From positions 1-52,670 of the forward strand of contig NZNM01000144.1 in NCBI GenBank assembly GCA_002694885.1: 52,670 nucleotides of DNA, given 5' to 3'. Source of the DNA: Opitutaceae bacterium. GTDB taxonomy: Bacteria > Verrucomicrobiota > Verrucomicrobiia > Opitutales > Opitutaceae. The notes under the pieces were generated by a model. The model had not been told where the DNA came from. It saw only the letters and a list, made by a program, of their open reading frames with translations, and made no database searches. Position numbers and translations under genes: made by a program. This document shows positions 1 through 52,670 of this stretch, one piece after another. Numbering within the stretch: position 1 is the first letter of the stretch; the number at the start of each line of letters is the position of its first letter.

Positions 1-505
1 CCATGATCACGTACTTATAGGCGGCTAATGTAGCCCTGCTAGGACCCATGGCGATGAGAGCGTAGCTAGTGAGAGCCGATACTTCGATCAGAACGAATAG
101 ATTGAACGCGTCACCCGTTATCACCATCCCCAGCAAACCGGTCATGAGCAGGAGGTAGAGCGTGTAGTATTGGGAAACTTTGTCCGGCGATTCTGCAGGA
201 ACCTGACGTTTTGAATAAATTGCAGTGAGTAGGCCAGCGATGGATACGGTTAGGGCCACGAGGGCTCCGAGTGAGTCGATTCGGAATTCGATGCCCATTG
301 GCGGTTCCCAGCCACCGAGCCGGTATCTGATTACGCCATCGTTTACAACGCGAACCAGAACTGAGACGCTGGACAAAACCGAAGCTACTAAGCTGATCAC
401 CGTCAGCGGAAAGCAGACGCTTTGAACGCGGATTCCCGCCAGAGCCACTATGATAGAAGCGAAAAACGGGAATAGGAGAATGAGTGCGGGAGCCTGTTCG
501 ATCAT
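1..505 (-). CDS. mnhD: Mrp antiporter subunit D, N-terminal part (cut by window edge)
   Basis: Translating the minus strand from the ATG at 505 gives an open frame of 168 residues running off the left edge. It is hydrophobic from the start and contains GDAFNLFVLIEVSALTSYAL, the hallmark of the proton-translocating NuoL/M/N-like family (Mrp/Mnh subunit D). The family moves H+ or Na+ across the inner membrane as part of the multisubunit Mrp complex. The start overlaps the stop of mnhC by 4 bp (ATGA), implying translational coupling. Only about the first third of a usual ~500-residue subunit is present, so the catalytic lysines further on cannot be checked. A second D-like (MnhA N-terminal type) subunit would be expected beyond the edge. 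Confidence 0.9.
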   Translation of the reverse strand, partial: MIEQAPALILLFPFFASIIVALAGIRVQSVCFPLTVISLVASVLSSVSVLVRVVNDGVIRYRLGGWEPPMGIEFRIDSLGALVALTVSIAGLLTAIYSKRQVPAESPDKVSQYYTLYLLLMTGLLGMVITGDAFNLFVLIEVSALTSYALIAMGPSRATLAAYKYVIM

Positions 506-1017
506 TTTCCGGACTTAATCAGATCGTGGATTTCGTTCTCTTCGATCGTCCCGAACTCTCTGTGCAGTTTTTGAGTGATCGCAAGACCGACACCGAGTGT
601 TGAGACGCCGACGACGATAGCGGTCAGCATGAGAACGTGAACTAGGGGATTAGCGAATCCGTCTCCATCAATATGTACATCGGGAGCATGGCGGGTCGGA
701 TATCCGAATTCGTCGGTCTCGTGATCGCCGCCATGTGAAGTGTCGTGGTGATCAGTCGATCCGTGATGGGCGTCGTCTCCGTGATCGTCGTGATGGTGAC
801 CAGCGTGAACCTGGTCGTGATACAGTATTGGAATTGTCGCCCCGTCCTTAACGCCAATAGAAACGTAGAAAAGGATGATTGCCGTCTGGAATATAGACAT
901 CCCAATCAGCTTCTTTACCATGTTGTTCTTGGCGATCATGGCGTAGAGCCCGATCATCATAATGATGACATAGATCCAGTAGTTGAACTTCGCGGATATG
1001 GCTTCGAAGAATTCCAT
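502..1017 (-). CDS. mnhC: Mrp antiporter subunit C (NuoK-like) with long His-rich insert
   Basis: 171 residues, whereas MnhC/MrpC proteins are normally about 110-125. The three-helix NuoK-like core is clear: helix 1 near residues 13-30, helix 2 near 36-55, helix 3 near 124-148, with the family sequence NPLVHVLMLTAIVVGV in helix 3. Between helices 2 and 3 lies an insert at about residues 66-120 holding 14 histidines and many aspartates, for example HAGHHHDDHGDDAHH. The insert looks like a soluble metal-binding loop, but that is inference. The gene lies 3 bp after the MnhB fusion gene and overlaps mnhD by 4 bp. The start ATG at 1017 fits the length of the first helix. Confidence 0.9.
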   Translation of the reverse strand: MEFFEAISAKFNYWIYVIIMMIGLYAMIAKNNMVKKLIGMSIFQTAIILFYVSIGVKDGATIPILYHDQVHAGHHHDDHGDDAHHGSTDHHDTSHGGDHETDEFGYPTRHAPDVHIDGDGFANPLVHVLMLTAIVVGVSTLGVGLAITQKLHREFGTIEENEIHDLIKSGK

Positions 1018-1020
1018 GGA

Positions 1021-1773
1021 TTATAGGCCCTCCTTCATTGTCCCCTTGGAGACCAGGTTCGAGTAGATCGAGTACATGATTGCGGTGACGGTAAAAGCCA
1101 CGCCAATCTCTACGCCCAGCATACTGTGGTAACGAGCTTCAATGGGAGTAGCGGGCATAACCTTGTGGAGGATAGCGTAGTCGAGAAAATTTTGCCCCAG
1201 GAACATGGCTACAAGGCCAAAACCCGCGTAGATGAGTATCCCGATGCCAGCCAAATTCAGGACTCTGTTTTCGGGTACCCATTTATGGGCTGCCTGTAAG
1301 TCGCGAGACAGAGCTATAAGAATAAAGCTAGCCCCGAAAATGACGCCTCCTTGGAAACCGCCTCCAGGACTGTGGTGCCCGTGAGCTATTACATACAAAG
1401 CAAATAGCTGAATGATGGGAATCATCAAACGGCAGGTCGTATCGACAATAAGATCCGGCCTCTTCTCGTAGACGGTTTGTCCGCTCGCCACTTGATCATC
1501 ACTTCTGAATACACGGAGAATGGAAATAATCGCGATCCCGGCCGTAAAAATGACGACGGTCTCGAACATCGTATCATAGCCCCGATAGTCAGCCAGGACC
1601 GCCGTAACCATATTCGGAACTGCGGTTTCATGGAAAGTTTCGGTGACGAAGTGCTGCGATAGACGATAGCTGTTTGCGGGAGAATTCGGATCTCCCCAGT
1701 AGGGGAAGTCGCCCACCGCTGATAAGAGAAGCCATCCGGTGATGACTACGGAAATGAGGGCTAGCGATTTCAA
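1021..1773 (-). CDS. mnhB: MbhE-MnhB fusion subunit of Mrp antiporter
   Basis: 250 residues. The N-terminal ~95 residues begin with a membrane segment and carry the MbhE-like pattern (a tyrosine/aspartate-rich external stretch, then NMVTAVLADYRGYDTMFE followed by another helix). The remainder, from about residue 105, is a standard MnhB domain with RLMIPIIQLFALYVIAHGHH and SPGGGFQGG. In canonical Mrp operons the MbhE-like segment is the C-terminal tail of MnhA; here it is joined to MnhB instead. The start overlaps the stop of the upstream MbhD-like gene by 4 bp. The role is structural in the membrane antiporter. Confidence 0.88.
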   Translation of the reverse strand: MKSLALISVVITGWLLLSAVGDFPYWGDPNSPANSYRLSQHFVTETFHETAVPNMVTAVLADYRGYDTMFETVVIFTAGIAIISILRVFRSDDQVASGQTVYEKRPDLIVDTTCRLMIPIIQLFALYVIAHGHHSPGGGFQGGVIFGASFILIALSRDLQAAHKWVPENRVLNLAGIGILIYAGFGLVAMFLGQNFLDYAILHKVMPATPIEARYHSMLGVEIGVAFTVTAIMYSIYSNLVSKGTMKEGL

Positions 1774-2015
1774 TCTGAAGACCTCCTAGAAGTTCTGAAT
1801 ACGGTGGCGATGAGGAAAACCGAACTGACACCCGCTCCAACTGCGGCTTCAGTGAAGGCTACGTCTACCGCAGCCATTCCAGCCCACAGTAGGCACATGA
1901 GAAAGCTGTAAACCCCGTAGATCATCGAAGCTGCTAGCAAGTCTTTAACCTGCAGCGATATGATCGCAGTGATGACGAGAAACACCAATATGATTAGATC
2001 GAATTGCCAGATCAT
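1770..2015 (-). CDS. MbhD/DUF4040-like Mrp subunit
   Basis: 81 residues with three predicted membrane helices and the motif MAAVDVAFTEAAVGAGVSS, typical of the MbhD/DUF4040 segment found as a separate small protein in hydrogenase-type Mbh operons or near the C-terminus of MnhA. Its conserved acidic residues (D and E in DVAFTEA) belong to the ion path in the known family. It overlaps mnhG upstream by 4 bp and the MnhB fusion downstream by 4 bp. Together with the MbhE segment on MnhB it replaces the missing C-terminal half of MnhA, showing that this is a split-MnhA type of Mrp operon. Confidence 0.85.
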   Translation of the reverse strand: MIWQFDLIILVFLVITAIISLQVKDLLAASMIYGVYSFLMCLLWAGMAAVDVAFTEAAVGAGVSSVFLIATVFRTSRRSSD

Positions 2016-2356
2016 TGCTCGTCCTCCGTTTCCTTTTTGTCATTGCGCGTCCAAACCTTCTGGCCTTCTTCAAGGCCTGCTTTGATCAGCGCATGGGTAC
2101 TCGTGGGGCTCGCCCACATGATAAAAATAGTTATGAAAAGGATTTTCCCCGCTATAAGGAGGTTCGCCAATGTGAAGTCGGACAATTGATAGACTGCCAG
2201 TCCGACCAGCACCATAAACACTGACATGGTGTCCCCTTTTCCCGCGGCGTGCATGCGCGTGTAGAAATCGGGAAAGCGGACTATGCCAACGGCTCCACCA
2301 ACGAAAAAGATAATGCCGAGTAACACGAGGACTATGCAGACAGTATTTATGATCAT
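2012..2356 (-). CDS. mnhG: Mrp antiporter subunit G
   Basis: 114 residues. It shows the MnhG/PhaG signature GGAVGIVRFPDFYTRMHAAGK followed by a second and third membrane helix (FMVLVGLAVYQL, ILFITIFIMWASPTSTHALIKA). The C-terminal ~20 residues are charged and cytoplasmic. It is a small membrane subunit needed for Mrp complex function. It overlaps both the preceding mnhF and the following MbhD-like gene by 4 bp, so the seven reading frames seem to be translated as one coupled unit. Confidence 0.9.
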   Translation of the reverse strand: MIINTVCIVLVLLGIIFFVGGAVGIVRFPDFYTRMHAAGKGDTMSVFMVLVGLAVYQLSDFTLANLLIAGKILFITIFIMWASPTSTHALIKAGLEEGQKVWTRNDKKETEDEQ

Positions 2357-2658
2357 AGCTCCTGCTCCTTGATTTCAGATTTGGTGAAGCTCTTGGCTGG
2401 GTTGACGCGATCGAAGAAGCGAGCGGCCGCCAGCGATCCGATAAAGTTCAGTAGCGCATAGGTCAGGGCGAAGTCCACGAACATCCCCACCCGTTCGAAA
2501 ATCATGCCGATGATCACTAAGAGAACGGTGGTTTTCGTTCCAATGACGTTCACTGCAACGATCCGGTCGATTGCGGTAGGGCCTACAATAATCCTGTAGA
2601 GTATGGGGAGCATGAGAGCGAAGATGGCTATCCCCGCGAATACAAAAAAGTTTTCCAT
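2353..2658 (-). CDS. mnhF: Mrp antiporter subunit F
   Basis: 101 residues with three membrane helices. The MnhF family pattern is visible in RIIVGPTAIDRIVAVNVIGT and in the last helix VDFALTYALLNFIGSLAAARFF. It begins 2 bp after the mnhE stop and overlaps mnhG by 4 bp. It is a small integral membrane subunit of the cation/proton antiporter. Confidence 0.9.
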   Translation of the reverse strand: MENFFVFAGIAIFALMLPILYRIIVGPTAIDRIVAVNVIGTKTTVLLVIIGMIFERVGMFVDFALTYALLNFIGSLAAARFFDRVNPAKSFTKSEIKEQEL

Positions 2659-2660
2659 TC

Positions 2661-3155
2661 TTAGTTGTTCCCCCTTTCGAATACCGAAGCGATTTTCCTT
2701 TCCATGGCGTCGTCCTCGACGCCGGTAGTCGTTACTTCGCTAATAGAGTGAATCAGCAGCTCGTCGCCCTCGATATCGATGGTGATTGTCCCAGGTGTGA
2801 GCGTTATTGAATTAGCGAGGAACCACTTGGCAAAATCGGTTTTGAGCCCCGTCTTAATCCTCACGAGCTTGGGCTGAACTTCAGGCAAGTCTCCGGGGCT
2901 TAGGGCCAGCTTTAGAATGTGGAGATTCGACAGCAGAATTTGGTAGAGCATCCAGCTCAGATACCAAGGAATGCGAACGATTTCCTGGATGCGGGCCCCA
3001 GTTCCTCGGGAGCGGTCGGCAAAAAAGAAGTCTGAAGATATCGCGGTAACCAAGGCGGTCGAAATCAAGCCGAGCGCCAGGTGGAAAGCGTCGAATTGAC
3101 CAGAGAAGACGATCCAGATCCCGAAGAGGAGGAGGAAAATGCTAATGCGATACAT
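2661..3155 (-). CDS. mnhE: Mrp antiporter subunit E
   Basis: 164 residues, a normal length for MnhE. It has two N-terminal helices, then the family sequences PWYLSWMLYQILLSNLHILK and LANSITLTPGTITIDIEGDE, both diagnostic of the MnhE family. It is the first gene of the seven-gene minus-strand operon; the divergent gap to the DUF1294 gene (3156-3317) should hold its promoter, although no convincing -35/-10 pair was recognised there. The gene order E-F-G-(D-like)-B-C-D differs from the classical A-B-C-D-E-F-G order. Confidence 0.9.
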   Translation of the reverse strand: MYRISIFLLLFGIWIVFSGQFDAFHLALGLISTALVTAISSDFFFADRSRGTGARIQEIVRIPWYLSWMLYQILLSNLHILKLALSPGDLPEVQPKLVRIKTGLKTDFAKWFLANSITLTPGTITIDIEGDELLIHSISEVTTTGVEDDAMERKIASVFERGNN

Positions 3156-3317
3156 CTAGAAGAGTAAGTCGTGGGAGCGGTGCGAGAAAGGGGCTGCCGA
3201 TGGCTAGCTATAGGAAAGAAACCAGTAGAAAAGGCTTTCAGATTTTTTTCACAAGTATTTTTGGAAAAATCCGTGCTCAATTTTCGAAACTGCACATTTT
3301 CTCGGATTGGAACCGCC

Positions 3318-3590
3318 ATGGATCTGGACAGTCGTCATACAATTCTAGTAGTTATCAATCTACTCGCTTTCGGGCTTTTCGTCTGGGATAAGTGGTCGGT
3401 CAAATCTGCAAAAAGTCGTGTGCCTGAGTGGAAATTGTTGTCGATCACAGCCATAGGTGGTCCGATTGGTTCGATCGTCGGCATGCTGGCCGTGCGGCAC
3501 AAGACTCGAAAGCGGAGTTTCCTATGGAAGTTCTACCTGTGTGCCGGGCTTGGATTGTCAGTGATTTGGTGGGCGTTGACTAGCAGGTAG
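3318..3590 (+). CDS. DUF1294 small membrane protein
   Basis: 90 residues if translation begins at the ATG at 3318. The frame is open further upstream to 3171, but that extension has no family similarity and no hydrophobic start. The protein has the DUF1294 layout: a first helix ending FGLFVWDKWSVKSAKSRVPE, the central AIGGPIGSIVGMLAVRHKTRK, and a final helix after FLWKFYL. The function of DUF1294 is not known. It is divergent from the Mrp operon and stands alone. Confidence 0.82.
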   Translation: MDLDSRHTILVVINLLAFGLFVWDKWSVKSAKSRVPEWKLLSITAIGGPIGSIVGMLAVRHKTRKRSFLWKFYLCAGLGLSVIWWALTSR

Positions 3591-3632
3591 ATTGGACTCC
3601 CGGGAAAATTTGGATTGGGGCAATCCCTTTAA

Positions 3633-3660
3633 TTGACTGAAATTTCGTCGAATCTATAGT
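3633..3660 (+). promoter_or_regulatory. Candidate sigma-70-type promoter
   Basis: TTGACT at 3633-3638 and TATAGT at 3655-3660 are separated by 16 bp, a good match to the general -35/-10 consensus. Transcription would start near 3667, only about 5 bases before the ATG at 3672, so the transcript would be almost leaderless, or translation begins at the second ATG at 3693. Confidence 0.4.
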
Positions 3661-3671
3661 CTTGAATCCCT

Positions 3672-4154
3672 ATGAAATACGAACACAGACGGATGCGCCT
3701 TTGGCTGTTCGCCGCGATGGCCCTTGTCCTGGGGTCAGTGGCTTGGGCTAAAAGGGATGTCTACCAGTTCAAATTCGGGCTTATGTCTCGAGCTGGCCAA
3801 GGCCAATCCGTAGTCTACTTAGAGACTAATCAGATCGAGAAGAATCCCGATCCGAGCCATCTTCATGGCTTTTCGATCAAACGGAAGGATGGAAACCAGT
3901 TTTACGTATACTATATCATACGGTTCCCGGAACCTTTGAAAGATCTGCCCGAAGGTATTGAGAAGCACTATTCAGTCCTTGATGGGGGTCGGGCCCTGCA
4001 ATCCAATGAGGAATTTGTCTGGGAGCTCAATCGAAGCTTCATTTTTTCCGAGAGTGATCCTGTCGGCCAATATCAGCTAGAAGTGTATGTTGACGCAGAG
4101 TTGTATAGAAAAATCGATTACGACGTGTTTCCCGAGCTTAAAGTGACTTTTTAA
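3672..4154 (+). CDS. Secreted protein of unknown function
   Basis: 160 residues. Residues 1-26 form a signal peptide (basic start, then LWLFAAMALVLGSVAWA with cleavage after AWA). The mature part is about 134 residues, rich in beta-type sequence and acidic residues, with no cysteines and no motif I recognise. A second in-frame ATG at 3693 would give MRLWLFAA, also a good signal peptide, and better fits the promoter at 3633-3660. It is followed by a flavoprotein gene on the same strand with an 85-bp gap. No function can be assigned. Confidence 0.7.
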   Translation: MKYEHRRMRLWLFAAMALVLGSVAWAKRDVYQFKFGLMSRAGQGQSVVYLETNQIEKNPDPSHLHGFSIKRKDGNQFYVYYIIRFPEPLKDLPEGIEKHYSVLDGGRALQSNEEFVWELNRSFIFSESDPVGQYQLEVYVDAELYRKIDYDVFPELKVTF

Positions 4155-4239
4155 CACTTGGTTGAAGGGGCTTGCTCGCGCGAAATTTGGTTGCAGATCG
4201 GTCCGAGTCCAGCATTCAGATTGCAGGTCTCAGCTTGAT

Positions 4240-4764
4240 ATGAAAATTCTTATTGTCGCTTCTAGTCTGAACCAGGAAAGCAAGAGCCGCCAACTAGCTG
4301 ACGAGCTTGAGTTAGCCTTGAAAGACAAAGACGATTTGGAGATAGATCTGCTCGACTTGAAGGAAGCGGATTTGCCGCTTTGCGATGGGGGAGCGGCCTA
4401 CGAAGATGAGCGTGTCATAGCCGCAAAGGAAAAAGTCGAAGCGGCAGACGGAATCGTTTTCGCATCTCCGATTTATGTCTACAACGTCAACGCGGCGATG
4501 AAGAACTTTGTGGAGCTTACAGGGCATTCCATGAAAGGCAAAGTCGCTGGGTTCCTATGCTCGGCTGGCGGTCGCATGAGCTACATGTCGGTCATGAGCC
4601 TGGCCAATAGCCTGATGCTCGATTTTCGTATGTTCGTTCTGCCGCGATTTGTCTATGTGGCCGCCGAAGACTGGGAAGGCAGCGCTCTCAAGGACGAGAT
4701 AAAGGGACGTATCGGAGAGTTCGCTACGAGCTTTCAGGACTTCGTCGGGCGAATGCTCGATTAG
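4240..4764 (+). CDS. NADPH-dependent FMN reductase-like flavoprotein
   Basis: 174 residues from the ATG at 4240; the open frame reaches 4162, but the flavodoxin-like fold starts at MKILIVASSLNQESKSRQLA, whose first strand and phosphate loop match the FMN_red/NAD(P)H-quinone reductase family. Further family features are DLLDLKEADLPLCDG and the segment GIVFASPIYVYNVNAAMKNF, which lines the FMN. The enzyme should reduce FMN, quinones or similar acceptors with NAD(P)H in the cytoplasm. The substrate cannot be told from sequence. It lies 86 bp upstream of the type II secretion/pilus ATPase gene, with no evident functional link. Confidence 0.82.
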   Translation: MKILIVASSLNQESKSRQLADELELALKDKDDLEIDLLDLKEADLPLCDGGAAYEDERVIAAKEKVEAADGIVFASPIYVYNVNAAMKNFVELTGHSMKGKVAGFLCSAGGRMSYMSVMSLANSLMLDFRMFVLPRFVYVAAEDWEGSALKDEIKGRIGEFATSFQDFVGRMLD

Positions 4765-4850
4765 ATCTTGACAATCGATTCCCGTTTAGAAGCAGCGCTT
4801 TCCTGTTGCCCCATAGGGTGACGAAGCCTTAATGCTTAGGGAGATAGATC

Positions 4851-6536
4851 ATGTTCGACTCCCGAAACGCCGCCATCATTGACATTTGCCGCTCTTACGA
4901 GTTGGTAGAAGAAAGCGTTTTGAAGAACTTATTGGCTTCTTCAGAAGAACTTAGCCGGTCGGTTGCTGGTCTGCTTGTAGACCAAGGGCACGTTAGTCGG
5001 GAGATTCTCGTAGAGAGGGTAGCTAATTTTCTAGGCTTAGGCTATCGGGCCGAGGCTCCAGCAGACATATCCCAAGAGGTAGTGGGCTTGGTAAGTGTCG
5101 ATTTGGCTAGGATGTACGGCGTTGTACCAATTGAGAGTAGGGAATCCGAAGCGGTCATGCTTGCTCTGGATCCATTCAACGATAGCCTGATGGACGATCT
5201 ATCGTTCGCGATAGGAAAAGATGTCCGTATCGAAGTGGCAGATCCGAAAATGGTTTCGGAGCTGCTAGAGGTGTATTACCGTTTTGGTGACGAAGATTAC
5301 AAGGGGATACTGGATGAGATTGATCTCAATGAGGTGGAAGACGAGGACATGTCTCTCGAGGGTCTTCTCAACATGGCGGGAGAGACGCCGATTATCCGCT
5401 TTGTCAACCTTGTATTGTCTCAAGCCATACGCGACAAAGCATCCGACGTGCACTTCGAGCCTTTCGAGGATGAGTTTAAGATCCGCTATCGTATAGATGG
5501 CTCTCTTTACGAAATGTCGCCGCCGCCTAAGGAATTGGCTATTCCCATTTTGTCTCGGATAAAAGTGATTGGAAACCTGAATATCGCCGAGCGGCGCGTC
5601 CCTCAGGATGGCAAGGTTCGGTTGACGATTGCAGGTCGGGCTGTAGATCTGCGTATTTCTACGCTGCCTACGCAATACGGCGAAAGTATCGTTTTGCGCG
5701 TTCTCGATCAGTCAGCTACGTCGCTTGAGTTAGACAGCATAGGTATGCCGCCGGATATTGTGGAGGCTGTCGAAAAGACCATCGCTTTGCCGAATGGCAT
5801 CTTTATCGTGACGGGTCCGACGGGATCGGGAAAAACAACGACGCTCTACAGTTGCTTGAAGCGTTTGAACCAAGTTGGCTCCAAACTGATGACGGCGGAG
5901 GACCCGATCGAATACGAGATCGATGGGATTATGCAGACCTCCATCAATGCCTCGATCGATCTTTCTTTCGCCAATGCCCTAAAAGCATTCCTGCGACAGG
6001 ATCCGGACATCATAATGGTTGGCGAGATTCGCGATTTGGAAACGGCGCAAATAGCGATTCAGGCTTCGCTCACGGGTCACCTGGTATTGTCGACTTTGCA
6101 TACAAACGACGCAGCAGGAGCCGTAACGCGACTCATGGACATGGGTATCGAGGAATTTCTAATCGCCTCGTCAGTCGAGGCGGTGCTTGCTCAGCGCCTG
6201 TTGAGGCGTATTTGCTTGGATTGTCGTCAGGCGCATGCGCCAAATCTGGCTTTGTTGGAGCAGCTTGATCTCGAGCCGTCGATGCTGGCGGACAAGGAAT
6301 TTTATGCGGGTAAGGGCTGCGAAACCTGTGCCAATACAGGCTATCGAGGTCGCTTGGGTATTTTCGAAATGCTTGCGGTCAACGAATCGATTCGGGAACT
6401 CATTGCAGCGGGCGAGCCGGCAGGAGCCATTAGGGATAGAGCTGTGCAGCAAGGCATGCGCACCCTCCGAGAAGACGGATTAAGAAGCATTTTTACGGGT
6501 GCCACTTCGGTCGAGGAAGTGATACGCTATACCTAA
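4851..6536 (+). CDS. Type II secretion / type IV pilus assembly ATPase GspE/PilB
   Basis: 561 residues, normal for the family. Residues 1-150 form the N-terminal GspE/PilB domain. The ATPase core has Walker A GPTGSGKTTT at 322-331, an Asp box around EDPIEYEIDGIMQT, the Walker B region IIMVGEIRD with E392, and the His box LSTLHTNDAAGAVTRL. A tetracysteine zinc motif, C455-x2-C458 and C490-x2-C493, is typical of GspE and PilB but not of PilT. The hexamer powers pseudopilus or pilus assembly at the inner membrane. The start has a purine-rich stretch (agggaga) upstream. The gspF-like gene follows after 7 bp. Sequence alone does not separate secretion from pilus function. Confidence 0.93.
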   Translation: MFDSRNAAIIDICRSYELVEESVLKNLLASSEELSRSVAGLLVDQGHVSREILVERVANFLGLGYRAEAPADISQEVVGLVSVDLARMYGVVPIESRESEAVMLALDPFNDSLMDDLSFAIGKDVRIEVADPKMVSELLEVYYRFGDEDYKGILDEIDLNEVEDEDMSLEGLLNMAGETPIIRFVNLVLSQAIRDKASDVHFEPFEDEFKIRYRIDGSLYEMSPPPKELAIPILSRIKVIGNLNIAERRVPQDGKVRLTIAGRAVDLRISTLPTQYGESIVLRVLDQSATSLELDSIGMPPDIVEAVEKTIALPNGIFIVTGPTGSGKTTTLYSCLKRLNQVGSKLMTAEDPIEYEIDGIMQTSINASIDLSFANALKAFLRQDPDIIMVGEIRDLETAQIAIQASLTGHLVLSTLHTNDAAGAVTRLMDMGIEEFLIASSVEAVLAQRLLRRICLDCRQAHAPNLALLEQLDLEPSMLADKEFYAGKGCETCANTGYRGRLGIFEMLAVNESIRELIAAGEPAGAIRDRAVQQGMRTLREDGLRSIFTGATSVEEVIRYT

Positions 6537-6543
6537 TCGGCAT

Positions 6544-7818
6544 ATGAAGTTCGAATTTGTAGCTCTAGACAGTTCTGGCGAAGAAAGGCGTGGCATGGTG
6601 GAAGCTCCCAATCGGGAATTGGCCACCACCCAGATTAAGAGCTACGGCCTAACACCGGCTCGAGTAAAGGTAGTCAAAAACCTGGGCCAAAGAGCCCGAA
6701 AGGGATCGGGAAACGGTTTGCAGGTAAGAGGGGATCAAGATCTCGTAGTTAAGAAGCCTTCCTATTTCGGAGCCGCTGTAAAAGGCAAGGGGTTAGCGAT
6801 TTTCACGAGACAGCTATCGACGCTATTGCAAAACGGTCTTTCGCTTATCAAGAGTCTGGAAGTACTAGTGGCTCAGGAAAGGAACCCCGCCTTCCGATGG
6901 GTGCTAAGCCAGCAATTGGATAATATTAGATCGGGTAACACTTTCTCTGAAGGTCTGTCTAAGTATCCAAAAGAATTCGACAATCTTTACCTGAATATGG
7001 TTAAGGCTGGCGAGGCTAGTGGAACCCTGGATCTTGCCTTGAGCCGATTGGCGCACTATTTGAATAAGGCCCGGCAGATTCGTTCCAAGGTTACGCAGGC
7101 GTCGATTTATCCAGCAGTTGTATTCAGTTTTTCGGTTCTCATAGTTCTGGGGCTCATGACATTCGTCGTACCGCGATTTGCGGCAATTTTCGATAAGCAG
7201 CTCAATGGGGAGCAGCTTCCAGTCTTAACCCGTGTGGTGATGGAAATCAGTCTATTTATTACCGGCAATCTAGTCGAGATTGGGGTAGGGTTGATTGTGT
7301 TCTTTCTCCTGTTTGCCGGATTTCGATCAACTAGAGTAGGAACCGTTTTTTTCGCTTTCCTAAAACTGCGGCTACCGTTGGTGAAAGACACCTTCTCCAA
7401 GATGTACGTTTCGCGTTTTTGCCGTACACTGGGCACGCTTCTGGAGAGTGGGGTTCCCATCCTTGAGGCTTTGAACTACTCGCGGGCCGCTGTGGGCAAC
7501 CAGTTCATAATGGACGCGGTAGAAAAAGTTCGTAACCGAGTCCGGGACGGAGAGCCCTTGGCCGAACCCATGGCAGCCTCGGGCCAATTTCCTCCGATGG
7601 TATCGAGTATGGTGGAGGTTGGTGAAGAGACTGGTGAGCTGCCGGACATGCTCAATCAGATTGCCGATATCTACGACGAAGAAGTGGACGCATCCATTTC
7701 TAGTGTGACCTCTGTTATCGAACCGATTTTGATTCTCACGTTGGCAATCAGTGTCTTGCTAATCGCTATCTCCCTCTTCCTGCCATTTATAAAGCTGATG
7801 CAGAACATCGCTCAGTAG
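6544..7818 (+). CDS. Type II secretion / type IV pilus inner-membrane protein GspF/PilC
   Basis: 424 residues with two T2SF domains, roughly 85-210 and 290-415, each an antiparallel bundle followed by membrane helices. The pattern FTRQLSTLLQNGLSLIKSLE opens the first domain and RFCRTLGTLLESGVPILEAL the second; GEETGELPDMLNQIADIYDEE is the usual motif before the last helix. The N-terminal ~80 residues are a soluble domain. GspF/PilC is the inner-membrane platform that meets the ATPase encoded just upstream, and the 7-bp gap implies one operon. No pseudopilin, secretin or prepilin peptidase gene follows, so the rest of the machine is elsewhere. Confidence 0.93.
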   Translation: MKFEFVALDSSGEERRGMVEAPNRELATTQIKSYGLTPARVKVVKNLGQRARKGSGNGLQVRGDQDLVVKKPSYFGAAVKGKGLAIFTRQLSTLLQNGLSLIKSLEVLVAQERNPAFRWVLSQQLDNIRSGNTFSEGLSKYPKEFDNLYLNMVKAGEASGTLDLALSRLAHYLNKARQIRSKVTQASIYPAVVFSFSVLIVLGLMTFVVPRFAAIFDKQLNGEQLPVLTRVVMEISLFITGNLVEIGVGLIVFFLLFAGFRSTRVGTVFFAFLKLRLPLVKDTFSKMYVSRFCRTLGTLLESGVPILEALNYSRAAVGNQFIMDAVEKVRNRVRDGEPLAEPMAASGQFPPMVSSMVEVGEETGELPDMLNQIADIYDEEVDASISSVTSVIEPILILTLAISVLLIAISLFLPFIKLMQNIAQ

Positions 7819-7843
7819 CATTTGGCGATTGGCGATTGGCAGG

Positions 7844-7943
7844 GTAGAGAGGACTGTCTCAGTCCTCCAAGATGCGTTTTACAGTAGAACAGGCATCCTG
7901 CCTGTTTGTAGAGATTAGATCACAGGCTGGAAGCCTATGCGAC
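7844..7943 (+). repeat. Composite REP/BIME-like palindrome array
   Basis: A single unit at 7844-7868 (GTAG, then the hairpin GAGGAC...GTCCTC) is followed by a two-hairpin element at 7884-7943. The left arm is GTAG plus AACAGGCATCCTGCCTGTT, and the right arm is CACAGGCTGGAAGCCTATG ending in CGAC. The same hairpin types recur at 27775, 39570, 40139, 35917 and 43864. It fills the gap between gspF and the convergent sulfatase gene. Confidence 0.75.
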
Positions 7944-8014
7944 TCTTGTTTGACCGCTCGAAGAGCGTTCGCGACCGTAGCGCATTGGCAACGCGATCGA
8001 TTGTTGATCCGGGT

Positions 8015-9511
8015 TCAAAACCGCTCCCCATTGTTGATGTCAGGTCGTTTGGGTTCCGGATCGAAGAAGCGAGCGTTTTCCCCAATTCTATCGAAATCGC
8101 CGATGTCTTTTCGGGCCCACTCGATGTGTCGCGTCAATTGGGCAACAATATCTGGATGCTCATCGGCTATATTAGTCGACTCTCCTATATCGTCTATTAG
8201 ATTAAAGAGGTGGAGGATCTCAATAGAGATGTCGTCTTCGGCTTTGCTGTAATGTCCCCATTTCCCGTCAGCCTCCCGAGGAATATGCAGTTTCCATTTC
8301 CCGGATCGCACGGCTTGGAGCTGTGTACGCTGATAGTAGAAGAAGGCGGTCGTCGGAGTGGCTGCTCTAGAGATGCCGTGAAATAAATCGCTGATATTGT
8401 GGCCGTCAATCACTCGGTCGGAGGGGGAACTCGATCCTGCGAGATGGGCCAAGGTTGGGAGCATATCCATTGTACTGGCAATTTCACGACAAACTTGGCC
8501 AGCCGGAACGCGGCCGGGAGCTCTAACCAAGAAGGGTACCCGTAAACCGCCTTCCCAAGTAGACGTTTTCGCCCCTCGCAACGGATCGGCTAAGCCTCCA
8601 TGTTCTTCCGCATCGGGCCCAATTATTCGCTCCAAATGAGCCCGACTGCGTCCAAGATACCAAGGACCATTGTCGCTAGTAAATATGACGTAGGTAGATT
8701 GATCGAGCCCTTCATCGTTAAGCGAGTCTAGAATGCGTCCGACATTCCAATCCATCTCCTCGATGATATCACCATAAATGCCCCGCTGCGACTTGCCTGC
8801 GAACGGCTTGGATGCTTCTAATCGGATATGCGGCATGGTGTGGGCCAGATAGATGAAGAAAGGAGATCCCTTATTGTCTTTAACGAACTGGATGGCTTCG
8901 TCCGTATAGCGTCGAGTCAACTGGCTCATGTCCGCGAACATTTCAATGAGCGTATCGTTGCGGAGCAAATGGACCCGATTATCGTTGCTGGACGAGGTGC
9001 CAAAAAAGTAGTCGAAACCTTGAGACGTTGGCAGGAGATTTTGCGTGTATCTATCGGGGGCTTGCGTATGCCCAGCAAGGTCCCACTTGCCAAAGGCCGC
9101 GGTGGCGTATCCGGCTCCCTGCAAGATTTCCGCTATGGTGATCTCATTCGTGTGTAGATAGGGATGGACATCGACTCGGTTTTTTTCGGTAGCGACTCGC
9201 AAGGGGTAGCAACCGGTCATCAAGGCAGCTCGCGATGGGCCGCAAACGGTTTGACCATAGAAGTCAGTGAATATCATTCCTTCCTCGGCCATACGATCAA
9301 TGCGAGGCGTTTTGATATCGCTTGCTCCGTAGCAGCCTAGATCGCCATAACCTAGGTCATCCGCGAAAATTATAACGAAATTCGGTTGCTCCTTTTTGTC
9401 AATTTGAGCATTGGAGGAATGCCCGATAGACAGGAAGACGATTAAGAGAAGGATCACTCGTTCTGAGAAATGTAGAACTGATCGACTAGCGGATGTATAC
9501 GTTTGATTCAT
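8015..9511 (-). CDS. Formylglycine sulfatase, arylsulfatase A-like (S1 family)
   Basis: 498 residues with a signal peptide (hydrophobic run 18-30, cleavage near SSNA-Q). The N-terminal metal site DDLGYGD is at 51-57, and C90-G-P-S-R is the Cys-type formylglycine motif, matured by a sulfatase-modifying enzyme not present in this window. TSDNGPW contributes the second metal-binding Asp/Asn. In the normally conserved GKWHL motif the histidine is replaced: G141-K-W-D144-L (codon 9080-9082), discussed as a finding. Expected location is periplasm or outside, removing sulfate from a polysaccharide or aromatic ester; the substrate is unknown. It is convergent with gspF and followed upstream by another sulfatase on the same strand. 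Confidence 0.9.
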   Translation of the reverse strand: MNQTYTSASRSVLHFSERVILLLIVFLSIGHSSNAQIDKKEQPNFVIIFADDLGYGDLGCYGASDIKTPRIDRMAEEGMIFTDFYGQTVCGPSRAALMTGCYPLRVATEKNRVDVHPYLHTNEITIAEILQGAGYATAAFGKWDLAGHTQAPDRYTQNLLPTSQGFDYFFGTSSSNDNRVHLLRNDTLIEMFADMSQLTRRYTDEAIQFVKDNKGSPFFIYLAHTMPHIRLEASKPFAGKSQRGIYGDIIEEMDWNVGRILDSLNDEGLDQSTYVIFTSDNGPWYLGRSRAHLERIIGPDAEEHGGLADPLRGAKTSTWEGGLRVPFLVRAPGRVPAGQVCREIASTMDMLPTLAHLAGSSSPSDRVIDGHNISDLFHGISRAATPTTAFFYYQRTQLQAVRSGKWKLHIPREADGKWGHYSKAEDDISIEILHLFNLIDDIGESTNIADEHPDIVAQLTRHIEWARKDIGDFDRIGENARFFDPEPKRPDINNGERF

Positions 9512-9541
9512 ACAGGTAAAGATAGGGGTAGTTTAGAGAAG

Positions 9542-9595
9542 GTAGGGGCCGATCTGGCGCCGCCGTTTAGCTACGGCGTCGCAGGCCGAGCGGCC
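9542..9595 (+). repeat. REP-like long palindrome, GGCCGATCT family
   Basis: A 54-bp element starting GTAG and then GGCCGATCTGGCGCC, ending GGCCGAGCGGCC. Its halves can pair into one long imperfect hairpin. A 55-bp copy with the same order of conserved blocks lies at 46918-46972. Confidence 0.7.
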
Positions 9596-9692
9596 ATTTC
9601 AAGATGCAATTGAGTCTCGAATCATTCGCCAAGTGTAAACGAGTAGGTTTTAGATATTATTAGATAATTGCGTTTGGATCGCTTTGGCGATG

Positions 9693-9768
9693 GTAAGGCT
9701 GACTATCCCTAGTCAGCCGCTCCGTTTGACTCTCACTAAACCGGCTGACTAGGGATAGTCAGCCCTGC
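9693..9768 (+). repeat. BIME-like inverted repeat, GGCTGACT family
   Basis: The left hairpin GGCTGACTATCCCTAGTCAG and its inverted copy near 9743-9764 are separated by about 24 bp. The flanks are GTAA on the left and CTGC on the right. The same family occurs at 25875-25950. Confidence 0.75.
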
Positions 9769-9805
9769 CATTCGAAATCCGGGTAGCGACTGATTAGACA
9801 CTTTC

Positions 9806-11209
9806 TCAGTAATCCTTCCCATTCAAGCTACGCATTACTGCAACCTGCCATTTTTCCAGGTGGTCGAGCATGCGTTTCGTTTGGTTGGGAGCCTTAATGT
9901 GCAAGCTAGTAGTTTCGTGGCTATCAGCGATGAGATTGTAGAGTTCTAGAGTTTCCTGGCCCTGATCGACGATTCGATGAAGCTTCCATGGAAATTCAAG
10001 CCATGCGGCGTGACCAGGGAACTCGTTTTCCGGATACTTTGTATTTATCTCTCCAGCATCGAGATCGAGCCTTCCGTTGGGATCGTATTCCAATCCTTGC
10101 TTTTGGGCATCAAGCAAGGCTATCATCATGCGATCTGCGTAAGTTAGGCGTCCTGGGTGCGGGTATTTCCAGAAGCCAATGCCTGAATCCCGCTGAAAGC
10201 GCCTCCCGTCGATGAGATCGAGGAGACTAACGCCGTCTAGAGGGAACTGGTTATCGATTCGAGCGTCGGCAATCTCTACCAGCGTGGGATAGATGTCGGA
10301 GGTGACACAGGGCGTCTGGGATATCCGGGGTTTCCTAATCCGCTCAGGCCACTCGAGCATCGCTGGCACGCGCAATCCCCCCTCGTAAATAGAACTCTTC
10401 TTTTCACGGCCTCCCGAAGTCTCCGTATTCAATCCCCCATTATCGCTGCAGTACCAGAGTAGAGTATTCTCGTTGATGCCTAAGTTCTTGAGTTCCTTTC
10501 TTAGTTTTCCGAAGGCGCGGTCCATCGCAGTGATTTCCCGATAGTAACCGGCCATTTGCTTTTCCTCATATAGTCGCTTGTCGCTAGCCATCGCGTCGAA
10601 AGGGCTATGGGGAGAGCCGAACCAGATTATGCTAAGAAATGGAGTTGCCTTATCTGTCTGTTCGCGAATGAAATCGAGCGCGGCATCGATGATGATCATC
10701 GAGCTTTCGCCCGTCATCTGCTCGGCGATGCCATTGCGGCTCATAACGGGATCGAGATCAAAAAAGTTGGGGGTGGAAAGCCAGGTATCAAAACCGCTAT
10801 TGGTTGGGTTGACGGGACTTGTAGGCTGGCAAGAGCCTACATGCCACTTGCCAAAATGCCCAGTTGCGTAGCCCACCGTTTTGAGGGCTTCGGCGATGGT
10901 CGTTTCTTGGGGCCGCATGGAGCGTCCGTGATTGAGGACATTGACTCGGTTCGGGTTTCTTCCGGTGAGCACGCTGGCCCGGGTGGGGGAGCAATTGGGC
11001 GCTGCGCTATAAAAGCGATCGAACCTTAACGAGGATCGAGCCATCTCGTCAAAGTGAGGGGTCTTGACGAATGGATGCCCATTGTAGCCCATGTCGCCCC
11101 AGCCCTGATCGTCGGCCATCACGAGGATGAAGTTGGGCTTATCGGAGCTGTAGGTTGTCAGGGTGAAGAATGCGAGCGAGGCAGCTGCTAAAACGAGGAA
11201 TTTGACCAT
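9806..11209 (-). CDS. Formylglycine sulfatase, arylsulfatase-like (S1 family)
   Basis: 467 residues from the ATG at 11209; the frame extends to a TTG at 11230, but the ATG gives a compact signal peptide, MVKFLVLAAASLAFFTL. The metal site is DDQGWGDMGYNG, the formylglycine motif is C73-S-P-T-R with ASVLTG, and the sulfate-binding GKWH ends at H123. SDNGG supplies the second half of the calcium site. All recognised catalytic positions are intact. It should be exported and hydrolyse a sulfate ester, substrate unknown. It lies on the same strand as the next sulfatase, separated by about 300 bp filled with two palindromic elements, so the two are probably transcribed separately. Confidence 0.9.
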   Translation of the reverse strand: MVKFLVLAAASLAFFTLTTYSSDKPNFILVMADDQGWGDMGYNGHPFVKTPHFDEMARSSLRFDRFYSAAPNCSPTRASVLTGRNPNRVNVLNHGRSMRPQETTIAEALKTVGYATGHFGKWHVGSCQPTSPVNPTNSGFDTWLSTPNFFDLDPVMSRNGIAEQMTGESSMIIIDAALDFIREQTDKATPFLSIIWFGSPHSPFDAMASDKRLYEEKQMAGYYREITAMDRAFGKLRKELKNLGINENTLLWYCSDNGGLNTETSGGREKKSSIYEGGLRVPAMLEWPERIRKPRISQTPCVTSDIYPTLVEIADARIDNQFPLDGVSLLDLIDGRRFQRDSGIGFWKYPHPGRLTYADRMMIALLDAQKQGLEYDPNGRLDLDAGEINTKYPENEFPGHAAWLEFPWKLHRIVDQGQETLELYNLIADSHETTSLHIKAPNQTKRMLDHLEKWQVAVMRSLNGKDY

Positions 11210-11345
11210 AGGATTGCTAGAGTGGCTCAATACCCACGTCCGAGCAAGCCTCGAGGCCGCTACCCAAATTTAGTACCAAAACTGGCTCGGTAGGCAGTTG
11301 CGCCTGATCCGAGGCCGAAGCAAAATGCTTGAATGAAATTAGCGC

Positions 11346-14300
11346 CTAATTACGAGCCACCCATTTGGCGGCGTTGGCTAGGATCGTCTGATAGTCGGGA
11401 TGCCCGTGAGCCCGTTCGTCATGCCCAAGAGTGATGCCAACGATTCGCGCTTTCGGATGTTCCGTTGTCCAGACGACTGGGTGGCGTTCGCCTGATTTGA
11501 CGCTAACGCTGCTTTCCGCCAATACTCGAATTTTGGCAGCCCCATCGGGATGCCCCCCGCTATTCATCATGTAGAGCTCATCGACCAATTCGAATTCCTT
11601 GGAAACCCCCTTCATTATGGGATGACGGCGGTTGACAACACGAACTCCCATGGGGCCAAGTTTGTCATGTCCACGAGTGCCGCCGCCAACGACTTTGGCA
11701 TTTAATTCGGGCCAATTCTTGTATCCGTACCAAGTTCCTGGATGCAGCATGATGACGCCTTTACCTGCATCGATACGATCCATCAGAGCTTGGCGGTATT
11801 CTGGCGTGTCAAAGCCATTCCGGTTAACGCTGATGATGGCCACGTCGGCGTTGGCAAGCTCCTCGATAGCTTGCTCGTTGTCTTCCGTGTAGTGCGTAGT
11901 TAGTCCAGCGGTTTCGAGAGTGGCGGAATCGGCTTTTCCAAAGAACTCGTGGAATTTGTGAGACGAGCCCCCGCCGATGATGAGCACGGATGGCTTACCT
12001 TGTTCCCAATTAATGGGTGTAGCGGGAATAGGTGGTGGCCACTTTGGCTTGTGGAGTATGGGGGCAGGTTTCGTCGACGCCGACGGTTCAGGTCCAGCTT
12101 GGGCCACGATAAAAGCTAGTAAGTCCCGTAAGCCTGCGGCCCCAAGAGCTTCGAATCCTTCCGGCATTAGGCTGCGGCGCGTGTTTTCGCGCTTAGCGAT
12201 GTCGGACTTGGCGATTTCCCGAACGCCGGATTGGGTCGCTAGCGTTAAGGAAGCACTGTTTTCCGAAGCAATGACGCCGACTAGCGTTTCGCCACCCTTG
12301 GTCGTGATATTGTGGGCGAAATAGGTGTCCTCGACCTCTCGATTAGGATCCAGGATTTGACCGAGAAGTTCGGCTGCCCCATGAGATCCCATACCATCGA
12401 GAGAGGGACCGACATCCGTACCGATGTCACCAAGTTTATGACACACTGAGCAGGCTGCGAAGAGCAGCTTACCCTTCTCGGGGTCGCCAGGCTTTTCGAC
12501 CTCGGGCAAGAGTTCAGCGATGAGATCGTCCTTTTCCGAGCTTACCGGAGCGATGCGGGCGAAGAGTCGATGAGCGGCCCGCTCAACGTTGCGATCCGGG
12601 TGGTGGCGCAGACGAGCGATATTTCCGGGCCCTAAATCGGCCGGAGTGAAGCGTCCACTATCGATCTCTTCGAGCAACTGGATGGCCCAAGGAGCTCTAT
12701 TGACGATCTGATCAAAGGCCTTGAGCTTAATGGAGCCCTCCAATCCCGCGAATTGATCGATCAGAATCTTACCCAGATCCGCGTCTCCGACTGAGCCCAA
12801 AACCGCTAGCATTCCTTCCTTTAAGGATTCGCTGCTGCCCGATTGAAGAATCCCGATGATCGTTGGGAGAATCGATGTACTCTTCTCTCGAATACTGACC
12901 AAACTACGGGCAATTTGTGTACGCTGATCATCTGGGAGCCCTGACTGGGAAAGACTCTCGATCAAAGCTTGGGTAAGGATTCCTGTCTGCGAGGAGAGAA
13001 TGCCGCTGCGGTCCCAAAGGATCGCTACGGGCAATGCCAGGATTCGGGTATTTTCATTTTCCAGCAGCGAAGCGAGAGCAGAACGTAAAGAGGCGTTGAG
13101 ACCAGGTGGATTGTCGACATTGTCGGCAAATGCTCTAAGGACGGCGCCGGCAATTGGCCCCGCCGATGGATCGGCGTTGCCGCACGCAGTGAGCAGTCGG
13201 GCAGCGTTTTGAGCGGCGTCTCCTTGCGTAAGAGCGTTTGGGGTCAGAGCCGTGGCGAATACGAGTAGCGAATCAGTAGGTGTTGTTCCCAATGCGGCCT
13301 CGATCACTTCGATCGCCTTATCTTGGGATGCAGCCACTAGTGCAGACAGGGTCCAATCTTCCGTGGCCGCTCGAGCCTGGGCTACAATGGCGGCTGGATC
13401 GTTTTCCGATTTGGCGGTCTCGTAAGCTTTGACAGCTCCGCTGCCAACGAAGTCGGTCCCGACGCCGTGGTTTTCTTGTAGCAACCGCTGGGCGGTGCTG
13501 CGGATTTGTTCATTAGGGCTCTCGGCAGCCTCTTTCAAGGCGACGACATTGTTGCGATCCAAGGAGACGGCAGGAATAGCCTTAGCATTCTTGTGCTGAA
13601 CTTTCCAGATACGACCGTAATAGTGGTCGCGGTCGGGACGAACGGCTGCATTGGCCGGACCATGCACCGGTCCTCGAGTGTCGTTGTGAATGATGGCCTG
13701 ATTACAGAAATCGACCAGATACATGGCTCCATCCGGTCCAACCATGGCCTCGATGGGGCGGAACCATAGGTTCGTGCTGGTGATGAATTCGGTTTTTTCC
13801 CGGTTAGCCTGTTTTGAAGCTTTGAAGGTCACCCCATCTCGCTCCATGAAGAAGTGCCCGACAATATTCAAGGTGGGTTCTGTAGTGAAATAGCTGTGAT
13901 TCCATTTTTCTGGCCAAGCTCCCCCTTCATAAATGACCGTGCCCGCTCCGGCAGTGTATCGACCAACTTGGTCGATTTGAACGTAGGCTTGCTGTTTCCA
14001 CTCCATAGCGGGATAGGTGCGTTCTCCGGGAAGAAGGCCATGGGTTCCGCTCAAGCCTGGTAGTTTGCCCTCGGCCAAGATGCTTTCCGGCAATATTACA
14101 TGAACCAAAGGATTGCCGGTTGTTGGCTGAGTGTAGAGCACTTCACCATTCATGGTTGTATCCAGTCCCCAACTATTTCCTCGGCGAGATGCATATTGCT
14201 CCATGGCGCTCCCGTCCGGCTTGAAACGTACGACGCCATTAGTAATGTTTCCGAAACTCTTGGAACCGTCACCTGAGGTTACGCTTTCAGAACCGGAATA

Positions 14301-15677
14301 CCCATGAGTGGCGTAGATCCAGCCATCGGCGGCGTAATGAAAATTGTTGATGACCGCATGGGTGTCCCGAATGCCGAGATTCGTATAGAGCTTGGTTCGC
14401 TTGTCGGCGATGTCATCCCCGTCGGTGTCTTCGAAATACCAAATGTCGGGAGCGGCCGCGGCGATGACGCCATTCTTGTAGAAAACGAAGCTATTAACCA
14501 ACTCAATATTATCTGCGAAAACCTTTTTGGCATCCATAACGCCGTCACCGTCAGTGTCTTGCAAGATACTGATCCGATCTAGTGGATCCCGGTCGTAAAC
14601 GCCGGGCTTGAGTGAGCCGGAATCCATCCAAGCGGGGACGTTTACCTCCCTTAGGCCGTTCGGATACTCAGGAGTTTCGGCTACCCACAAGCGACCTTTC
14701 TCGTCCCAATTGATGTTCATGGGATTGTTGATGAGCGGCTCGGAGGCGACGAGGGAGATTTCAAAATCGGGATGGACGTTCAAGTAATCCGGAAGCTTTT
14801 CCGGACGGGGCACGCCGCCCTCAACGTAGATGAGATTGTCGCCTAATTCATCCTCCTGGCAAAGCATGTCCACGTTTTCTCTATTGGCAGCCCAAGCGAT
14901 ACCACGCAGGATCATGGCCTTGACGCCAGTGTGCATGAAATTCTTGTTCCAATGACCAGGGATGTGAACGAAGGCCCGGTAGGGTTCGCCGCCGGGAAGC
15001 TCGTTCTCGTAGGTCCAGATCTGCGGCTGGATATCGTAGATGTTGACGCCTTTGTGTTTGGCGACGTATTCGGCTGCCCGTTGCTGGGCCTCCTGATTCC
15101 CCCGACCCTTCGTATCTATCGCCTTGGGCGTATAAGCGGTTGCTAGGATGGTGGCATCCGGATGGATGTCCATGTCGTAGTAGATCTCGTCTTCGAGGTC
15201 GAAATTGGAAATGTCCTTAGTAATCGGATTTGGGATATTCGTGAAGTAGAGGCTCATGGGAGCTTCTAGAAACTTGGTCGTTCCGTGTCTCCAGGATCCT
15301 CCTACGATATTCTTGTACCAGTCGGGGTCGCGGGACACCGATCCCGCGTGAATGACGACCAAGCCGCCACCTCGCTTTAGAAAGGCTTCCAGGCGCGCCC
15401 GCTCGTCGCCGTAAATGTTGCCAGCTTCTTTGGCGTTCAGAATGAGAACGTCCGTATTTTCCAGTTGGCTCTGGGTTGGGAATTCGAGCGCCCCATCGCA
15501 TTCGACGCCTCGGGCCTCGAGCAAGGAAGTCCAGTTCTTTAGAAATTGGGGATGTTCGTGGGCTCCAGGAGCGTGGGTCTTTTCACCAGCCCGAATGAAG
15601 ACGCGGATTGGATCGGCCGCTTGCGCGTAAAGGGCGCTAAGAACAAGCGCCGCGATAAAGCTGAGGTAGATTTTCAT
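11346..15677 (-). CDS. PVC-type membrane-bound dehydrogenase/c-heme protein with two ThuA domains
   Basis: 1443 residues. Signal peptide at 1-20. A ThuA-like (glutamine amidotransferase-fold) domain covers about 25-265. A beta-propeller of the PVC dehydrogenase type covers about 298-690, with LWVAETPEYPNG and the calcium-binding-like DTDGDGVMD and DTDGDDIAD. A HEAT-like helical region covers about 700-1060. A heme-c domain has C1076-S-V-C-H1080 and the family context GPSLDGMGSHG. A second ThuA-like domain covers 1228-1443, with VLIIGGGSSHKF and MLHPGTWYGY. Known family members are exported and are thought to act in carbohydrate oxidation; ThuA relates to trehalose/disaccharide use. Having ThuA at both ends is notable. 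The substrate is not predictable. Confidence 0.85.
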   Translation of the reverse strand: MKIYLSFIAALVLSALYAQAADPIRVFIRAGEKTHAPGAHEHPQFLKNWTSLLEARGVECDGALEFPTQSQLENTDVLILNAKEAGNIYGDERARLEAFLKRGGGLVVIHAGSVSRDPDWYKNIVGGSWRHGTTKFLEAPMSLYFTNIPNPITKDISNFDLEDEIYYDMDIHPDATILATAYTPKAIDTKGRGNQEAQQRAAEYVAKHKGVNIYDIQPQIWTYENELPGGEPYRAFVHIPGHWNKNFMHTGVKAMILRGIAWAANRENVDMLCQEDELGDNLIYVEGGVPRPEKLPDYLNVHPDFEISLVASEPLINNPMNINWDEKGRLWVAETPEYPNGLREVNVPAWMDSGSLKPGVYDRDPLDRISILQDTDGDGVMDAKKVFADNIELVNSFVFYKNGVIAAAAPDIWYFEDTDGDDIADKRTKLYTNLGIRDTHAVINNFHYAADGWIYATHGYSGSESVTSGDGSKSFGNITNGVVRFKPDGSAMEQYASRRGNSWGLDTTMNGEVLYTQPTTGNPLVHVILPESILAEGKLPGLSGTHGLLPGERTYPAMEWKQQAYVQIDQVGRYTAGAGTVIYEGGAWPEKWNHSYFTTEPTLNIVGHFFMERDGVTFKASKQANREKTEFITSTNLWFRPIEAMVGPDGAMYLVDFCNQAIIHNDTRGPVHGPANAAVRPDRDHYYGRIWKVQHKNAKAIPAVSLDRNNVVALKEAAESPNEQIRSTAQRLLQENHGVGTDFVGSGAVKAYETAKSENDPAAIVAQARAATEDWTLSALVAASQDKAIEVIEAALGTTPTDSLLVFATALTPNALTQGDAAQNAARLLTACGNADPSAGPIAGAVLRAFADNVDNPPGLNASLRSALASLLENENTRILALPVAILWDRSGILSSQTGILTQALIESLSQSGLPDDQRTQIARSLVSIREKSTSILPTIIGILQSGSSESLKEGMLAVLGSVGDADLGKILIDQFAGLEGSIKLKAFDQIVNRAPWAIQLLEEIDSGRFTPADLGPGNIARLRHHPDRNVERAAHRLFARIAPVSSEKDDLIAELLPEVEKPGDPEKGKLLFAACSVCHKLGDIGTDVGPSLDGMGSHGAAELLGQILDPNREVEDTYFAHNITTKGGETLVGVIASENSASLTLATQSGVREIAKSDIAKRENTRRSLMPEGFEALGAAGLRDLLAFIVAQAGPEPSASTKPAPILHKPKWPPPIPATPINWEQGKPSVLIIGGGSSHKFHEFFGKADSATLETAGLTTHYTEDNEQAIEELANADVAIISVNRNGFDTPEYRQALMDRIDAGKGVIMLHPGTWYGYKNWPELNAKVVGGGTRGHDKLGPMGVRVVNRRHPIMKGVSKEFELVDELYMMNSGGHPDGAAKIRVLAESSVSVKSGERHPVVWTTEHPKARIVGITLGHDERAHGHPDYQTILANAAKWVARN

Positions 15678-15726
15678 GGTGGCTAAGATTTTCAGGATCG
15701 TCGCAAGAAAAGATTTTCGGCGCGAG

Positions 15727-16593
15727 CTATTTGCGCTCGACCGGGATCTGCTTGAAGGTTCGGGTTAGGTTGGTCAGGGATTCTTCGACTCCCATGCGTT
15801 CGAGGCTGGAGGCGCCCACGAATCCTTGGGCGTCCGTCATCTGGTTTATTTGCGTGGCGTCCTCTGGCGTGTTGATGGGGCCGCCGTGAGAGAGAAGGAA
15901 AATGTTGGGGTTGATCGCTCGAGCCGCATCGAATATAGCCTGGCAGCGCTCGGCGGCGTCTTCCATTGAGCAAACCGCTCCCGTAACGCCGATGGATCCG
16001 CCCACCGTTGTGCCAACATGAGCGATCACAGCATCCGCTCCAGCTTCCGCCATAGCTGCCGCTTCTTCAGGTTTCGCTACATAGACAATGCTGAATAAAT
16101 CCATCTTACTGGCGATGGCCACGGTCTCCACTTCCTTTTGGAAGGGCATGCCAGTTTCCTCAAGCACGTCGCGAAAGTGTCCATCGACGATACAATGTGT
16201 AGGAAAATTATTGATACCGGAGAATCCCATTTCCTTCACCTTGAGTAGCCAATGCCACATGCGGCGTCTCGGATCCGAGCCATGAACGCCGCAGATTACA
16301 GGGATTTCCTCGACTACGGGAAGAACCTCGAATTCCCCGATCTCCATCGCCACAGCGTTTGCATCGCCATAAGCCATCATGCCGGCAGTGGATCCATGAC
16401 CCGACATGCGGAAGCGGCCAGAATTATAGATGATAAGCAGATCGGCCCCGCCTTTCTCGATGAACTTGGCGCTGATGCCTGTTCCAGCTCCGGCGGCGAT
16501 GATGGCCTCGCCACGGTCAAGAGCGGCCTGCAAGCGGTCGCGAACTTCTTGTCGAGTATAAGGGTTTCCTTTTCCAGTCCAGGGATTTGGCAT
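15727..16593 (-). CDS. Phosphoenolpyruvate hydrolase-like TIM-barrel protein
   Basis: 288 residues, cytoplasmic. It matches the 'PEP hydrolase-like/TIM-barrel signal transduction' family, with AAGAGTGISAKFIEKGGADL, IIYNSGRFRMSGHGS near the start, PVICGVHGSDPRR, GINNFPTHCIVDG and GADAVIAHVGTTVGGSIG. In other bacteria and in plants this domain is linked to a Tm-1-like (UPF0261) partner, and its chemistry is uncertain; no partner is encoded here. It lies 49 bp before the start of the giant dehydrogenase gene on the same strand and after a cupin gene, suggesting a small catabolic operon (inference). Confidence 0.82.
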   Translation of the reverse strand: MPNPWTGKGNPYTRQEVRDRLQAALDRGEAIIAAGAGTGISAKFIEKGGADLLIIYNSGRFRMSGHGSTAGMMAYGDANAVAMEIGEFEVLPVVEEIPVICGVHGSDPRRRMWHWLLKVKEMGFSGINNFPTHCIVDGHFRDVLEETGMPFQKEVETVAIASKMDLFSIVYVAKPEEAAAMAEAGADAVIAHVGTTVGGSIGVTGAVCSMEDAAERCQAIFDAARAINPNIFLLSHGGPINTPEDATQINQMTDAQGFVGASSLERMGVEESLTNLTRTFKQIPVERK

Positions 16594-16650
16594 GATGATA
16601 GTTGATTTTGAATTGTGAAGAGCGAGTGGTGAATTGTTATGGAAGCTTTC

Positions 16651-17082
16651 CTATTTAGTCTTTGGACGATTATGTTTTTCGCGGAGGTCTTTCCAGGGAG
16701 ATTCTTCGGAAACATCGACAATGTTCGGTTTGCCTCCGCTCAACGGAGATAGGATGGCAAGGAAGGTAACATCCTCATCAAAGGGATTGTACGTGCCATG
16801 CACCGCGTCTTGCGGAATTAGGGCCATTTCGCCGGCCTTGAGTATCCGGTATTCATTTTCCACCCACTGTTCCGCTTGCCCGGAAATAACGTAGATGATC
16901 TCTTCGCGCGTCGGATGCCTATGGAAAGGATGGGATCCGCCCGCATCGATGGTTGCTCTCACCATCAGGAGCTCCTTAGCCCCAACCAATTCGTCGTTGG
17001 AAAGCCATTCCACCGTAGCCCAAGGGTCCTTGTCCTTGGTGACATCGGCAGCTTGCATGAATCTTCTTACCGTTTCTGACAT
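16651..17082 (-). CDS. Cupin-domain protein
   Basis: 143 residues. The double-stranded beta-helix motif is clear: HPFHRHPTREEIIYVISG supplies the metal-binding H-x-H and E, and GEMALIPQDAVHGTYN supplies the second motif with its histidine. Single-domain cupins of this kind act as small isomerases or dioxygenases, or bind sugars; no substrate can be named. It precedes the PEP-hydrolase-like gene on the same strand with a 57-bp gap and is divergent from the AraC regulator at 17533, which may control it (inference). Confidence 0.82.
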   Translation of the reverse strand: MSETVRRFMQAADVTKDKDPWATVEWLSNDELVGAKELLMVRATIDAGGSHPFHRHPTREEIIYVISGQAEQWVENEYRILKAGEMALIPQDAVHGTYNPFDEDVTFLAILSPLSGGKPNIVDVSEESPWKDLREKHNRPKTK

Positions 17083-17161
17083 GACTGTATTAGAATTTTG
17101 CCCACAAATTTCACGAACATAGTCTTATCTTTTTTGAATTGATTCGGATTGTGGAATATTC

Positions 17162-17221
17162 GTAGGAGCGGCTTTACGCCGCTATAAAGCGAACCAAATC
17201 GCGGCGTAAAGCCGCTCCTAC
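17162..17221 (+). repeat. BIME-like inverted repeat, GGAGCGGCTTTA family
   Basis: A near-perfect pair: GTAG-GAGCGGCTTTACGCCG on the left and its exact reverse complement ending CTAC on the right, about 20 bp apart. The second copy of this family is at 52237-52299. The sequence resembles REP families with the same GTAGGAGCGGCTTTA head known from gammaproteobacteria. Confidence 0.85.
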
Positions 17222-17532
17222 GAATGGAAGTCTCATTAGAGGCTGAAATACTTGAACCGTTAATCCATACGTGGGTTCGATCGAAATTTTGGAGATTCGA
17301 GCCATTCGTGGGCAGTTGATTTTCGAAAAGATAGAGCGGTATCTCGACTTGGGCTTTTGAAGGCTATGGGTCTAGGGAAGGAGCCATTGTGGAACGAGGT
17401 TTCTCCGTCGCAAAGGAAATCCATCAACAAGTACCTATCGAAAATCAACATCGACAATGCCGATAGAATGCCTAATTAGAGAAATGCTGTGCCCGCTTCT
17501 ATCGGAAGTCCTACAAATTCAAAGGCTTAGTG
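17222..17532. other. Intergenic region, no gene recognised
   Basis: About 310 bases before the AraC regulator. The only open frame (minus, 17260-17457) has no start context, domain or hydrophobic pattern and is not accepted. The stretch should hold the araC-type promoter, but no convincing -35/-10 pair or operator was identified. Confidence 0.4.
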
Positions 17533-18405
17533 ATGATATCGACCGACCGTGCGCTTGAGGATTCTAAGGACGTCCAAATATTAGGCGATTCCCGCTTTAT
17601 TCTTACCCGTTCAGATGAGGTTGAGGATCGGCCCTGGATGTCGGAGAGCCCTGTGTGTCCTTTGCTTAAACAGCATCACATTGCCCACGTGGGAATATTC
17701 TGGGCCCGCTATCCGTTTGAGATTGTTCGATCGGACCAGTCTGGCTCGTACATGATGGCTTGTTTTGGGGGAGAAGGAAGCGTGTTGGTCGATGGGGTTT
17801 GGAAGTCATTGGGAGCCGGGGAAGCCTGTCTTTTGCCGCCTTTTGTTCAGAATGCCTTTCGCTGCCGTGAAGACGCTCCTTGGGAATTCTGTTGGGTGCG
17901 CTACCTGGAGTCGCGCGAGCAAAAACCGATCGTTTCCCAGAACTCGCCAGTGCTGCAGGCTTATGACTACGCTCCCATGAAGGCCGCCATAGAAGGCTTG
18001 TATGCGGAGGCCTCCGGGTCCGGTGCGCCGGGAACTCTGGGCCATTGGGTGGAGTTGATCCACCAATACGCCTTACGATTTGCCCAGCCAAAGGATTACG
18101 ATGATCGCTTATGGAAGCTTTGGAATCAGGTGGAGCCTCAACTGGATAGGAGATGGAATCTGACCGAGATGGCTGGGATCGCCCATGTGAGCGAGGAGCA
18201 TTTACGTCGCCTGTGTCGACGTCGCTATGGAAGGAGCCCCATGCAGCACCTAACTTTCCTCCGCATCCAGCGAGCCAAATACCTCTTGAGCTCCACCGAC
18301 GATAAAATTGATTCCATCGCTCGAGCGGTCGGCTATGAAAATCCCTTTACTTTTTCCACGCTCTTCAAGCGCTGGGTGGGCTGGAGCCCGTCGCGGTATC
18401 GGTAA
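17533..18405 (+). CDS. AraC-family transcriptional regulator
   Basis: 290 residues from the ATG at 17533 (a GTG one codon earlier is also possible). The N-terminal ~170 residues are an AraC-type cupin sugar-sensing domain, with GGEGSVLVDGVWKSLGAGEA and a conserved LLPP. The C-terminal ~100 residues are the double helix-turn-helix: EMAGIAHVSEEHLRRLCRRR, then SIARAVGYENPFTFSTLFKR and GWSPSRYR. It should activate sugar-use genes. Likely targets are the PQQ-type dehydrogenase cluster downstream or the divergent cupin operon (inference from position). Confidence 0.9.
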   Translation: MISTDRALEDSKDVQILGDSRFILTRSDEVEDRPWMSESPVCPLLKQHHIAHVGIFWARYPFEIVRSDQSGSYMMACFGGEGSVLVDGVWKSLGAGEACLLPPFVQNAFRCREDAPWEFCWVRYLESREQKPIVSQNSPVLQAYDYAPMKAAIEGLYAEASGSGAPGTLGHWVELIHQYALRFAQPKDYDDRLWKLWNQVEPQLDRRWNLTEMAGIAHVSEEHLRRLCRRRYGRSPMQHLTFLRIQRAKYLLSSTDDKIDSIARAVGYENPFTFSTLFKRWVGWSPSRYR

Positions 18406-18423
18406 GAAAATAGGCGCGGATTT

Positions 18424-18449
18424 ATGCCCGTTCCCTCAGTCGCGGGCAT
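18424..18449 (+). terminator. Weak hairpin after the AraC gene
   Basis: ATGCCCG at 18424-18430 pairs with CGGGCAT at 18443-18449, a 7-bp stem with a 12-base loop. There is no T-run after it, so it is at best a weak terminator. Confidence 0.3.
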
Positions 18450-18483
18450 GTGTAAACTAGACTAATTTTCAAATAGATTAAAC

Positions 18484-18577
18484 GCGCTGGGACGTCGCGT
18501 TCCACCCACGAAACCGATGTATCAAGGTGGAGCTCGACCTTGGTTCGACGTGGCTCACCACCCTGAGCGTGTCGAAG
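18484..18577 (+). repeat. Mosaic of REP-like palindromes
   Basis: CAAGGTGGAGCTCGACCTTG at 18523-18542 is an almost perfect palindrome. It abuts a hairpin in which TTCGAC...GCTCA (from 18544) pairs with TGAGC..GTCGAA (to 18576). A further block, CGCTGGGACGTCGCGTTCC, starts near 18485. These resemble short dispersed intergenic repeats rather than a gene. They fill most of the gap between the AraC regulator and the dehydrogenase gene. Confidence 0.5.
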
Positions 18578-18696
18578 GGCCGGGCGAGCTTAAGTTGAAG
18601 GCCCTGATCAAACGAGAATCCGTCACCCTTTACCTCTGGGTTGCCCCACAACGAAAATTCTGATTCAACTTTCACGACTATCTTTGAATTTCTATC

Positions 18697-20133
18697 ATGC
18701 GTTACACCCCTGTTATATTCACGGCTGTCTGTTTAACTTTCGCAGCCCCATCGCTACTCTCTGAAAAGCTTCCAGAGGGGTTAAAGGGTCCCATCAAGGA
18801 GCCAATCGAAAAAGGTGATATCGTCGTTGCCGTGGTTGACCAGTTTCGACTGCCGAAAACTACGGACGCGATCGTCGAAGGGGCGACCACTCACGCCTAT
18901 GCTCGCATTCAGTACCTCAATCCTGTGGGCGATGGATCGGGTCGATTGGCTATCAACGATCTGCGAGGGCCGATGTATATTACCGACGAGAATGGCGAAT
19001 CCCCGCAGCTCTATATGGATCACCGCGACTATCCGCTTTCCTTCGATGCATCCATGATGCCGAACGAAACTGGATTTGCCGGCTTCGCATTTCACCCGGA
19101 CTTTTCCAAGAAGGGAAAACCTGGATACGGAAAATTCTACACGGCACTCAGCGCGGTATCGGGATCTGGCAAGGCCGACTACCACAAGGAGGACAATGGC
19201 AGCCACGAAAGTGTACTGGTTGAGTGGACGACCAAGGATCCCTGGGAAGTCCCCTTCAAAGGAACACATAGGGAGCTATTTCGTGTTGGCCAGTTCGCGG
19301 CCAATCATAGCGTGGGAGCCCTGGTTTTTAATCCAGCGGCTAGACCCGGCGACTCGGAATATGGGCTCCTTTATTTCTCCCTAGGTGATGGCGGAGCAGG
19401 TTTTGACCCAATGGACTACGGACAATCATTGGCGAGCCCTCATAGCGCCATCTTGCGAATCGATCCGTTAGACACGTCGGGTGGAAAAGCGTATGGGATT
19501 CCCGAGGACAATCCTTTCGTTTCTCGATCGGGTGCCGCTCCAGAAATATGGGCCTACGGATTGCGTCATCCCCAGCACTTCTCTTTCGATCGGTCCGGAA
19601 AGATGTACATCACCGAGATCGGGCAAAAGGAGGTCGAGGAAGTGAATATCGGGATCAAAGGCGCCAACTATGGTTGGCGTATTCGCGAAGGTACTTACGC
19701 GTCCGGGTACGACATAGATGGTGTCGAAGTGGGTCCTGTATACGATTGGCCTCACAAAGGACCAGAAGCATTCGTGGAGCCGGTAGCCCAGTACGACCAC
19801 GATGAAGGCCGGGCTGTAGGTAGCGGGTTTGCCTACGAAGGCTCTAAGATAGATGCATTAAAAGGTAAGTATCTGTTCGCCGACATCGTACGAGGCCGTA
19901 TTTTCGTTATCGATACCGATGGTTTAGAACCGGGCAAGCTAGCTGAGATATCCGAACTCCGCCTCTCCTTCGATGGCGAGGAAAAGGATTTGCTCGACGT
20001 AGCGGGCTATCCGAACACTTACCATCCTGGAATGCGAGCCGACCTTCGGTTCGGAATCGATGAAGAAGGGGAGATTTATCTGTTGACCAAAGGCGACGGT
20101 TGGGTGCGGAAGCTAGCGCCTGTAGAGAAATAA
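18697..20133 (+). CDS. PQQ-type glucose/sorbosone dehydrogenase-like protein
   Basis: 478 residues with a signal peptide (MRYTPVIFTAVCLTFAAPSL). It is a six-bladed beta-propeller of the soluble glucose/sorbosone (YliI-like) family: GFAGFAFHPDFSKKGKPGYG, then LLYFSLGDGGAGFDPMDYGQ, AYGIPEDNPFV, WAYGLRHPQHFSFD, ITEIGQKEVEEVN and NYGWRIREGTY. Family members oxidise aldose sugars in the periplasm using PQQ, passing electrons to a cytochrome. It is the first gene of a run with DUF1552 and DUF1592 proteins (gap 43 bp), so it is probably in one operon with the c-heme protein two genes on. Confidence 0.88.
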   Translation: MRYTPVIFTAVCLTFAAPSLLSEKLPEGLKGPIKEPIEKGDIVVAVVDQFRLPKTTDAIVEGATTHAYARIQYLNPVGDGSGRLAINDLRGPMYITDENGESPQLYMDHRDYPLSFDASMMPNETGFAGFAFHPDFSKKGKPGYGKFYTALSAVSGSGKADYHKEDNGSHESVLVEWTTKDPWEVPFKGTHRELFRVGQFAANHSVGALVFNPAARPGDSEYGLLYFSLGDGGAGFDPMDYGQSLASPHSAILRIDPLDTSGGKAYGIPEDNPFVSRSGAAPEIWAYGLRHPQHFSFDRSGKMYITEIGQKEVEEVNIGIKGANYGWRIREGTYASGYDIDGVEVGPVYDWPHKGPEAFVEPVAQYDHDEGRAVGSGFAYEGSKIDALKGKYLFADIVRGRIFVIDTDGLEPGKLAEISELRLSFDGEEKDLLDVAGYPNTYHPGMRADLRFGIDEEGEIYLLTKGDGWVRKLAPVEK

Positions 20134-20176
20134 CTCTGGACAGGGGCCAAATGATCGCGTTTTTCGCTAATCTGTA

Positions 20177-21463
20177 ATGCTAGGTAAATTTAGGATTGAT
20201 CGTAGAGCATTCTTGCGGGGCTTGGGTGGCGCCATGGTGGCCTTGCCGCGTCTTGAAATAATGGCGGCCAGCCAGCCGCAGGTTCCGATGCGGATGGTGT
20301 GCGTGGGTACGAGTTTTGGCTTCGTGCCCGATTTGTTTTTCCCGAGCCAGACCGGGTCCGATTACGTGGTTCCCAAGCTTCTTGAGCCACTTGCCCGGCA
20401 TCAACAGAATTTCACGATATTCTCTCAACTCGACCATGGCGCGGAAGCGATTGGTGGCCACAGTGGGGTTCATGCTTATCTATCCGGTATCCGATCGAAG
20501 AATGCTAAGGGCTTCCAAGAGGGGAATATCACGTTGGATCAGAAGGCCGCGGAATTCGTGGGGGCGGCGACTCGGTACTCATCCATGCAGTTTAGCTCTG
20601 GGAGCTCAGCGGGTAATCAACTATCCTGGACGAATGCTGGTGTAGCGATCCCGCCGATACAGGATTTGCGCATATTGTACTCCCTGCTTTTCCAGAACCA
20701 GGAGCTCGGTGAGGTAGATATTCTCAAACGAGCTTATCGGGAAGAGAAGAGCATCCTGGATCTCGTGAAAATCGATGCTGACCGGTTGATGAAGCGGGTA
20801 GGAAAAAAGGATCAGGAAAAGCTGGATCAGTATTTCACCTCTGTGAGAGAGTTGGAAAAGCGGCTGATCCAGTCCGAAGCCTGGCTAGATCGCTCGAAAC
20901 CGAAAGTCGGATACAAATTGCCGAAAGGGGTTGACGAGATGGACTTTGTCGATCGCGTTCCGATCTACTATGATCTCATTACGCTCGCTTTGCAGACGGA
21001 CTCTACGCGTGTGATCACCTTTGAAATCTCCGACATAGGAGGGAATTCAGGTGGATTTCCGATCACTAAAGGCTACCACCAATTGACCCACCACGGCAAG
21101 GTGGAGAGCTATATTGATGAGCTTTCGGTTATTGAGAGGTACCATACGAATCAGTTCGCTAGGTTTCTCGACCAACTAGCGGCAGTGGAAGAGCCAGGAG
21201 GGAAGACGCTATTGGATAGTACGATGGCTCTGCTGGGCAGCGGTATGGGCAACGCGAGTTCGCACAGTAACAAAGATCTGCCGCTGCTGCTCGCAGGGGG
21301 TGGTTTCAGGCATGGTCAGCACATTCGTTACGAGAAGGATAAGAGTCGCGGGATCCATACGCCTGCCAGCAATCTCTTTGTCTCCATGTTGCAACGATTC
21401 GGGGCTGAGGTGGATCGATTCAATTTATCTACCGGGAGCTTGACCGGGCTCGATATCGCTTAG
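20177..21463 (+). CDS. DUF1552 secreted protein
   Basis: 428 residues. The N-terminus RRAFLRGLGGAMVALPRLE is a Tat-type export signal. The body shows the DUF1552 family hallmarks FFPSQTGSDYVVPKLLEPL, TIFSQLDHGAEAIGGHSGVH, YFTSVRELEKRL and TMALLGSGMGNASSHSNKDL. The biochemical function is unknown, but in planctomycetes and verrucomicrobia it nearly always neighbours a DUF1592/1588 c-heme protein, as it does here (8 bp to the next ATG). The pair is probably translated together and acts in the periplasm. Confidence 0.9.
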   Translation: MLGKFRIDRRAFLRGLGGAMVALPRLEIMAASQPQVPMRMVCVGTSFGFVPDLFFPSQTGSDYVVPKLLEPLARHQQNFTIFSQLDHGAEAIGGHSGVHAYLSGIRSKNAKGFQEGNITLDQKAAEFVGAATRYSSMQFSSGSSAGNQLSWTNAGVAIPPIQDLRILYSLLFQNQELGEVDILKRAYREEKSILDLVKIDADRLMKRVGKKDQEKLDQYFTSVRELEKRLIQSEAWLDRSKPKVGYKLPKGVDEMDFVDRVPIYYDLITLALQTDSTRVITFEISDIGGNSGGFPITKGYHQLTHHGKVESYIDELSVIERYHTNQFARFLDQLAAVEEPGGKTLLDSTMALLGSGMGNASSHSNKDLPLLLAGGGFRHGQHIRYEKDKSRGIHTPASNLFVSMLQRFGAEVDRFNLSTGSLTGLDIA

Positions 21464-21471
21464 GCGTGACC

Positions 21472-24021
21472 ATGCGATTCGCAGTTTATCTGAGCGTTTG
21501 CCTTTGCTCGTTCCGTTTTGGCATGGCCGAGCCTCAGGCTTTGGGACCAGAGGTGGGCGACTTTATCCAGAGGTACTGTCTCGATTGTCATAATGACGAC
21601 AAGGAGAAAGGGGACCGGTCCTTTGAGTCTCTGCTAAATCATCTAACGAATCCAGAAGAGAGTTACGTCCTCGAGGAAATCGTGGATTTGCTGAACTTAG
21701 GAGACATGCCTCCAGATGAGGAAGACGTCTTGCAACCATCATCTGCAGAGCGTAGCGAAATTATAGATACGATTACCGCGTATTTGCTGGCTTTGGAGGA
21801 AAGCCGATCTCCGGCGGAAACCATTCTTCGACGGCTTACTCGATACGAATACAATAATACCATGAGAGATTTGCTTGGCGTGGTCCCCGAGGTCATGGAC
21901 GCGACCAAGCAATTCCCTGCCGATCAGGAAACCCATGGCTTCACGAACGTTGGAGCAGGGCAGGCCCTTTCTCAGCACCAGCTTTCATTGTATTTGCGAG
22001 CCGCCCGGACTTATCTGGATTCGGCTTTAGTTTTCGGGGAAGAGGAGCCGCAGACTCGTTCTTGGAGATTCGGGCCGGAGGATTTCACCAAGGACACGCG
22101 CGGCAACGCGACGATCAAGTATCGGGTATTAGACGAGACGGGCAAATTCTTCGATATCGGGCACGGTGAGCCTGCCGACCGAAGACCGAATGCTCCTTTG
22201 AATTTCGCCAATGAAGGAGTGCCGGCAAGCGGGTATTACAAGATATCGATAGTCGCTGAGGCGGTGGGCCGACACAATCCCTACGATCCCGAAGTACTGG
22301 AATTGGATCTGACATCGCCTTTGAAACTAGGGGTTTGGCACGTGCCAGAGAAACGCTTTCTCCAAAAATCGAGCACGGAAGGCCGACACTTGGTAGAAGT
22401 ATTCGATTTGCTTGATAATGAACCCTCCACTTTCGAGACCACGACTTGGATGCCGGAAGGATCGATCCCCTTTATTAATTATATCAATGGTCCGGGCGCT
22501 GCTAAAGGGATCTTGAATCGAGTGATCAAAGCCTATCACCCTTACGCCAAGATTCCGGGTAATGCCGACATCGATCGTATGAAGGAGCAGGGGATTCCGC
22601 TTCCTGAAAAGCAAATCAATCCTGAAACCAGAGTTTACATATCCCAGTTCTACGTTGGCCCCCGTGTTCGCGTGTACGAAGTGAAACTTGAAGGCCCTTT
22701 TTTCGAGAAATGGCCGCCCGCCGGACACAGAAGTATCTTTGGAGATATCACGGATGCTAGAAAAGTGGATATTCCGGCTGCGTTGACGGGATTTGCGAGT
22801 AAGGCTTTCCGGCGGCCGACGCCCAGAACGGAGATGGAACATCATATCAGTTACGTCCAAGATCGTATCGAGGCCGGTACGAGCCACGAGGAAGCTATCA
22901 AGGCCGGGATGGCAGCGATTCTCGTATCGCCTAGGTTCCTGTTCTTGGACGAGGGGGATTTGGAATCCAATCCGAAGTTGGATGGGTTTGAGCTGGCCAC
23001 CAGACTTTCCTATGCTCTTTGGGCATCCATGCCTGACGATGAACTATTCGATTTGGCCGCATCTGGCCAATTGCTCAACCAGAAGACATTGCTGGCTCAA
23101 GTCGAACGCCTGCTGAACGACCCACGGGCAAGCGAGTTTTCAAGGCGATTTCCCGAAGCCTGGTTGCGGCTGGATAAGATTGGCACCATGCCGCCTAGCG
23201 GCTCGCAGTATCCATCCTACTATGCCGACCGGCTTGAGCCGGCGATGAAGAAGGAGACGTCCCTTCTGTTCAGCTACATTCTCGATAACAATCTGCCAGT
23301 GACCGAGTTCATTGATGGTTCTTCCACCTTTGTGAATGACGCACTGGCTCAGCACTACGGGCTTGAAGGTGAATTCGGAGAGCGTTTCCAACGAGTGGAA
23401 ATGCCTAAATCTAAGAGGAGAAGTGGCCTCCTTGGGCATGCCAGCGTATTGACCGCTACAGCGAATGGGGTAGAAACCTCGCCAGTAGTAAGGGGAGTCT
23501 GGATACTGGAGAATATTTTGGGTACGCCTCCTTCGCCTCCTCCCCCAGATGTCCCGCCAATCGAACCAGATACGCGGGGGGCAACTACGATTCGGGAACA
23601 ACTGGCGAAGCACCGTGAAATCGAGACCTGCGCTGATTGCCACTCCAAGATCGATCCCTGGGGATTCGGATTGGAACATTACGATCCGGTGGGTGGGTTT
23701 CGCGATCGCTACACCGTATTCTATGGCGAGGGGCGCATATCCAAGCAGAAGCCCGGTCGAATCGTTGACGGATCAGCTAAGTTGCCATCCGGCCATTTGC
23801 TAGAGGATGAACGGGATCTGAAGCAAGCTCTCGTAGAGCGGAAGGATCTCTTCGCTCGCAACCTGGTAAGCAAACTGCTAATGTATTCGACAGGAAGGGA
23901 ACTGACGTTTAGGGATAGGATTGAAGTGGACGAAATAGTGGAACGCGTAAAAGAAAATGGATACGGATTTCGGGATCTTTTATCGGAAGTTTTTGCCAGC
24001 TCGATATTTCAAAGTCGTTAA
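21472..24021 (+). CDS. DUF1592/DUF1588-type c-heme protein
   Basis: 849 residues from the ATG at 21472 (a GTG at 21466 is an alternative). After the signal peptide comes a planctomycete-type cytochrome segment with CLDCH, then DUF1587 (ILRRLTRYEYNNTMRDLLGV), a carbohydrate-binding-like middle region, DUF1595 (GFASKAFRRPTPRTEMEHH), DUF1592 (FELATRLSYALWASMPDDEL), DUF1588 (LLGHASVLTATANGVETSPV, CADCHSKIDPWGFGLEHYD) and DUF1585 (KLLMYSTGRELTFRDRIEVD). Two CxxCH motifs are present. The family's role is presumed periplasmic electron transfer linked to polysaccharide oxidation; the exact reaction is unknown. Confidence 0.9.
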   Translation: MRFAVYLSVCLCSFRFGMAEPQALGPEVGDFIQRYCLDCHNDDKEKGDRSFESLLNHLTNPEESYVLEEIVDLLNLGDMPPDEEDVLQPSSAERSEIIDTITAYLLALEESRSPAETILRRLTRYEYNNTMRDLLGVVPEVMDATKQFPADQETHGFTNVGAGQALSQHQLSLYLRAARTYLDSALVFGEEEPQTRSWRFGPEDFTKDTRGNATIKYRVLDETGKFFDIGHGEPADRRPNAPLNFANEGVPASGYYKISIVAEAVGRHNPYDPEVLELDLTSPLKLGVWHVPEKRFLQKSSTEGRHLVEVFDLLDNEPSTFETTTWMPEGSIPFINYINGPGAAKGILNRVIKAYHPYAKIPGNADIDRMKEQGIPLPEKQINPETRVYISQFYVGPRVRVYEVKLEGPFFEKWPPAGHRSIFGDITDARKVDIPAALTGFASKAFRRPTPRTEMEHHISYVQDRIEAGTSHEEAIKAGMAAILVSPRFLFLDEGDLESNPKLDGFELATRLSYALWASMPDDELFDLAASGQLLNQKTLLAQVERLLNDPRASEFSRRFPEAWLRLDKIGTMPPSGSQYPSYYADRLEPAMKKETSLLFSYILDNNLPVTEFIDGSSTFVNDALAQHYGLEGEFGERFQRVEMPKSKRRSGLLGHASVLTATANGVETSPVVRGVWILENILGTPPSPPPPDVPPIEPDTRGATTIREQLAKHREIETCADCHSKIDPWGFGLEHYDPVGGFRDRYTVFYGEGRISKQKPGRIVDGSAKLPSGHLLEDERDLKQALVERKDLFARNLVSKLLMYSTGRELTFRDRIEVDEIVERVKENGYGFRDLLSEVFASSIFQSR

Positions 24022-24054
24022 ACCCATTGCCCTTCTTCAAGGATCATCCATCGA

Positions 24055-24303
24055 ATGAGCGAATCCAATTTACCCCTCTTGTTTGACGAGACTCGCGCTC
24101 GCCTCGATTTGGCCAGCACGCCGACAATCGCCACACTGTTGTTTAAGCACGGATTTCGAAATGCCTATATCCAAGGCGTATCGGCCTTGAATCAGACCGA
24201 TCGAAAGCTGGTGGGTCCGGCTTTTACCTTACGATATATTATGGCTCGTGAGGATACGGACCAGCTGTCGCGGGGCAGCGTTGTTCGGAATTTCGATTTC
24301 TAA
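24055..24303 (+). pseudogene. Truncated RraA-like gene, N-terminal fragment
   Basis: 82 codons. Residues 1-70 match the start of RraA-like/HMG aldolase-type proteins: ASTPTIATLLFKHGFRNAYI, then GPAFTLRYIMAREDTD. The family usually runs to 210-240 residues, with the active-site G-x-x-x and R-x-D motifs in the part that is missing. After 'AREDTD' the sequence diverges and stops. The other two frames past the break were read and do not resume the family. The break is followed by repeat-like DNA (a REP unit at 24415-24440), so a deletion or insertion event probably removed the rest. It is 33 bp after the DUF1592 gene and may be the relic of an operon member. Confidence 0.65.
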
Positions 24304-24414
24304 ACATCGCTCCCTCCGTTCGCTAGTCCCTCTCTGCGTGAGGGAATAGGTGTCCGCTAAGCAGACAAAAGGCTCGAAGGCTAGAGTTTGTTCAAGTCCT
24401 TATCCACTACGCGC

Positions 24415-24440
24415 GGATCGCGGGCTCAACCCGTTCCTAC
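24415..24440 (-). repeat. Single REP-like hairpin
   Basis: Read on the minus strand this is GTAG-GAACGGGTTGAGCCCG, a GTAG head followed by the hairpin CGGGTTGAGCCCG. It follows the broken RraA-like gene. Confidence 0.55.
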
Positions 24441-24466
24441 AATTATTCGGACGCGTATACTTTCGT

Positions 24467-25600
24467 TTACGCTCTAATACCTAGTCCGATCGATTTGCAG
24501 TAGCGGATGCTCTCTTCGATTTGGGCTTTCTGATAGTCTTGCGTGGCTTTGTCCACGTTGTGATCGGCCCGATCCGCATTGGGGCCAACCGGCGCTTTCC
24601 AAGGTTGGCGAGGCGTGCCGTTTCGGGCCCACTTGATATAGCGAGACAGTGTCCCGGAATTCATGTCCTCGAACTGTGACATGAACTCTTCCGTTAGAAA
24701 GGGGATTTCGCGATTAAAGCCGGAAATGGTTTCGATGTGCACGGGAACATTGGGACAAAGTTCCCGGAAACGATCGAAGTAGCGGACCCAGTCCACATTC
24801 CCTCTCCCCATGGCTGTCCATTGGACGGTGACCCCATTTTCAGACAGCCAGATGGCCGAGTCACGCAGGCTGGTCGTCGCCGCGTAGGGACCCATGATTT
24901 CCAGATTCTCCAGAGGGTCCTCCAAAGTCCAAGCCGCGTTGCCGGCATCGAGATTCGCTCCCATGTAGGAAGTGCCCCCAGCTTCTTCGATGAGCATGAC
25001 GACTTCGTGGGCCTGCATATCGCCAGCGTGATTCTCCATGGCGATCTTTACCCCCGCATCCATGGCTTGGGTACGGCAGGCTCGGCAAACTTCGGCCGTG
25101 TCCTTGATCCTAGCCATGATTCCGCCTTCCGTCGAACGATCATCGCGATTTCCGAGGATCACGCGAATAACCGGTGATCCGAGTGCTTCAGCTACTCGAA
25201 TGGAGAGGCGGAGATGCTCTTCGGCGGTTCCCCATTTGTCTCTGAAGGTGGTGGAGGTTGGGCAAATGCTCCAAGTGCCCACGTGGATATCGATCCCCAG
25301 GTCGTCAGCCTTCTTACGAAGGTCGCGCAAATAATGCATATCGAGGCTCTTGAAATGATCGAGATCCGACATAAACAGAGAGTCGATATTCAGTTTCTCC
25401 GCATACTTCAGGTGGTCCTCTACCATCCAGTTCATGGCTCTCACTGCGAAATTGTCGTAGCCGAGTTTAACCTTTGATTTTTTCCCATGATGGGCGGCCA
25501 AAGCGCTAAGAGGGTTCGTTGAGGCAAGAAGTCCGCTTGCTGCCATGCCTTTGAGGAAAGCGCGACGGGGGAGTCCGGTAGAAATAGGGTCGTTATTCAT
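24467..25600 (-). CDS. Exported sugar phosphate isomerase/epimerase-like protein
   Basis: 377 residues. A Tat-type signal RRAFLKGMAASGLLAS lies at about 12-27, so the protein is exported. The mature part is a xylose isomerase-like/AP-endonuclease-2 TIM barrel: HYLRDLRKKADDLGIDIHVG, VIRVILGNRD, VKIAMENHAGDMQAHEVVML, YMGANLDAGNAAW and VHIETISGFN. These contribute the E, D, H and E metal ligands of the family. It may isomerise or epimerise a sugar derivative in the periplasm; the substrate is unknown. It stands alone, convergent with the DUF1592 operon. Confidence 0.85.
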   Translation of the reverse strand: MNNDPISTGLPRRAFLKGMAASGLLASTNPLSALAAHHGKKSKVKLGYDNFAVRAMNWMVEDHLKYAEKLNIDSLFMSDLDHFKSLDMHYLRDLRKKADDLGIDIHVGTWSICPTSTTFRDKWGTAEEHLRLSIRVAEALGSPVIRVILGNRDDRSTEGGIMARIKDTAEVCRACRTQAMDAGVKIAMENHAGDMQAHEVVMLIEEAGGTSYMGANLDAGNAAWTLEDPLENLEIMGPYAATTSLRDSAIWLSENGVTVQWTAMGRGNVDWVRYFDRFRELCPNVPVHIETISGFNREIPFLTEEFMSQFEDMNSGTLSRYIKWARNGTPRQPWKAPVGPNADRADHNVDKATQDYQKAQIEESIRYCKSIGLGIRA

Positions 25601-25874
25601 TTATCAGATAGGTATTTTCGCTAACCAGAATCAAGTAGGCAATCCTTAACTAGATTGAAAGAGCTCTTGTAAGGTTCCTTGAGCAAGGAAAGTTCGAATT
25701 GTAATCGTCCAGGCGGGCCGGGACTAGGAAGTCGTCGCATGGCGTCGACAAATAGCATCCCTTCTTTGAAGGCAAGAAATGTTACTTGTCTAATTGAAGA
25801 CCTTAGTTTCGCAAAGCGATCTCCGAGTGCCCATAAATTGATAGATATTAGTTCGGGGTCTCAATTTTAATTTG
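25601..25874. other. Intergenic region, no gene recognised
   Basis: About 270 bases upstream of the isomerase-like gene. A plus-strand frame at 25679-25870 (63 residues) has no domain, no plausible start context and no neighbour relation, and was not accepted. No promoter could be pinned down. Confidence 0.4.
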
Positions 25875-25950
25875 GTAGGGCTGACTGTCCTCAGTCAGCC
25901 GAGATAGGATATGCTCACGGAAACGGCTGACCAGGGACAGTCAGCCCTGC
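25875..25950 (+). repeat. BIME-like inverted repeat, GGCTGACT family
   Basis: Left arm GTAG-GGCTGACTGTCCTCAG and an inverted right arm ending CTGC, about 26 bp apart. Same family as 9693-9768. It lies downstream of the DUF4038 gene and upstream of the isomerase gene. Confidence 0.8.
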
Positions 25951-25989
25951 TATTCTTGAAGCTTTAAAGATGCGAACATTGAAAACTCT

Positions 25990-27576
25990 TTACGGCTGCA
26001 GGATCAGGATTGTTGGTTGATTCTCCCAAGGTGGATTGAATCGTAACCATTTTTCCATCACGGGTTTGGTCTCCTTGGAATATTCCCCGGTTAATGGATT
26101 GAACCATTTGGCTCGCATGGTTTTGCCGTAGAAAGGTTCGATGCGGGTATTGATACGCTTGTTGGCTGCCGGGAGATAGAAGAGATAAGTGTGGTCTTCG
26201 CTGACCAGGGCGAAACCGCTGGAGGACAGTCGGTTTTCCGGTGGGGCCAGTTTGGAGTAGTCGATATCCTGAAAGAGCTTATTCATGTGGCGATAGAGCT
26301 CGTATTGAGGCCGCTGCGACTTAGGCAGATCTTTGCGATCCCATATGACCACATTCCATGAGGTATCCTGCCAATAGTGCGTTGAGTAGGTGCCTGCGAA
26401 GACGCATTGGTAGTTCCGGTCGAGGCAAGCAACGGGGTCTTCGTAGTCGCCGTCGAACACGTGGTAGGGACCCTCCTCGTAGCCGCCGTGCTCGATATTG
26501 AATAGGGGTTTGTCAGGAAATCTTTCATACGTGTCCTTCATAACTGAAAATAGGATGGCTGACCAATTTTGGTAGGATATGAAGTCCACAGTTTCCGGAT
26601 ACTTGGCGCAGTAGGAAAACGAGTGGACGGTTACGAGTCGATCATGGCCATCCAGATTCCGGAGCCGATCGATGCGGCGCACGATGTATTCCATGTCGTT
26701 GTGCCCGTATCCAGTAGTCTCTTTAGATATGTCCCAAATGATATTCGGATAAGCCTGATATCGGGCGACCACGTAGTCGAAGTAGCGATTGTCGGCAGGG
26801 GAGTCCACCTCGGGCCAGTTGACGTTCTTGTTCCAAACGTAGATCATGATGTGAGCCGTGATATCCAGCTCGTTCATCAGAGCGATGATCTGATCGAAGT
26901 GATTGAAGTTTTCCAGATTCAGCTTCGAGTAGTCGGGATTGTCGTTGTCGCCTCCATACGGCCATTGCTTGGGAGCCGAGAAGTTGTATTTGGCGGGTAG
27001 CTGGGGGTCCTTGTCCCAATTAACGTCATGGGCATAGACATTCATCACTACCTGATTGAAGCCATTTTCCTTGATATCTCGCAGCAGGGTTTCGGCCCGC
27101 TTGATCCCGTCTACTTCCAGGTCGATGGCGAAGAGCCAGTCGGCTTCGAATGCCAGGACAAAACAAAGCTCTCCGTTGGCGTAGTGAAAGTGCTGGGGGG
27201 TGTCTTCGTTGATGACAACTGGTCCTAGGACATCGGAATTTGCTGCGGAGACGGAGACCTCCCATGCGTCATTTGTATCTTGAGAGTCAACCGTCCAGTT
27301 GCCTGCCTCTGGAAAGCTGATGCGGAATTGGTAGCGATCGTTACCAACGAAGTATCCGGGAACAGCGAAAGCGTTTCCATTGAGACCAGCGCATTGGGCT
27401 AGAGGCAATCGATCGAACGGGTTGTCGCTTGATGGGGGAAGTTTGATCACCAACTCCACCACTTCCCATTGATCGGCCTCGAGCGTTTGATTTTGAGCGT
27501 TAGCCCTGTATTGAAAACCGAATACACAGGTGGCGATAATTACTAGGGCGTTTAGAGAACGAAGCGGGGATTGCAT
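25990..27576 (-). CDS. DUF5060/DUF4038 glycoside hydrolase-like secreted protein
   Basis: 528 residues from the ATG at 27576, which gives a clean signal peptide (SLNALVIIATCVFGFQYRANA). An ATG at 27600 is possible, and the frame itself stays open to 27804 through a repeat element. Residues ~35-125 resemble the DUF5060 beta-sandwich. Residues ~135-420 are a DUF4038-type TIM barrel: NGFNQVVMNVYAHDVNW, then HFDQIIALMNELDITAHIMI, IIWDISKETTGYG with a probable catalytic Glu, and LFNIEHGGYEEG with a second. The C-terminal ~100 residues match the putative collagen-binding domain (SSSGFALVSEDHTYLFYLP, KWFNPLTGEY). It probably cleaves a plant or algal polysaccharide outside the cell. Confidence 0.82.
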   Translation of the reverse strand: MQSPLRSLNALVIIATCVFGFQYRANAQNQTLEADQWEVVELVIKLPPSSDNPFDRLPLAQCAGLNGNAFAVPGYFVGNDRYQFRISFPEAGNWTVDSQDTNDAWEVSVSAANSDVLGPVVINEDTPQHFHYANGELCFVLAFEADWLFAIDLEVDGIKRAETLLRDIKENGFNQVVMNVYAHDVNWDKDPQLPAKYNFSAPKQWPYGGDNDNPDYSKLNLENFNHFDQIIALMNELDITAHIMIYVWNKNVNWPEVDSPADNRYFDYVVARYQAYPNIIWDISKETTGYGHNDMEYIVRRIDRLRNLDGHDRLVTVHSFSYCAKYPETVDFISYQNWSAILFSVMKDTYERFPDKPLFNIEHGGYEEGPYHVFDGDYEDPVACLDRNYQCVFAGTYSTHYWQDTSWNVVIWDRKDLPKSQRPQYELYRHMNKLFQDIDYSKLAPPENRLSSSGFALVSEDHTYLFYLPAANKRINTRIEPFYGKTMRAKWFNPLTGEYSKETKPVMEKWLRFNPPWENQPTILILQP

Positions 27577-27774
27577 ACGAGTATATGCCGCTTTTATCAT
27601 TGGGAAAGTCAACGAAGGACGCCCATCGGGAAACGAGAAAAGGCGTTTGCTCCAAGTACGTGTCGAAATAGGGCAACGGGCGCTACGATTTCCACAATTA
27701 TGTAAGGAAAACGCAGTCCCGCTGATGCATGATGCTTTATACCCCGAAATTGTCGATGGGCCGCGTCCACAATA

Positions 27775-27873
27775 GTAGAACAGGCTTCTAGCCTGTTTTC
27801 TCATCTTCTGTGTACAGGCAGGATGCCTGTGCTACTTTTATAAATGGGCGCTCGGAGATCGCCCGCTTGCTAC
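27775..27873 (+). repeat. Composite BIME-like element
   Basis: Two-hairpin element at 27775-27835: GTAG-AACAGGCTTCTAGCCTGTT, and ACAGGCAGGATGCCTGT followed by GCTAC. It is followed after ~10 bp by a further hairpin, GGGCGCTCGGAGATCGCCC, ending in CTAC at 27870-27873. The same composite order occurs at 39570-39664. Confidence 0.8.
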
Positions 27874-27932
27874 CCTCGAAGCGAAATCCGTTGAGTTGAC
27901 GCGTCTGTAAAAAGACGTTGGCCCTCGGCTGT

Positions 27933-29378
27933 CTACTTCTTGGGCCGGAAACGAAGAAGCTGATCGGGATTGTTAGTCAGAGCGTAAAGGGATCCATCGG
28001 GACCGAACTTCAACTCGCGCACACGTCCGTAGCCCTGGAATAGTGTCTCCTCTTTAACGACTTGGTCGTCCTCAATAACGAGGCGGCGGATTTCTTGATA
28101 CTTGAGCGCGCCAAGCAATAGCTGATTCTTCCATTTGGGAAAGAGCTTGCTGTCCACGAAGGCGATAGGGCAAGTAGCGATGGAGGGCACCCAATAGTGG
28201 ATCGGAGGCGTCACTCCCGGGTATTCGGTCTTGTCGGAAATGATGGTTCCGTCGTGATTTTTTCCGTAGGTCGCGATAGGCCATCCATGGTTGAGCCCAG
28301 GGCGCACCACGTTCAATTCGTCCCCGCCCATCGGACCGTGTTCAGTGGCCCAAATCTCGCCGGTTTCTGGATGCTGGTCGATGCCTTGGGGATTGCGGTT
28401 TCCGTAGGTGTAAATGCTTTTGAAACGGGTGGGGTGATTATAGAAAGGGTTATCCTTAGGAATCGATCCGTCGTCGTGAAGGCGGTGGATCTTACCCTGA
28501 GCGCTGAATAGGTCCTGGGAGTTTTCCGGTACGCCTTTGTCTCCAGTAGAAAAATACAGATACCCTTCTTTGTCGAAGAGGATACGGGTGCCGAAATGAA
28601 TGCTTGAGACCGTGTAATTCTCACGGGGCGCGGAGAAGATAAGCTCCTGATCAACCCAATTGTGTCCGTCAACGCGTCCTCGAATGATCTGAAGCATCGC
28701 TGGCGCTTTGCGATCCTTGGAGTCTCCAATCGGATCGCTATTGGCGATATAGATCCACCCGTTGTCATTATATTCTGGGTGCAGTGCGAGATCCAGCATC
28801 CCAGCGTCCCTGAAATACCAGGTAGGCGGTAGACCTTGGATTGGCCTCGGGTCTAGCTTGCCATCAACGAGCCAGCGCAGTCCACCTGGACGTTCGGTTA
28901 TCAAGGCGCGGCGGTCGTCTACGAATTCTATTCCTGTGGGGATATTCAATCCTTCCGAAACGAGGACTTCTACGACCAGCGTGTTTAGCTCGGTATCGAT
29001 CTCCTTGGGAACCTCCCTACGAACGGATGGATTCGCGCTGGGCTTGGTCCCCTGCTTGGAAACTACGTAATCGATTACGTTGTCTACTTCCTCACTGCTG
29101 AGAGCGGCTCCGAAAGCTGGCATGCCAACCGTCGGGATGCCGAAATTGACGTGGTCGCGCATCGCGTACCGCTGGCTTCCGAATTGCCAAACCTCCTTTA
29201 TCAAGGACTGGGCCTTGCCGCCCTCGAGGTTCGTGCCGTGACACGTGGCGCAAAAGCTCTGATAGATTGCTTCTCCAGAACGGGCGGTTTTTTCCGGCTC
29301 GTCGTGGCCGGATAAGCATGGAAGGGCAACCGTCAGCGCGAAGGCAGAGACTATAGGTAGGAGCGAGCGAGGCATCAT
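27933..29378 (-). CDS. PQQ-type sugar dehydrogenase with N-terminal cytochrome c domain
   Basis: 481 residues with a signal peptide (MMPRSLLPIVSAFALTVALP). The heme-c domain follows, with C43-A-T-C-H47 and the distal methionine region TVGMPAFGAALSSEEV. From about residue 140 there is a glucose/sorbosone dehydrogenase-like propeller: GLNIPTGIEFVDDRRALITE, then DLALHPEYNDNGWIYIANSD, FGTRILFDKEGYLYFSTGD, GNRNPQGIDQHPETGEIWAT and EHGPMGGDELN. The fused heme would take electrons from the PQQ site, a common arrangement for periplasmic aldose oxidation. It is a paralogue in fold of the enzyme at 18697-20133, which lacks the heme. Confidence 0.9.
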   Translation of the reverse strand: MMPRSLLPIVSAFALTVALPCLSGHDEPEKTARSGEAIYQSFCATCHGTNLEGGKAQSLIKEVWQFGSQRYAMRDHVNFGIPTVGMPAFGAALSSEEVDNVIDYVVSKQGTKPSANPSVRREVPKEIDTELNTLVVEVLVSEGLNIPTGIEFVDDRRALITERPGGLRWLVDGKLDPRPIQGLPPTWYFRDAGMLDLALHPEYNDNGWIYIANSDPIGDSKDRKAPAMLQIIRGRVDGHNWVDQELIFSAPRENYTVSSIHFGTRILFDKEGYLYFSTGDKGVPENSQDLFSAQGKIHRLHDDGSIPKDNPFYNHPTRFKSIYTYGNRNPQGIDQHPETGEIWATEHGPMGGDELNVVRPGLNHGWPIATYGKNHDGTIISDKTEYPGVTPPIHYWVPSIATCPIAFVDSKLFPKWKNQLLLGALKYQEIRRLVIEDDQVVKEETLFQGYGRVRELKFGPDGSLYALTNNPDQLLRFRPKK

Positions 29379-29483
29379 TGCAGACCAAAGAATCCGGCCG
29401 CTTTCGTGTAGTCAAGAAAGAGCGCTTAACCGTCTCCTGCGAGCGGTAGGTGTTATCCGAACTATGCGGTCCTCAAGAAACGC

Positions 29484-30041
29484 TTAGGTGGAACAGCAAC
29501 AGCGATCCATGCGGCAGAGACGGAAGTTCCGCCAGTGGCCGCAGATTAGCAATACCCCGCCTAGGAGATTGAGAAGGATGGGAGGGGATAGGGTGATCCC
29601 AGCAAGACTCAGCGAATTCGAATTGTCCCCTTGAGAAGGAACTGGACAGCAGGTTCCACAGGACTCGCCCTCCTGGGATTGATTCTCGGCAAGGTGGATT
29701 AAAGGAGGCGCTTCATTCGATAAGCTGGTTCTTTCCCAAAAGGTTGCCGTGGCTAGTAGAGCGACGCCGCCGATGGTCAGGGCAGCGACCGCCTGGTTCT
29801 TGTGTTTGCGGCAGCCAGCAATGCTGGCCAAGGCTGTCGTGGGCAGAACGAAGGCGAGCATCCAAAGGTGGAAGTTCGAGCTTCCCCAAAACGTGGTTCC
29901 CAAGATGGGCAATGCCAGAAGCAGGACTGGTGTTATCAAGCAATGGATACTGCAAACGACCGCCATGATGATCGCAATCCGATCCAGCCAACCAGAACGT
30001 TGGTCTAAGCAATTCGCGGCGTTTTTAATTAATAGTTTCAT
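29484..30041 (-). CDS. MerC-domain membrane protein
   Basis: 185 residues. Helices at about 20-40, 48-68, 78-95 and 150-168; the second half of the first helix has the MerC pattern VVCSIHCLITPVLLLALP with its cysteine pair. There are two further cysteine clusters, CGTCCPVP near residue 130 and RCCCST at the very C-terminus. MerC proteins bind or carry soft metals such as mercury; here the position, 59 bp behind a zinc-operator-controlled hisI, suggests a zinc-related role (inference). It is the last gene of the minus-strand run. Confidence 0.75.
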   Translation of the reverse strand: MKLLIKNAANCLDQRSGWLDRIAIIMAVVCSIHCLITPVLLLALPILGTTFWGSSNFHLWMLAFVLPTTALASIAGCRKHKNQAVAALTIGGVALLATATFWERTSLSNEAPPLIHLAENQSQEGESCGTCCPVPSQGDNSNSLSLAGITLSPPILLNLLGGVLLICGHWRNFRLCRMDRCCCST

Positions 30042-30100
30042 GGCGTATTTCCTGGGGACTAAAAAAGGGTTTGTTGTCGTAGAGCAATGACGATTTTAGT

Positions 30101-30583
30101 TTACAATTGGGTTGGGTTGGGCGCGTCGCCGTAAACCTTTCTAGGATCGAAAGCTTTGCCGGTTTCGATGAAAACGAGCTCTCGGGTGTTTTCGCTCTCG
30201 CCGAGCTCTATCTCTCGATAAAAGCAGCTTCGGTACCCGACATGGCAAGAGGCTTCGTCGCCACCGGCAGATGGCGTTGCCAGATCAACTTCGATGACCA
30301 CGCAGTCCTGATCATCGTCTATGAGAGCCCGTTTGACTCTTTGGGTCATCCCTGAGGTTTCGCCTTTTTTCCAGAGCTTTTGTCGCGACCGTGACCAGTA
30401 GTGGGCCAGGCCAGTGCTCAAGGTTGCCTCGAGGGCTTCTGCATTCATGTAGGCGAACATCAGTATCTCCCGAGTGTTGGCGCTTTGGCATATGCAGGGA
30501 ATCAAGCCGTTCTCGTCGAACTTGGGAGCCAAGGTGTTCCCTTCCTCCACTTGTAGCACGGATTCTCTCCTGTCGAATGTCAT
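30101..30583 (-). CDS. hisI: Phosphoribosyl-AMP cyclohydrolase
   Basis: 160 residues; the third step of histidine synthesis, opening the adenine ring of PR-AMP. Family motifs are ILMFAYMNAEALEATLSTG, HYWSRSRQKLWKKGETSG, the acidic DDDQDC and the cysteines of ASCHVGYRSCFYRE that bind zinc. The HisE domain often fused to HisI is absent. It is not in a his operon; it lies among metal-handling genes behind a palindromic operator at 30628-30642. Standalone hisI copies next to COG0523 genes are a described feature of zinc-limitation regulons, interpreted as zinc-enzyme reserve copies. Whether another hisI exists in the genome cannot be seen. Confidence 0.92.
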   Translation of the reverse strand: MTFDRRESVLQVEEGNTLAPKFDENGLIPCICQSANTREILMFAYMNAEALEATLSTGLAHYWSRSRQKLWKKGETSGMTQRVKRALIDDDQDCVVIEVDLATPSAGGDEASCHVGYRSCFYREIELGESENTRELVFIETGKAFDPRKVYGDAPNPTQL

Positions 30584-30627
30584 TCCTTAAGGTATCGACG
30601 CAAGCGCCCATTCAGGTCAACGCTTAT

Positions 30628-30642
30628 TGCAAATAATTTGCA
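30628..30642. promoter_or_regulatory. Candidate zinc-regulator (Zur) operator upstream of hisI
   Basis: TGCAAATAATTTGCA, a perfect 6-3-6 palindrome 45 bp upstream of the hisI start. The same pattern stands at 35276-35290 and, as CGCAAAAAATTTGCG, at 39528-39542. A degenerate copy, TGCCTATAATTTGCA, is at 30738-30752. Confidence 0.7.
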
Positions 30643-30849
30643 TAAATTGCAGTTTCCCTGCCCCTTTATAAGAATTTTCTATCATGGCTCCCGATTATCC
30701 AAGCTGGTGGCTGTTGCTTTCGACGTCTCGCTCGGTTTGCCTATAATTTGCATATCGCTGGACTACCGTCCCCCAGAGTGGGGTGTCGTAGCTATGGTAC
30801 TGCCTTTCCTCTGTAAAAAGCTTAACTCAGACGGTGATGAAAAGCATTC

Positions 30850-32061
30850 CTAGGCAAAAGCGGGCTCCCAACTGTTGAAGGGATCGGGCAGGTGTTGCCA
30901 GGCCTTTGCCCCTTTGGACATTTCCGCGTCGTTCAAGAGGCATTCGTCGAGACGTGCACGTACCCACTCTTCATCCATTTCCTTGGAGAAACCGATAACA
31001 ACAATCTCTTGCCTGCGGTCGCCGTAGGGGTCCTGCCAATAGCGGCTGGCGAATTCACGCGACTCCCCATCCTGTGGCCAGCTTTCTTGCGGCACCGCTG
31101 CAAACCATTTGCCGACAGGTTCCGCCTCGACCTGGGCCCCAGCCAGCGATAGCAAGCCGCATTGCTCCATGCGCGTAGCGAGCCAAAAGAAGCCTTTGGC
31201 CCGCACCACCCCTGGCCATTGCTTCTTTAGGAAGTCGTGCAGGCGTTGGGGATGAAAGGGACGCCGGGCTTCGTAGATGAAATTTCGAATGCCGTATTCC
31301 TCGGTTTCGGACATCGGTTCCTCGTAGATGGCTTTCAACCAATCTGGTGTTTGCGAAGCGTCGTCGTATTTGAAACGATTCGTATTCAAGATTTCCGACA
31401 TCGCCACTTCTCCGCGCGAACACTCGACGATTCGGGCTTTGCTATTCAGCCCTTTGATCATGGCGACGACCTGCTCTTTCTCAGCCTCGTTGACGAGGTC
31501 GAGCTTGTTGAGAACGATCACGTCGGCGAATTCGATCTGATCGATCAGCAAGTTGACGATGCTGCGTTGATCGCCTTCTTCCACTTCCAGGTTTCGGTTG
31601 GGCAAACGGTCTGGTGAAGCGTAGTCTCGGCGAAAATTGAAGGCGTCTACCACGGTTACCATGGTATCCAAACGGGCAATATCTTCGAGGGAACTGCCCA
31701 GCTCATCGCGAAAAAAGAAGGTTTCGGCCACTGGCATGGGTTCGGAAACGCCAGTCGATTCGATCAACAAGTAGTCGAAGCGGCCTTCAATGGCCATCCG
31801 TCGCACCTCGGCCATCAAGTCTTCACGCAGGGTGCAGCAAATGCAGCCGTTGCTCATCTCGACGAGTTTCTCCTCTTGGCGGCTCAATTCGGCGCCACCG
31901 TCCTCCACGAGGCGAGCGTCGATATTCACTTCGCTCATATCATTGACGATGACCGCGACCCGCAGCTCCTCGCGATTGTTGAGGGCGTGATTAAGCAGTG
32001 TTGTTTTGCCTGCTCCGAGAAATCCGGAAAGCACTGTAACGGGTAGTCGTTTTGTATTCAT
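30850..32061 (-). CDS. COG0523 (CobW/ZigA-like) metallochaperone GTPase
   Basis: 403 residues. Walker [10 protein letters not shown] (13-21), the switch [10 protein letters not shown], the metal-binding C73-I-C-C76 in [23 protein letters not shown] as the base-specificity motif, and a CobW C-terminal domain from about 250 ([20 protein letters not shown]). COG0523 GTPases hand metal, usually zinc, to target proteins. The ~400-residue length and the C-terminal half, [10 protein letters not shown] at the end, resemble the ZigA/ZagA subgroup induced by zinc starvation. It is the third gene of the flavoprotein-FeoB-CobW operon (12-bp gap to the permease gene). Confidence 0.92.
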
Positions 32062-32073
32062 TTTTTGTTTCTT

Positions 32074-33768
32074 CTAAAATGCTTGTATTAGGGCGCCGCC
32101 CCATGCGATGACGATGCTGAAACCGGCCGCCCATGCGGCTTGCCGTAGGGCTAGCTTCCCGGCGATAAGGCCACCCATTTCGCGACCGATGGTCAGAAGC
32201 GTCACCAAGCACGGCAGCAAGACGCCAGCCAGGTAGACTGCTGTGAGAACTTGGACGGGGGATTCGAGAACGACTTTCAACGCTCCCCACTCGCTGTCGA
32301 GTAAGCCGATGGCTAGGCCGTCTTTTCGTATCGATCCGATGGCGACAGGGACAGCCGCATCAGCGGAAAGATTGAACACGATCATAACCTTGCCCAAATA
32401 CTGAACGATGAGATTCAAAAATCCCGAGACCTTCAAGATGGCGGCCGCGAAACAGATGCCGATGAATATCGGCAGGGCTGTGACAAAGAACATGCGAAGC
32501 GTGCCCAATACCTCTCGACAGATACCTTTCCAGTTCGGGGCGCGCAAGTCGCTCTGCTTTGGCGACAGGAGACGATTGTTGGCGTCTCGCAGGACCTTCG
32601 GCGTTGTTAAACGGAGATAGATCAAGGACGTAATCCCCAGGGCGGCCAGATAGACCATCCCCATCCAGCTCATGCCTGCCGCCGCGAAAACCGCGAGCGT
32701 CGCTGGCAGTTGGTAGGAGCAGGCCGAGCCGAAAGCGATAGCGGATACACAAGCCGATCGCGAGCAGCTGTGGCAGGCTCGGGTTGAAATAACGGCGGGC
32801 ACGTTGCAGCCGAATCCCATAATTACGCGGGTCAGATCTCGGGCTCCCAACCCGAAAGGACGTATCCAAGGATGCAAGCCCTGGCCTATCCGATCCATCA
32901 AACCCGTCGATTTGTAAAATCCGATCAGCAGGGAAAAGCAAACGATGGTCGGCAAGGCGTAAAGCAAGAGAAAAGGAAACATGGCCACCACCCCGTAGTC
33001 GCCACCCAGCATCTCTGCGAAAGGCGTCGTTAGGCCAGCGATCCTATCGAGCAGCGGAGCGAGCAGGGATGCGAGTGGATCGAACAATCGGTCCGCCAGT
33101 GCATTAGCCTTGGTCACAGCGATCCACGCGGGGGCGAAAAGCAAAAGGAGGCTTAGGGGCGGGAAACCCAATAGGCGACTCCATAGGTTGGGCTCATCCT
33201 GAGTCTCTGAAACCCATGAAGGCAGCGCGTCGACCATGAAGTTTCCAAGCGCCGCCGCTTTACAAACGTTCTCGCGTAGCGACAGTCGGTCGTTATCTGA
33301 AACCGCTCGCCCGTCTATAAGCTCCACCGGTACGCCTAGCTGCTCCGTCCAGCGGTTCAAGCGAATGCGTTGTTGCTCCGCGTCGAGCCCGATCTTGTCT
33401 CTAAAAGTAATGGCGATCAACGCCCGCTTGTCCTTGGCTAGTGGAGCGAGGTAGGCAATATCTGTTGCGGCATGATCGGCCCGGGCGACTAGCAAGACGA
33501 CTTCCGCCTCTGGAATATGGGATAGCGTCTCGCGAATGGTTTCCGTGTCGGAATCTCTCAATAGACCGGGTGCGTCTACCCAATCGATATCGTCGTCCGC
33601 AAACGTTTCGCAATAAAGCGTCGACCCCGCAATTCCCTCGGATCGTCCAGGACGTTTCGATAGAGCGCTCAACAACGATGTTTTGCCTACGCTTTCCAAG
33701 CCAATAGCCATCACTTTCAACGGAATCTTGTTCCGCGCGGGCAAGTTGGGGGCTTCTTTGGACTTCAT
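32074..33768 (-). CDS. Divergent FeoB-like GTPase/permease
   Basis: 564 residues from the ATG at 33768, chosen because it overlaps the flavoprotein stop by 4 bp (ATGA). G1 is GLESVGKTSLL (23-33) and G3 is DAPG (65-68); the G4 position reads ITFRDKIG, without the usual N-x-x-D. Two gate domains follow: LLYALPTIVCFSLLIGFYKS with GFGCNVPAVISTR, and a second carboxy-terminal set. Next to the first gate is an unusual cysteine cluster C332-H-S-C335-S-R-S-A-C340 and C350, where ordinary FeoB has SCSARLP. FeoB imports Fe2+. Here the neighbours and operators suggest zinc, which is inference. It is also shorter than typical FeoB (~700-770). Confidence 0.85.
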   Translation of the reverse strand: MKSKEAPNLPARNKIPLKVMAIGLESVGKTSLLSALSKRPGRSEGIAGSTLYCETFADDDIDWVDAPGLLRDSDTETIRETLSHIPEAEVVLLVARADHAATDIAYLAPLAKDKRALIAITFRDKIGLDAEQQRIRLNRWTEQLGVPVELIDGRAVSDNDRLSLRENVCKAAALGNFMVDALPSWVSETQDEPNLWSRLLGFPPLSLLLLFAPAWIAVTKANALADRLFDPLASLLAPLLDRIAGLTTPFAEMLGGDYGVVAMFPFLLLYALPTIVCFSLLIGFYKSTGLMDRIGQGLHPWIRPFGLGARDLTRVIMGFGCNVPAVISTRACHSCSRSACVSAIAFGSACSYQLPATLAVFAAAGMSWMGMVYLAALGITSLIYLRLTTPKVLRDANNRLLSPKQSDLRAPNWKGICREVLGTLRMFFVTALPIFIGICFAAAILKVSGFLNLIVQYLGKVMIVFNLSADAAVPVAIGSIRKDGLAIGLLDSEWGALKVVLESPVQVLTAVYLAGVLLPCLVTLLTIGREMGGLIAGKLALRQAAWAAGFSIVIAWGGALIQAF

Positions 33769-34922
33769 TGATACGCTTCGTTTGCAGTAGATGCCTGCTC
33801 CACCTCGCATTTGCAGTCCACGCAGCAATCGAGGTCATCGATCAGGAATCCGCGCAACGCCCAATCGGATAAGGCGGACGTATCACAGCCCAAACGCGCG
33901 CCAATCTCTCGGGCTATTACACCAAAGCGGGCTCGAAACTTGTAGATGAAACAAAATTTCGAATCGCGATGAACCAAAGACGGACCTGAGTAGAAGAGAT
34001 CCGGATACAAGGTGGAGGAATCGACTTCGCTGAAGATCGGGTTTCCCCTTTCCCAATCGAAAAACGAAGCGATCTGACGCTTGATGCCCGACTGAAACCC
34101 CGTCGCCAATATCGGTGGAGTGGGGCTCGAGCACGAGTCGCCGTCAGCGGTAAAAACTCGATAGCCGTCGCCTTCGCGAGCCACCTCGATAGCTTCTTTA
34201 TTGCCGATTAGCTCGATGCTTTCAGGCATGGCCTGCGCGATGCGGGCAAGTCGCTCCTTCGTGAACGGGCTCAAGGCTACGCTCGGATCAGGATCGTCGA
34301 TATTCCAGGGTTCGCTGCTCGAGATCACTTTCACCGAGCAGCCGCGACACGCGAGATGGTAGGCTGCATCTATCCCGCTCTCGTATCCGCCAATCACTAC
34401 AAATTGATGCCCTTCTATTTTCCTCCAGCTTCGAACTAGCGATGCCACTCTACAAAGGTCCGCGCCCGGAAACGGTTCGAGGTCGGGAAACGGGAATTCG
34501 CCGGTTGCCCAGATAACAAAGCGAGCTCGAACCACTCCTTCGTCCGTTTCTAGAACGAATTCACTGTCCTCGGAACGCAGCTCGTTTACTTGGCAAGCCT
34601 CTCTGACGGGAAGGACGTAGTGGTCGATGACTGCTTTCAGGTAGGCAGCATACTGTTTCCCGGTCAGATGCTCTGTCCCAAAAAGATCCCCAGGTGAAGT
34701 ACGCGGGTTGATAGCATTCAAATCGGTAGCGTAAAACGGATTGGAGTGGAAAGAAGGGGTGATCAAACGCATTTCCTCTGGCCACGCGTCAAAAGATGAG
34801 CCCACTCGATTCGCTTCTAGAATAGTCAAACTTTCGACTCCGATTTCACGTAGAGCCAAGGCGCAGCCTAGCCCGGCCGGGCCTGCTCCAACGATGGCGA
34901 CATCGTAACTAGATTCCTTCAT
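33765..34922 (-). CDS. FAD/NAD(P)-dependent oxidoreductase
   Basis: 385 residues. The N-terminal dinucleotide fold has VAIVGAGPAGLGCALAL; a second one appears at about residue 170 (FVVIGGYESGIDAAYHLA), and ILATGFQSG is the usual 'ATG' motif. This layout is that of YpdA/CzcO-like flavoproteins. The C-terminal end DCCVDCKCEVEQAS is cysteine-rich and might bind metal or redox-cycle. It overlaps the FeoB-like gene by 4 bp and heads the operon under a candidate promoter at 35239-35268. A reductase working with a metal importer is plausible but not shown. Confidence 0.82.
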   Translation of the reverse strand: MKESSYDVAIVGAGPAGLGCALALREIGVESLTILEANRVGSSFDAWPEEMRLITPSFHSNPFYATDLNAINPRTSPGDLFGTEHLTGKQYAAYLKAVIDHYVLPVREACQVNELRSEDSEFVLETDEGVVRARFVIWATGEFPFPDLEPFPGADLCRVASLVRSWRKIEGHQFVVIGGYESGIDAAYHLACRGCSVKVISSSEPWNIDDPDPSVALSPFTKERLARIAQAMPESIELIGNKEAIEVAREGDGYRVFTADGDSCSSPTPPILATGFQSGIKRQIASFFDWERGNPIFSEVDSSTLYPDLFYSGPSLVHRDSKFCFIYKFRARFGVIAREIGARLGCDTSALSDWALRGFLIDDLDCCVDCKCEVEQASTANEAYQ

Positions 34923-35238
34923 ATTGAGTTTCCTATTTCCAAGCCCGCTCTCGCTCCCACGTTTTTACTAGGATCGCATGGCAAAATGTCGGAGTGTTTC
35001 CCCACTCCCGGCCCGTCCCATTCTCCAAAACAAAGTCCTGAACCATCCTTCCTGGCAACTCGGCTGCATTAGCAGGAAGCGTTTGATAGAGTTGCGTGCA
35101 TTTGCCCTGGCTGTATTGGGTTCAGAAACCTTCTGGCTCTCGACGGAGGTACGACTTCGTGCTCCGAACCTAGGAGACAACTTGATCCCTTCCCTGATGT
35201 GCAGTTCGGATTCTCGGTTCCCAGAAATTCATTTCGAT
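34923..35238 (-). other. Long leader region of the flavoprotein operon
   Basis: If transcription starts near 35232, about 310 bases separate it from the flavoprotein ATG. The region holds a minus-strand open frame at 34968-35180 (70 codons) and a plus-strand frame at 34978-35262, neither with a recognised domain. No riboswitch fold was recognised by eye. Confidence 0.35.
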
Positions 35239-35268
35239 CTTATCGCAAAGACCTTGCGTTAGCGTCAA
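35239..35268 (-). promoter_or_regulatory. Candidate promoter of the flavoprotein-FeoB-CobW operon
   Basis: On the minus strand TTGACG (35268-35263) and GATAAG (35244-35239) are 18 bp apart. The operator-like palindrome at 35244-35258 lies between them, so a bound repressor would block RNA polymerase. Confidence 0.4.
35244..35258. promoter_or_regulatory. Second, weaker zinc-regulator operator
   Basis: CGCAAAGACCTTGCG fits the 6-3-6 palindrome with one mismatch. Its centre is 32 bp from that of the stronger site at 35276-35290. Confidence 0.5.
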
Positions 35269-35275
35269 TATATAT

Positions 35276-35290
35276 TGCAAATAGTTTGCA
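35276..35290. promoter_or_regulatory. Candidate zinc-regulator (Zur) operator in the divergent region
   Basis: TGCAAATAGTTTGCA, a perfect 6-3-6 palindrome between the divergent flavoprotein operon and the Fur-family regulator gene. It overlaps a possible -35 (TTGCAT, 35286-35291) of the regulator gene, with TATCCT 18 bp on, which would fit autoregulation. Confidence 0.7.
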
Positions 35291-35370
35291 TCAAGCGTTA
35301 ATCCCCCAATATCCTACTAGCTATACCCGTTGAATCCTCGACCGAAATGAGGACTCGTTGCGAGTAAGCA

Positions 35371-35787
35371 ATGGATCGCTTGGCGAGAGCAGGTCTCAGG
35401 CGCACGAATTTCCGCCGTAAGCTGTTTACCCTGCTTTTGGACAGGGAGCCTTACGCCCTCTCAGTTGGGGAGATTCGAGAGCATCCGATTGCCCGAAATC
35501 CCGATGCCGTCACTGTTTACCGCAACGCGGAGACCCTAACGAGAATTGGGATGCTCGATCGCATAACGGATGAAAAAGGGCGGTCTCGATACCGACTGAA
35601 CGAAGTCGATGGTCCGAATCTTAAGATAGCTTGCAGGGACTGTCATGCGACGGTATTGCACCCGTCACCTCGGCTTCCGGAGCTAGAAAGTTTGGCTCAC
35701 GAACTGGGATACAGCGGAATCAGCTCAAGGTGGGAAATTACCGGATATTGCGAGGAATGCGGTGAGCGAAGAGCCTCCCGTGGCTAG
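35371..35787 (+). CDS. Fur-family metal regulator, probably Zur
   Basis: 138 residues. The N-terminal winged helix has RRTNFRRKLFTLLLDREPYA, then NPDAVTVYRNAETLTRIGML and GRSRYRL, the Fur family recognition region. The C-terminal half carries C-R-D-C-H (near 90) and a C-E-E-C pair close to the end, the structural zinc site. The His-rich segment of typical Fur just before the first cysteines is missing, which favours a Zur-like sensor over iron Fur. It should repress zinc-uptake genes when zinc is plentiful. It sits between two candidate operator pairs and convergent to the second CobW gene. Confidence 0.85.
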   Translation: MDRLARAGLRRTNFRRKLFTLLLDREPYALSVGEIREHPIARNPDAVTVYRNAETLTRIGMLDRITDEKGRSRYRLNEVDGPNLKIACRDCHATVLHPSPRLPELESLAHELGYSGISSRWEITGYCEECGERRASRG

Positions 35788-35916
35788 CCCGCTCGAACCC
35801 GTCCGCCGGTGCGGCTCTAGCTAGAACCTGCACCATTTTATTCGCTTTGGGTCTAGTGACCTGAAGTTTTTGACGGGCTTAGCCCACGGGGTGAAGACTG
35901 TTTCTTCGGCTTTTTG

Positions 35917-35979
35917 GTAGTGAGGAACGTCTCGGTCCTCCGTGTTTGAGTTTCGGAGGATCGAGACGATCCTCCTTAC
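35917..35979 (+). repeat. BIME-like inverted repeat, GGAGGACC family (diverged)
   Basis: Left arm GTAG-TGAGGAACGTCTCGG.. and right arm GGAGGATCGAGACGATCC.., the right one ending TTAC, with about 13 bp between. It lies between the convergent regulator and cobW genes. Related to the element at 43864-43930. Confidence 0.7.
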
Positions 35980-36017
35980 CTTTGGGAATGCCCCGTGGCT
36001 TGCTGCGGGGACCTTTA

Positions 36018-37244
36018 CTAAGCTTTTTGGCATGTTGTATTAGAGCGAAACTGTTCCAGCTCGTTTTCAATTGCCTTCCGGTCCAGGTCGATGCCGATGA
36101 AGACGAGCTCTTGGCGTCGGTCGCCTGTAGTGTCATCCCAAATCCGCCAAATCGGGGCCGGGATTCGTGATCGATCCATGTCTCCACTCGAAACCATGGC
36201 GTGGATCCACTTGCCGAGATAATCGAAGCGCAGAGTGTCTCCGGCAAGCGAAGCGAAACCTATACGATCCGGCTCGCGATCCGTCCAGACGAAGCCCTTT
36301 GCTCGAAGGAGTCCCGGGATTCGGCTCCTCAAATAAGCGACTAGCTTGTCATGGCTCAACTGATACCGTGATCGATAGGTGAAGGCCATCAGGCCGAAAT
36401 CAGCATGATCGTGCGTTTTTGGCTCTTTCGTTTGCTCGCTATCCGTCCTGCTGGCGGATGTTAATTCCAGGTCGCAGCCCGAGCTTTTGAATGCCGTAGC
36501 GATGTCGAATCGCTCGTTGTCTAACAATTGATCGATCGCTACCTGGCCTTCTGTAGTCGTCAAGATTTTGGCCGAGGGACAGATAGTTGCGAGGGCGGCC
36601 CGAGATCGGCTTAAGGATTCCTCCTCCACGAGATCAATTTTGTTTAGGATAATCACGTTCGCACATTCGACCTGCGTTGTCAGCAGCTCGCTGAGGGGTC
36701 TTCGAGGATCAGAGAAAAGCAGCAGCGAACGTCGAACGGAAGAGTAAACCTCCTGAACCTTCTCCACCCACCAGCTAGCGTCGACAAGCGTAACCAAGTT
36801 AGCGATACGCACGAATTCCAAAGCAGACAGCCCTTCGTCGTTGAGGGCGGCCAAGCTCTCGATTATGCGTAGGGGTTCTGCGATTCCGGTCGCTTCTACG
36901 ACGATGCAGTCTGGCCTCCTCTGGGCCAGTTCCATAACCGCTTTGCCAAACGCGTCCTGAATTCCACAGCAGATGCACCCATTACTGAGTTCTACGATTT
37001 CGTCGGCGGATCCTGAATCGACCTGAGCCACATCTCGAGTCAGAGCAGCGTCGATATTAACGTCCCCGACATCGTTAACGAGGACGGCGAGCCGACGTTC
37101 GTCGGGGTGTCGCAGCAGATGGTTGAGGAGGGTAGTTTTGCCAGCCCCGAGAAAACCGGTTATTATGACAAGAGGGATACGCCTGTCGGTCGTATCCCTC
37201 TCGGAAGCTGATTCTTTATTTTTTGAGAGGTCCTGGGTCCCCAT
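36018..37244 (-). CDS. Second COG0523 (CobW-like) metallochaperone GTPase
   Basis: 408 residues from the ATG at 37244; the frame reaches a TTG at 37253, directly after the TonB receptor stop. Walker [10 protein letters not shown] at 30-38, VNDVGDVNID, the CxCC metal site in ELSNGCICCGIQDAF with cysteines at 90-93, IILNKIDLVEEE, and the CobW C-terminal domain with the short His-rich KTHDHADFG ahead of it. It is clearly distinct from the copy at 30850-32061. It would be co-transcribed with the TonB receptor, suggesting that imported metal is passed to it in the cytoplasm (inference). Confidence 0.92.
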   Translation of the reverse strand: MGTQDLSKNKESASERDTTDRRIPLVIITGFLGAGKTTLLNHLLRHPDERRLAVLVNDVGDVNIDAALTRDVAQVDSGSADEIVELSNGCICCGIQDAFGKAVMELAQRRPDCIVVEATGIAEPLRIIESLAALNDEGLSALEFVRIANLVTLVDASWWVEKVQEVYSSVRRSLLLFSDPRRPLSELLTTQVECANVIILNKIDLVEEESLSRSRAALATICPSAKILTTTEGQVAIDQLLDNERFDIATAFKSSGCDLELTSASRTDSEQTKEPKTHDHADFGLMAFTYRSRYQLSHDKLVAYLRSRIPGLLRAKGFVWTDREPDRIGFASLAGDTLRFDYLGKWIHAMVSSGDMDRSRIPAPIWRIWDDTTGDRRQELVFIGIDLDRKAIENELEQFRSNTTCQKA

Positions 37245-37253
37245 GCAGATCAA

Positions 37254-39485
37254 CTAGAAACGTGTTCTCACTCCCAGCCTAATATTGCGGCCCGGCATTG
37301 GGGCCAAGTCTTTCAAGAAAGAAGTGTTGGGGCGGGCTTCCTCGTCTCCCAAATTATGAGCCGCGGCAAATAGATCGACCGTGACTGACTCAGAAGCGCG
37401 GATACGGTAACGTACATCTGCATTCCAAAGCGTGTAGCTGTCGGTCGGCAAAGCATTGGGGGCCAGGTGAGAAGCCTCGTCGTGCCAGCGTCCCTCTACA
37501 CCGAATAGCCAGTCATTGTTCTGATACTCATAGCGCAACCCCAGGCGTCGTACTGGAATGCGGGGCATGTTGGTGTTCAAGGTTTCATTTGTCGCCCGCG
37601 TTTGATCGTAAATGAGGTCCACGTGCATGGCCTGATCCGCCTCGTCAACAATATGGTAGCGGAGATCGACCTCGAAGCCGTAGAACTTGGCGTCCGCTTT
37701 TGTAGCCCGAAATACATCCAAGCCCTCGGTATCGAAGTCTTCGCCATAAATCGCTTCTACGTCCTCGTGATCGAGGAACTCCAAGTAGATGTAGTTGGCA
37801 AAATCAGAATAGAAGGCGGTGACTTCTCCCGTGATCGCCCCGGCTGTGATCCGGTAGGACAAATCAAGGCTAGTGGAGAATTCTTCGTCGATCGATTCCT
37901 TGCCGATTTCGAACGTTTGGGTGCCAACGTGCGGTCCAAAAGCGTAGATCTCGGAAGCATTGGGAGCCCGTTCCGCGAATACCAGATTGGCGGAAAACGC
38001 GCTGTTTTCATCGACTCGACGCACGAAACCCACGGATCCATTTAGCGTATCGAAACTCCGCTTTTCTTGGCTCGGGTCTTCTGGATCAATATCCACGCTC
38101 TCAATTCTGCCGCCAAACTCCCAAGCGCCCCAGTCCTGATTCAAACGCTCCATTATGAAGAGGCCGTATTGCGTCGTCTCCGAGCTGGGTATGAACGCTT
38201 CTTCACCCGCGGCCGAGAAGTCGTCCACCTTGGCTTGAAAGCCGTAAGCGCCTGTGAAATCACCGATCGGGCTGTGCACGCCGGTGAGGCGCATCTCGTA
38301 GCCATCTCGCTCGTAGGTGGTGCCTTCTTCGTCGCCCTCAAACTCAATGTGGCGGTAGTCGCCGAAGGCCAGGTCCAGCTCTAGGCTGTCTAGAAAATCG
38401 AATGGATCGAGCAATTCGCCCCGCAAGCTGAATCGGGACTGGTCGAGATCAATCGCTACCGATTCCTCCTCGCCGTGCTCGTCTTCATCGTGATGCTCCT
38501 CCTCTTCGTGTTCCTCGCCTTCTTCATGCTCTTCGCCCTCCTCATGACCGTGCTCATCTTCGTGTCCATGAGCATGGGAATGACCGGGAACGCCGTAGTC
38601 GGTTGCGTAGTCGGAGTAGGAAATGGCCAGGCTGCCGTTGTCGCCAAACCAGGCTAGGCCAAGATAGCCCGTACGTGTATCCACAAAGCTGCTTTCCAGA
38701 ACGCCGAACACTTCCTCTTCCTCCTCGTGGCCGTGCTCGTCTTCGTGCTCCTCTCCCTCTTCATGTTCCTCGCCTTCTTCGTGCTCGTCGTGATGCTCTT
38801 CTTCCTCTTCGGCCTCCATCTGATAGATGGATTCGGCGAAGCCAGGAATCTCAAAATCGTTGGATTGACGATCCAGAAAACCCGCGCTCCAGGCGAAGTC
38901 TCCTTCGCCGCCTTGCAAAGCAACCCCATAGGATTGCTCGTCCGAGACGGATCCATAGTAAGCTTCTGCTTGACCTACGATGGGAGCGATGGCCCGCTGC
39001 CTGGGCAAATCTTTGCCCAAAACATTTACCACACCGCCGATAGCGGCATTCCCGTAAAGCAGGGACGCGGGCCCTCGGACCACTTCGATTTCGTCCGCGA
39101 AAAGCGGTTCGATACTGACGCCGTGATCAGGGCTGGTTTGCGAAACATCGAAGGTGTCCACCCCATGACTCAGGATACGTATCCGGTCTCCGTCAAAACC
39201 GCGAATGATGGGTCGCCCGGCACCGGGTCCAAAATAGGAAGAGTGAACTCCCGCTTGACCATCCAAGGTTGCCCCTAGATTAGATTGGGTAGAACGCCGA
39301 AGAGCCTCTCCCGACAACTGGCCAGCCGGAACGACTAGCTCGGCCCTGCTTTCCACGAACGGACTCGCTGTAATCACGAGGGGATCCAAAACCTCGACGT
39401 CTTCCAAGTCGCCACCGACTTGTCCATACCCAAGCTGCCCAGCAGTGACAGCCGCCGCCACCAAAACACATAGTCTAGTTTGCAT
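37254..39485 (-). CDS. TonB-dependent receptor with two His/Glu-rich loops, ZnuD-like
   Basis: 743 residues with a signal peptide (RLCVLVAAAVTAGQLGYG). A plug domain covers about 30-160, with LGATLDGQAGVHSSYFGPGA and RPIIRGFDGDRIRIL and VVRGPASLLYGNAAIGGVVN, then the beta-barrel ending in PGRNIRLGVRTRF. Two loops are packed with His, Glu and Asp: about residues 224-258 (EEEEEHHDEHEEGEEHEEG) and 302-341 (HSHAHGHEDEHGHEEGEE). They share the repeated unit EEGEEHEEGEEHE. Such external loops are known from zinc receptors of the ZnuD type. Two operator sites lie just upstream, the closer only 11 bp before the ATG, and a CobW gene follows, so zinc is the likely cargo. Confidence 0.9.
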   Translation of the reverse strand: MQTRLCVLVAAAVTAGQLGYGQVGGDLEDVEVLDPLVITASPFVESRAELVVPAGQLSGEALRRSTQSNLGATLDGQAGVHSSYFGPGAGRPIIRGFDGDRIRILSHGVDTFDVSQTSPDHGVSIEPLFADEIEVVRGPASLLYGNAAIGGVVNVLGKDLPRQRAIAPIVGQAEAYYGSVSDEQSYGVALQGGEGDFAWSAGFLDRQSNDFEIPGFAESIYQMEAEEEEEHHDEHEEGEEHEEGEEHEDEHGHEEEEEVFGVLESSFVDTRTGYLGLAWFGDNGSLAISYSDYATDYGVPGHSHAHGHEDEHGHEEGEEHEEGEEHEEEEHHDEDEHGEEESVAIDLDQSRFSLRGELLDPFDFLDSLELDLAFGDYRHIEFEGDEEGTTYERDGYEMRLTGVHSPIGDFTGAYGFQAKVDDFSAAGEEAFIPSSETTQYGLFIMERLNQDWGAWEFGGRIESVDIDPEDPSQEKRSFDTLNGSVGFVRRVDENSAFSANLVFAERAPNASEIYAFGPHVGTQTFEIGKESIDEEFSTSLDLSYRITAGAITGEVTAFYSDFANYIYLEFLDHEDVEAIYGEDFDTEGLDVFRATKADAKFYGFEVDLRYHIVDEADQAMHVDLIYDQTRATNETLNTNMPRIPVRRLGLRYEYQNNDWLFGVEGRWHDEASHLAPNALPTDSYTLWNADVRYRIRASESVTVDLFAAAHNLGDEEARPNTSFLKDLAPMPGRNIRLGVRTRF

Positions 39486-39495
39486 TCCGTGTTAA

Positions 39496-39510
39496 TGCAA
39501 AAAGCTTTCA
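39496..39510. promoter_or_regulatory. Second, weaker zinc-regulator operator before the TonB receptor
   Basis: TGCAAAAAGCTTTCA matches the left half fully and the right half partly. Its centre is 32 bp from the site at 39528-39542, and it lies 11 bp upstream of the receptor start codon. Confidence 0.45.
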
Positions 39511-39527
39511 TTAAGGGCAAGTACAAA

Positions 39528-39542
39528 CGCAAAAAATTTGCG
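39528..39542. promoter_or_regulatory. Candidate zinc-regulator (Zur) operator before the TonB receptor
   Basis: CGCAAAAAATTTGCG, a perfect 6-3-6 palindrome of the same pattern as at 30628 and 35276. Confidence 0.65.
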
Positions 39543-39569
39543 ATAGACCGGGCTATCTCCGATTTAAAG

Positions 39570-39664
39570 GTATCACAGGCATCCTGCCTGTGATCTAAAC
39601 TCTGCAAACAGGCAGGATGCCTGTTCTACTATTTCGAATGGGCGATCGGAGATCGCTCGCTAAA
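39570..39664 (+). repeat. Composite BIME-like element
   Basis: GTAT followed by CACAGGCATCCTGCCTGTG, then inverted AACAGGCAGGATGCCTGTT with CTAC at 39626-39629, then a hairpin of the GGGCGATCGGAGATCGC type. Same composite order as at 27775-27873. Confidence 0.8.
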
Positions 39665-39691
39665 ATAAATAGATGCCCCAACTTGTGTCTT

Positions 39692-40126
39692 CTACTTCTT
39701 AAACAGTTCCGTTTCGATGTCCCGAAAGCCTTTGAACTCGAGGGCGTTTCCCGAAGGATCGGCGAAGAAGAGAGTGCCTTGCTCGCCGCGGAGACCTTTG
39801 AAACGGATGTAGGGCTCGATGATGAATTCAGCGATCACCCCCTCGAGCCGCTTGGCGAATGCCTGCCAGTCGTCGAACCGCATAATGACCCCGCAATGGG
39901 GAATGGGCACTCCGTGATTATCGACTGGGTTGAAGAGGGCGGGCACTTTCCCTTCCGGCCCGAGTTCGGGATTGAGATGGGTTACGAACTGGTGTCCGAA
40001 CATATCGAAATCGATCCAGTTGTCGGCGCTGCGGCCTTCCGGGAAACCAAGCTGTTTTCCGTAGAATTCTCGAGCTTCGTCAATGTCGCGCACGGCGACG
40101 GCGATGTGGAAGGGTGTAAGGCTCAT
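39692..40126 (-). CDS. VOC-family (glyoxalase-like) protein
   Basis: 144 residues. The vicinal-oxygen-chelate fold is seen in PFHIAVAVRDIDEAREFYGK, with a metal-site His, then HCGVIMRFDDWQAFAKRLE, and LFFADPSGNALEFKGF, giving a His/Glu set typical of glyoxalase/bleomycin-resistance domain proteins. Two beta-alpha-beta modules are present. The substrate cannot be predicted. It lies alone between two repeat elements. Confidence 0.85.
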   Translation of the reverse strand: MSLTPFHIAVAVRDIDEAREFYGKQLGFPEGRSADNWIDFDMFGHQFVTHLNPELGPEGKVPALFNPVDNHGVPIPHCGVIMRFDDWQAFAKRLEGVIAEFIIEPYIRFKGLRGEQGTLFFADPSGNALEFKGFRDIETELFKK

Positions 40127-40138
40127 AGGGTGAAAAGA

Positions 40139-40197
40139 GTGGCATAGGCTTCCAGCCTGTGTCGATATTACGGTAACAGGCAGAATGCCCGTTCCAC
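40139..40197 (+). repeat. BIME-like inverted repeat, AACAGGC family (diverged)
   Basis: GTGG-CATAGGCTTCCAGCCTGTG on the left and AACAGGCAGAATGCCCGTT followed by CCAC on the right. The boundary tetranucleotides are GTGG/CCAC, a variant of GTAG/CTAC. Confidence 0.7.
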
Positions 40198-40228
40198 TCT
40201 TGATAGATTAGATCCAAAAGATGGCGCG

Positions 40229-40957
40229 TCATCCACTTTCGTTTTTTCGGAATTGCAGCGGCAGGGTGCCCATGTGGCGCTTGAACTGACGAGTGAATGA
40301 ACTGTGGTCGTAGAACCCGCAGTCGAGAGCGATCTCGGTGATCCCTTTGCTTGTGAACCGTAGTTGATCCGCAGCTATCAAGACGCGCAGTCGGATAATG
40401 TATTCGCGTGGCGTTATGCTAAAACGCTTTTTGAAGAGGCGTTCGAGCTGGCGCTGGGAAAGACCTGCCTCCTTCGAGAGTTCAGGTATGCTTAGGGCTT
40501 GATCGAATCGATCTTTGATGAGTTCGACTACCTTAGAGACCGGGTCGTTCGAGTCGTAGAATGACTGCTCGTAGTTCTGCACAATTCCGCAAACTGCTGC
40601 CGCATTCCCATTGTCGTCAAAAATCGGGTACTTGTTCGTTGTGAACCATTCGGGGAGGCGATCCCGGGAGGGGAAGAGTTCCACCAGATGCAGCAATGGC
40701 TTTCCGGAGCTGAGCACAGCCTGATCGTCTGTGGCGAATTTTTCGGCCATGTAATTCGGGAAAATATCGTAGTCCGACTTGCCGGCTAGCTCGTCAATTG
40801 ACGAGAGTCCGCAGTGTTCGACAAAGCGCTGATTCCCCATGATCAGGCGCCCCTCACCGTCCTTGGCGAAAAATAGCACATCGGGTATGTGTTCGAACAG
40901 TCGATAGAGTTCACCACCATCACGGAAATTGCGCAGATGGGCCTGAAGCGTAGTCAT
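40229..40957 (-). CDS. PAS-domain AraC-family regulator
   Basis: 242 residues from the ATG at 40957 (the frame reaches a TTG at 40972). Residues ~10-130 form a PAS domain: HIPDVLFFAKDGEGRLIMGN, then LAGKSDYDIFPNYMAEKFA and NKYPIFDDNGNAAAVCGIVQ. The C-terminal ~100 residues are the AraC double helix-turn-helix, ELSKEAGLSQRQLERLFKKR and EIALDCGFYDHSSFTRQFKR. The PAS domain suggests sensing of a small ligand or redox state. It is divergent from the Gfo/Idh/MocA gene, a likely target (inference). Confidence 0.9.
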   Translation of the reverse strand: MTTLQAHLRNFRDGGELYRLFEHIPDVLFFAKDGEGRLIMGNQRFVEHCGLSSIDELAGKSDYDIFPNYMAEKFATDDQAVLSSGKPLLHLVELFPSRDRLPEWFTTNKYPIFDDNGNAAAVCGIVQNYEQSFYDSNDPVSKVVELIKDRFDQALSIPELSKEAGLSQRQLERLFKKRFSITPREYIIRLRVLIAADQLRFTSKGITEIALDCGFYDHSSFTRQFKRHMGTLPLQFRKNESG

Positions 40958-41098
40958 GGCGAAAAAATACAATTTCTTTGATGAAATAATACAAGCGGAA
41001 TTGGTGGGTTTCGCGTATGATGCCGATTCTTGATCCCAGCCCCATTCCTTTTCTTTTCTTTTCTTTACCTGCCCTAAACAAGGCCTGATTCCCTATTT

Positions 41099-42229
41099 AT
41101 GTCTGACCAAATCAATGTAGCTCTCGTTGGCCTCGGCTTTGGAGCCGAGTTCATTCCTATCTATCAAAAGCACCCGAATACGACTATCGCCGCCATTTGT
41201 CAGCGAAGCGAGGAATCGCTGAACCAAGTGGGAGACGAATTTGGCATCGAATTGTCCAAGCGCTTCACGTCCTACGAGGAGATGCTGGAAGATCCGAGCA
41301 TCGACGCGGTTCATATCAATACGCCTATCGCTAGCCACGCCCCCCATTCGATCCAGGCGCTGAAGGCCGGCAAGCACGTGGCCTGTACTGTACCCATGGC
41401 GACATCGGTGGACGAGTGTCGGGAGATTTGCGAGCTGGTAGAGGAGACGGGACTCACTTACATGATGATGGAAACGGTGGTTTACAGCCGAGAGTTCCTG
41501 TTCGTGAAAGAGCTTTTCGACAAAGGAGAGCTAGGACGTATCCAATATTTGCAGTCGAGCCACCAGCAGGATATGGATGGCTGGCCTAGCTATTGGGATG
41601 GATTGCCGCCCATGCACTACGCGACGCATTGCGTAGGCCCGGTATTGGCCCTGCAACGCAATCGGGCGGAAACGCTCTCGTGCTTCGGTTCCGGACGCAT
41701 TAACGAGGAGATGATACCCATTCATGGGTCGCCCTTTGCGATCGAATCCTGTCAAGTGACTTTCAAGGATTCCGATGTATCGGCCCGAATTATACGGTCC
41801 TTGTACAACACAGCCCGTCAATATCGGGAAAGCTTCGATGCCTACGGTTCCAAGAAAAGCTACGAATGGCCGCTGGTTGAGGGCGAGGATCCTGTCATTC
41901 ACACGATTGGCAAGCCGGAGCCGGAAATCCCGGAGCGCGTCGAAGTGCCCGACTACGCCCACCTGCTGCCCGAGGAGATCCAGCCTTTTACGGGCCGTGG
42001 CGTCTACGACTCAGACGAAAAGCAGCACTTGTCATTCACCCAAGGCGGTGGCCATGGTGGTTCGCATCCCCATCTGGTGCATGAGTTTGTGAGCGCCTTG
42101 CTAGATAAGCGCTCTCCTTATCCGAATGCCGCCGAATCGGCTAACATCACTTGCGTTGGCATTCTGGCCCATGAGTCGGCTATGGAAGGCGGAGCCCTGA
42201 AGCAAATGCCCGAATTTACGCTGAAGTAG
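41099..42229 (+). CDS. Gfo/Idh/MocA-family oxidoreductase
   Basis: 376 residues. The N-terminal NAD(P) fold has VALVGLGFGAEFIPIYQKH, with IDAVHINTPIASHAPHSIQA and GKHVACTVPMATSVDE, the family's lysine/proline region. The C-terminal domain has the usual beta-sheet. It oxidises or reduces a sugar or inositol derivative in the cytoplasm. The stop codon TAG lies inside the GTAG of a repeat element starting at 42226. It precedes the tandem sulfatases on the same strand by 77 bp. Confidence 0.88.
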   Translation: MSDQINVALVGLGFGAEFIPIYQKHPNTTIAAICQRSEESLNQVGDEFGIELSKRFTSYEEMLEDPSIDAVHINTPIASHAPHSIQALKAGKHVACTVPMATSVDECREICELVEETGLTYMMMETVVYSREFLFVKELFDKGELGRIQYLQSSHQQDMDGWPSYWDGLPPMHYATHCVGPVLALQRNRAETLSCFGSGRINEEMIPIHGSPFAIESCQVTFKDSDVSARIIRSLYNTARQYRESFDAYGSKKSYEWPLVEGEDPVIHTIGKPEPEIPERVEVPDYAHLLPEEIQPFTGRGVYDSDEKQHLSFTQGGGHGGSHPHLVHEFVSALLDKRSPYPNAAESANITCVGILAHESAMEGGALKQMPEFTLK

Positions 42230-42293
42230 CTCACTCGCTTTAGCGTGAGCAAATATAGAACTAACCTGGCTCACGCTGAAGCGAGTGAGCTAC
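42226..42293 (+). repeat. BIME-like inverted repeat, GCTCACTCGCTTTA family
   Basis: GTAG-CTCACTCGCTTTAGCG on the left with its inverted copy ending CTAC on the right, about 18 bp apart. The GTAG contains the stop codon of the preceding dehydrogenase. A relative is at 52343-52403. Confidence 0.85.
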
Positions 42294-42306
42294 GATAATT
42301 AGACTA

Positions 42307-43824
42307 ATGAAATTACACTTAATCCTGCGAGAAACCGTTGTATTGTTTGTATGCTGCTTTGCAATACAATCGGCTGCGGAGACCACGTCGAAGCCAAATA
42401 TCCTCTTCTGCATTTCGGATGATCAGTCTTACCAGCATACGGGAGCTAATGGGGACCCAGTTATCAATACGCCCGTTTTTGATCGTATTGCTAATGAAGG
42501 CCTGCGTTTTACGCATGCGTTTTGCGATGCCCCGACTTGCGGCCCCTCGCGCAGCGCGATTTTAACGGGGCAATCGATATGGCGATTGGAAGAGGCAGGC
42601 AATATCCACAGCACTTTGCCAGCGAAATTCGCTACCTATACGGACGAGCTGCGCAAGGCGGGCTACAAGGTGGGAGCGACTGGCAAGGCATGGAGTCCGG
42701 GACGACTCGAGCCGGGCGGGCGAACGGAAAATCCAGCTGGACCGATCTACGAGGGAAAAACGCTTGAGCCGCCTTTCAGCGCCATGCGTAACACGGACTA
42801 CGCCGGAAACTTTCAGGACTTCATGTCTGAAGTGAGCGAGGACGAGCCCTTTTGCTTCTGGTTAGGAACCAGCGAACCCCATCGTGGCTTCGAAAATGGG
42901 GCAGGTTTGAAAACGGGAAAAGACCTCAGTAAAATCGTCGTGCCCGCAGTGTTTCCCGATAACGAAATTGTCCGCAGCGATATCGCGGATTATCTCGTGG
43001 AGATCGAACACTTCGACATGATGGTGGGACGGGCTATAGCGACTCTGGAAGAACGGGGAATGCTAGACGGCACGATCATTGTAATCACCAGTGATCACGG
43101 TATGCCCTTTCCACGGGCCAAGGCCAGCCTCTATGATTTGGGTTCAAGGATCCCCTTGGCGATTCGCTGGCCGGAGGGGATAGAGAATTCGGGGCGGGTG
43201 GTTGATTCCTTCGTCAATCTGAGCGATCTAGCTCCCACGTTCTTAGAGGCCGCTGGCTTGAAGCCTCCCAGCATGATGAGTGCCCGAAGCATGACGGATA
43301 TTTTCGCAAATAAGGAACGCAAGACGCGTGATGCTGCTTACATCGCTATGGAGCGGCACGACGGTTGTCGCGCGGGCGGAAAAGGTTATCCTTGTCGGGC
43401 GATCCGGACTGAGAATTTCATGTACATCTATAACTTCGAGCCCAGCCGTTGGCCCTCAGGATCTCCGGATGCCGCTGTATGCGCTAGAGCCATACCGTAT
43501 GGAGAAATCGATTCGTCACCTACTAAGACGTTCATGATGGAGAACCGTCATACTCATGGCATTGCGGATCTCGCCTATCTTTCATTTGGCATGCGCCCAG
43601 CTGAGGAGTTGTATGACCTGAAGAAGGATCCGGAACAAATGGTGAATGTAGCAGGAACCACGGAATACGAGTCGATGCGGGCCCAACTTCGGAAGCAGTT
43701 GTTTGCTCAGTTGAGAAAAACCAAGGATCCACGAGTGGTGGGTGGAAAGGTCGATTGGGATTACTATCCGTATTATGGACGTATCCGAACGGAGGGTTGG
43801 ACGGTGGACCCGAAACCGGAATGA
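42307..43824 (+). CDS. Formylglycine sulfatase, heparan N-sulfatase-like (tandem copy 1)
   Basis: 505 residues, with a signal peptide (VVLFVCCFAIQSAA). Metal site ISDDQSYQHTGANGDP; formylglycine site C78-G-P-S-R with SAILTG; IVITSDHGMPFPRAKASLYD for the second half of the metal site. Where most S1 sulfatases have GKWH(L), this one reads TGKAWSPGRLEPGGR, with K127 but no histidine. The overall form resembles heparan-N-sulfatase-type proteins common in planctomycetes and verrucomicrobia. A close paralogue follows after 6 bp, so the two form a tandem duplication within one operon. Sulfate ester or sulfamate as substrate is undecided. Confidence 0.9.
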   Translation: MKLHLILRETVVLFVCCFAIQSAAETTSKPNILFCISDDQSYQHTGANGDPVINTPVFDRIANEGLRFTHAFCDAPTCGPSRSAILTGQSIWRLEEAGNIHSTLPAKFATYTDELRKAGYKVGATGKAWSPGRLEPGGRTENPAGPIYEGKTLEPPFSAMRNTDYAGNFQDFMSEVSEDEPFCFWLGTSEPHRGFENGAGLKTGKDLSKIVVPAVFPDNEIVRSDIADYLVEIEHFDMMVGRAIATLEERGMLDGTIIVITSDHGMPFPRAKASLYDLGSRIPLAIRWPEGIENSGRVVDSFVNLSDLAPTFLEAAGLKPPSMMSARSMTDIFANKERKTRDAAYIAMERHDGCRAGGKGYPCRAIRTENFMYIYNFEPSRWPSGSPDAAVCARAIPYGEIDSSPTKTFMMENRHTHGIADLAYLSFGMRPAEELYDLKKDPEQMVNVAGTTEYESMRAQLRKQLFAQLRKTKDPRVVGGKVDWDYYPYYGRIRTEGWTVDPKPE

Positions 43825-43830
43825 AATAAA

Positions 43831-45417
43831 TTGAAACGATTTCTTGCAGACTTTCTCTTCAGGGCAGGGAGGACCAGCTCGGTCCTCCGAATCGATGGTG
43901 TATACGGAGGACCGAGCCGGTCCTCCCTACCTATTCTACCTTTCGTTTGTCTGCTAGCATCGATTTCATTGGTCGAAGCTCAGGATAGGGCAAACATTCT
44001 CTTTTGCATTTCAGACGACCAGTCTTGGGCCCACACTGGGGCCAATGGCGATCCGGTGGTTAAGACGCCTGCCTTCGATCGTGTAGCAGCGGAGGGACTA
44101 CGCTTTGTCAATTCCTTTTGCGATGCCCCGACCTGCGGCCCATCGCGTAGCGCCATCGTAACCGGACAACACATTTGGCGACTGGAGGAGGCGGCCAATA
44201 TTTGGAGCACTCTGCAGGCTAAATTTGCCACTTACACCGAGGAGCTTCAGAAAGCAGGGTACAAGGTAGGCTCCACTGGTAAAGCTTGGGGACCGGGACG
44301 CTTAGAGCCTGGCGGAAGAACAGAAAATCCCGCGGGAAAGCCTTATGCAGGCAGGACCGTTGAGCTAACTTATAGCGCGATAAGGGATACGGATTACGCG
44401 GGAAATTTCGAGGACTTCATTTCGGAAGTAGGAGAGGGCCAACCTTTCTGTTTTTGGTTAGGAACCAGCGAACCGCACCGTCCCTACGAAAACGGCGCTG
44501 GTATTAAGTCAGGCAAAGATCCTTCCAAGGTAATCGTTCCATCGATCTTTCCAGACAACGATATCGTCCGTAGTGACATTTTGGATTACTATGTAGAAAT
44601 TGAGCACTTTGATACGATGGTCGCGCGGGCCATCGCCATGCTGGAAAAACGGGGCCAATTGGAAAACACGATCGTGGTGGTTACCAGCGACCATGGCATG
44701 CCTTTTCCTAGAGGCAAAGCGACGCTTTATGACGACGGATCACGTGTGCCCTTGGCCATCCGATGGGGAGAAGGTATTAAGAATGGCGGCCGGGTAATTG
44801 ATGCGCCGGTTAACCTCAGCGACTTGGCGCCGACCTTCCTAGAAGCCGCTGGGGTAAATGTTCCGGATATGATGACCGGGCGAAGCATGATGGACCTGTT
44901 TGAAGATAGTCCCACCATGGATCGGCAAGCCGCATTTATCGCGTTCGAACGTCACAGCGGAGCGCGAGCTGGTGGTAAAGGCTACCCCAGTCGCGCTATC
45001 CGGACGAAGGATTACTTGTATATTTACAACTTCGAACCAGATCGCTGGCCAGCCGGCTCTCCAGATCCGGAAGTGTGCAATCGTCTGATTCCATTTGGGG
45101 AATACGATAATTCACCAACGAAGGCCTACATGGTGGAGAACCGCTACAAGCATGGGGTTGCTCATCTGGCTGAGTTATCTTTTGGGAAGCATCCGGCTGA
45201 GGAGTTTTATATAGTCAAAGACGATCCACACCAGATGCGCAATTTGGCGGGAAATTTAAAATACCTGGCCGCTCAAAACGCTTTGCGCCGTCAATTATTC
45301 GATTATCTGGAAAAGACAAAAGACCCCCGAGTAGTAGGGGGTCCGATCGAATGGGATTACTACCCGCATTACGGAAATCGGGCTAATAAGAATTGGAAGG
45401 TGGATGAGGGACCGTAG
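43831..45417 (+). CDS. Formylglycine sulfatase (tandem copy 2) with a repeat element inside its signal peptide
   Basis: 528 residues if read from TTG 43831; no in-frame ATG exists before the mature part. The catalytic part parallels the upstream copy: ISDDQSWAHTGANGDP, C102-G-P-S-R, TGKAWGPGRLEPGGR, VVTSDHGMPFPRGKA. Residues 12-34 (RAGRTSS...PSRSSLP) are encoded by a BIME-like palindrome at 43864-43930. Without these residues, MKRFLADFLF would join PFVCLLASISLVEAQ to give an ordinary signal peptide. The element keeps the frame open, so the gene may still be translated, but export may be impaired or start usage altered. The stop overlaps the next sulfatase start by 14 bp. Confidence 0.85.
   Translation: MKRFLADFLFRAGRTSSVLRIDGVYGGPSRSSLPILPFVCLLASISLVEAQDRANILFCISDDQSWAHTGANGDPVVKTPAFDRVAAEGLRFVNSFCDAPTCGPSRSAIVTGQHIWRLEEAANIWSTLQAKFATYTEELQKAGYKVGSTGKAWGPGRLEPGGRTENPAGKPYAGRTVELTYSAIRDTDYAGNFEDFISEVGEGQPFCFWLGTSEPHRPYENGAGIKSGKDPSKVIVPSIFPDNDIVRSDILDYYVEIEHFDTMVARAIAMLEKRGQLENTIVVVTSDHGMPFPRGKATLYDDGSRVPLAIRWGEGIKNGGRVIDAPVNLSDLAPTFLEAAGVNVPDMMTGRSMMDLFEDSPTMDRQAAFIAFERHSGARAGGKGYPSRAIRTKDYLYIYNFEPDRWPAGSPDPEVCNRLIPFGEYDNSPTKAYMVENRYKHGVAHLAELSFGKHPAEEFYIVKDDPHQMRNLAGNLKYLAAQNALRRQLFDYLEKTKDPRVVGGPIEWDYYPHYGNRANKNWKVDEGP
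43864..43930 (+). repeat. BIME-like inverted repeat inside a coding region, GGAGGACC family
   Basis: Left arm AGGGAGGACCAGCTCGGTCC.. and right arm GGAGGACCGAGCCGGTCC.. match as inverted copies over 22 of 23 bp, separated by 17 bp. The flanks are GCAG and CTAC. It lies within the 5' end of the sulfatase gene at 43831. Confidence 0.9.
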
Positions 45418-46915
45418 ATTTATAGCTTTCACAGGAATTTGGATACTAGCGGCCCTGGTCTCTTCGGCTGAGGATCGCCCAAATATCCTGTTTATATTTT
45501 CCGATGATCACACTTGGCAGACGATCTCCGCTTATGGTCACCCTTTATCAAAGGTAGTGCCGACGCCGAATATTGATCGAATCGGTGAGGAAGGCATTCG
45601 CTTCGATCGATGCCTGGTTACGAATTCAATCTGCGCGCCCTCCAGGGCGGTGGTGCTCACTGGGAAGTATTCCCGCCTGAATGGGCAGATGAATAATTTC
45701 AATACATTCGACGGAGGTCAGGTGACGTTTCCTAAGTTGCTTCAGAAAACGGGTTACGAGACGGCGATCGTGGGCAAGTGGCATTTGAAATCCGTACCCA
45801 CGGGATTCGATCACCACGAAGTTATGAGAGGTCAGGGCCGCTACTACAACCCAGTCCTCTACACTGATGGGGAGCCTACTGAGTACGAGGGCTACAATAC
45901 GGACGTGGTAGTGGATCGATCATTGAAGTGGCTCACTTCCCGGGATTCGGATCAGCCCTTCATGCTGATGTGCCAATTCAAAGCGACCCATGGTCCGTTT
46001 CAACCGGCCTTGCGGCATCTCGGCGAATTGGACGATGTTACAGTACCTGTGCCGGACAACTTTTTCGACGACTACGGTGGTCGCAGTCGCGCTCCCGCGA
46101 ATCACAATACCAGTATCGCCGAAATAATGCCGCTCAGCAATCTCAGCTTGGAGTATCGGAACATACAGGGCGAGCAACTCGAGCAATACAGAGGTCATTT
46201 TAGCCGAGCCAACAAGGCCTTTGAAAAGGCTGATCTACAGGGTGAAGAACTGGCGTTATGGCGTTACCAACGCTTCATTAAGAATTTCCTCCTGACGAGC
46301 AAAGGCATCGACGAGAATGTCGGCCGTTTGCTGGACTATCTGGATGAGAGTGGATTGGCGGAGAACACGATCGTTATCTACGCGGCGGACCAGGGCTTTT
46401 TCCTGGGGGAGCATGGCTGGTATGACAAGCGGTGGATGTATGAAGAGTGTTTGAAAACGCCGCTTTTGGTTAGGTGGCCGGGTGTCGCTCAAGCAGGTCA
46501 GGTCAGCGCTGATATTGTTTCGAACCTGGATTTCGCGCCCATGTTTCTAGAAATGGCGGGCGCGTCGATTCCAGGCGAAATTCAAGGCCGCAGCCTGGTT
46601 CCCCTCCTGAAAGGCAGCGCTCCTCGAAATTGGCGAAAGAGCTTCTATTATAAATACTACGGCGAGAGGCGCGGAGGAAGTGTGAGTGAAGGATACTATA
46701 ACCATGGCGTCCCTCCGCACGAAGGCGTGGCCGCTGAAAGGTATAAGTTAATCCACTACAAGTATGACGATGTGGATGAGTGGGAGTTTTTCGATCACCA
46801 GCGTGATCCTAGCGAAATGAAAAGCGAATATGGTAATCCTGAATACGCTGATAAAATAGCTTATTTAAAAACGGAACTTGAACGACTGAAAACGAAATTC
46901 AAAATTGAGAACTGA
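45404..46915 (+). CDS. Formylglycine sulfatase, N-acetylglucosamine-6-sulfatase-like
   Basis: 503 residues with a signal peptide (FIAFTGIWILAALVSSA). Metal site FSDDHTWQTISAYG, formylglycine site C77-A-P-S-R with AVVLTG, and the intact GKWHL near residue 125. AADQGFFLGEHGWYDKRWMYE gives the second metal ligands. The combination of CAPSR, GKWHLKS and HGWYDKRWMYEE is typical of glucosamine-6-sulfatase/mucin desulfatase-type enzymes (S1_11-like). It overlaps the previous gene by 14 bp, so translation is probably coupled. The exact sulfated sugar is unknown. Confidence 0.9.
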   Translation: MRDRRFIAFTGIWILAALVSSAEDRPNILFIFSDDHTWQTISAYGHPLSKVVPTPNIDRIGEEGIRFDRCLVTNSICAPSRAVVLTGKYSRLNGQMNNFNTFDGGQVTFPKLLQKTGYETAIVGKWHLKSVPTGFDHHEVMRGQGRYYNPVLYTDGEPTEYEGYNTDVVVDRSLKWLTSRDSDQPFMLMCQFKATHGPFQPALRHLGELDDVTVPVPDNFFDDYGGRSRAPANHNTSIAEIMPLSNLSLEYRNIQGEQLEQYRGHFSRANKAFEKADLQGEELALWRYQRFIKNFLLTSKGIDENVGRLLDYLDESGLAENTIVIYAADQGFFLGEHGWYDKRWMYEECLKTPLLVRWPGVAQAGQVSADIVSNLDFAPMFLEMAGASIPGEIQGRSLVPLLKGSAPRNWRKSFYYKYYGERRGGSVSEGYYNHGVPPHEGVAAERYKLIHYKYDDVDEWEFFDHQRDPSEMKSEYGNPEYADKIAYLKTELERLKTKFKIEN

Positions 46916-46917
46916 AG

Positions 46918-46972
46918 GTAGCGGCCGATCTCACGCCTACGTTGAAGCTTCGGCGGCGCATGCCGAGCGGCC
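46918..46972 (+). repeat. REP-like long palindrome, GGCCGATCT family
   Basis: GTAG-CGGCCGATCTCACGCC at the start and GCCGAGCGGCC at the end, 55 bp. Same family as 9542-9595. It starts 3 bp after the sulfatase stop. A small hairpin, TCCCGCTGAGCGGGA, lies at 46993-47007. Confidence 0.7.
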
Positions 46973-47037
46973 AAAATCCAAGCATAGAGTGGTCCCGCTG
47001 AGCGGGAAAGATCGAACAATACAGAAAGAATATTATT

Positions 47038-48885
47038 ATGAACCGGCTAATACGTCCTATTTGTTGTTTTGCAGCGCTGATTTTCGCAACGGTGGCACTG
47101 GCGAAGCAACCCAATATTATAATCGTCATGACTGATGACCAGGGCTACCCGGAGTTGTCAGTTAACGGAAATCCGATTCTTAAGACGCCGCACCTCGATC
47201 ACCTGCATAGCGAGAGTCTCCGCTTGGAAGACTACCATGTCTCTCCCATGTGCGCTCCCACGCGAGGCCAATTGATGACGGGTTTGGATGCAGCTCGGAA
47301 TGGAGCGATCAATGTGAGTAGCGGCCGGGGATTGTTGCGACCTGAGGTGCCGATTATAGCCAACTTTTTTGGGGATGCAGGATATGAGACCGGATTATTT
47401 GGAAAGTGGCATTTAGGGTCTAACTATCCGTTTAGGCCCGAGGATCGCGGATTCGATCAGACAGTTTGGTTTCCTTCATCGCACATCGGATCCGTTCCCG
47501 ACTATTGGGGTAATGACTACTTTGACGACACCTACGTGAACAATGGGAAGTGGAAGAAGTACAAAGGCTACTGCACAGACGTTTTCTTTGAAGAGGGAAT
47601 GTCGTTCATGAAGAAGGCTGCCCAAGATGGAAACCCTTTCCTTGCGATCATTATGCCCAACACTCCACACGGACCATTGGTTGCTAAGGATGAAGATGAA
47701 AAGGCAATCGCCGACATTCTTGGGCAATCGGAATTTGGGGGCATGGATCCCGATTTGAAAACTCGTCTCGCGGACTACTTGGGTATGGTGCGCAATATTG
47801 ATACCAACATGGGCGCGATGATGAAGTTTCTTGCCGACGAAGGGATTAAGGACGATACAATCGTGATCTTTCAGACCGACAATGGAAGCACCCACGGTCC
47901 ACGTTACTACAACGCCGGAATGCGTGGTGGGAAAACTGAATTGTGGGAAGGAGGACATCGCGTTCCATGCTACATCAGTTGGCCGAATGGTGGCCTCATG
48001 GAGCCGCAGGATATCCATGGACTCACCCAGGTGCAAGACATGCTGCCCACGCTGCTCGATCTTTGCGATATACCTAACGACGCCAAGTTCGACGGTATGA
48101 GCTTGGCGTCGATTTTGAGAGGAAAGGCGGTCGTTCCTGAAGACCGGATGCTAGTAATCAATTACAGCCGTATGCCCAATTTCGTGAACTATCCAACGCC
48201 CTTCGCCCAGACGCTAATGCAGCGGAATCTGGGTGAGGTTCTCTGGAAGCGCTGGCGATTGCTTGAAGACCGCGAGCTCTACAACCTCGAGACCGATCCA
48301 CTGCAGCAAAACAATGTGATCGATAAGCATCCAAAGGTCCTAGCCAAAATGCGAAATCGTTTGGACGAATGGTGGGCTGATGTCGGTCCTAAGGCCAATG
48401 AAGTGCAACGAGTGATTATTGGAAGCGACCATGAGAACCCATCGCGCCTGACGGGTTGCGAATGGCTAGATGTCTTCATCGACCAGCAGAGGCAGATTCG
48501 CGTTGGTCAGCATAAGAGTGGCTATTGGATGCTGGAAGTTGCCGAGGCCGGAGAATATGAATTCGAGCTACGCCGGTGGCCCAAGGAAATCGACCGTCCA
48601 CTCACCGCGCCCTCAGAGGAAGGTCAGGGTGCCATACCCATTACCCAGGCTAGCTTTTATCTGAGCAATTACCATCACTTGAGTATTGGTGAAAAAAGTC
48701 CTTACGGGTTTGAGGGAGAAACGAAACCGGTTGGGCCTAATGACACTTCAGTTACTTTCACGGCCAAGCTGGACAAGGGGCCCATCGCTTTGCACACCTG
48801 GTTTCGGGGAAGCGATGCTCACAGGGGGAGTGGAACGGGAAGTACTATTCTAAGCGCGTACTATGTTTATGTTACCCGGAAGTAG
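47038..48885 (+). CDS. Formylglycine sulfatase with C-terminal extension
   Basis: 615 residues with a signal peptide (RPICCFAALIFATVALA). Metal site MTDDQGYPELSVNGNP, formylglycine site C72-A-P-T-R with GQLMTG, GKWHLGS, and FQTDNGSTHGPRYYNAGMRG for the second metal ligands. The sulfatase core ends near residue 475; a C-terminal extension of about 140 residues (from GCEWLDVFIDQQRQIRVGQH) has a beta-rich look, with YEFELRRWPKEIDRPL, and may bind carbohydrate or shape the active site. The domain is not recognised. The gap of 122 bp before it suggests its own promoter. Confidence 0.88.
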   Translation: MNRLIRPICCFAALIFATVALAKQPNIIIVMTDDQGYPELSVNGNPILKTPHLDHLHSESLRLEDYHVSPMCAPTRGQLMTGLDAARNGAINVSSGRGLLRPEVPIIANFFGDAGYETGLFGKWHLGSNYPFRPEDRGFDQTVWFPSSHIGSVPDYWGNDYFDDTYVNNGKWKKYKGYCTDVFFEEGMSFMKKAAQDGNPFLAIIMPNTPHGPLVAKDEDEKAIADILGQSEFGGMDPDLKTRLADYLGMVRNIDTNMGAMMKFLADEGIKDDTIVIFQTDNGSTHGPRYYNAGMRGGKTELWEGGHRVPCYISWPNGGLMEPQDIHGLTQVQDMLPTLLDLCDIPNDAKFDGMSLASILRGKAVVPEDRMLVINYSRMPNFVNYPTPFAQTLMQRNLGEVLWKRWRLLEDRELYNLETDPLQQNNVIDKHPKVLAKMRNRLDEWWADVGPKANEVQRVIIGSDHENPSRLTGCEWLDVFIDQQRQIRVGQHKSGYWMLEVAEAGEYEFELRRWPKEIDRPLTAPSEEGQGAIPITQASFYLSNYHHLSIGEKSPYGFEGETKPVGPNDTSVTFTAKLDKGPIALHTWFRGSDAHRGSGTGSTILSAYYVYVTRK

Positions 48886-48911
48886 GGAAAGCGGATCATG
48901 AAAGAAATTTG

Positions 48912-48975
48912 GACCACAGATTACGCAGATATTAAACGACTCCATTCCATCTGTGTCATCTGAGAAATCTGTGGT
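48912..48975 (+). repeat. Inverted repeat ACCACAGATT
   Basis: ACCACAGATTACGCAGAT at the left pairs with ATCTGAGAAATCTGTGGT at the right. Internal pieces repeat the CAGAT/ATCTG pattern. It is unlike the GTAG-bounded elements and sits between two sulfatase genes. Confidence 0.6.
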
Positions 48976-48996
48976 TAAAAATAAAATACAATAGAT

Positions 48997-50379
48997 TTGA
49001 AGACTTATAGCATAACGATAGTTTTTATCCTCTCTTTAGTCCCCTTGATCGGGAACGATAAACCGAATGTGCTATTCATCCCCATCGATGACTTGAATAG
49101 CTGGGTAGGGCACTTGAGCGGGCACCCGCAAGCGCTGACCCCCAACATCGACCGGCTTGCCAAGCGAGGCGTGTCTTTCGCCAAAGCCTATTGCAATGCG
49201 CCGCTATGCAACCCTTCGCGTGTCAGTTTGTTTACTGGTCGTCTGCCCTCGAATACAGGAGTCTATGGAAATGGTGAACGGATGCGGGACAAAGTTCCCG
49301 ATGCGGTTACTCTGATGCAGTATTTGCGAGATCAAGGCGGTTATTCGGTCCAGGGCGGTGGCAAGACCTTTCATGGCAGTTCGCCTTACGATCCGGATTC
49401 CTGGGACTACTACAACCAGCCGGAACGAAAACGGCTTGCCGGCGAGCGGGACGCTTACCTGCCGAAAGAGGCTTGGGCGCCTTGGGGACCGTTAGAGGTG
49501 GAGGAGTCGGAATTGTTCGATGTCAAGAACGTCGATTGGGCGATCAGCGAACTTAGGAAATCCCATGATAAACCCTTCTTCATTGCCTGTGGATTCACCA
49601 AGCCGCATCTGCCGTGGTACGCTCCTCGAAAGTACTTCGACTTGCATCCCTTAGAAAGTATCAAGCTACCCGATACGCTGGATAATGATCGGGATGATCT
49701 CCCGTATTGGGGCAAGCGATTCGCCATTGAAGTTCACGACGTATCCGGAGCCCGAAACTTCGCTACCCAAGGCGAAGACCACGACATGGTGACCAAACAC
49801 AAACAATGGCGTCGGGCTGTGCAAAGCTATTTAGCCACTATCAGCTATGTCGACGCCCATGTGGGCAGATTGCTGGATGCTTTGGATCAGAGTGAGCACT
49901 CGGACAACACCATAGTGGTACTTTGGGGCGATCACGGCTGGCATCTTGGTGAAAAGCAGCACTGGCGAAAGCATGCCCTGTGGGAGGTCACCACGCGAAC
50001 CACTTTAGTCATCGCTGGGCCGGAAGGCATTGCCCAGAACCAGTTGTGCGAGCGTCCGGTGAGCCTGGTTGACTTGTATCCCACCGTATTAGAACTGTGC
50101 GGTCTACCCACCCGAGACGGCTTGGACGGGCAAACTCTCGTGCCGTTGCTGAGGAATCCGGAAATGGATTGGGGGAGCCCGGTACTGATGACCTTTGGAT
50201 ACGAGAATCACGCAGTGCGAACGGACCGCTGGCGCTACATCCGCTACAATGATGGCGGCGAGGAGCTTTACGATCACAATATCGATCCGAACGAGTGGAT
50301 GAATTTGGCCGAGAATCCTGAATACAAATCAGTAATAGCCAGTTTGGCGAAATCGCTGCCGCAGGTGAATGTAAGATAA
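48997..50379 (+). CDS. Formylglycine sulfatase, iduronate-2-sulfatase-like
   Basis: 460 residues from a TTG at 48997; no ATG fits, and the short signal peptide MKTYSITIVFILSLVPLIG (M read from TTG) supports this start. Metal site PIDDLNSWVGHLSGHP, formylglycine site C71-N-P-S-R with VSLFTG, and GGGKTFHGSS in place of GKWHL, as in iduronate-2-sulfatases (GKVFH type). WGDHGWHLGEKQHWRKHALWE is diagnostic of that group. KPHLPWYAPRKYFDLH is also family-like. The substrate may be 2-O-sulfated uronic acid or a similar sugar. Confidence 0.9.
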   Translation: MKTYSITIVFILSLVPLIGNDKPNVLFIPIDDLNSWVGHLSGHPQALTPNIDRLAKRGVSFAKAYCNAPLCNPSRVSLFTGRLPSNTGVYGNGERMRDKVPDAVTLMQYLRDQGGYSVQGGGKTFHGSSPYDPDSWDYYNQPERKRLAGERDAYLPKEAWAPWGPLEVEESELFDVKNVDWAISELRKSHDKPFFIACGFTKPHLPWYAPRKYFDLHPLESIKLPDTLDNDRDDLPYWGKRFAIEVHDVSGARNFATQGEDHDMVTKHKQWRRAVQSYLATISYVDAHVGRLLDALDQSEHSDNTIVVLWGDHGWHLGEKQHWRKHALWEVTTRTTLVIAGPEGIAQNQLCERPVSLVDLYPTVLELCGLPTRDGLDGQTLVPLLRNPEMDWGSPVLMTFGYENHAVRTDRWRYIRYNDGGEELYDHNIDPNEWMNLAENPEYKSVIASLAKSLPQVNVR

Positions 50380-50572
50380 TGAGAATTGAACATAACCCAT
50401 TGTTCCTGCTTAGCAGGAAGACCCATTCGCAACCCTGCGGCGACAAGCGAAGCGTTGTTAACATCGTTCCTCAGTACCTTCGTCACTTGTGTCCCTGAGA
50501 TGCGGGTCCAATGAGTATCCGATTTGCGGATATAAATTTTTCATCTGTTAGATTTATTAAAAGAAGGTTGAT
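50380..50572 (+). other. Intergenic region with a small hairpin
   Basis: A perfect hairpin, TTCCTGC-TTA-GCAGGAA, is at 50403-50419, 24 bases after the sulfatase stop. It has no T-run, so terminator function is uncertain. A Shine-Dalgarno-like AAGAAGG lies just before the next start codon at 50573. Confidence 0.5.
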
Positions 50573-52204
50573 ATGAAACTACCCTATAGATTTGCCCTGA
50601 TGCTTCTAGCTTCACCGGTTTTCTCAACGATTGCCCAAGATCGCCCCAACGTCGTCTTCTTTCTCGTCGATGATCTCGGCTGGACGGATCTGGGGACGTT
50701 CGGCAGCAGTTTTTACGAGACGCCCCACATTGATCAGTTCGCCACTGAGGGGGTGAAGTTTACTAGCGCCTATGCAGCCTGCCACGTTTGTTCGCCGACG
50801 CGGTCCAGCATTTTGACGGGCAAGTATCCGGCTCGCAATAACATGACCGACTGGATACCTGGACGACGGGACTTCCCGTTTCAGAAGCTCCTCAATGTCT
50901 ACTCAGGACAGCATCTGCCGTATGAGGAGACGACGCTTCCGGAAACCTTGCGTGGCCATGGCTATGCGACCGCGGCTGTAGGCAAGTGGCACCTGGGCAG
51001 CGCTCCATCCACTCCTGACAAACACGGCTTTGATTGGCATATTCCGCGAAACTGGTCGCGCGGCGCTCCGAACCGTACCTTTTATGCCCCTTATAACTTA
51101 GAAGGCTTGGAGGACGCTCCCGAAGGAGAGTATCTCACCGACCGATTGACCGACGAAGCGTTAGGTTTTATCAACGATAACAGAGATGGTCCGTTCTTTC
51201 TATATATGGCCCACTTTGCGGTCCACGACCCGATCGACGGTCGATTGGACTTGGTGGACAAGTACGAGGAAAAGCTGAAAAATGATCCACCGCCCATGGT
51301 CGAGCCATTCATCCTGGAAGGAAATCCCGATCGCCCGGAAAAGCTCTCTCAGGAATATTTGAATCAAGCGATATCCGACCCGGCGTTCGCAGAATATGGC
51401 GTGTTGCCGAAGCACGCAGTCAAGATCAAGCAGCGTCAGGATAATACCCATTTCGCAGGCATGGTGGAAGCGGTCGACCAAAGTTTGGGACGATTGCTAG
51501 ATCGCCTCGAAGAGCTCGGTATCGACGACAACACGATCGTTATATTCTTCGCCGACAATGGTGGCATGGCTGGTATGAACGTGGGAAACCCGATCAGAAC
51601 TGTCACCGAAGAACAACTGGACAGGGCCTTCTCGACATCGGTGCTGCCACTTCGCGGAGCCAAGGGATGGCTTTATGAAGGGGGCATCCGCGTTCCGTGC
51701 ATTGTCAAGTGGCCAGGACAGGGAATGGAAGGGGCGGTATCGGATGAACCGATCATCAGCACTGACTTCTATCCATCTATACTGGAGATGGCGGGATTGC
51801 CGCTCGTCGAAGATCAGCACCGCGATGGAGTTAGCATTGTGCCGCTATTAAAAGGCGAAGACTCATTGGGACGAGATGCCATCTACTGGCATTTCCCGCA
51901 CTACAGCAACCATGGCATGCAGCCGCCGGCGGGAGCCATTCGCAGTGGGCCTTATAAACTCTTGGAGTACTTCGAGAACAACACTGTGCAATTGTTCAAC
52001 CTGGATAGCGACTTGGGCGAAAACTACGACTTGTCGGAATTCCAGCCCGACAAAGTGAAGGAATTGACCGCTATGCTGCACGCCTGGCGAAAAGAGGTTG
52101 ATGCTCAGATGCTTTCGGCGAATCCTAATTACATTGAGATCGATCCCCATGAATGGGCTCGTAGTACCGACGCCGACAACGAGTGGATCCGTCGCCGCCG
52201 TTAG
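50573..52204 (+). CDS. Formylglycine sulfatase, S1_16-like arylsulfatase
   Basis: 543 residues with a signal peptide (YRFALMLLASPVFSTIAQ). Metal site LVDDLGWTDLGTFG, formylglycine site C73-S-P-T-R with SSILTG, intact GKWHLGS, and FFADNGGMAGM for the second metal ligands. Residues ~95-115 (NNMTDWIPGRRDFPF) and HFAVHDPIDG resemble the S1_16-type exo-sulfatases. A good ribosome binding site (AAGAAGG) precedes the ATG. It is the last of six consecutive sulfatases on this strand. Confidence 0.9.
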   Translation: MKLPYRFALMLLASPVFSTIAQDRPNVVFFLVDDLGWTDLGTFGSSFYETPHIDQFATEGVKFTSAYAACHVCSPTRSSILTGKYPARNNMTDWIPGRRDFPFQKLLNVYSGQHLPYEETTLPETLRGHGYATAAVGKWHLGSAPSTPDKHGFDWHIPRNWSRGAPNRTFYAPYNLEGLEDAPEGEYLTDRLTDEALGFINDNRDGPFFLYMAHFAVHDPIDGRLDLVDKYEEKLKNDPPPMVEPFILEGNPDRPEKLSQEYLNQAISDPAFAEYGVLPKHAVKIKQRQDNTHFAGMVEAVDQSLGRLLDRLEELGIDDNTIVIFFADNGGMAGMNVGNPIRTVTEEQLDRAFSTSVLPLRGAKGWLYEGGIRVPCIVKWPGQGMEGAVSDEPIISTDFYPSILEMAGLPLVEDQHRDGVSIVPLLKGEDSLGRDAIYWHFPHYSNHGMQPPAGAIRSGPYKLLEYFENNTVQLFNLDSDLGENYDLSEFQPDKVKELTAMLHAWRKEVDAQMLSANPNYIEIDPHEWARSTDADNEWIRRRR

Positions 52205-52236
52205 AATGACCAATGAATTGAATTGAAATTAACTTT

Positions 52237-52299
52237 GTAGGAGCGGCTTTACGCCGCGATTTGAGTTGGGTATCTATCGCGGCATAAAGCCGCTCCTAC
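52237..52299 (+). repeat. BIME-like inverted repeat, GGAGCGGCTTTA family
   Basis: GTAG-GAGCGGCTTTACGCCG on the left and the inverted copy ending CTAC on the right, about 23 bp apart. Same family as 17162-17221. Confidence 0.85.
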
Positions 52300-52342
52300 G
52301 AGCAACAGATGCCTTATAAAAGAACCCGCAGAACTAAAAAAA

Positions 52343-52403
52343 GTAGCTCAGGGCTTTAGCCTGAGTTTTGATAAAACTTGCTCAGGCTAAAGCGCTGAGC
52401 TAC
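52343..52403 (+). repeat. BIME-like inverted repeat, CTCAGGGCTTTA family
   Basis: GTAG-CTCAGGGCTTTAGCCTG on the left and an inverted copy ending CTAC on the right. Related in form to 42226-42293. It lies 44 bp after the previous element. Confidence 0.8.
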
Positions 52404-52425
52404 CTTGAAAATCCACTTTACGACC

Positions 52426-52670
52426 ATGAAACTATACCGAATTCTTAATTGCCTCGTGGCCTTCGCGCTTTGCGCCCCGCTTCTCGCCGCTCCCTTGAGC
52501 CTCGTAAAGGACGAGGACGCGGAAACGATCAGCGTGTTCCGGTCAGGAATGGACGAGCCGATTCTCGTTCAAAATGCTCGTGATGATCACCGTCCTTACA
52601 TTCACCCTATCGTTGCCCCGGACGGGAAAGGGGTTTTGACAGAATACGCTCCCGGCCACCACAAGCATCA
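52426..52670 (+). CDS. PmoA-like (DUF6807) protein, N-terminal part (cut by window edge)
   Basis: The open frame from the ATG at 52426 gives 81 residues before the edge. Residues 1-22 form a signal peptide (MKLYRILNCLVAFALCAPLL). The mature start has RPYIHPIVAPDGKGVLTEY and APGHHKHQ, the opening of the DUF6807/'methane oxygenase PmoA' family of secreted proteins found with verrucomicrobial and planctomycete sugar-use genes. The family name is historical; a link with methane oxidation is not implied. It probably belongs to the same polysaccharide-use region as the sulfatases. Confidence 0.75.
   Translation, partial: MKLYRILNCLVAFALCAPLLAAPLSLVKDEDAETISVFRSGMDEPILVQNARDDHRPYIHPIVAPDGKGVLTEYAPGHHKH

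Follow-up and report, generated by a model that had tools for sequence, protein, structure and literature searches.

The sulfatase genes and the palindrome in one leader

The window, i.e. the whole stretch of 52,670 nucleotides analysed here, belongs to the genome of a marine Opitutaceae bacterium (G000) and contains a cluster in the order dehydrogenase (41099), S1 (42307), S2 (43831) and S3 (45404). The order dehydrogenase-S1-S2 is common to G003, G005, G007 and G010, with S3 next in G005, G007 and G010, which makes it unlikely that contigs were joined chimerically at the repeat. S1 and S2 are tandem sulfatase paralogues, and a palindrome lies in the leader of S2. The features are as follows.

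35916 to 35980, no strand assigned: second BIME of the family of the S2 element, intergenic
42307 to 43824, plus strand: sulfatase S1, tandem paralogue without insert, its stop 38 nt upstream of the BIME
43831 to 45417, plus strand: sulfatase S2 (PF00884, 528 aa, TTG start), with the palindrome in its leader and orthologues 74-76% identical
43831 to 43833, plus strand: TTG start codon of S2, 6 nt past the S1 stop
43863 to 43931, plus strand: BIME made of two GTAG REPs in inverse orientation, with the in-frame reading (R)AGRTSSVLRIDGVYGGPSRSSLP
43864 to 43888, plus strand: left REP unit GCAGGGAGGACCAGCTCGGTCCTCC, whose tag has decayed from GTAG to GCAG
43889 to 43905, plus strand: linker between the REP units, 17 nt
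43906 to 43930, minus strand: right REP unit GTAGGGAGGACCGGCTCGGTCCTCC, intact
43933 to 43983, plus strand: rest of the S2 signal peptide, h- and c-region (ILPFVCLLASISLVEAQ), with no ATG, GTG or TTG before the hydrophobic core

The PF00884 match of the S2 open reading frame has an E value of 1e-36. The inverted arms of the palindrome (43863-43892 and 43902-43931, 30 nt each) are 90% complementary, and its units are of the type GTAG-GGAGGACCGGCTCGGTCCTCC. The element, about 69 nt long, occupies codons 11-34 of S2 in frame. An earlier note on this DNA had described an in-frame palindrome encoding residues 12-34; this holds, with coordinates amended to 43864-43932. The mRNA hairpin that it foresaw near the start codon is also real: the RNA fold of 43811-43990 has an energy of -74.3 kcal/mol (z -5.5), which none of the shuffled sequences equalled. 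The stem begins about 35 nt past the start codon; folded on its own, the start region has only weak structure. Stems of this kind are usually opened by elongating ribosomes.

A start-codon scan of the frame bore out that TTG 43831 is the only available start, as the frame has no other ATG, GTG or TTG from its preceding stop (TGA 43822-43824) up to the hydrophobic core. In G003 and G007, S2 starts within an ATGA overlapping the S1 stop; the TTG of G000 is found at the same junction. Judged by hydrophobicity and charge, the leader with its insert has an n-region charge of +4, an unchanged core VCLLASISLV and the c-region EAQ. Excision of the palindrome had been said to restore a normal signal sequence; exact removal gives ...FLFR-ILPFVCLL... 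and not FLF-PFVCLL.

We then compared S2 with its orthologues. Those of G003, G005, G007, G008 and G010 (74-76% identity) have ordinary signal peptides, e.g. MKRIHSVLLSLCVTLLAFTQNAIARP, and lack the stretch, as does the paralogue S1, in agreement with the earlier note. One of the six other orthologues carries it, that of G006, which reads GSVLRSCLRFGGPSRSSLPWLCLLVVYFLCAKSSVARP. Its palindrome belongs to the same family, agrees with that of G000 in frame and position, and is not followed by any start codon. As this contig starts within the palindrome, the right arm and the junction with the gene are visible and the left part is unseen. The insertion reading of the earlier note would have failed had every orthologue carried the segment, which is not so. 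More distant S2 orthologues whose N-terminus could be read (L211, L213-L218) all lack the insert. The dehydrogenase-sulfatase junction of G006 is unassembled; contig C219 (L062) ends just past the dehydrogenase, within two degenerate REP-like units in direct orientation.

A unique recent insertion in the S2 gene of G000 is ruled out as stated, since G006 has the insert too. The insertion itself stands, and need not be recent: G006 has its palindrome at the matching codon, so that the two inserts either arose in parallel or descend from an old common one. The dehydrogenase tree places G000 with G008 and G006 with G003; an argument for two insertions based on this tree was dropped because the S2 genes deviate from it. 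In topology tests on S2, the grouping of G000 with G006 was not rejected (p-AU 0.25), that of G006 with G003 was (p 0.003), and that of G000 with G008 was borderline (p 0.06). A short duplication at the site (CTACCTATT/CTACCT) can account for the 3-codon offset between the two inserts. The linkers are both 17 nt long and share 3 of 17 bases, and the arms are nearly identical despite saturated synonymous sites. Two insertions would fit this pattern, as would a single old one whose arms were kept alike by conversion or selection, and we lean slightly towards two.

Copies, location and possible source of the REP family

The unit GGAGGACCGNNNCGGTCCTCC has 116 sites per strand in the 3.68-Mb genome (up to 3 mismatches), and none for the reversed control. 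Its GTAG-tagged form is present at 86 sites in G000, 120 in the congener G006, and 0-17 in nine other congeners. A set of 89 elements (63 from G000, and 26 from a partial, non-random sample of G006) was classed against codon-usage gene calls, which were simple around the elements. Among these, 75 were intergenic, 4 lay at an ORF edge, and 10 within a called ORF, all in its first 1-63 codons; none of the 89 occupied a central or terminal part of a gene. In both genomes, the intragenic copies of the family are found only in N-terminal leaders, and recurrently so. The elements are concentrated close to gene 3' ends (45 of 86 distances were at most 40 nt), and among two-unit elements 104 of 186 frames are open.

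In the passages of Di Nocera et al. 2013 (PMC3733652) drawn on here, GTAG REPs are described as 20-30 nt palindromes forming inverted dimers, mostly intergenic and near gene 3' ends, and some, including copies in Opitutus terrae, lie inside ORFs where they encode 20-30 residues; the same paper shows Opitutus to be rich in REPs. The S2 element shares with them, as far as these passages go, the tag, unit size, inverted dimer, 3'-end bias and ORF location. It belongs to this class by the usual marks: GTAG ahead of a 20-50 nt palindrome (right unit; the left has decayed to GCAG), inverse units with a short linker (17 nt, against 13-18 nt in most other dimers of the genome), and a high, mostly intergenic copy number (the tagged sites and intergenic fraction given above). 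Rickettsia palindromic elements are also palindromic repeats in frame in protein genes (PMC10969869), but they measure about 150 nt and place a conserved encoded peptide in unrelated metabolic genes, whereas the Verrucomicrobiota elements of G000 and G006 have units of about 25 nt and a frame that differs by gene; the S2 element, by its length and this varying frame, is not one of them. Target-site duplications, as expected of a MITE, were not seen in two empty-site alignments with diverged flanks. With insert-free orthologues at hand, the description as a BIME-like mobile palindrome inserted in a signal-peptide coding region is upheld.

A RAYT (TnpA_REP) transposase acting in trans presumably moved the dimer. 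G000 has four RAYT-like (Y1_Tnp) genes (L036-L039), with REPs of other families nearby, and 13 further loci were found in relatives. None of the 17 loci (G000, G001, G002, G003 and G006, whose drafts are incomplete) is a cognate RAYT flanked by a REP of the GGAGGACC family. Three of the G000 genes have flanking REPs on both sides and one on a single side only; GTAGCTCACTCGC and GGTAGGGCTGCTTG each flank a different gene on both sides. Of the two RAYT-like copies interrupted by an internal stop, one has the ACAGGC family on both sides and the other has GTAGGAGCGGC nearby. REP status is compatible with a missing resident RAYT.

The window holds a BIME of the GTAGCTCACTCGC family as well, at 42226-42293 after the dehydrogenase, whose TAG stop is provided by the GTAG of the element. 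The remaining copies of this family in the genome are only those flanking the RAYT gene on contig C31. G004 (L008) has a pair at the equivalent position, with a different linker. The family was tried as a control for generality and set aside, having only two pairs in the genome.

Other leader insertions and their empty alleles

Six leader elements have no usable downstream start: those of S2, C78 and C85 in G000, and of C459, S2 and S3 in G006 (the S2 elements of both genomes and that of G006 S3 were not blind finds in the survey). All genomes with named records are MAGs. In G006 S3, the only downstream ATG sits inside the hydrophobic core; the element there consists of just one REP unit, again of the S2 family (L047:1670-1703), which the window gene at 45404 lacks.

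Two of these leaders could be compared with an empty allele. The C78 gene of G000, whose cytochrome-c-like product contains a CIHCH motif, reads MFGKA-BIME-...VKILIVWFFGIAFSFAQ, where G008 has MLIQERVRILIVGFF...; from start to core it measures 96 nt in G000 versus 18 nt in G008, i.e. 78 extra nt in frame, and the upstream junction is conserved. The two genes are 87% identical (dS 0.39, dN/dS 0.14). The C459 gene of G006 reads MNKASP-BIME-AAFALFVSTSWAQ versus MKHSKLVLFGFLTVSIVSSSWAQ in the insert-free G003, and its start is fixed by an ATGA stop-start overlap conserved between both genomes. The G000 orthologue of C459 (L225, G000:C130, at a contig end) has another REP family, CGGCTGCTTAGGGATAAGCAGCCCTACC, in frame at the same place, and G009 (L227, G009:C35) yet another palindrome at this position; no REP was found in the 5' region of the G003 and G007 orthologues. 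One orthologous gene has three REP families in three species (L225, L194 = G006:C459, L227), in or just before its leader.

A probable seventh case is found on G000 contig C98 (L132, about 4444-4560), where a REP pair stands in frame before a type IV pilin-like leader, FTLFELVVVLS. No ATG, GTG or TTG follows the element in this prepilin-type case, and the gene was missed by the gene caller. In the leader cases with a readable upstream stop (S2, C78, C459 and C98), roughly 18-38 nt separate this stop from the element. Four candidates, L109, L142 and L145 (ATG) and L206 (TTG), were rejected as leader insertions, because a usable start follows the element, which is probably untranslated; the first three are among the 10 elements within called ORFs.

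How the S2 insertion may be read

We consider it likely that a GTAG REP dimer inserted after the S1 stop is read through in the n-region of S2, and that export is kept. The dimer would have landed shortly past the S1 stop codon, and since the S1-S2 junction has nearly no spacer, this point would fall in the n-region of the S2 signal peptide. Elements gather at gene 3' ends, and in an operon without spacers this zone falls in the leader of the next gene. The insert being stop-free and frame-keeping, ribosomes would read through it and add about 23 residues, net basic, before the unchanged core. S2 is most likely still exported, and the added peptide would leave with the cleaved signal peptide. 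As the n-region is under loose sequence constraint and is cleaved off, in-frame stop-free inserts could survive there.

More generally, n-regions may be a landing and raw-material zone for REPs in Opitutales, where repeated independent in-frame captures, including two S2 insertions and different families at a second orthologous leader, supply translated basic extensions; this wider proposal is tentative, and we hold it a little less probable than its opposite.

The palindrome might instead belong to the 5' UTR, in which case S2 would start non-canonically after it, at ATT 43933 or some later CTG, and have an open frame upstream by accident. The four elements followed by a normal start are precedents for such an arrangement, and many N-terminal REPs were argued to be of this kind in the passages of Di Nocera et al. 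2013 (PMC3733652) considered here. Yet neither S2 gene of G000 and G006, nor G000 C78, nor G006 C459 has an ATG, GTG or TTG between palindrome and core, and a leader starting from ATT or CTG would have zero basic residues. Moreover, the start before the insert matches the start position in G003 and G007, and that of C459 is fixed by its stop-start overlap. We regard an untranslated palindrome as unlikely, and judging from these start codons and alignments the S2 insert is very probably translated.

Retention of the hairpin for tuning of S1 and S2 expression, by stabilising the S1 mRNA or slowing S2 translation, would agree with the very stable RNA stem, with arms that are conserved between G000 and G006 around differing linkers (3 of 17 bases identical), and with the established regulatory roles of REPs between operon genes. 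Nevertheless the element is missing from five orthologous operons and the S2 start region is weakly structured, which makes this reading improbable as the reason for the insert, even if the hairpin possibly has some effect on S1 mRNA stability or S2 output.

That the insertion damages the leader and S2 is heading for loss, with S1 as a back-up, is the least credible proposal: the TTG start in place of ATG, the longer leader and the adjoining paralogue are in its favour, but the 528-aa ORF is intact with its catalytic motif CxPSR at C102-R106, the hydrophobic core is unchanged, dN is 0.15-0.17 with saturated synonymous sites, the branch is not long, and the carrier in G006 is also intact, with no second copy above 46% identity in that genome. 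Synonymous sites of S2 are saturated even against the sister genome G008, which leaves this gene with no empty allele of low divergence. Evolution of the mature enzyme is not accelerated on the G000 branch, and purifying selection on S2 is strong and intact. The earlier note's suggestion of disabled export is not supported by these data, the h- and c-regions being unchanged as well.

Returning to a translated insert with export kept, long n-regions are compatible with Sec export (PMC2805444). Signal peptides of EspP-type autotransporters have, like S2, a long basic N-terminal extension before a normal targeting signal; these extensions are conserved protein motifs, whereas that of S2 is encoded by a DNA repeat. 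Many N-terminal copies were deemed probably untranslated, and signal peptides go unmentioned, in the passages of Di Nocera et al. 2013 (PMC3733652) used here; unlike these, the copies of G000 and G006 have absent downstream starts and empty alleles in support of translation, and are intragenic in leaders only. A search of the open-access literature found no prior description of REPs in signal peptides, and the restriction to signal peptides, with comparative evidence of translation, appears new.

By definition REPs are extragenic, and those met at gene starts tend to be put down to faulty annotation. The comparative evidence suggests that some are translated, and that the disposable export leader is a part of the protein able to absorb them. 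Such insertions may be a source of new leader sequence, they call for caution in the annotation of start sites in REP-rich genomes, and they offer a testable instance of a selfish DNA repeat turning into protein.

Two minor observations concern the surroundings of S2. Between the sisters G000 and G008, S2 and S3 are far more diverged than the C78 gene (saturation versus a dS of 0.39), which suggests that the sulfatase cluster of G000, G006 and G008 has been exchanged or replaced. Finally, the window encodes at 37254-39485, on the minus strand, a TonB-type receptor in which two long repeats (HEEGEEHEEGEEHEDEHGHEEEEE) are rich in His and Glu and may bind metal.
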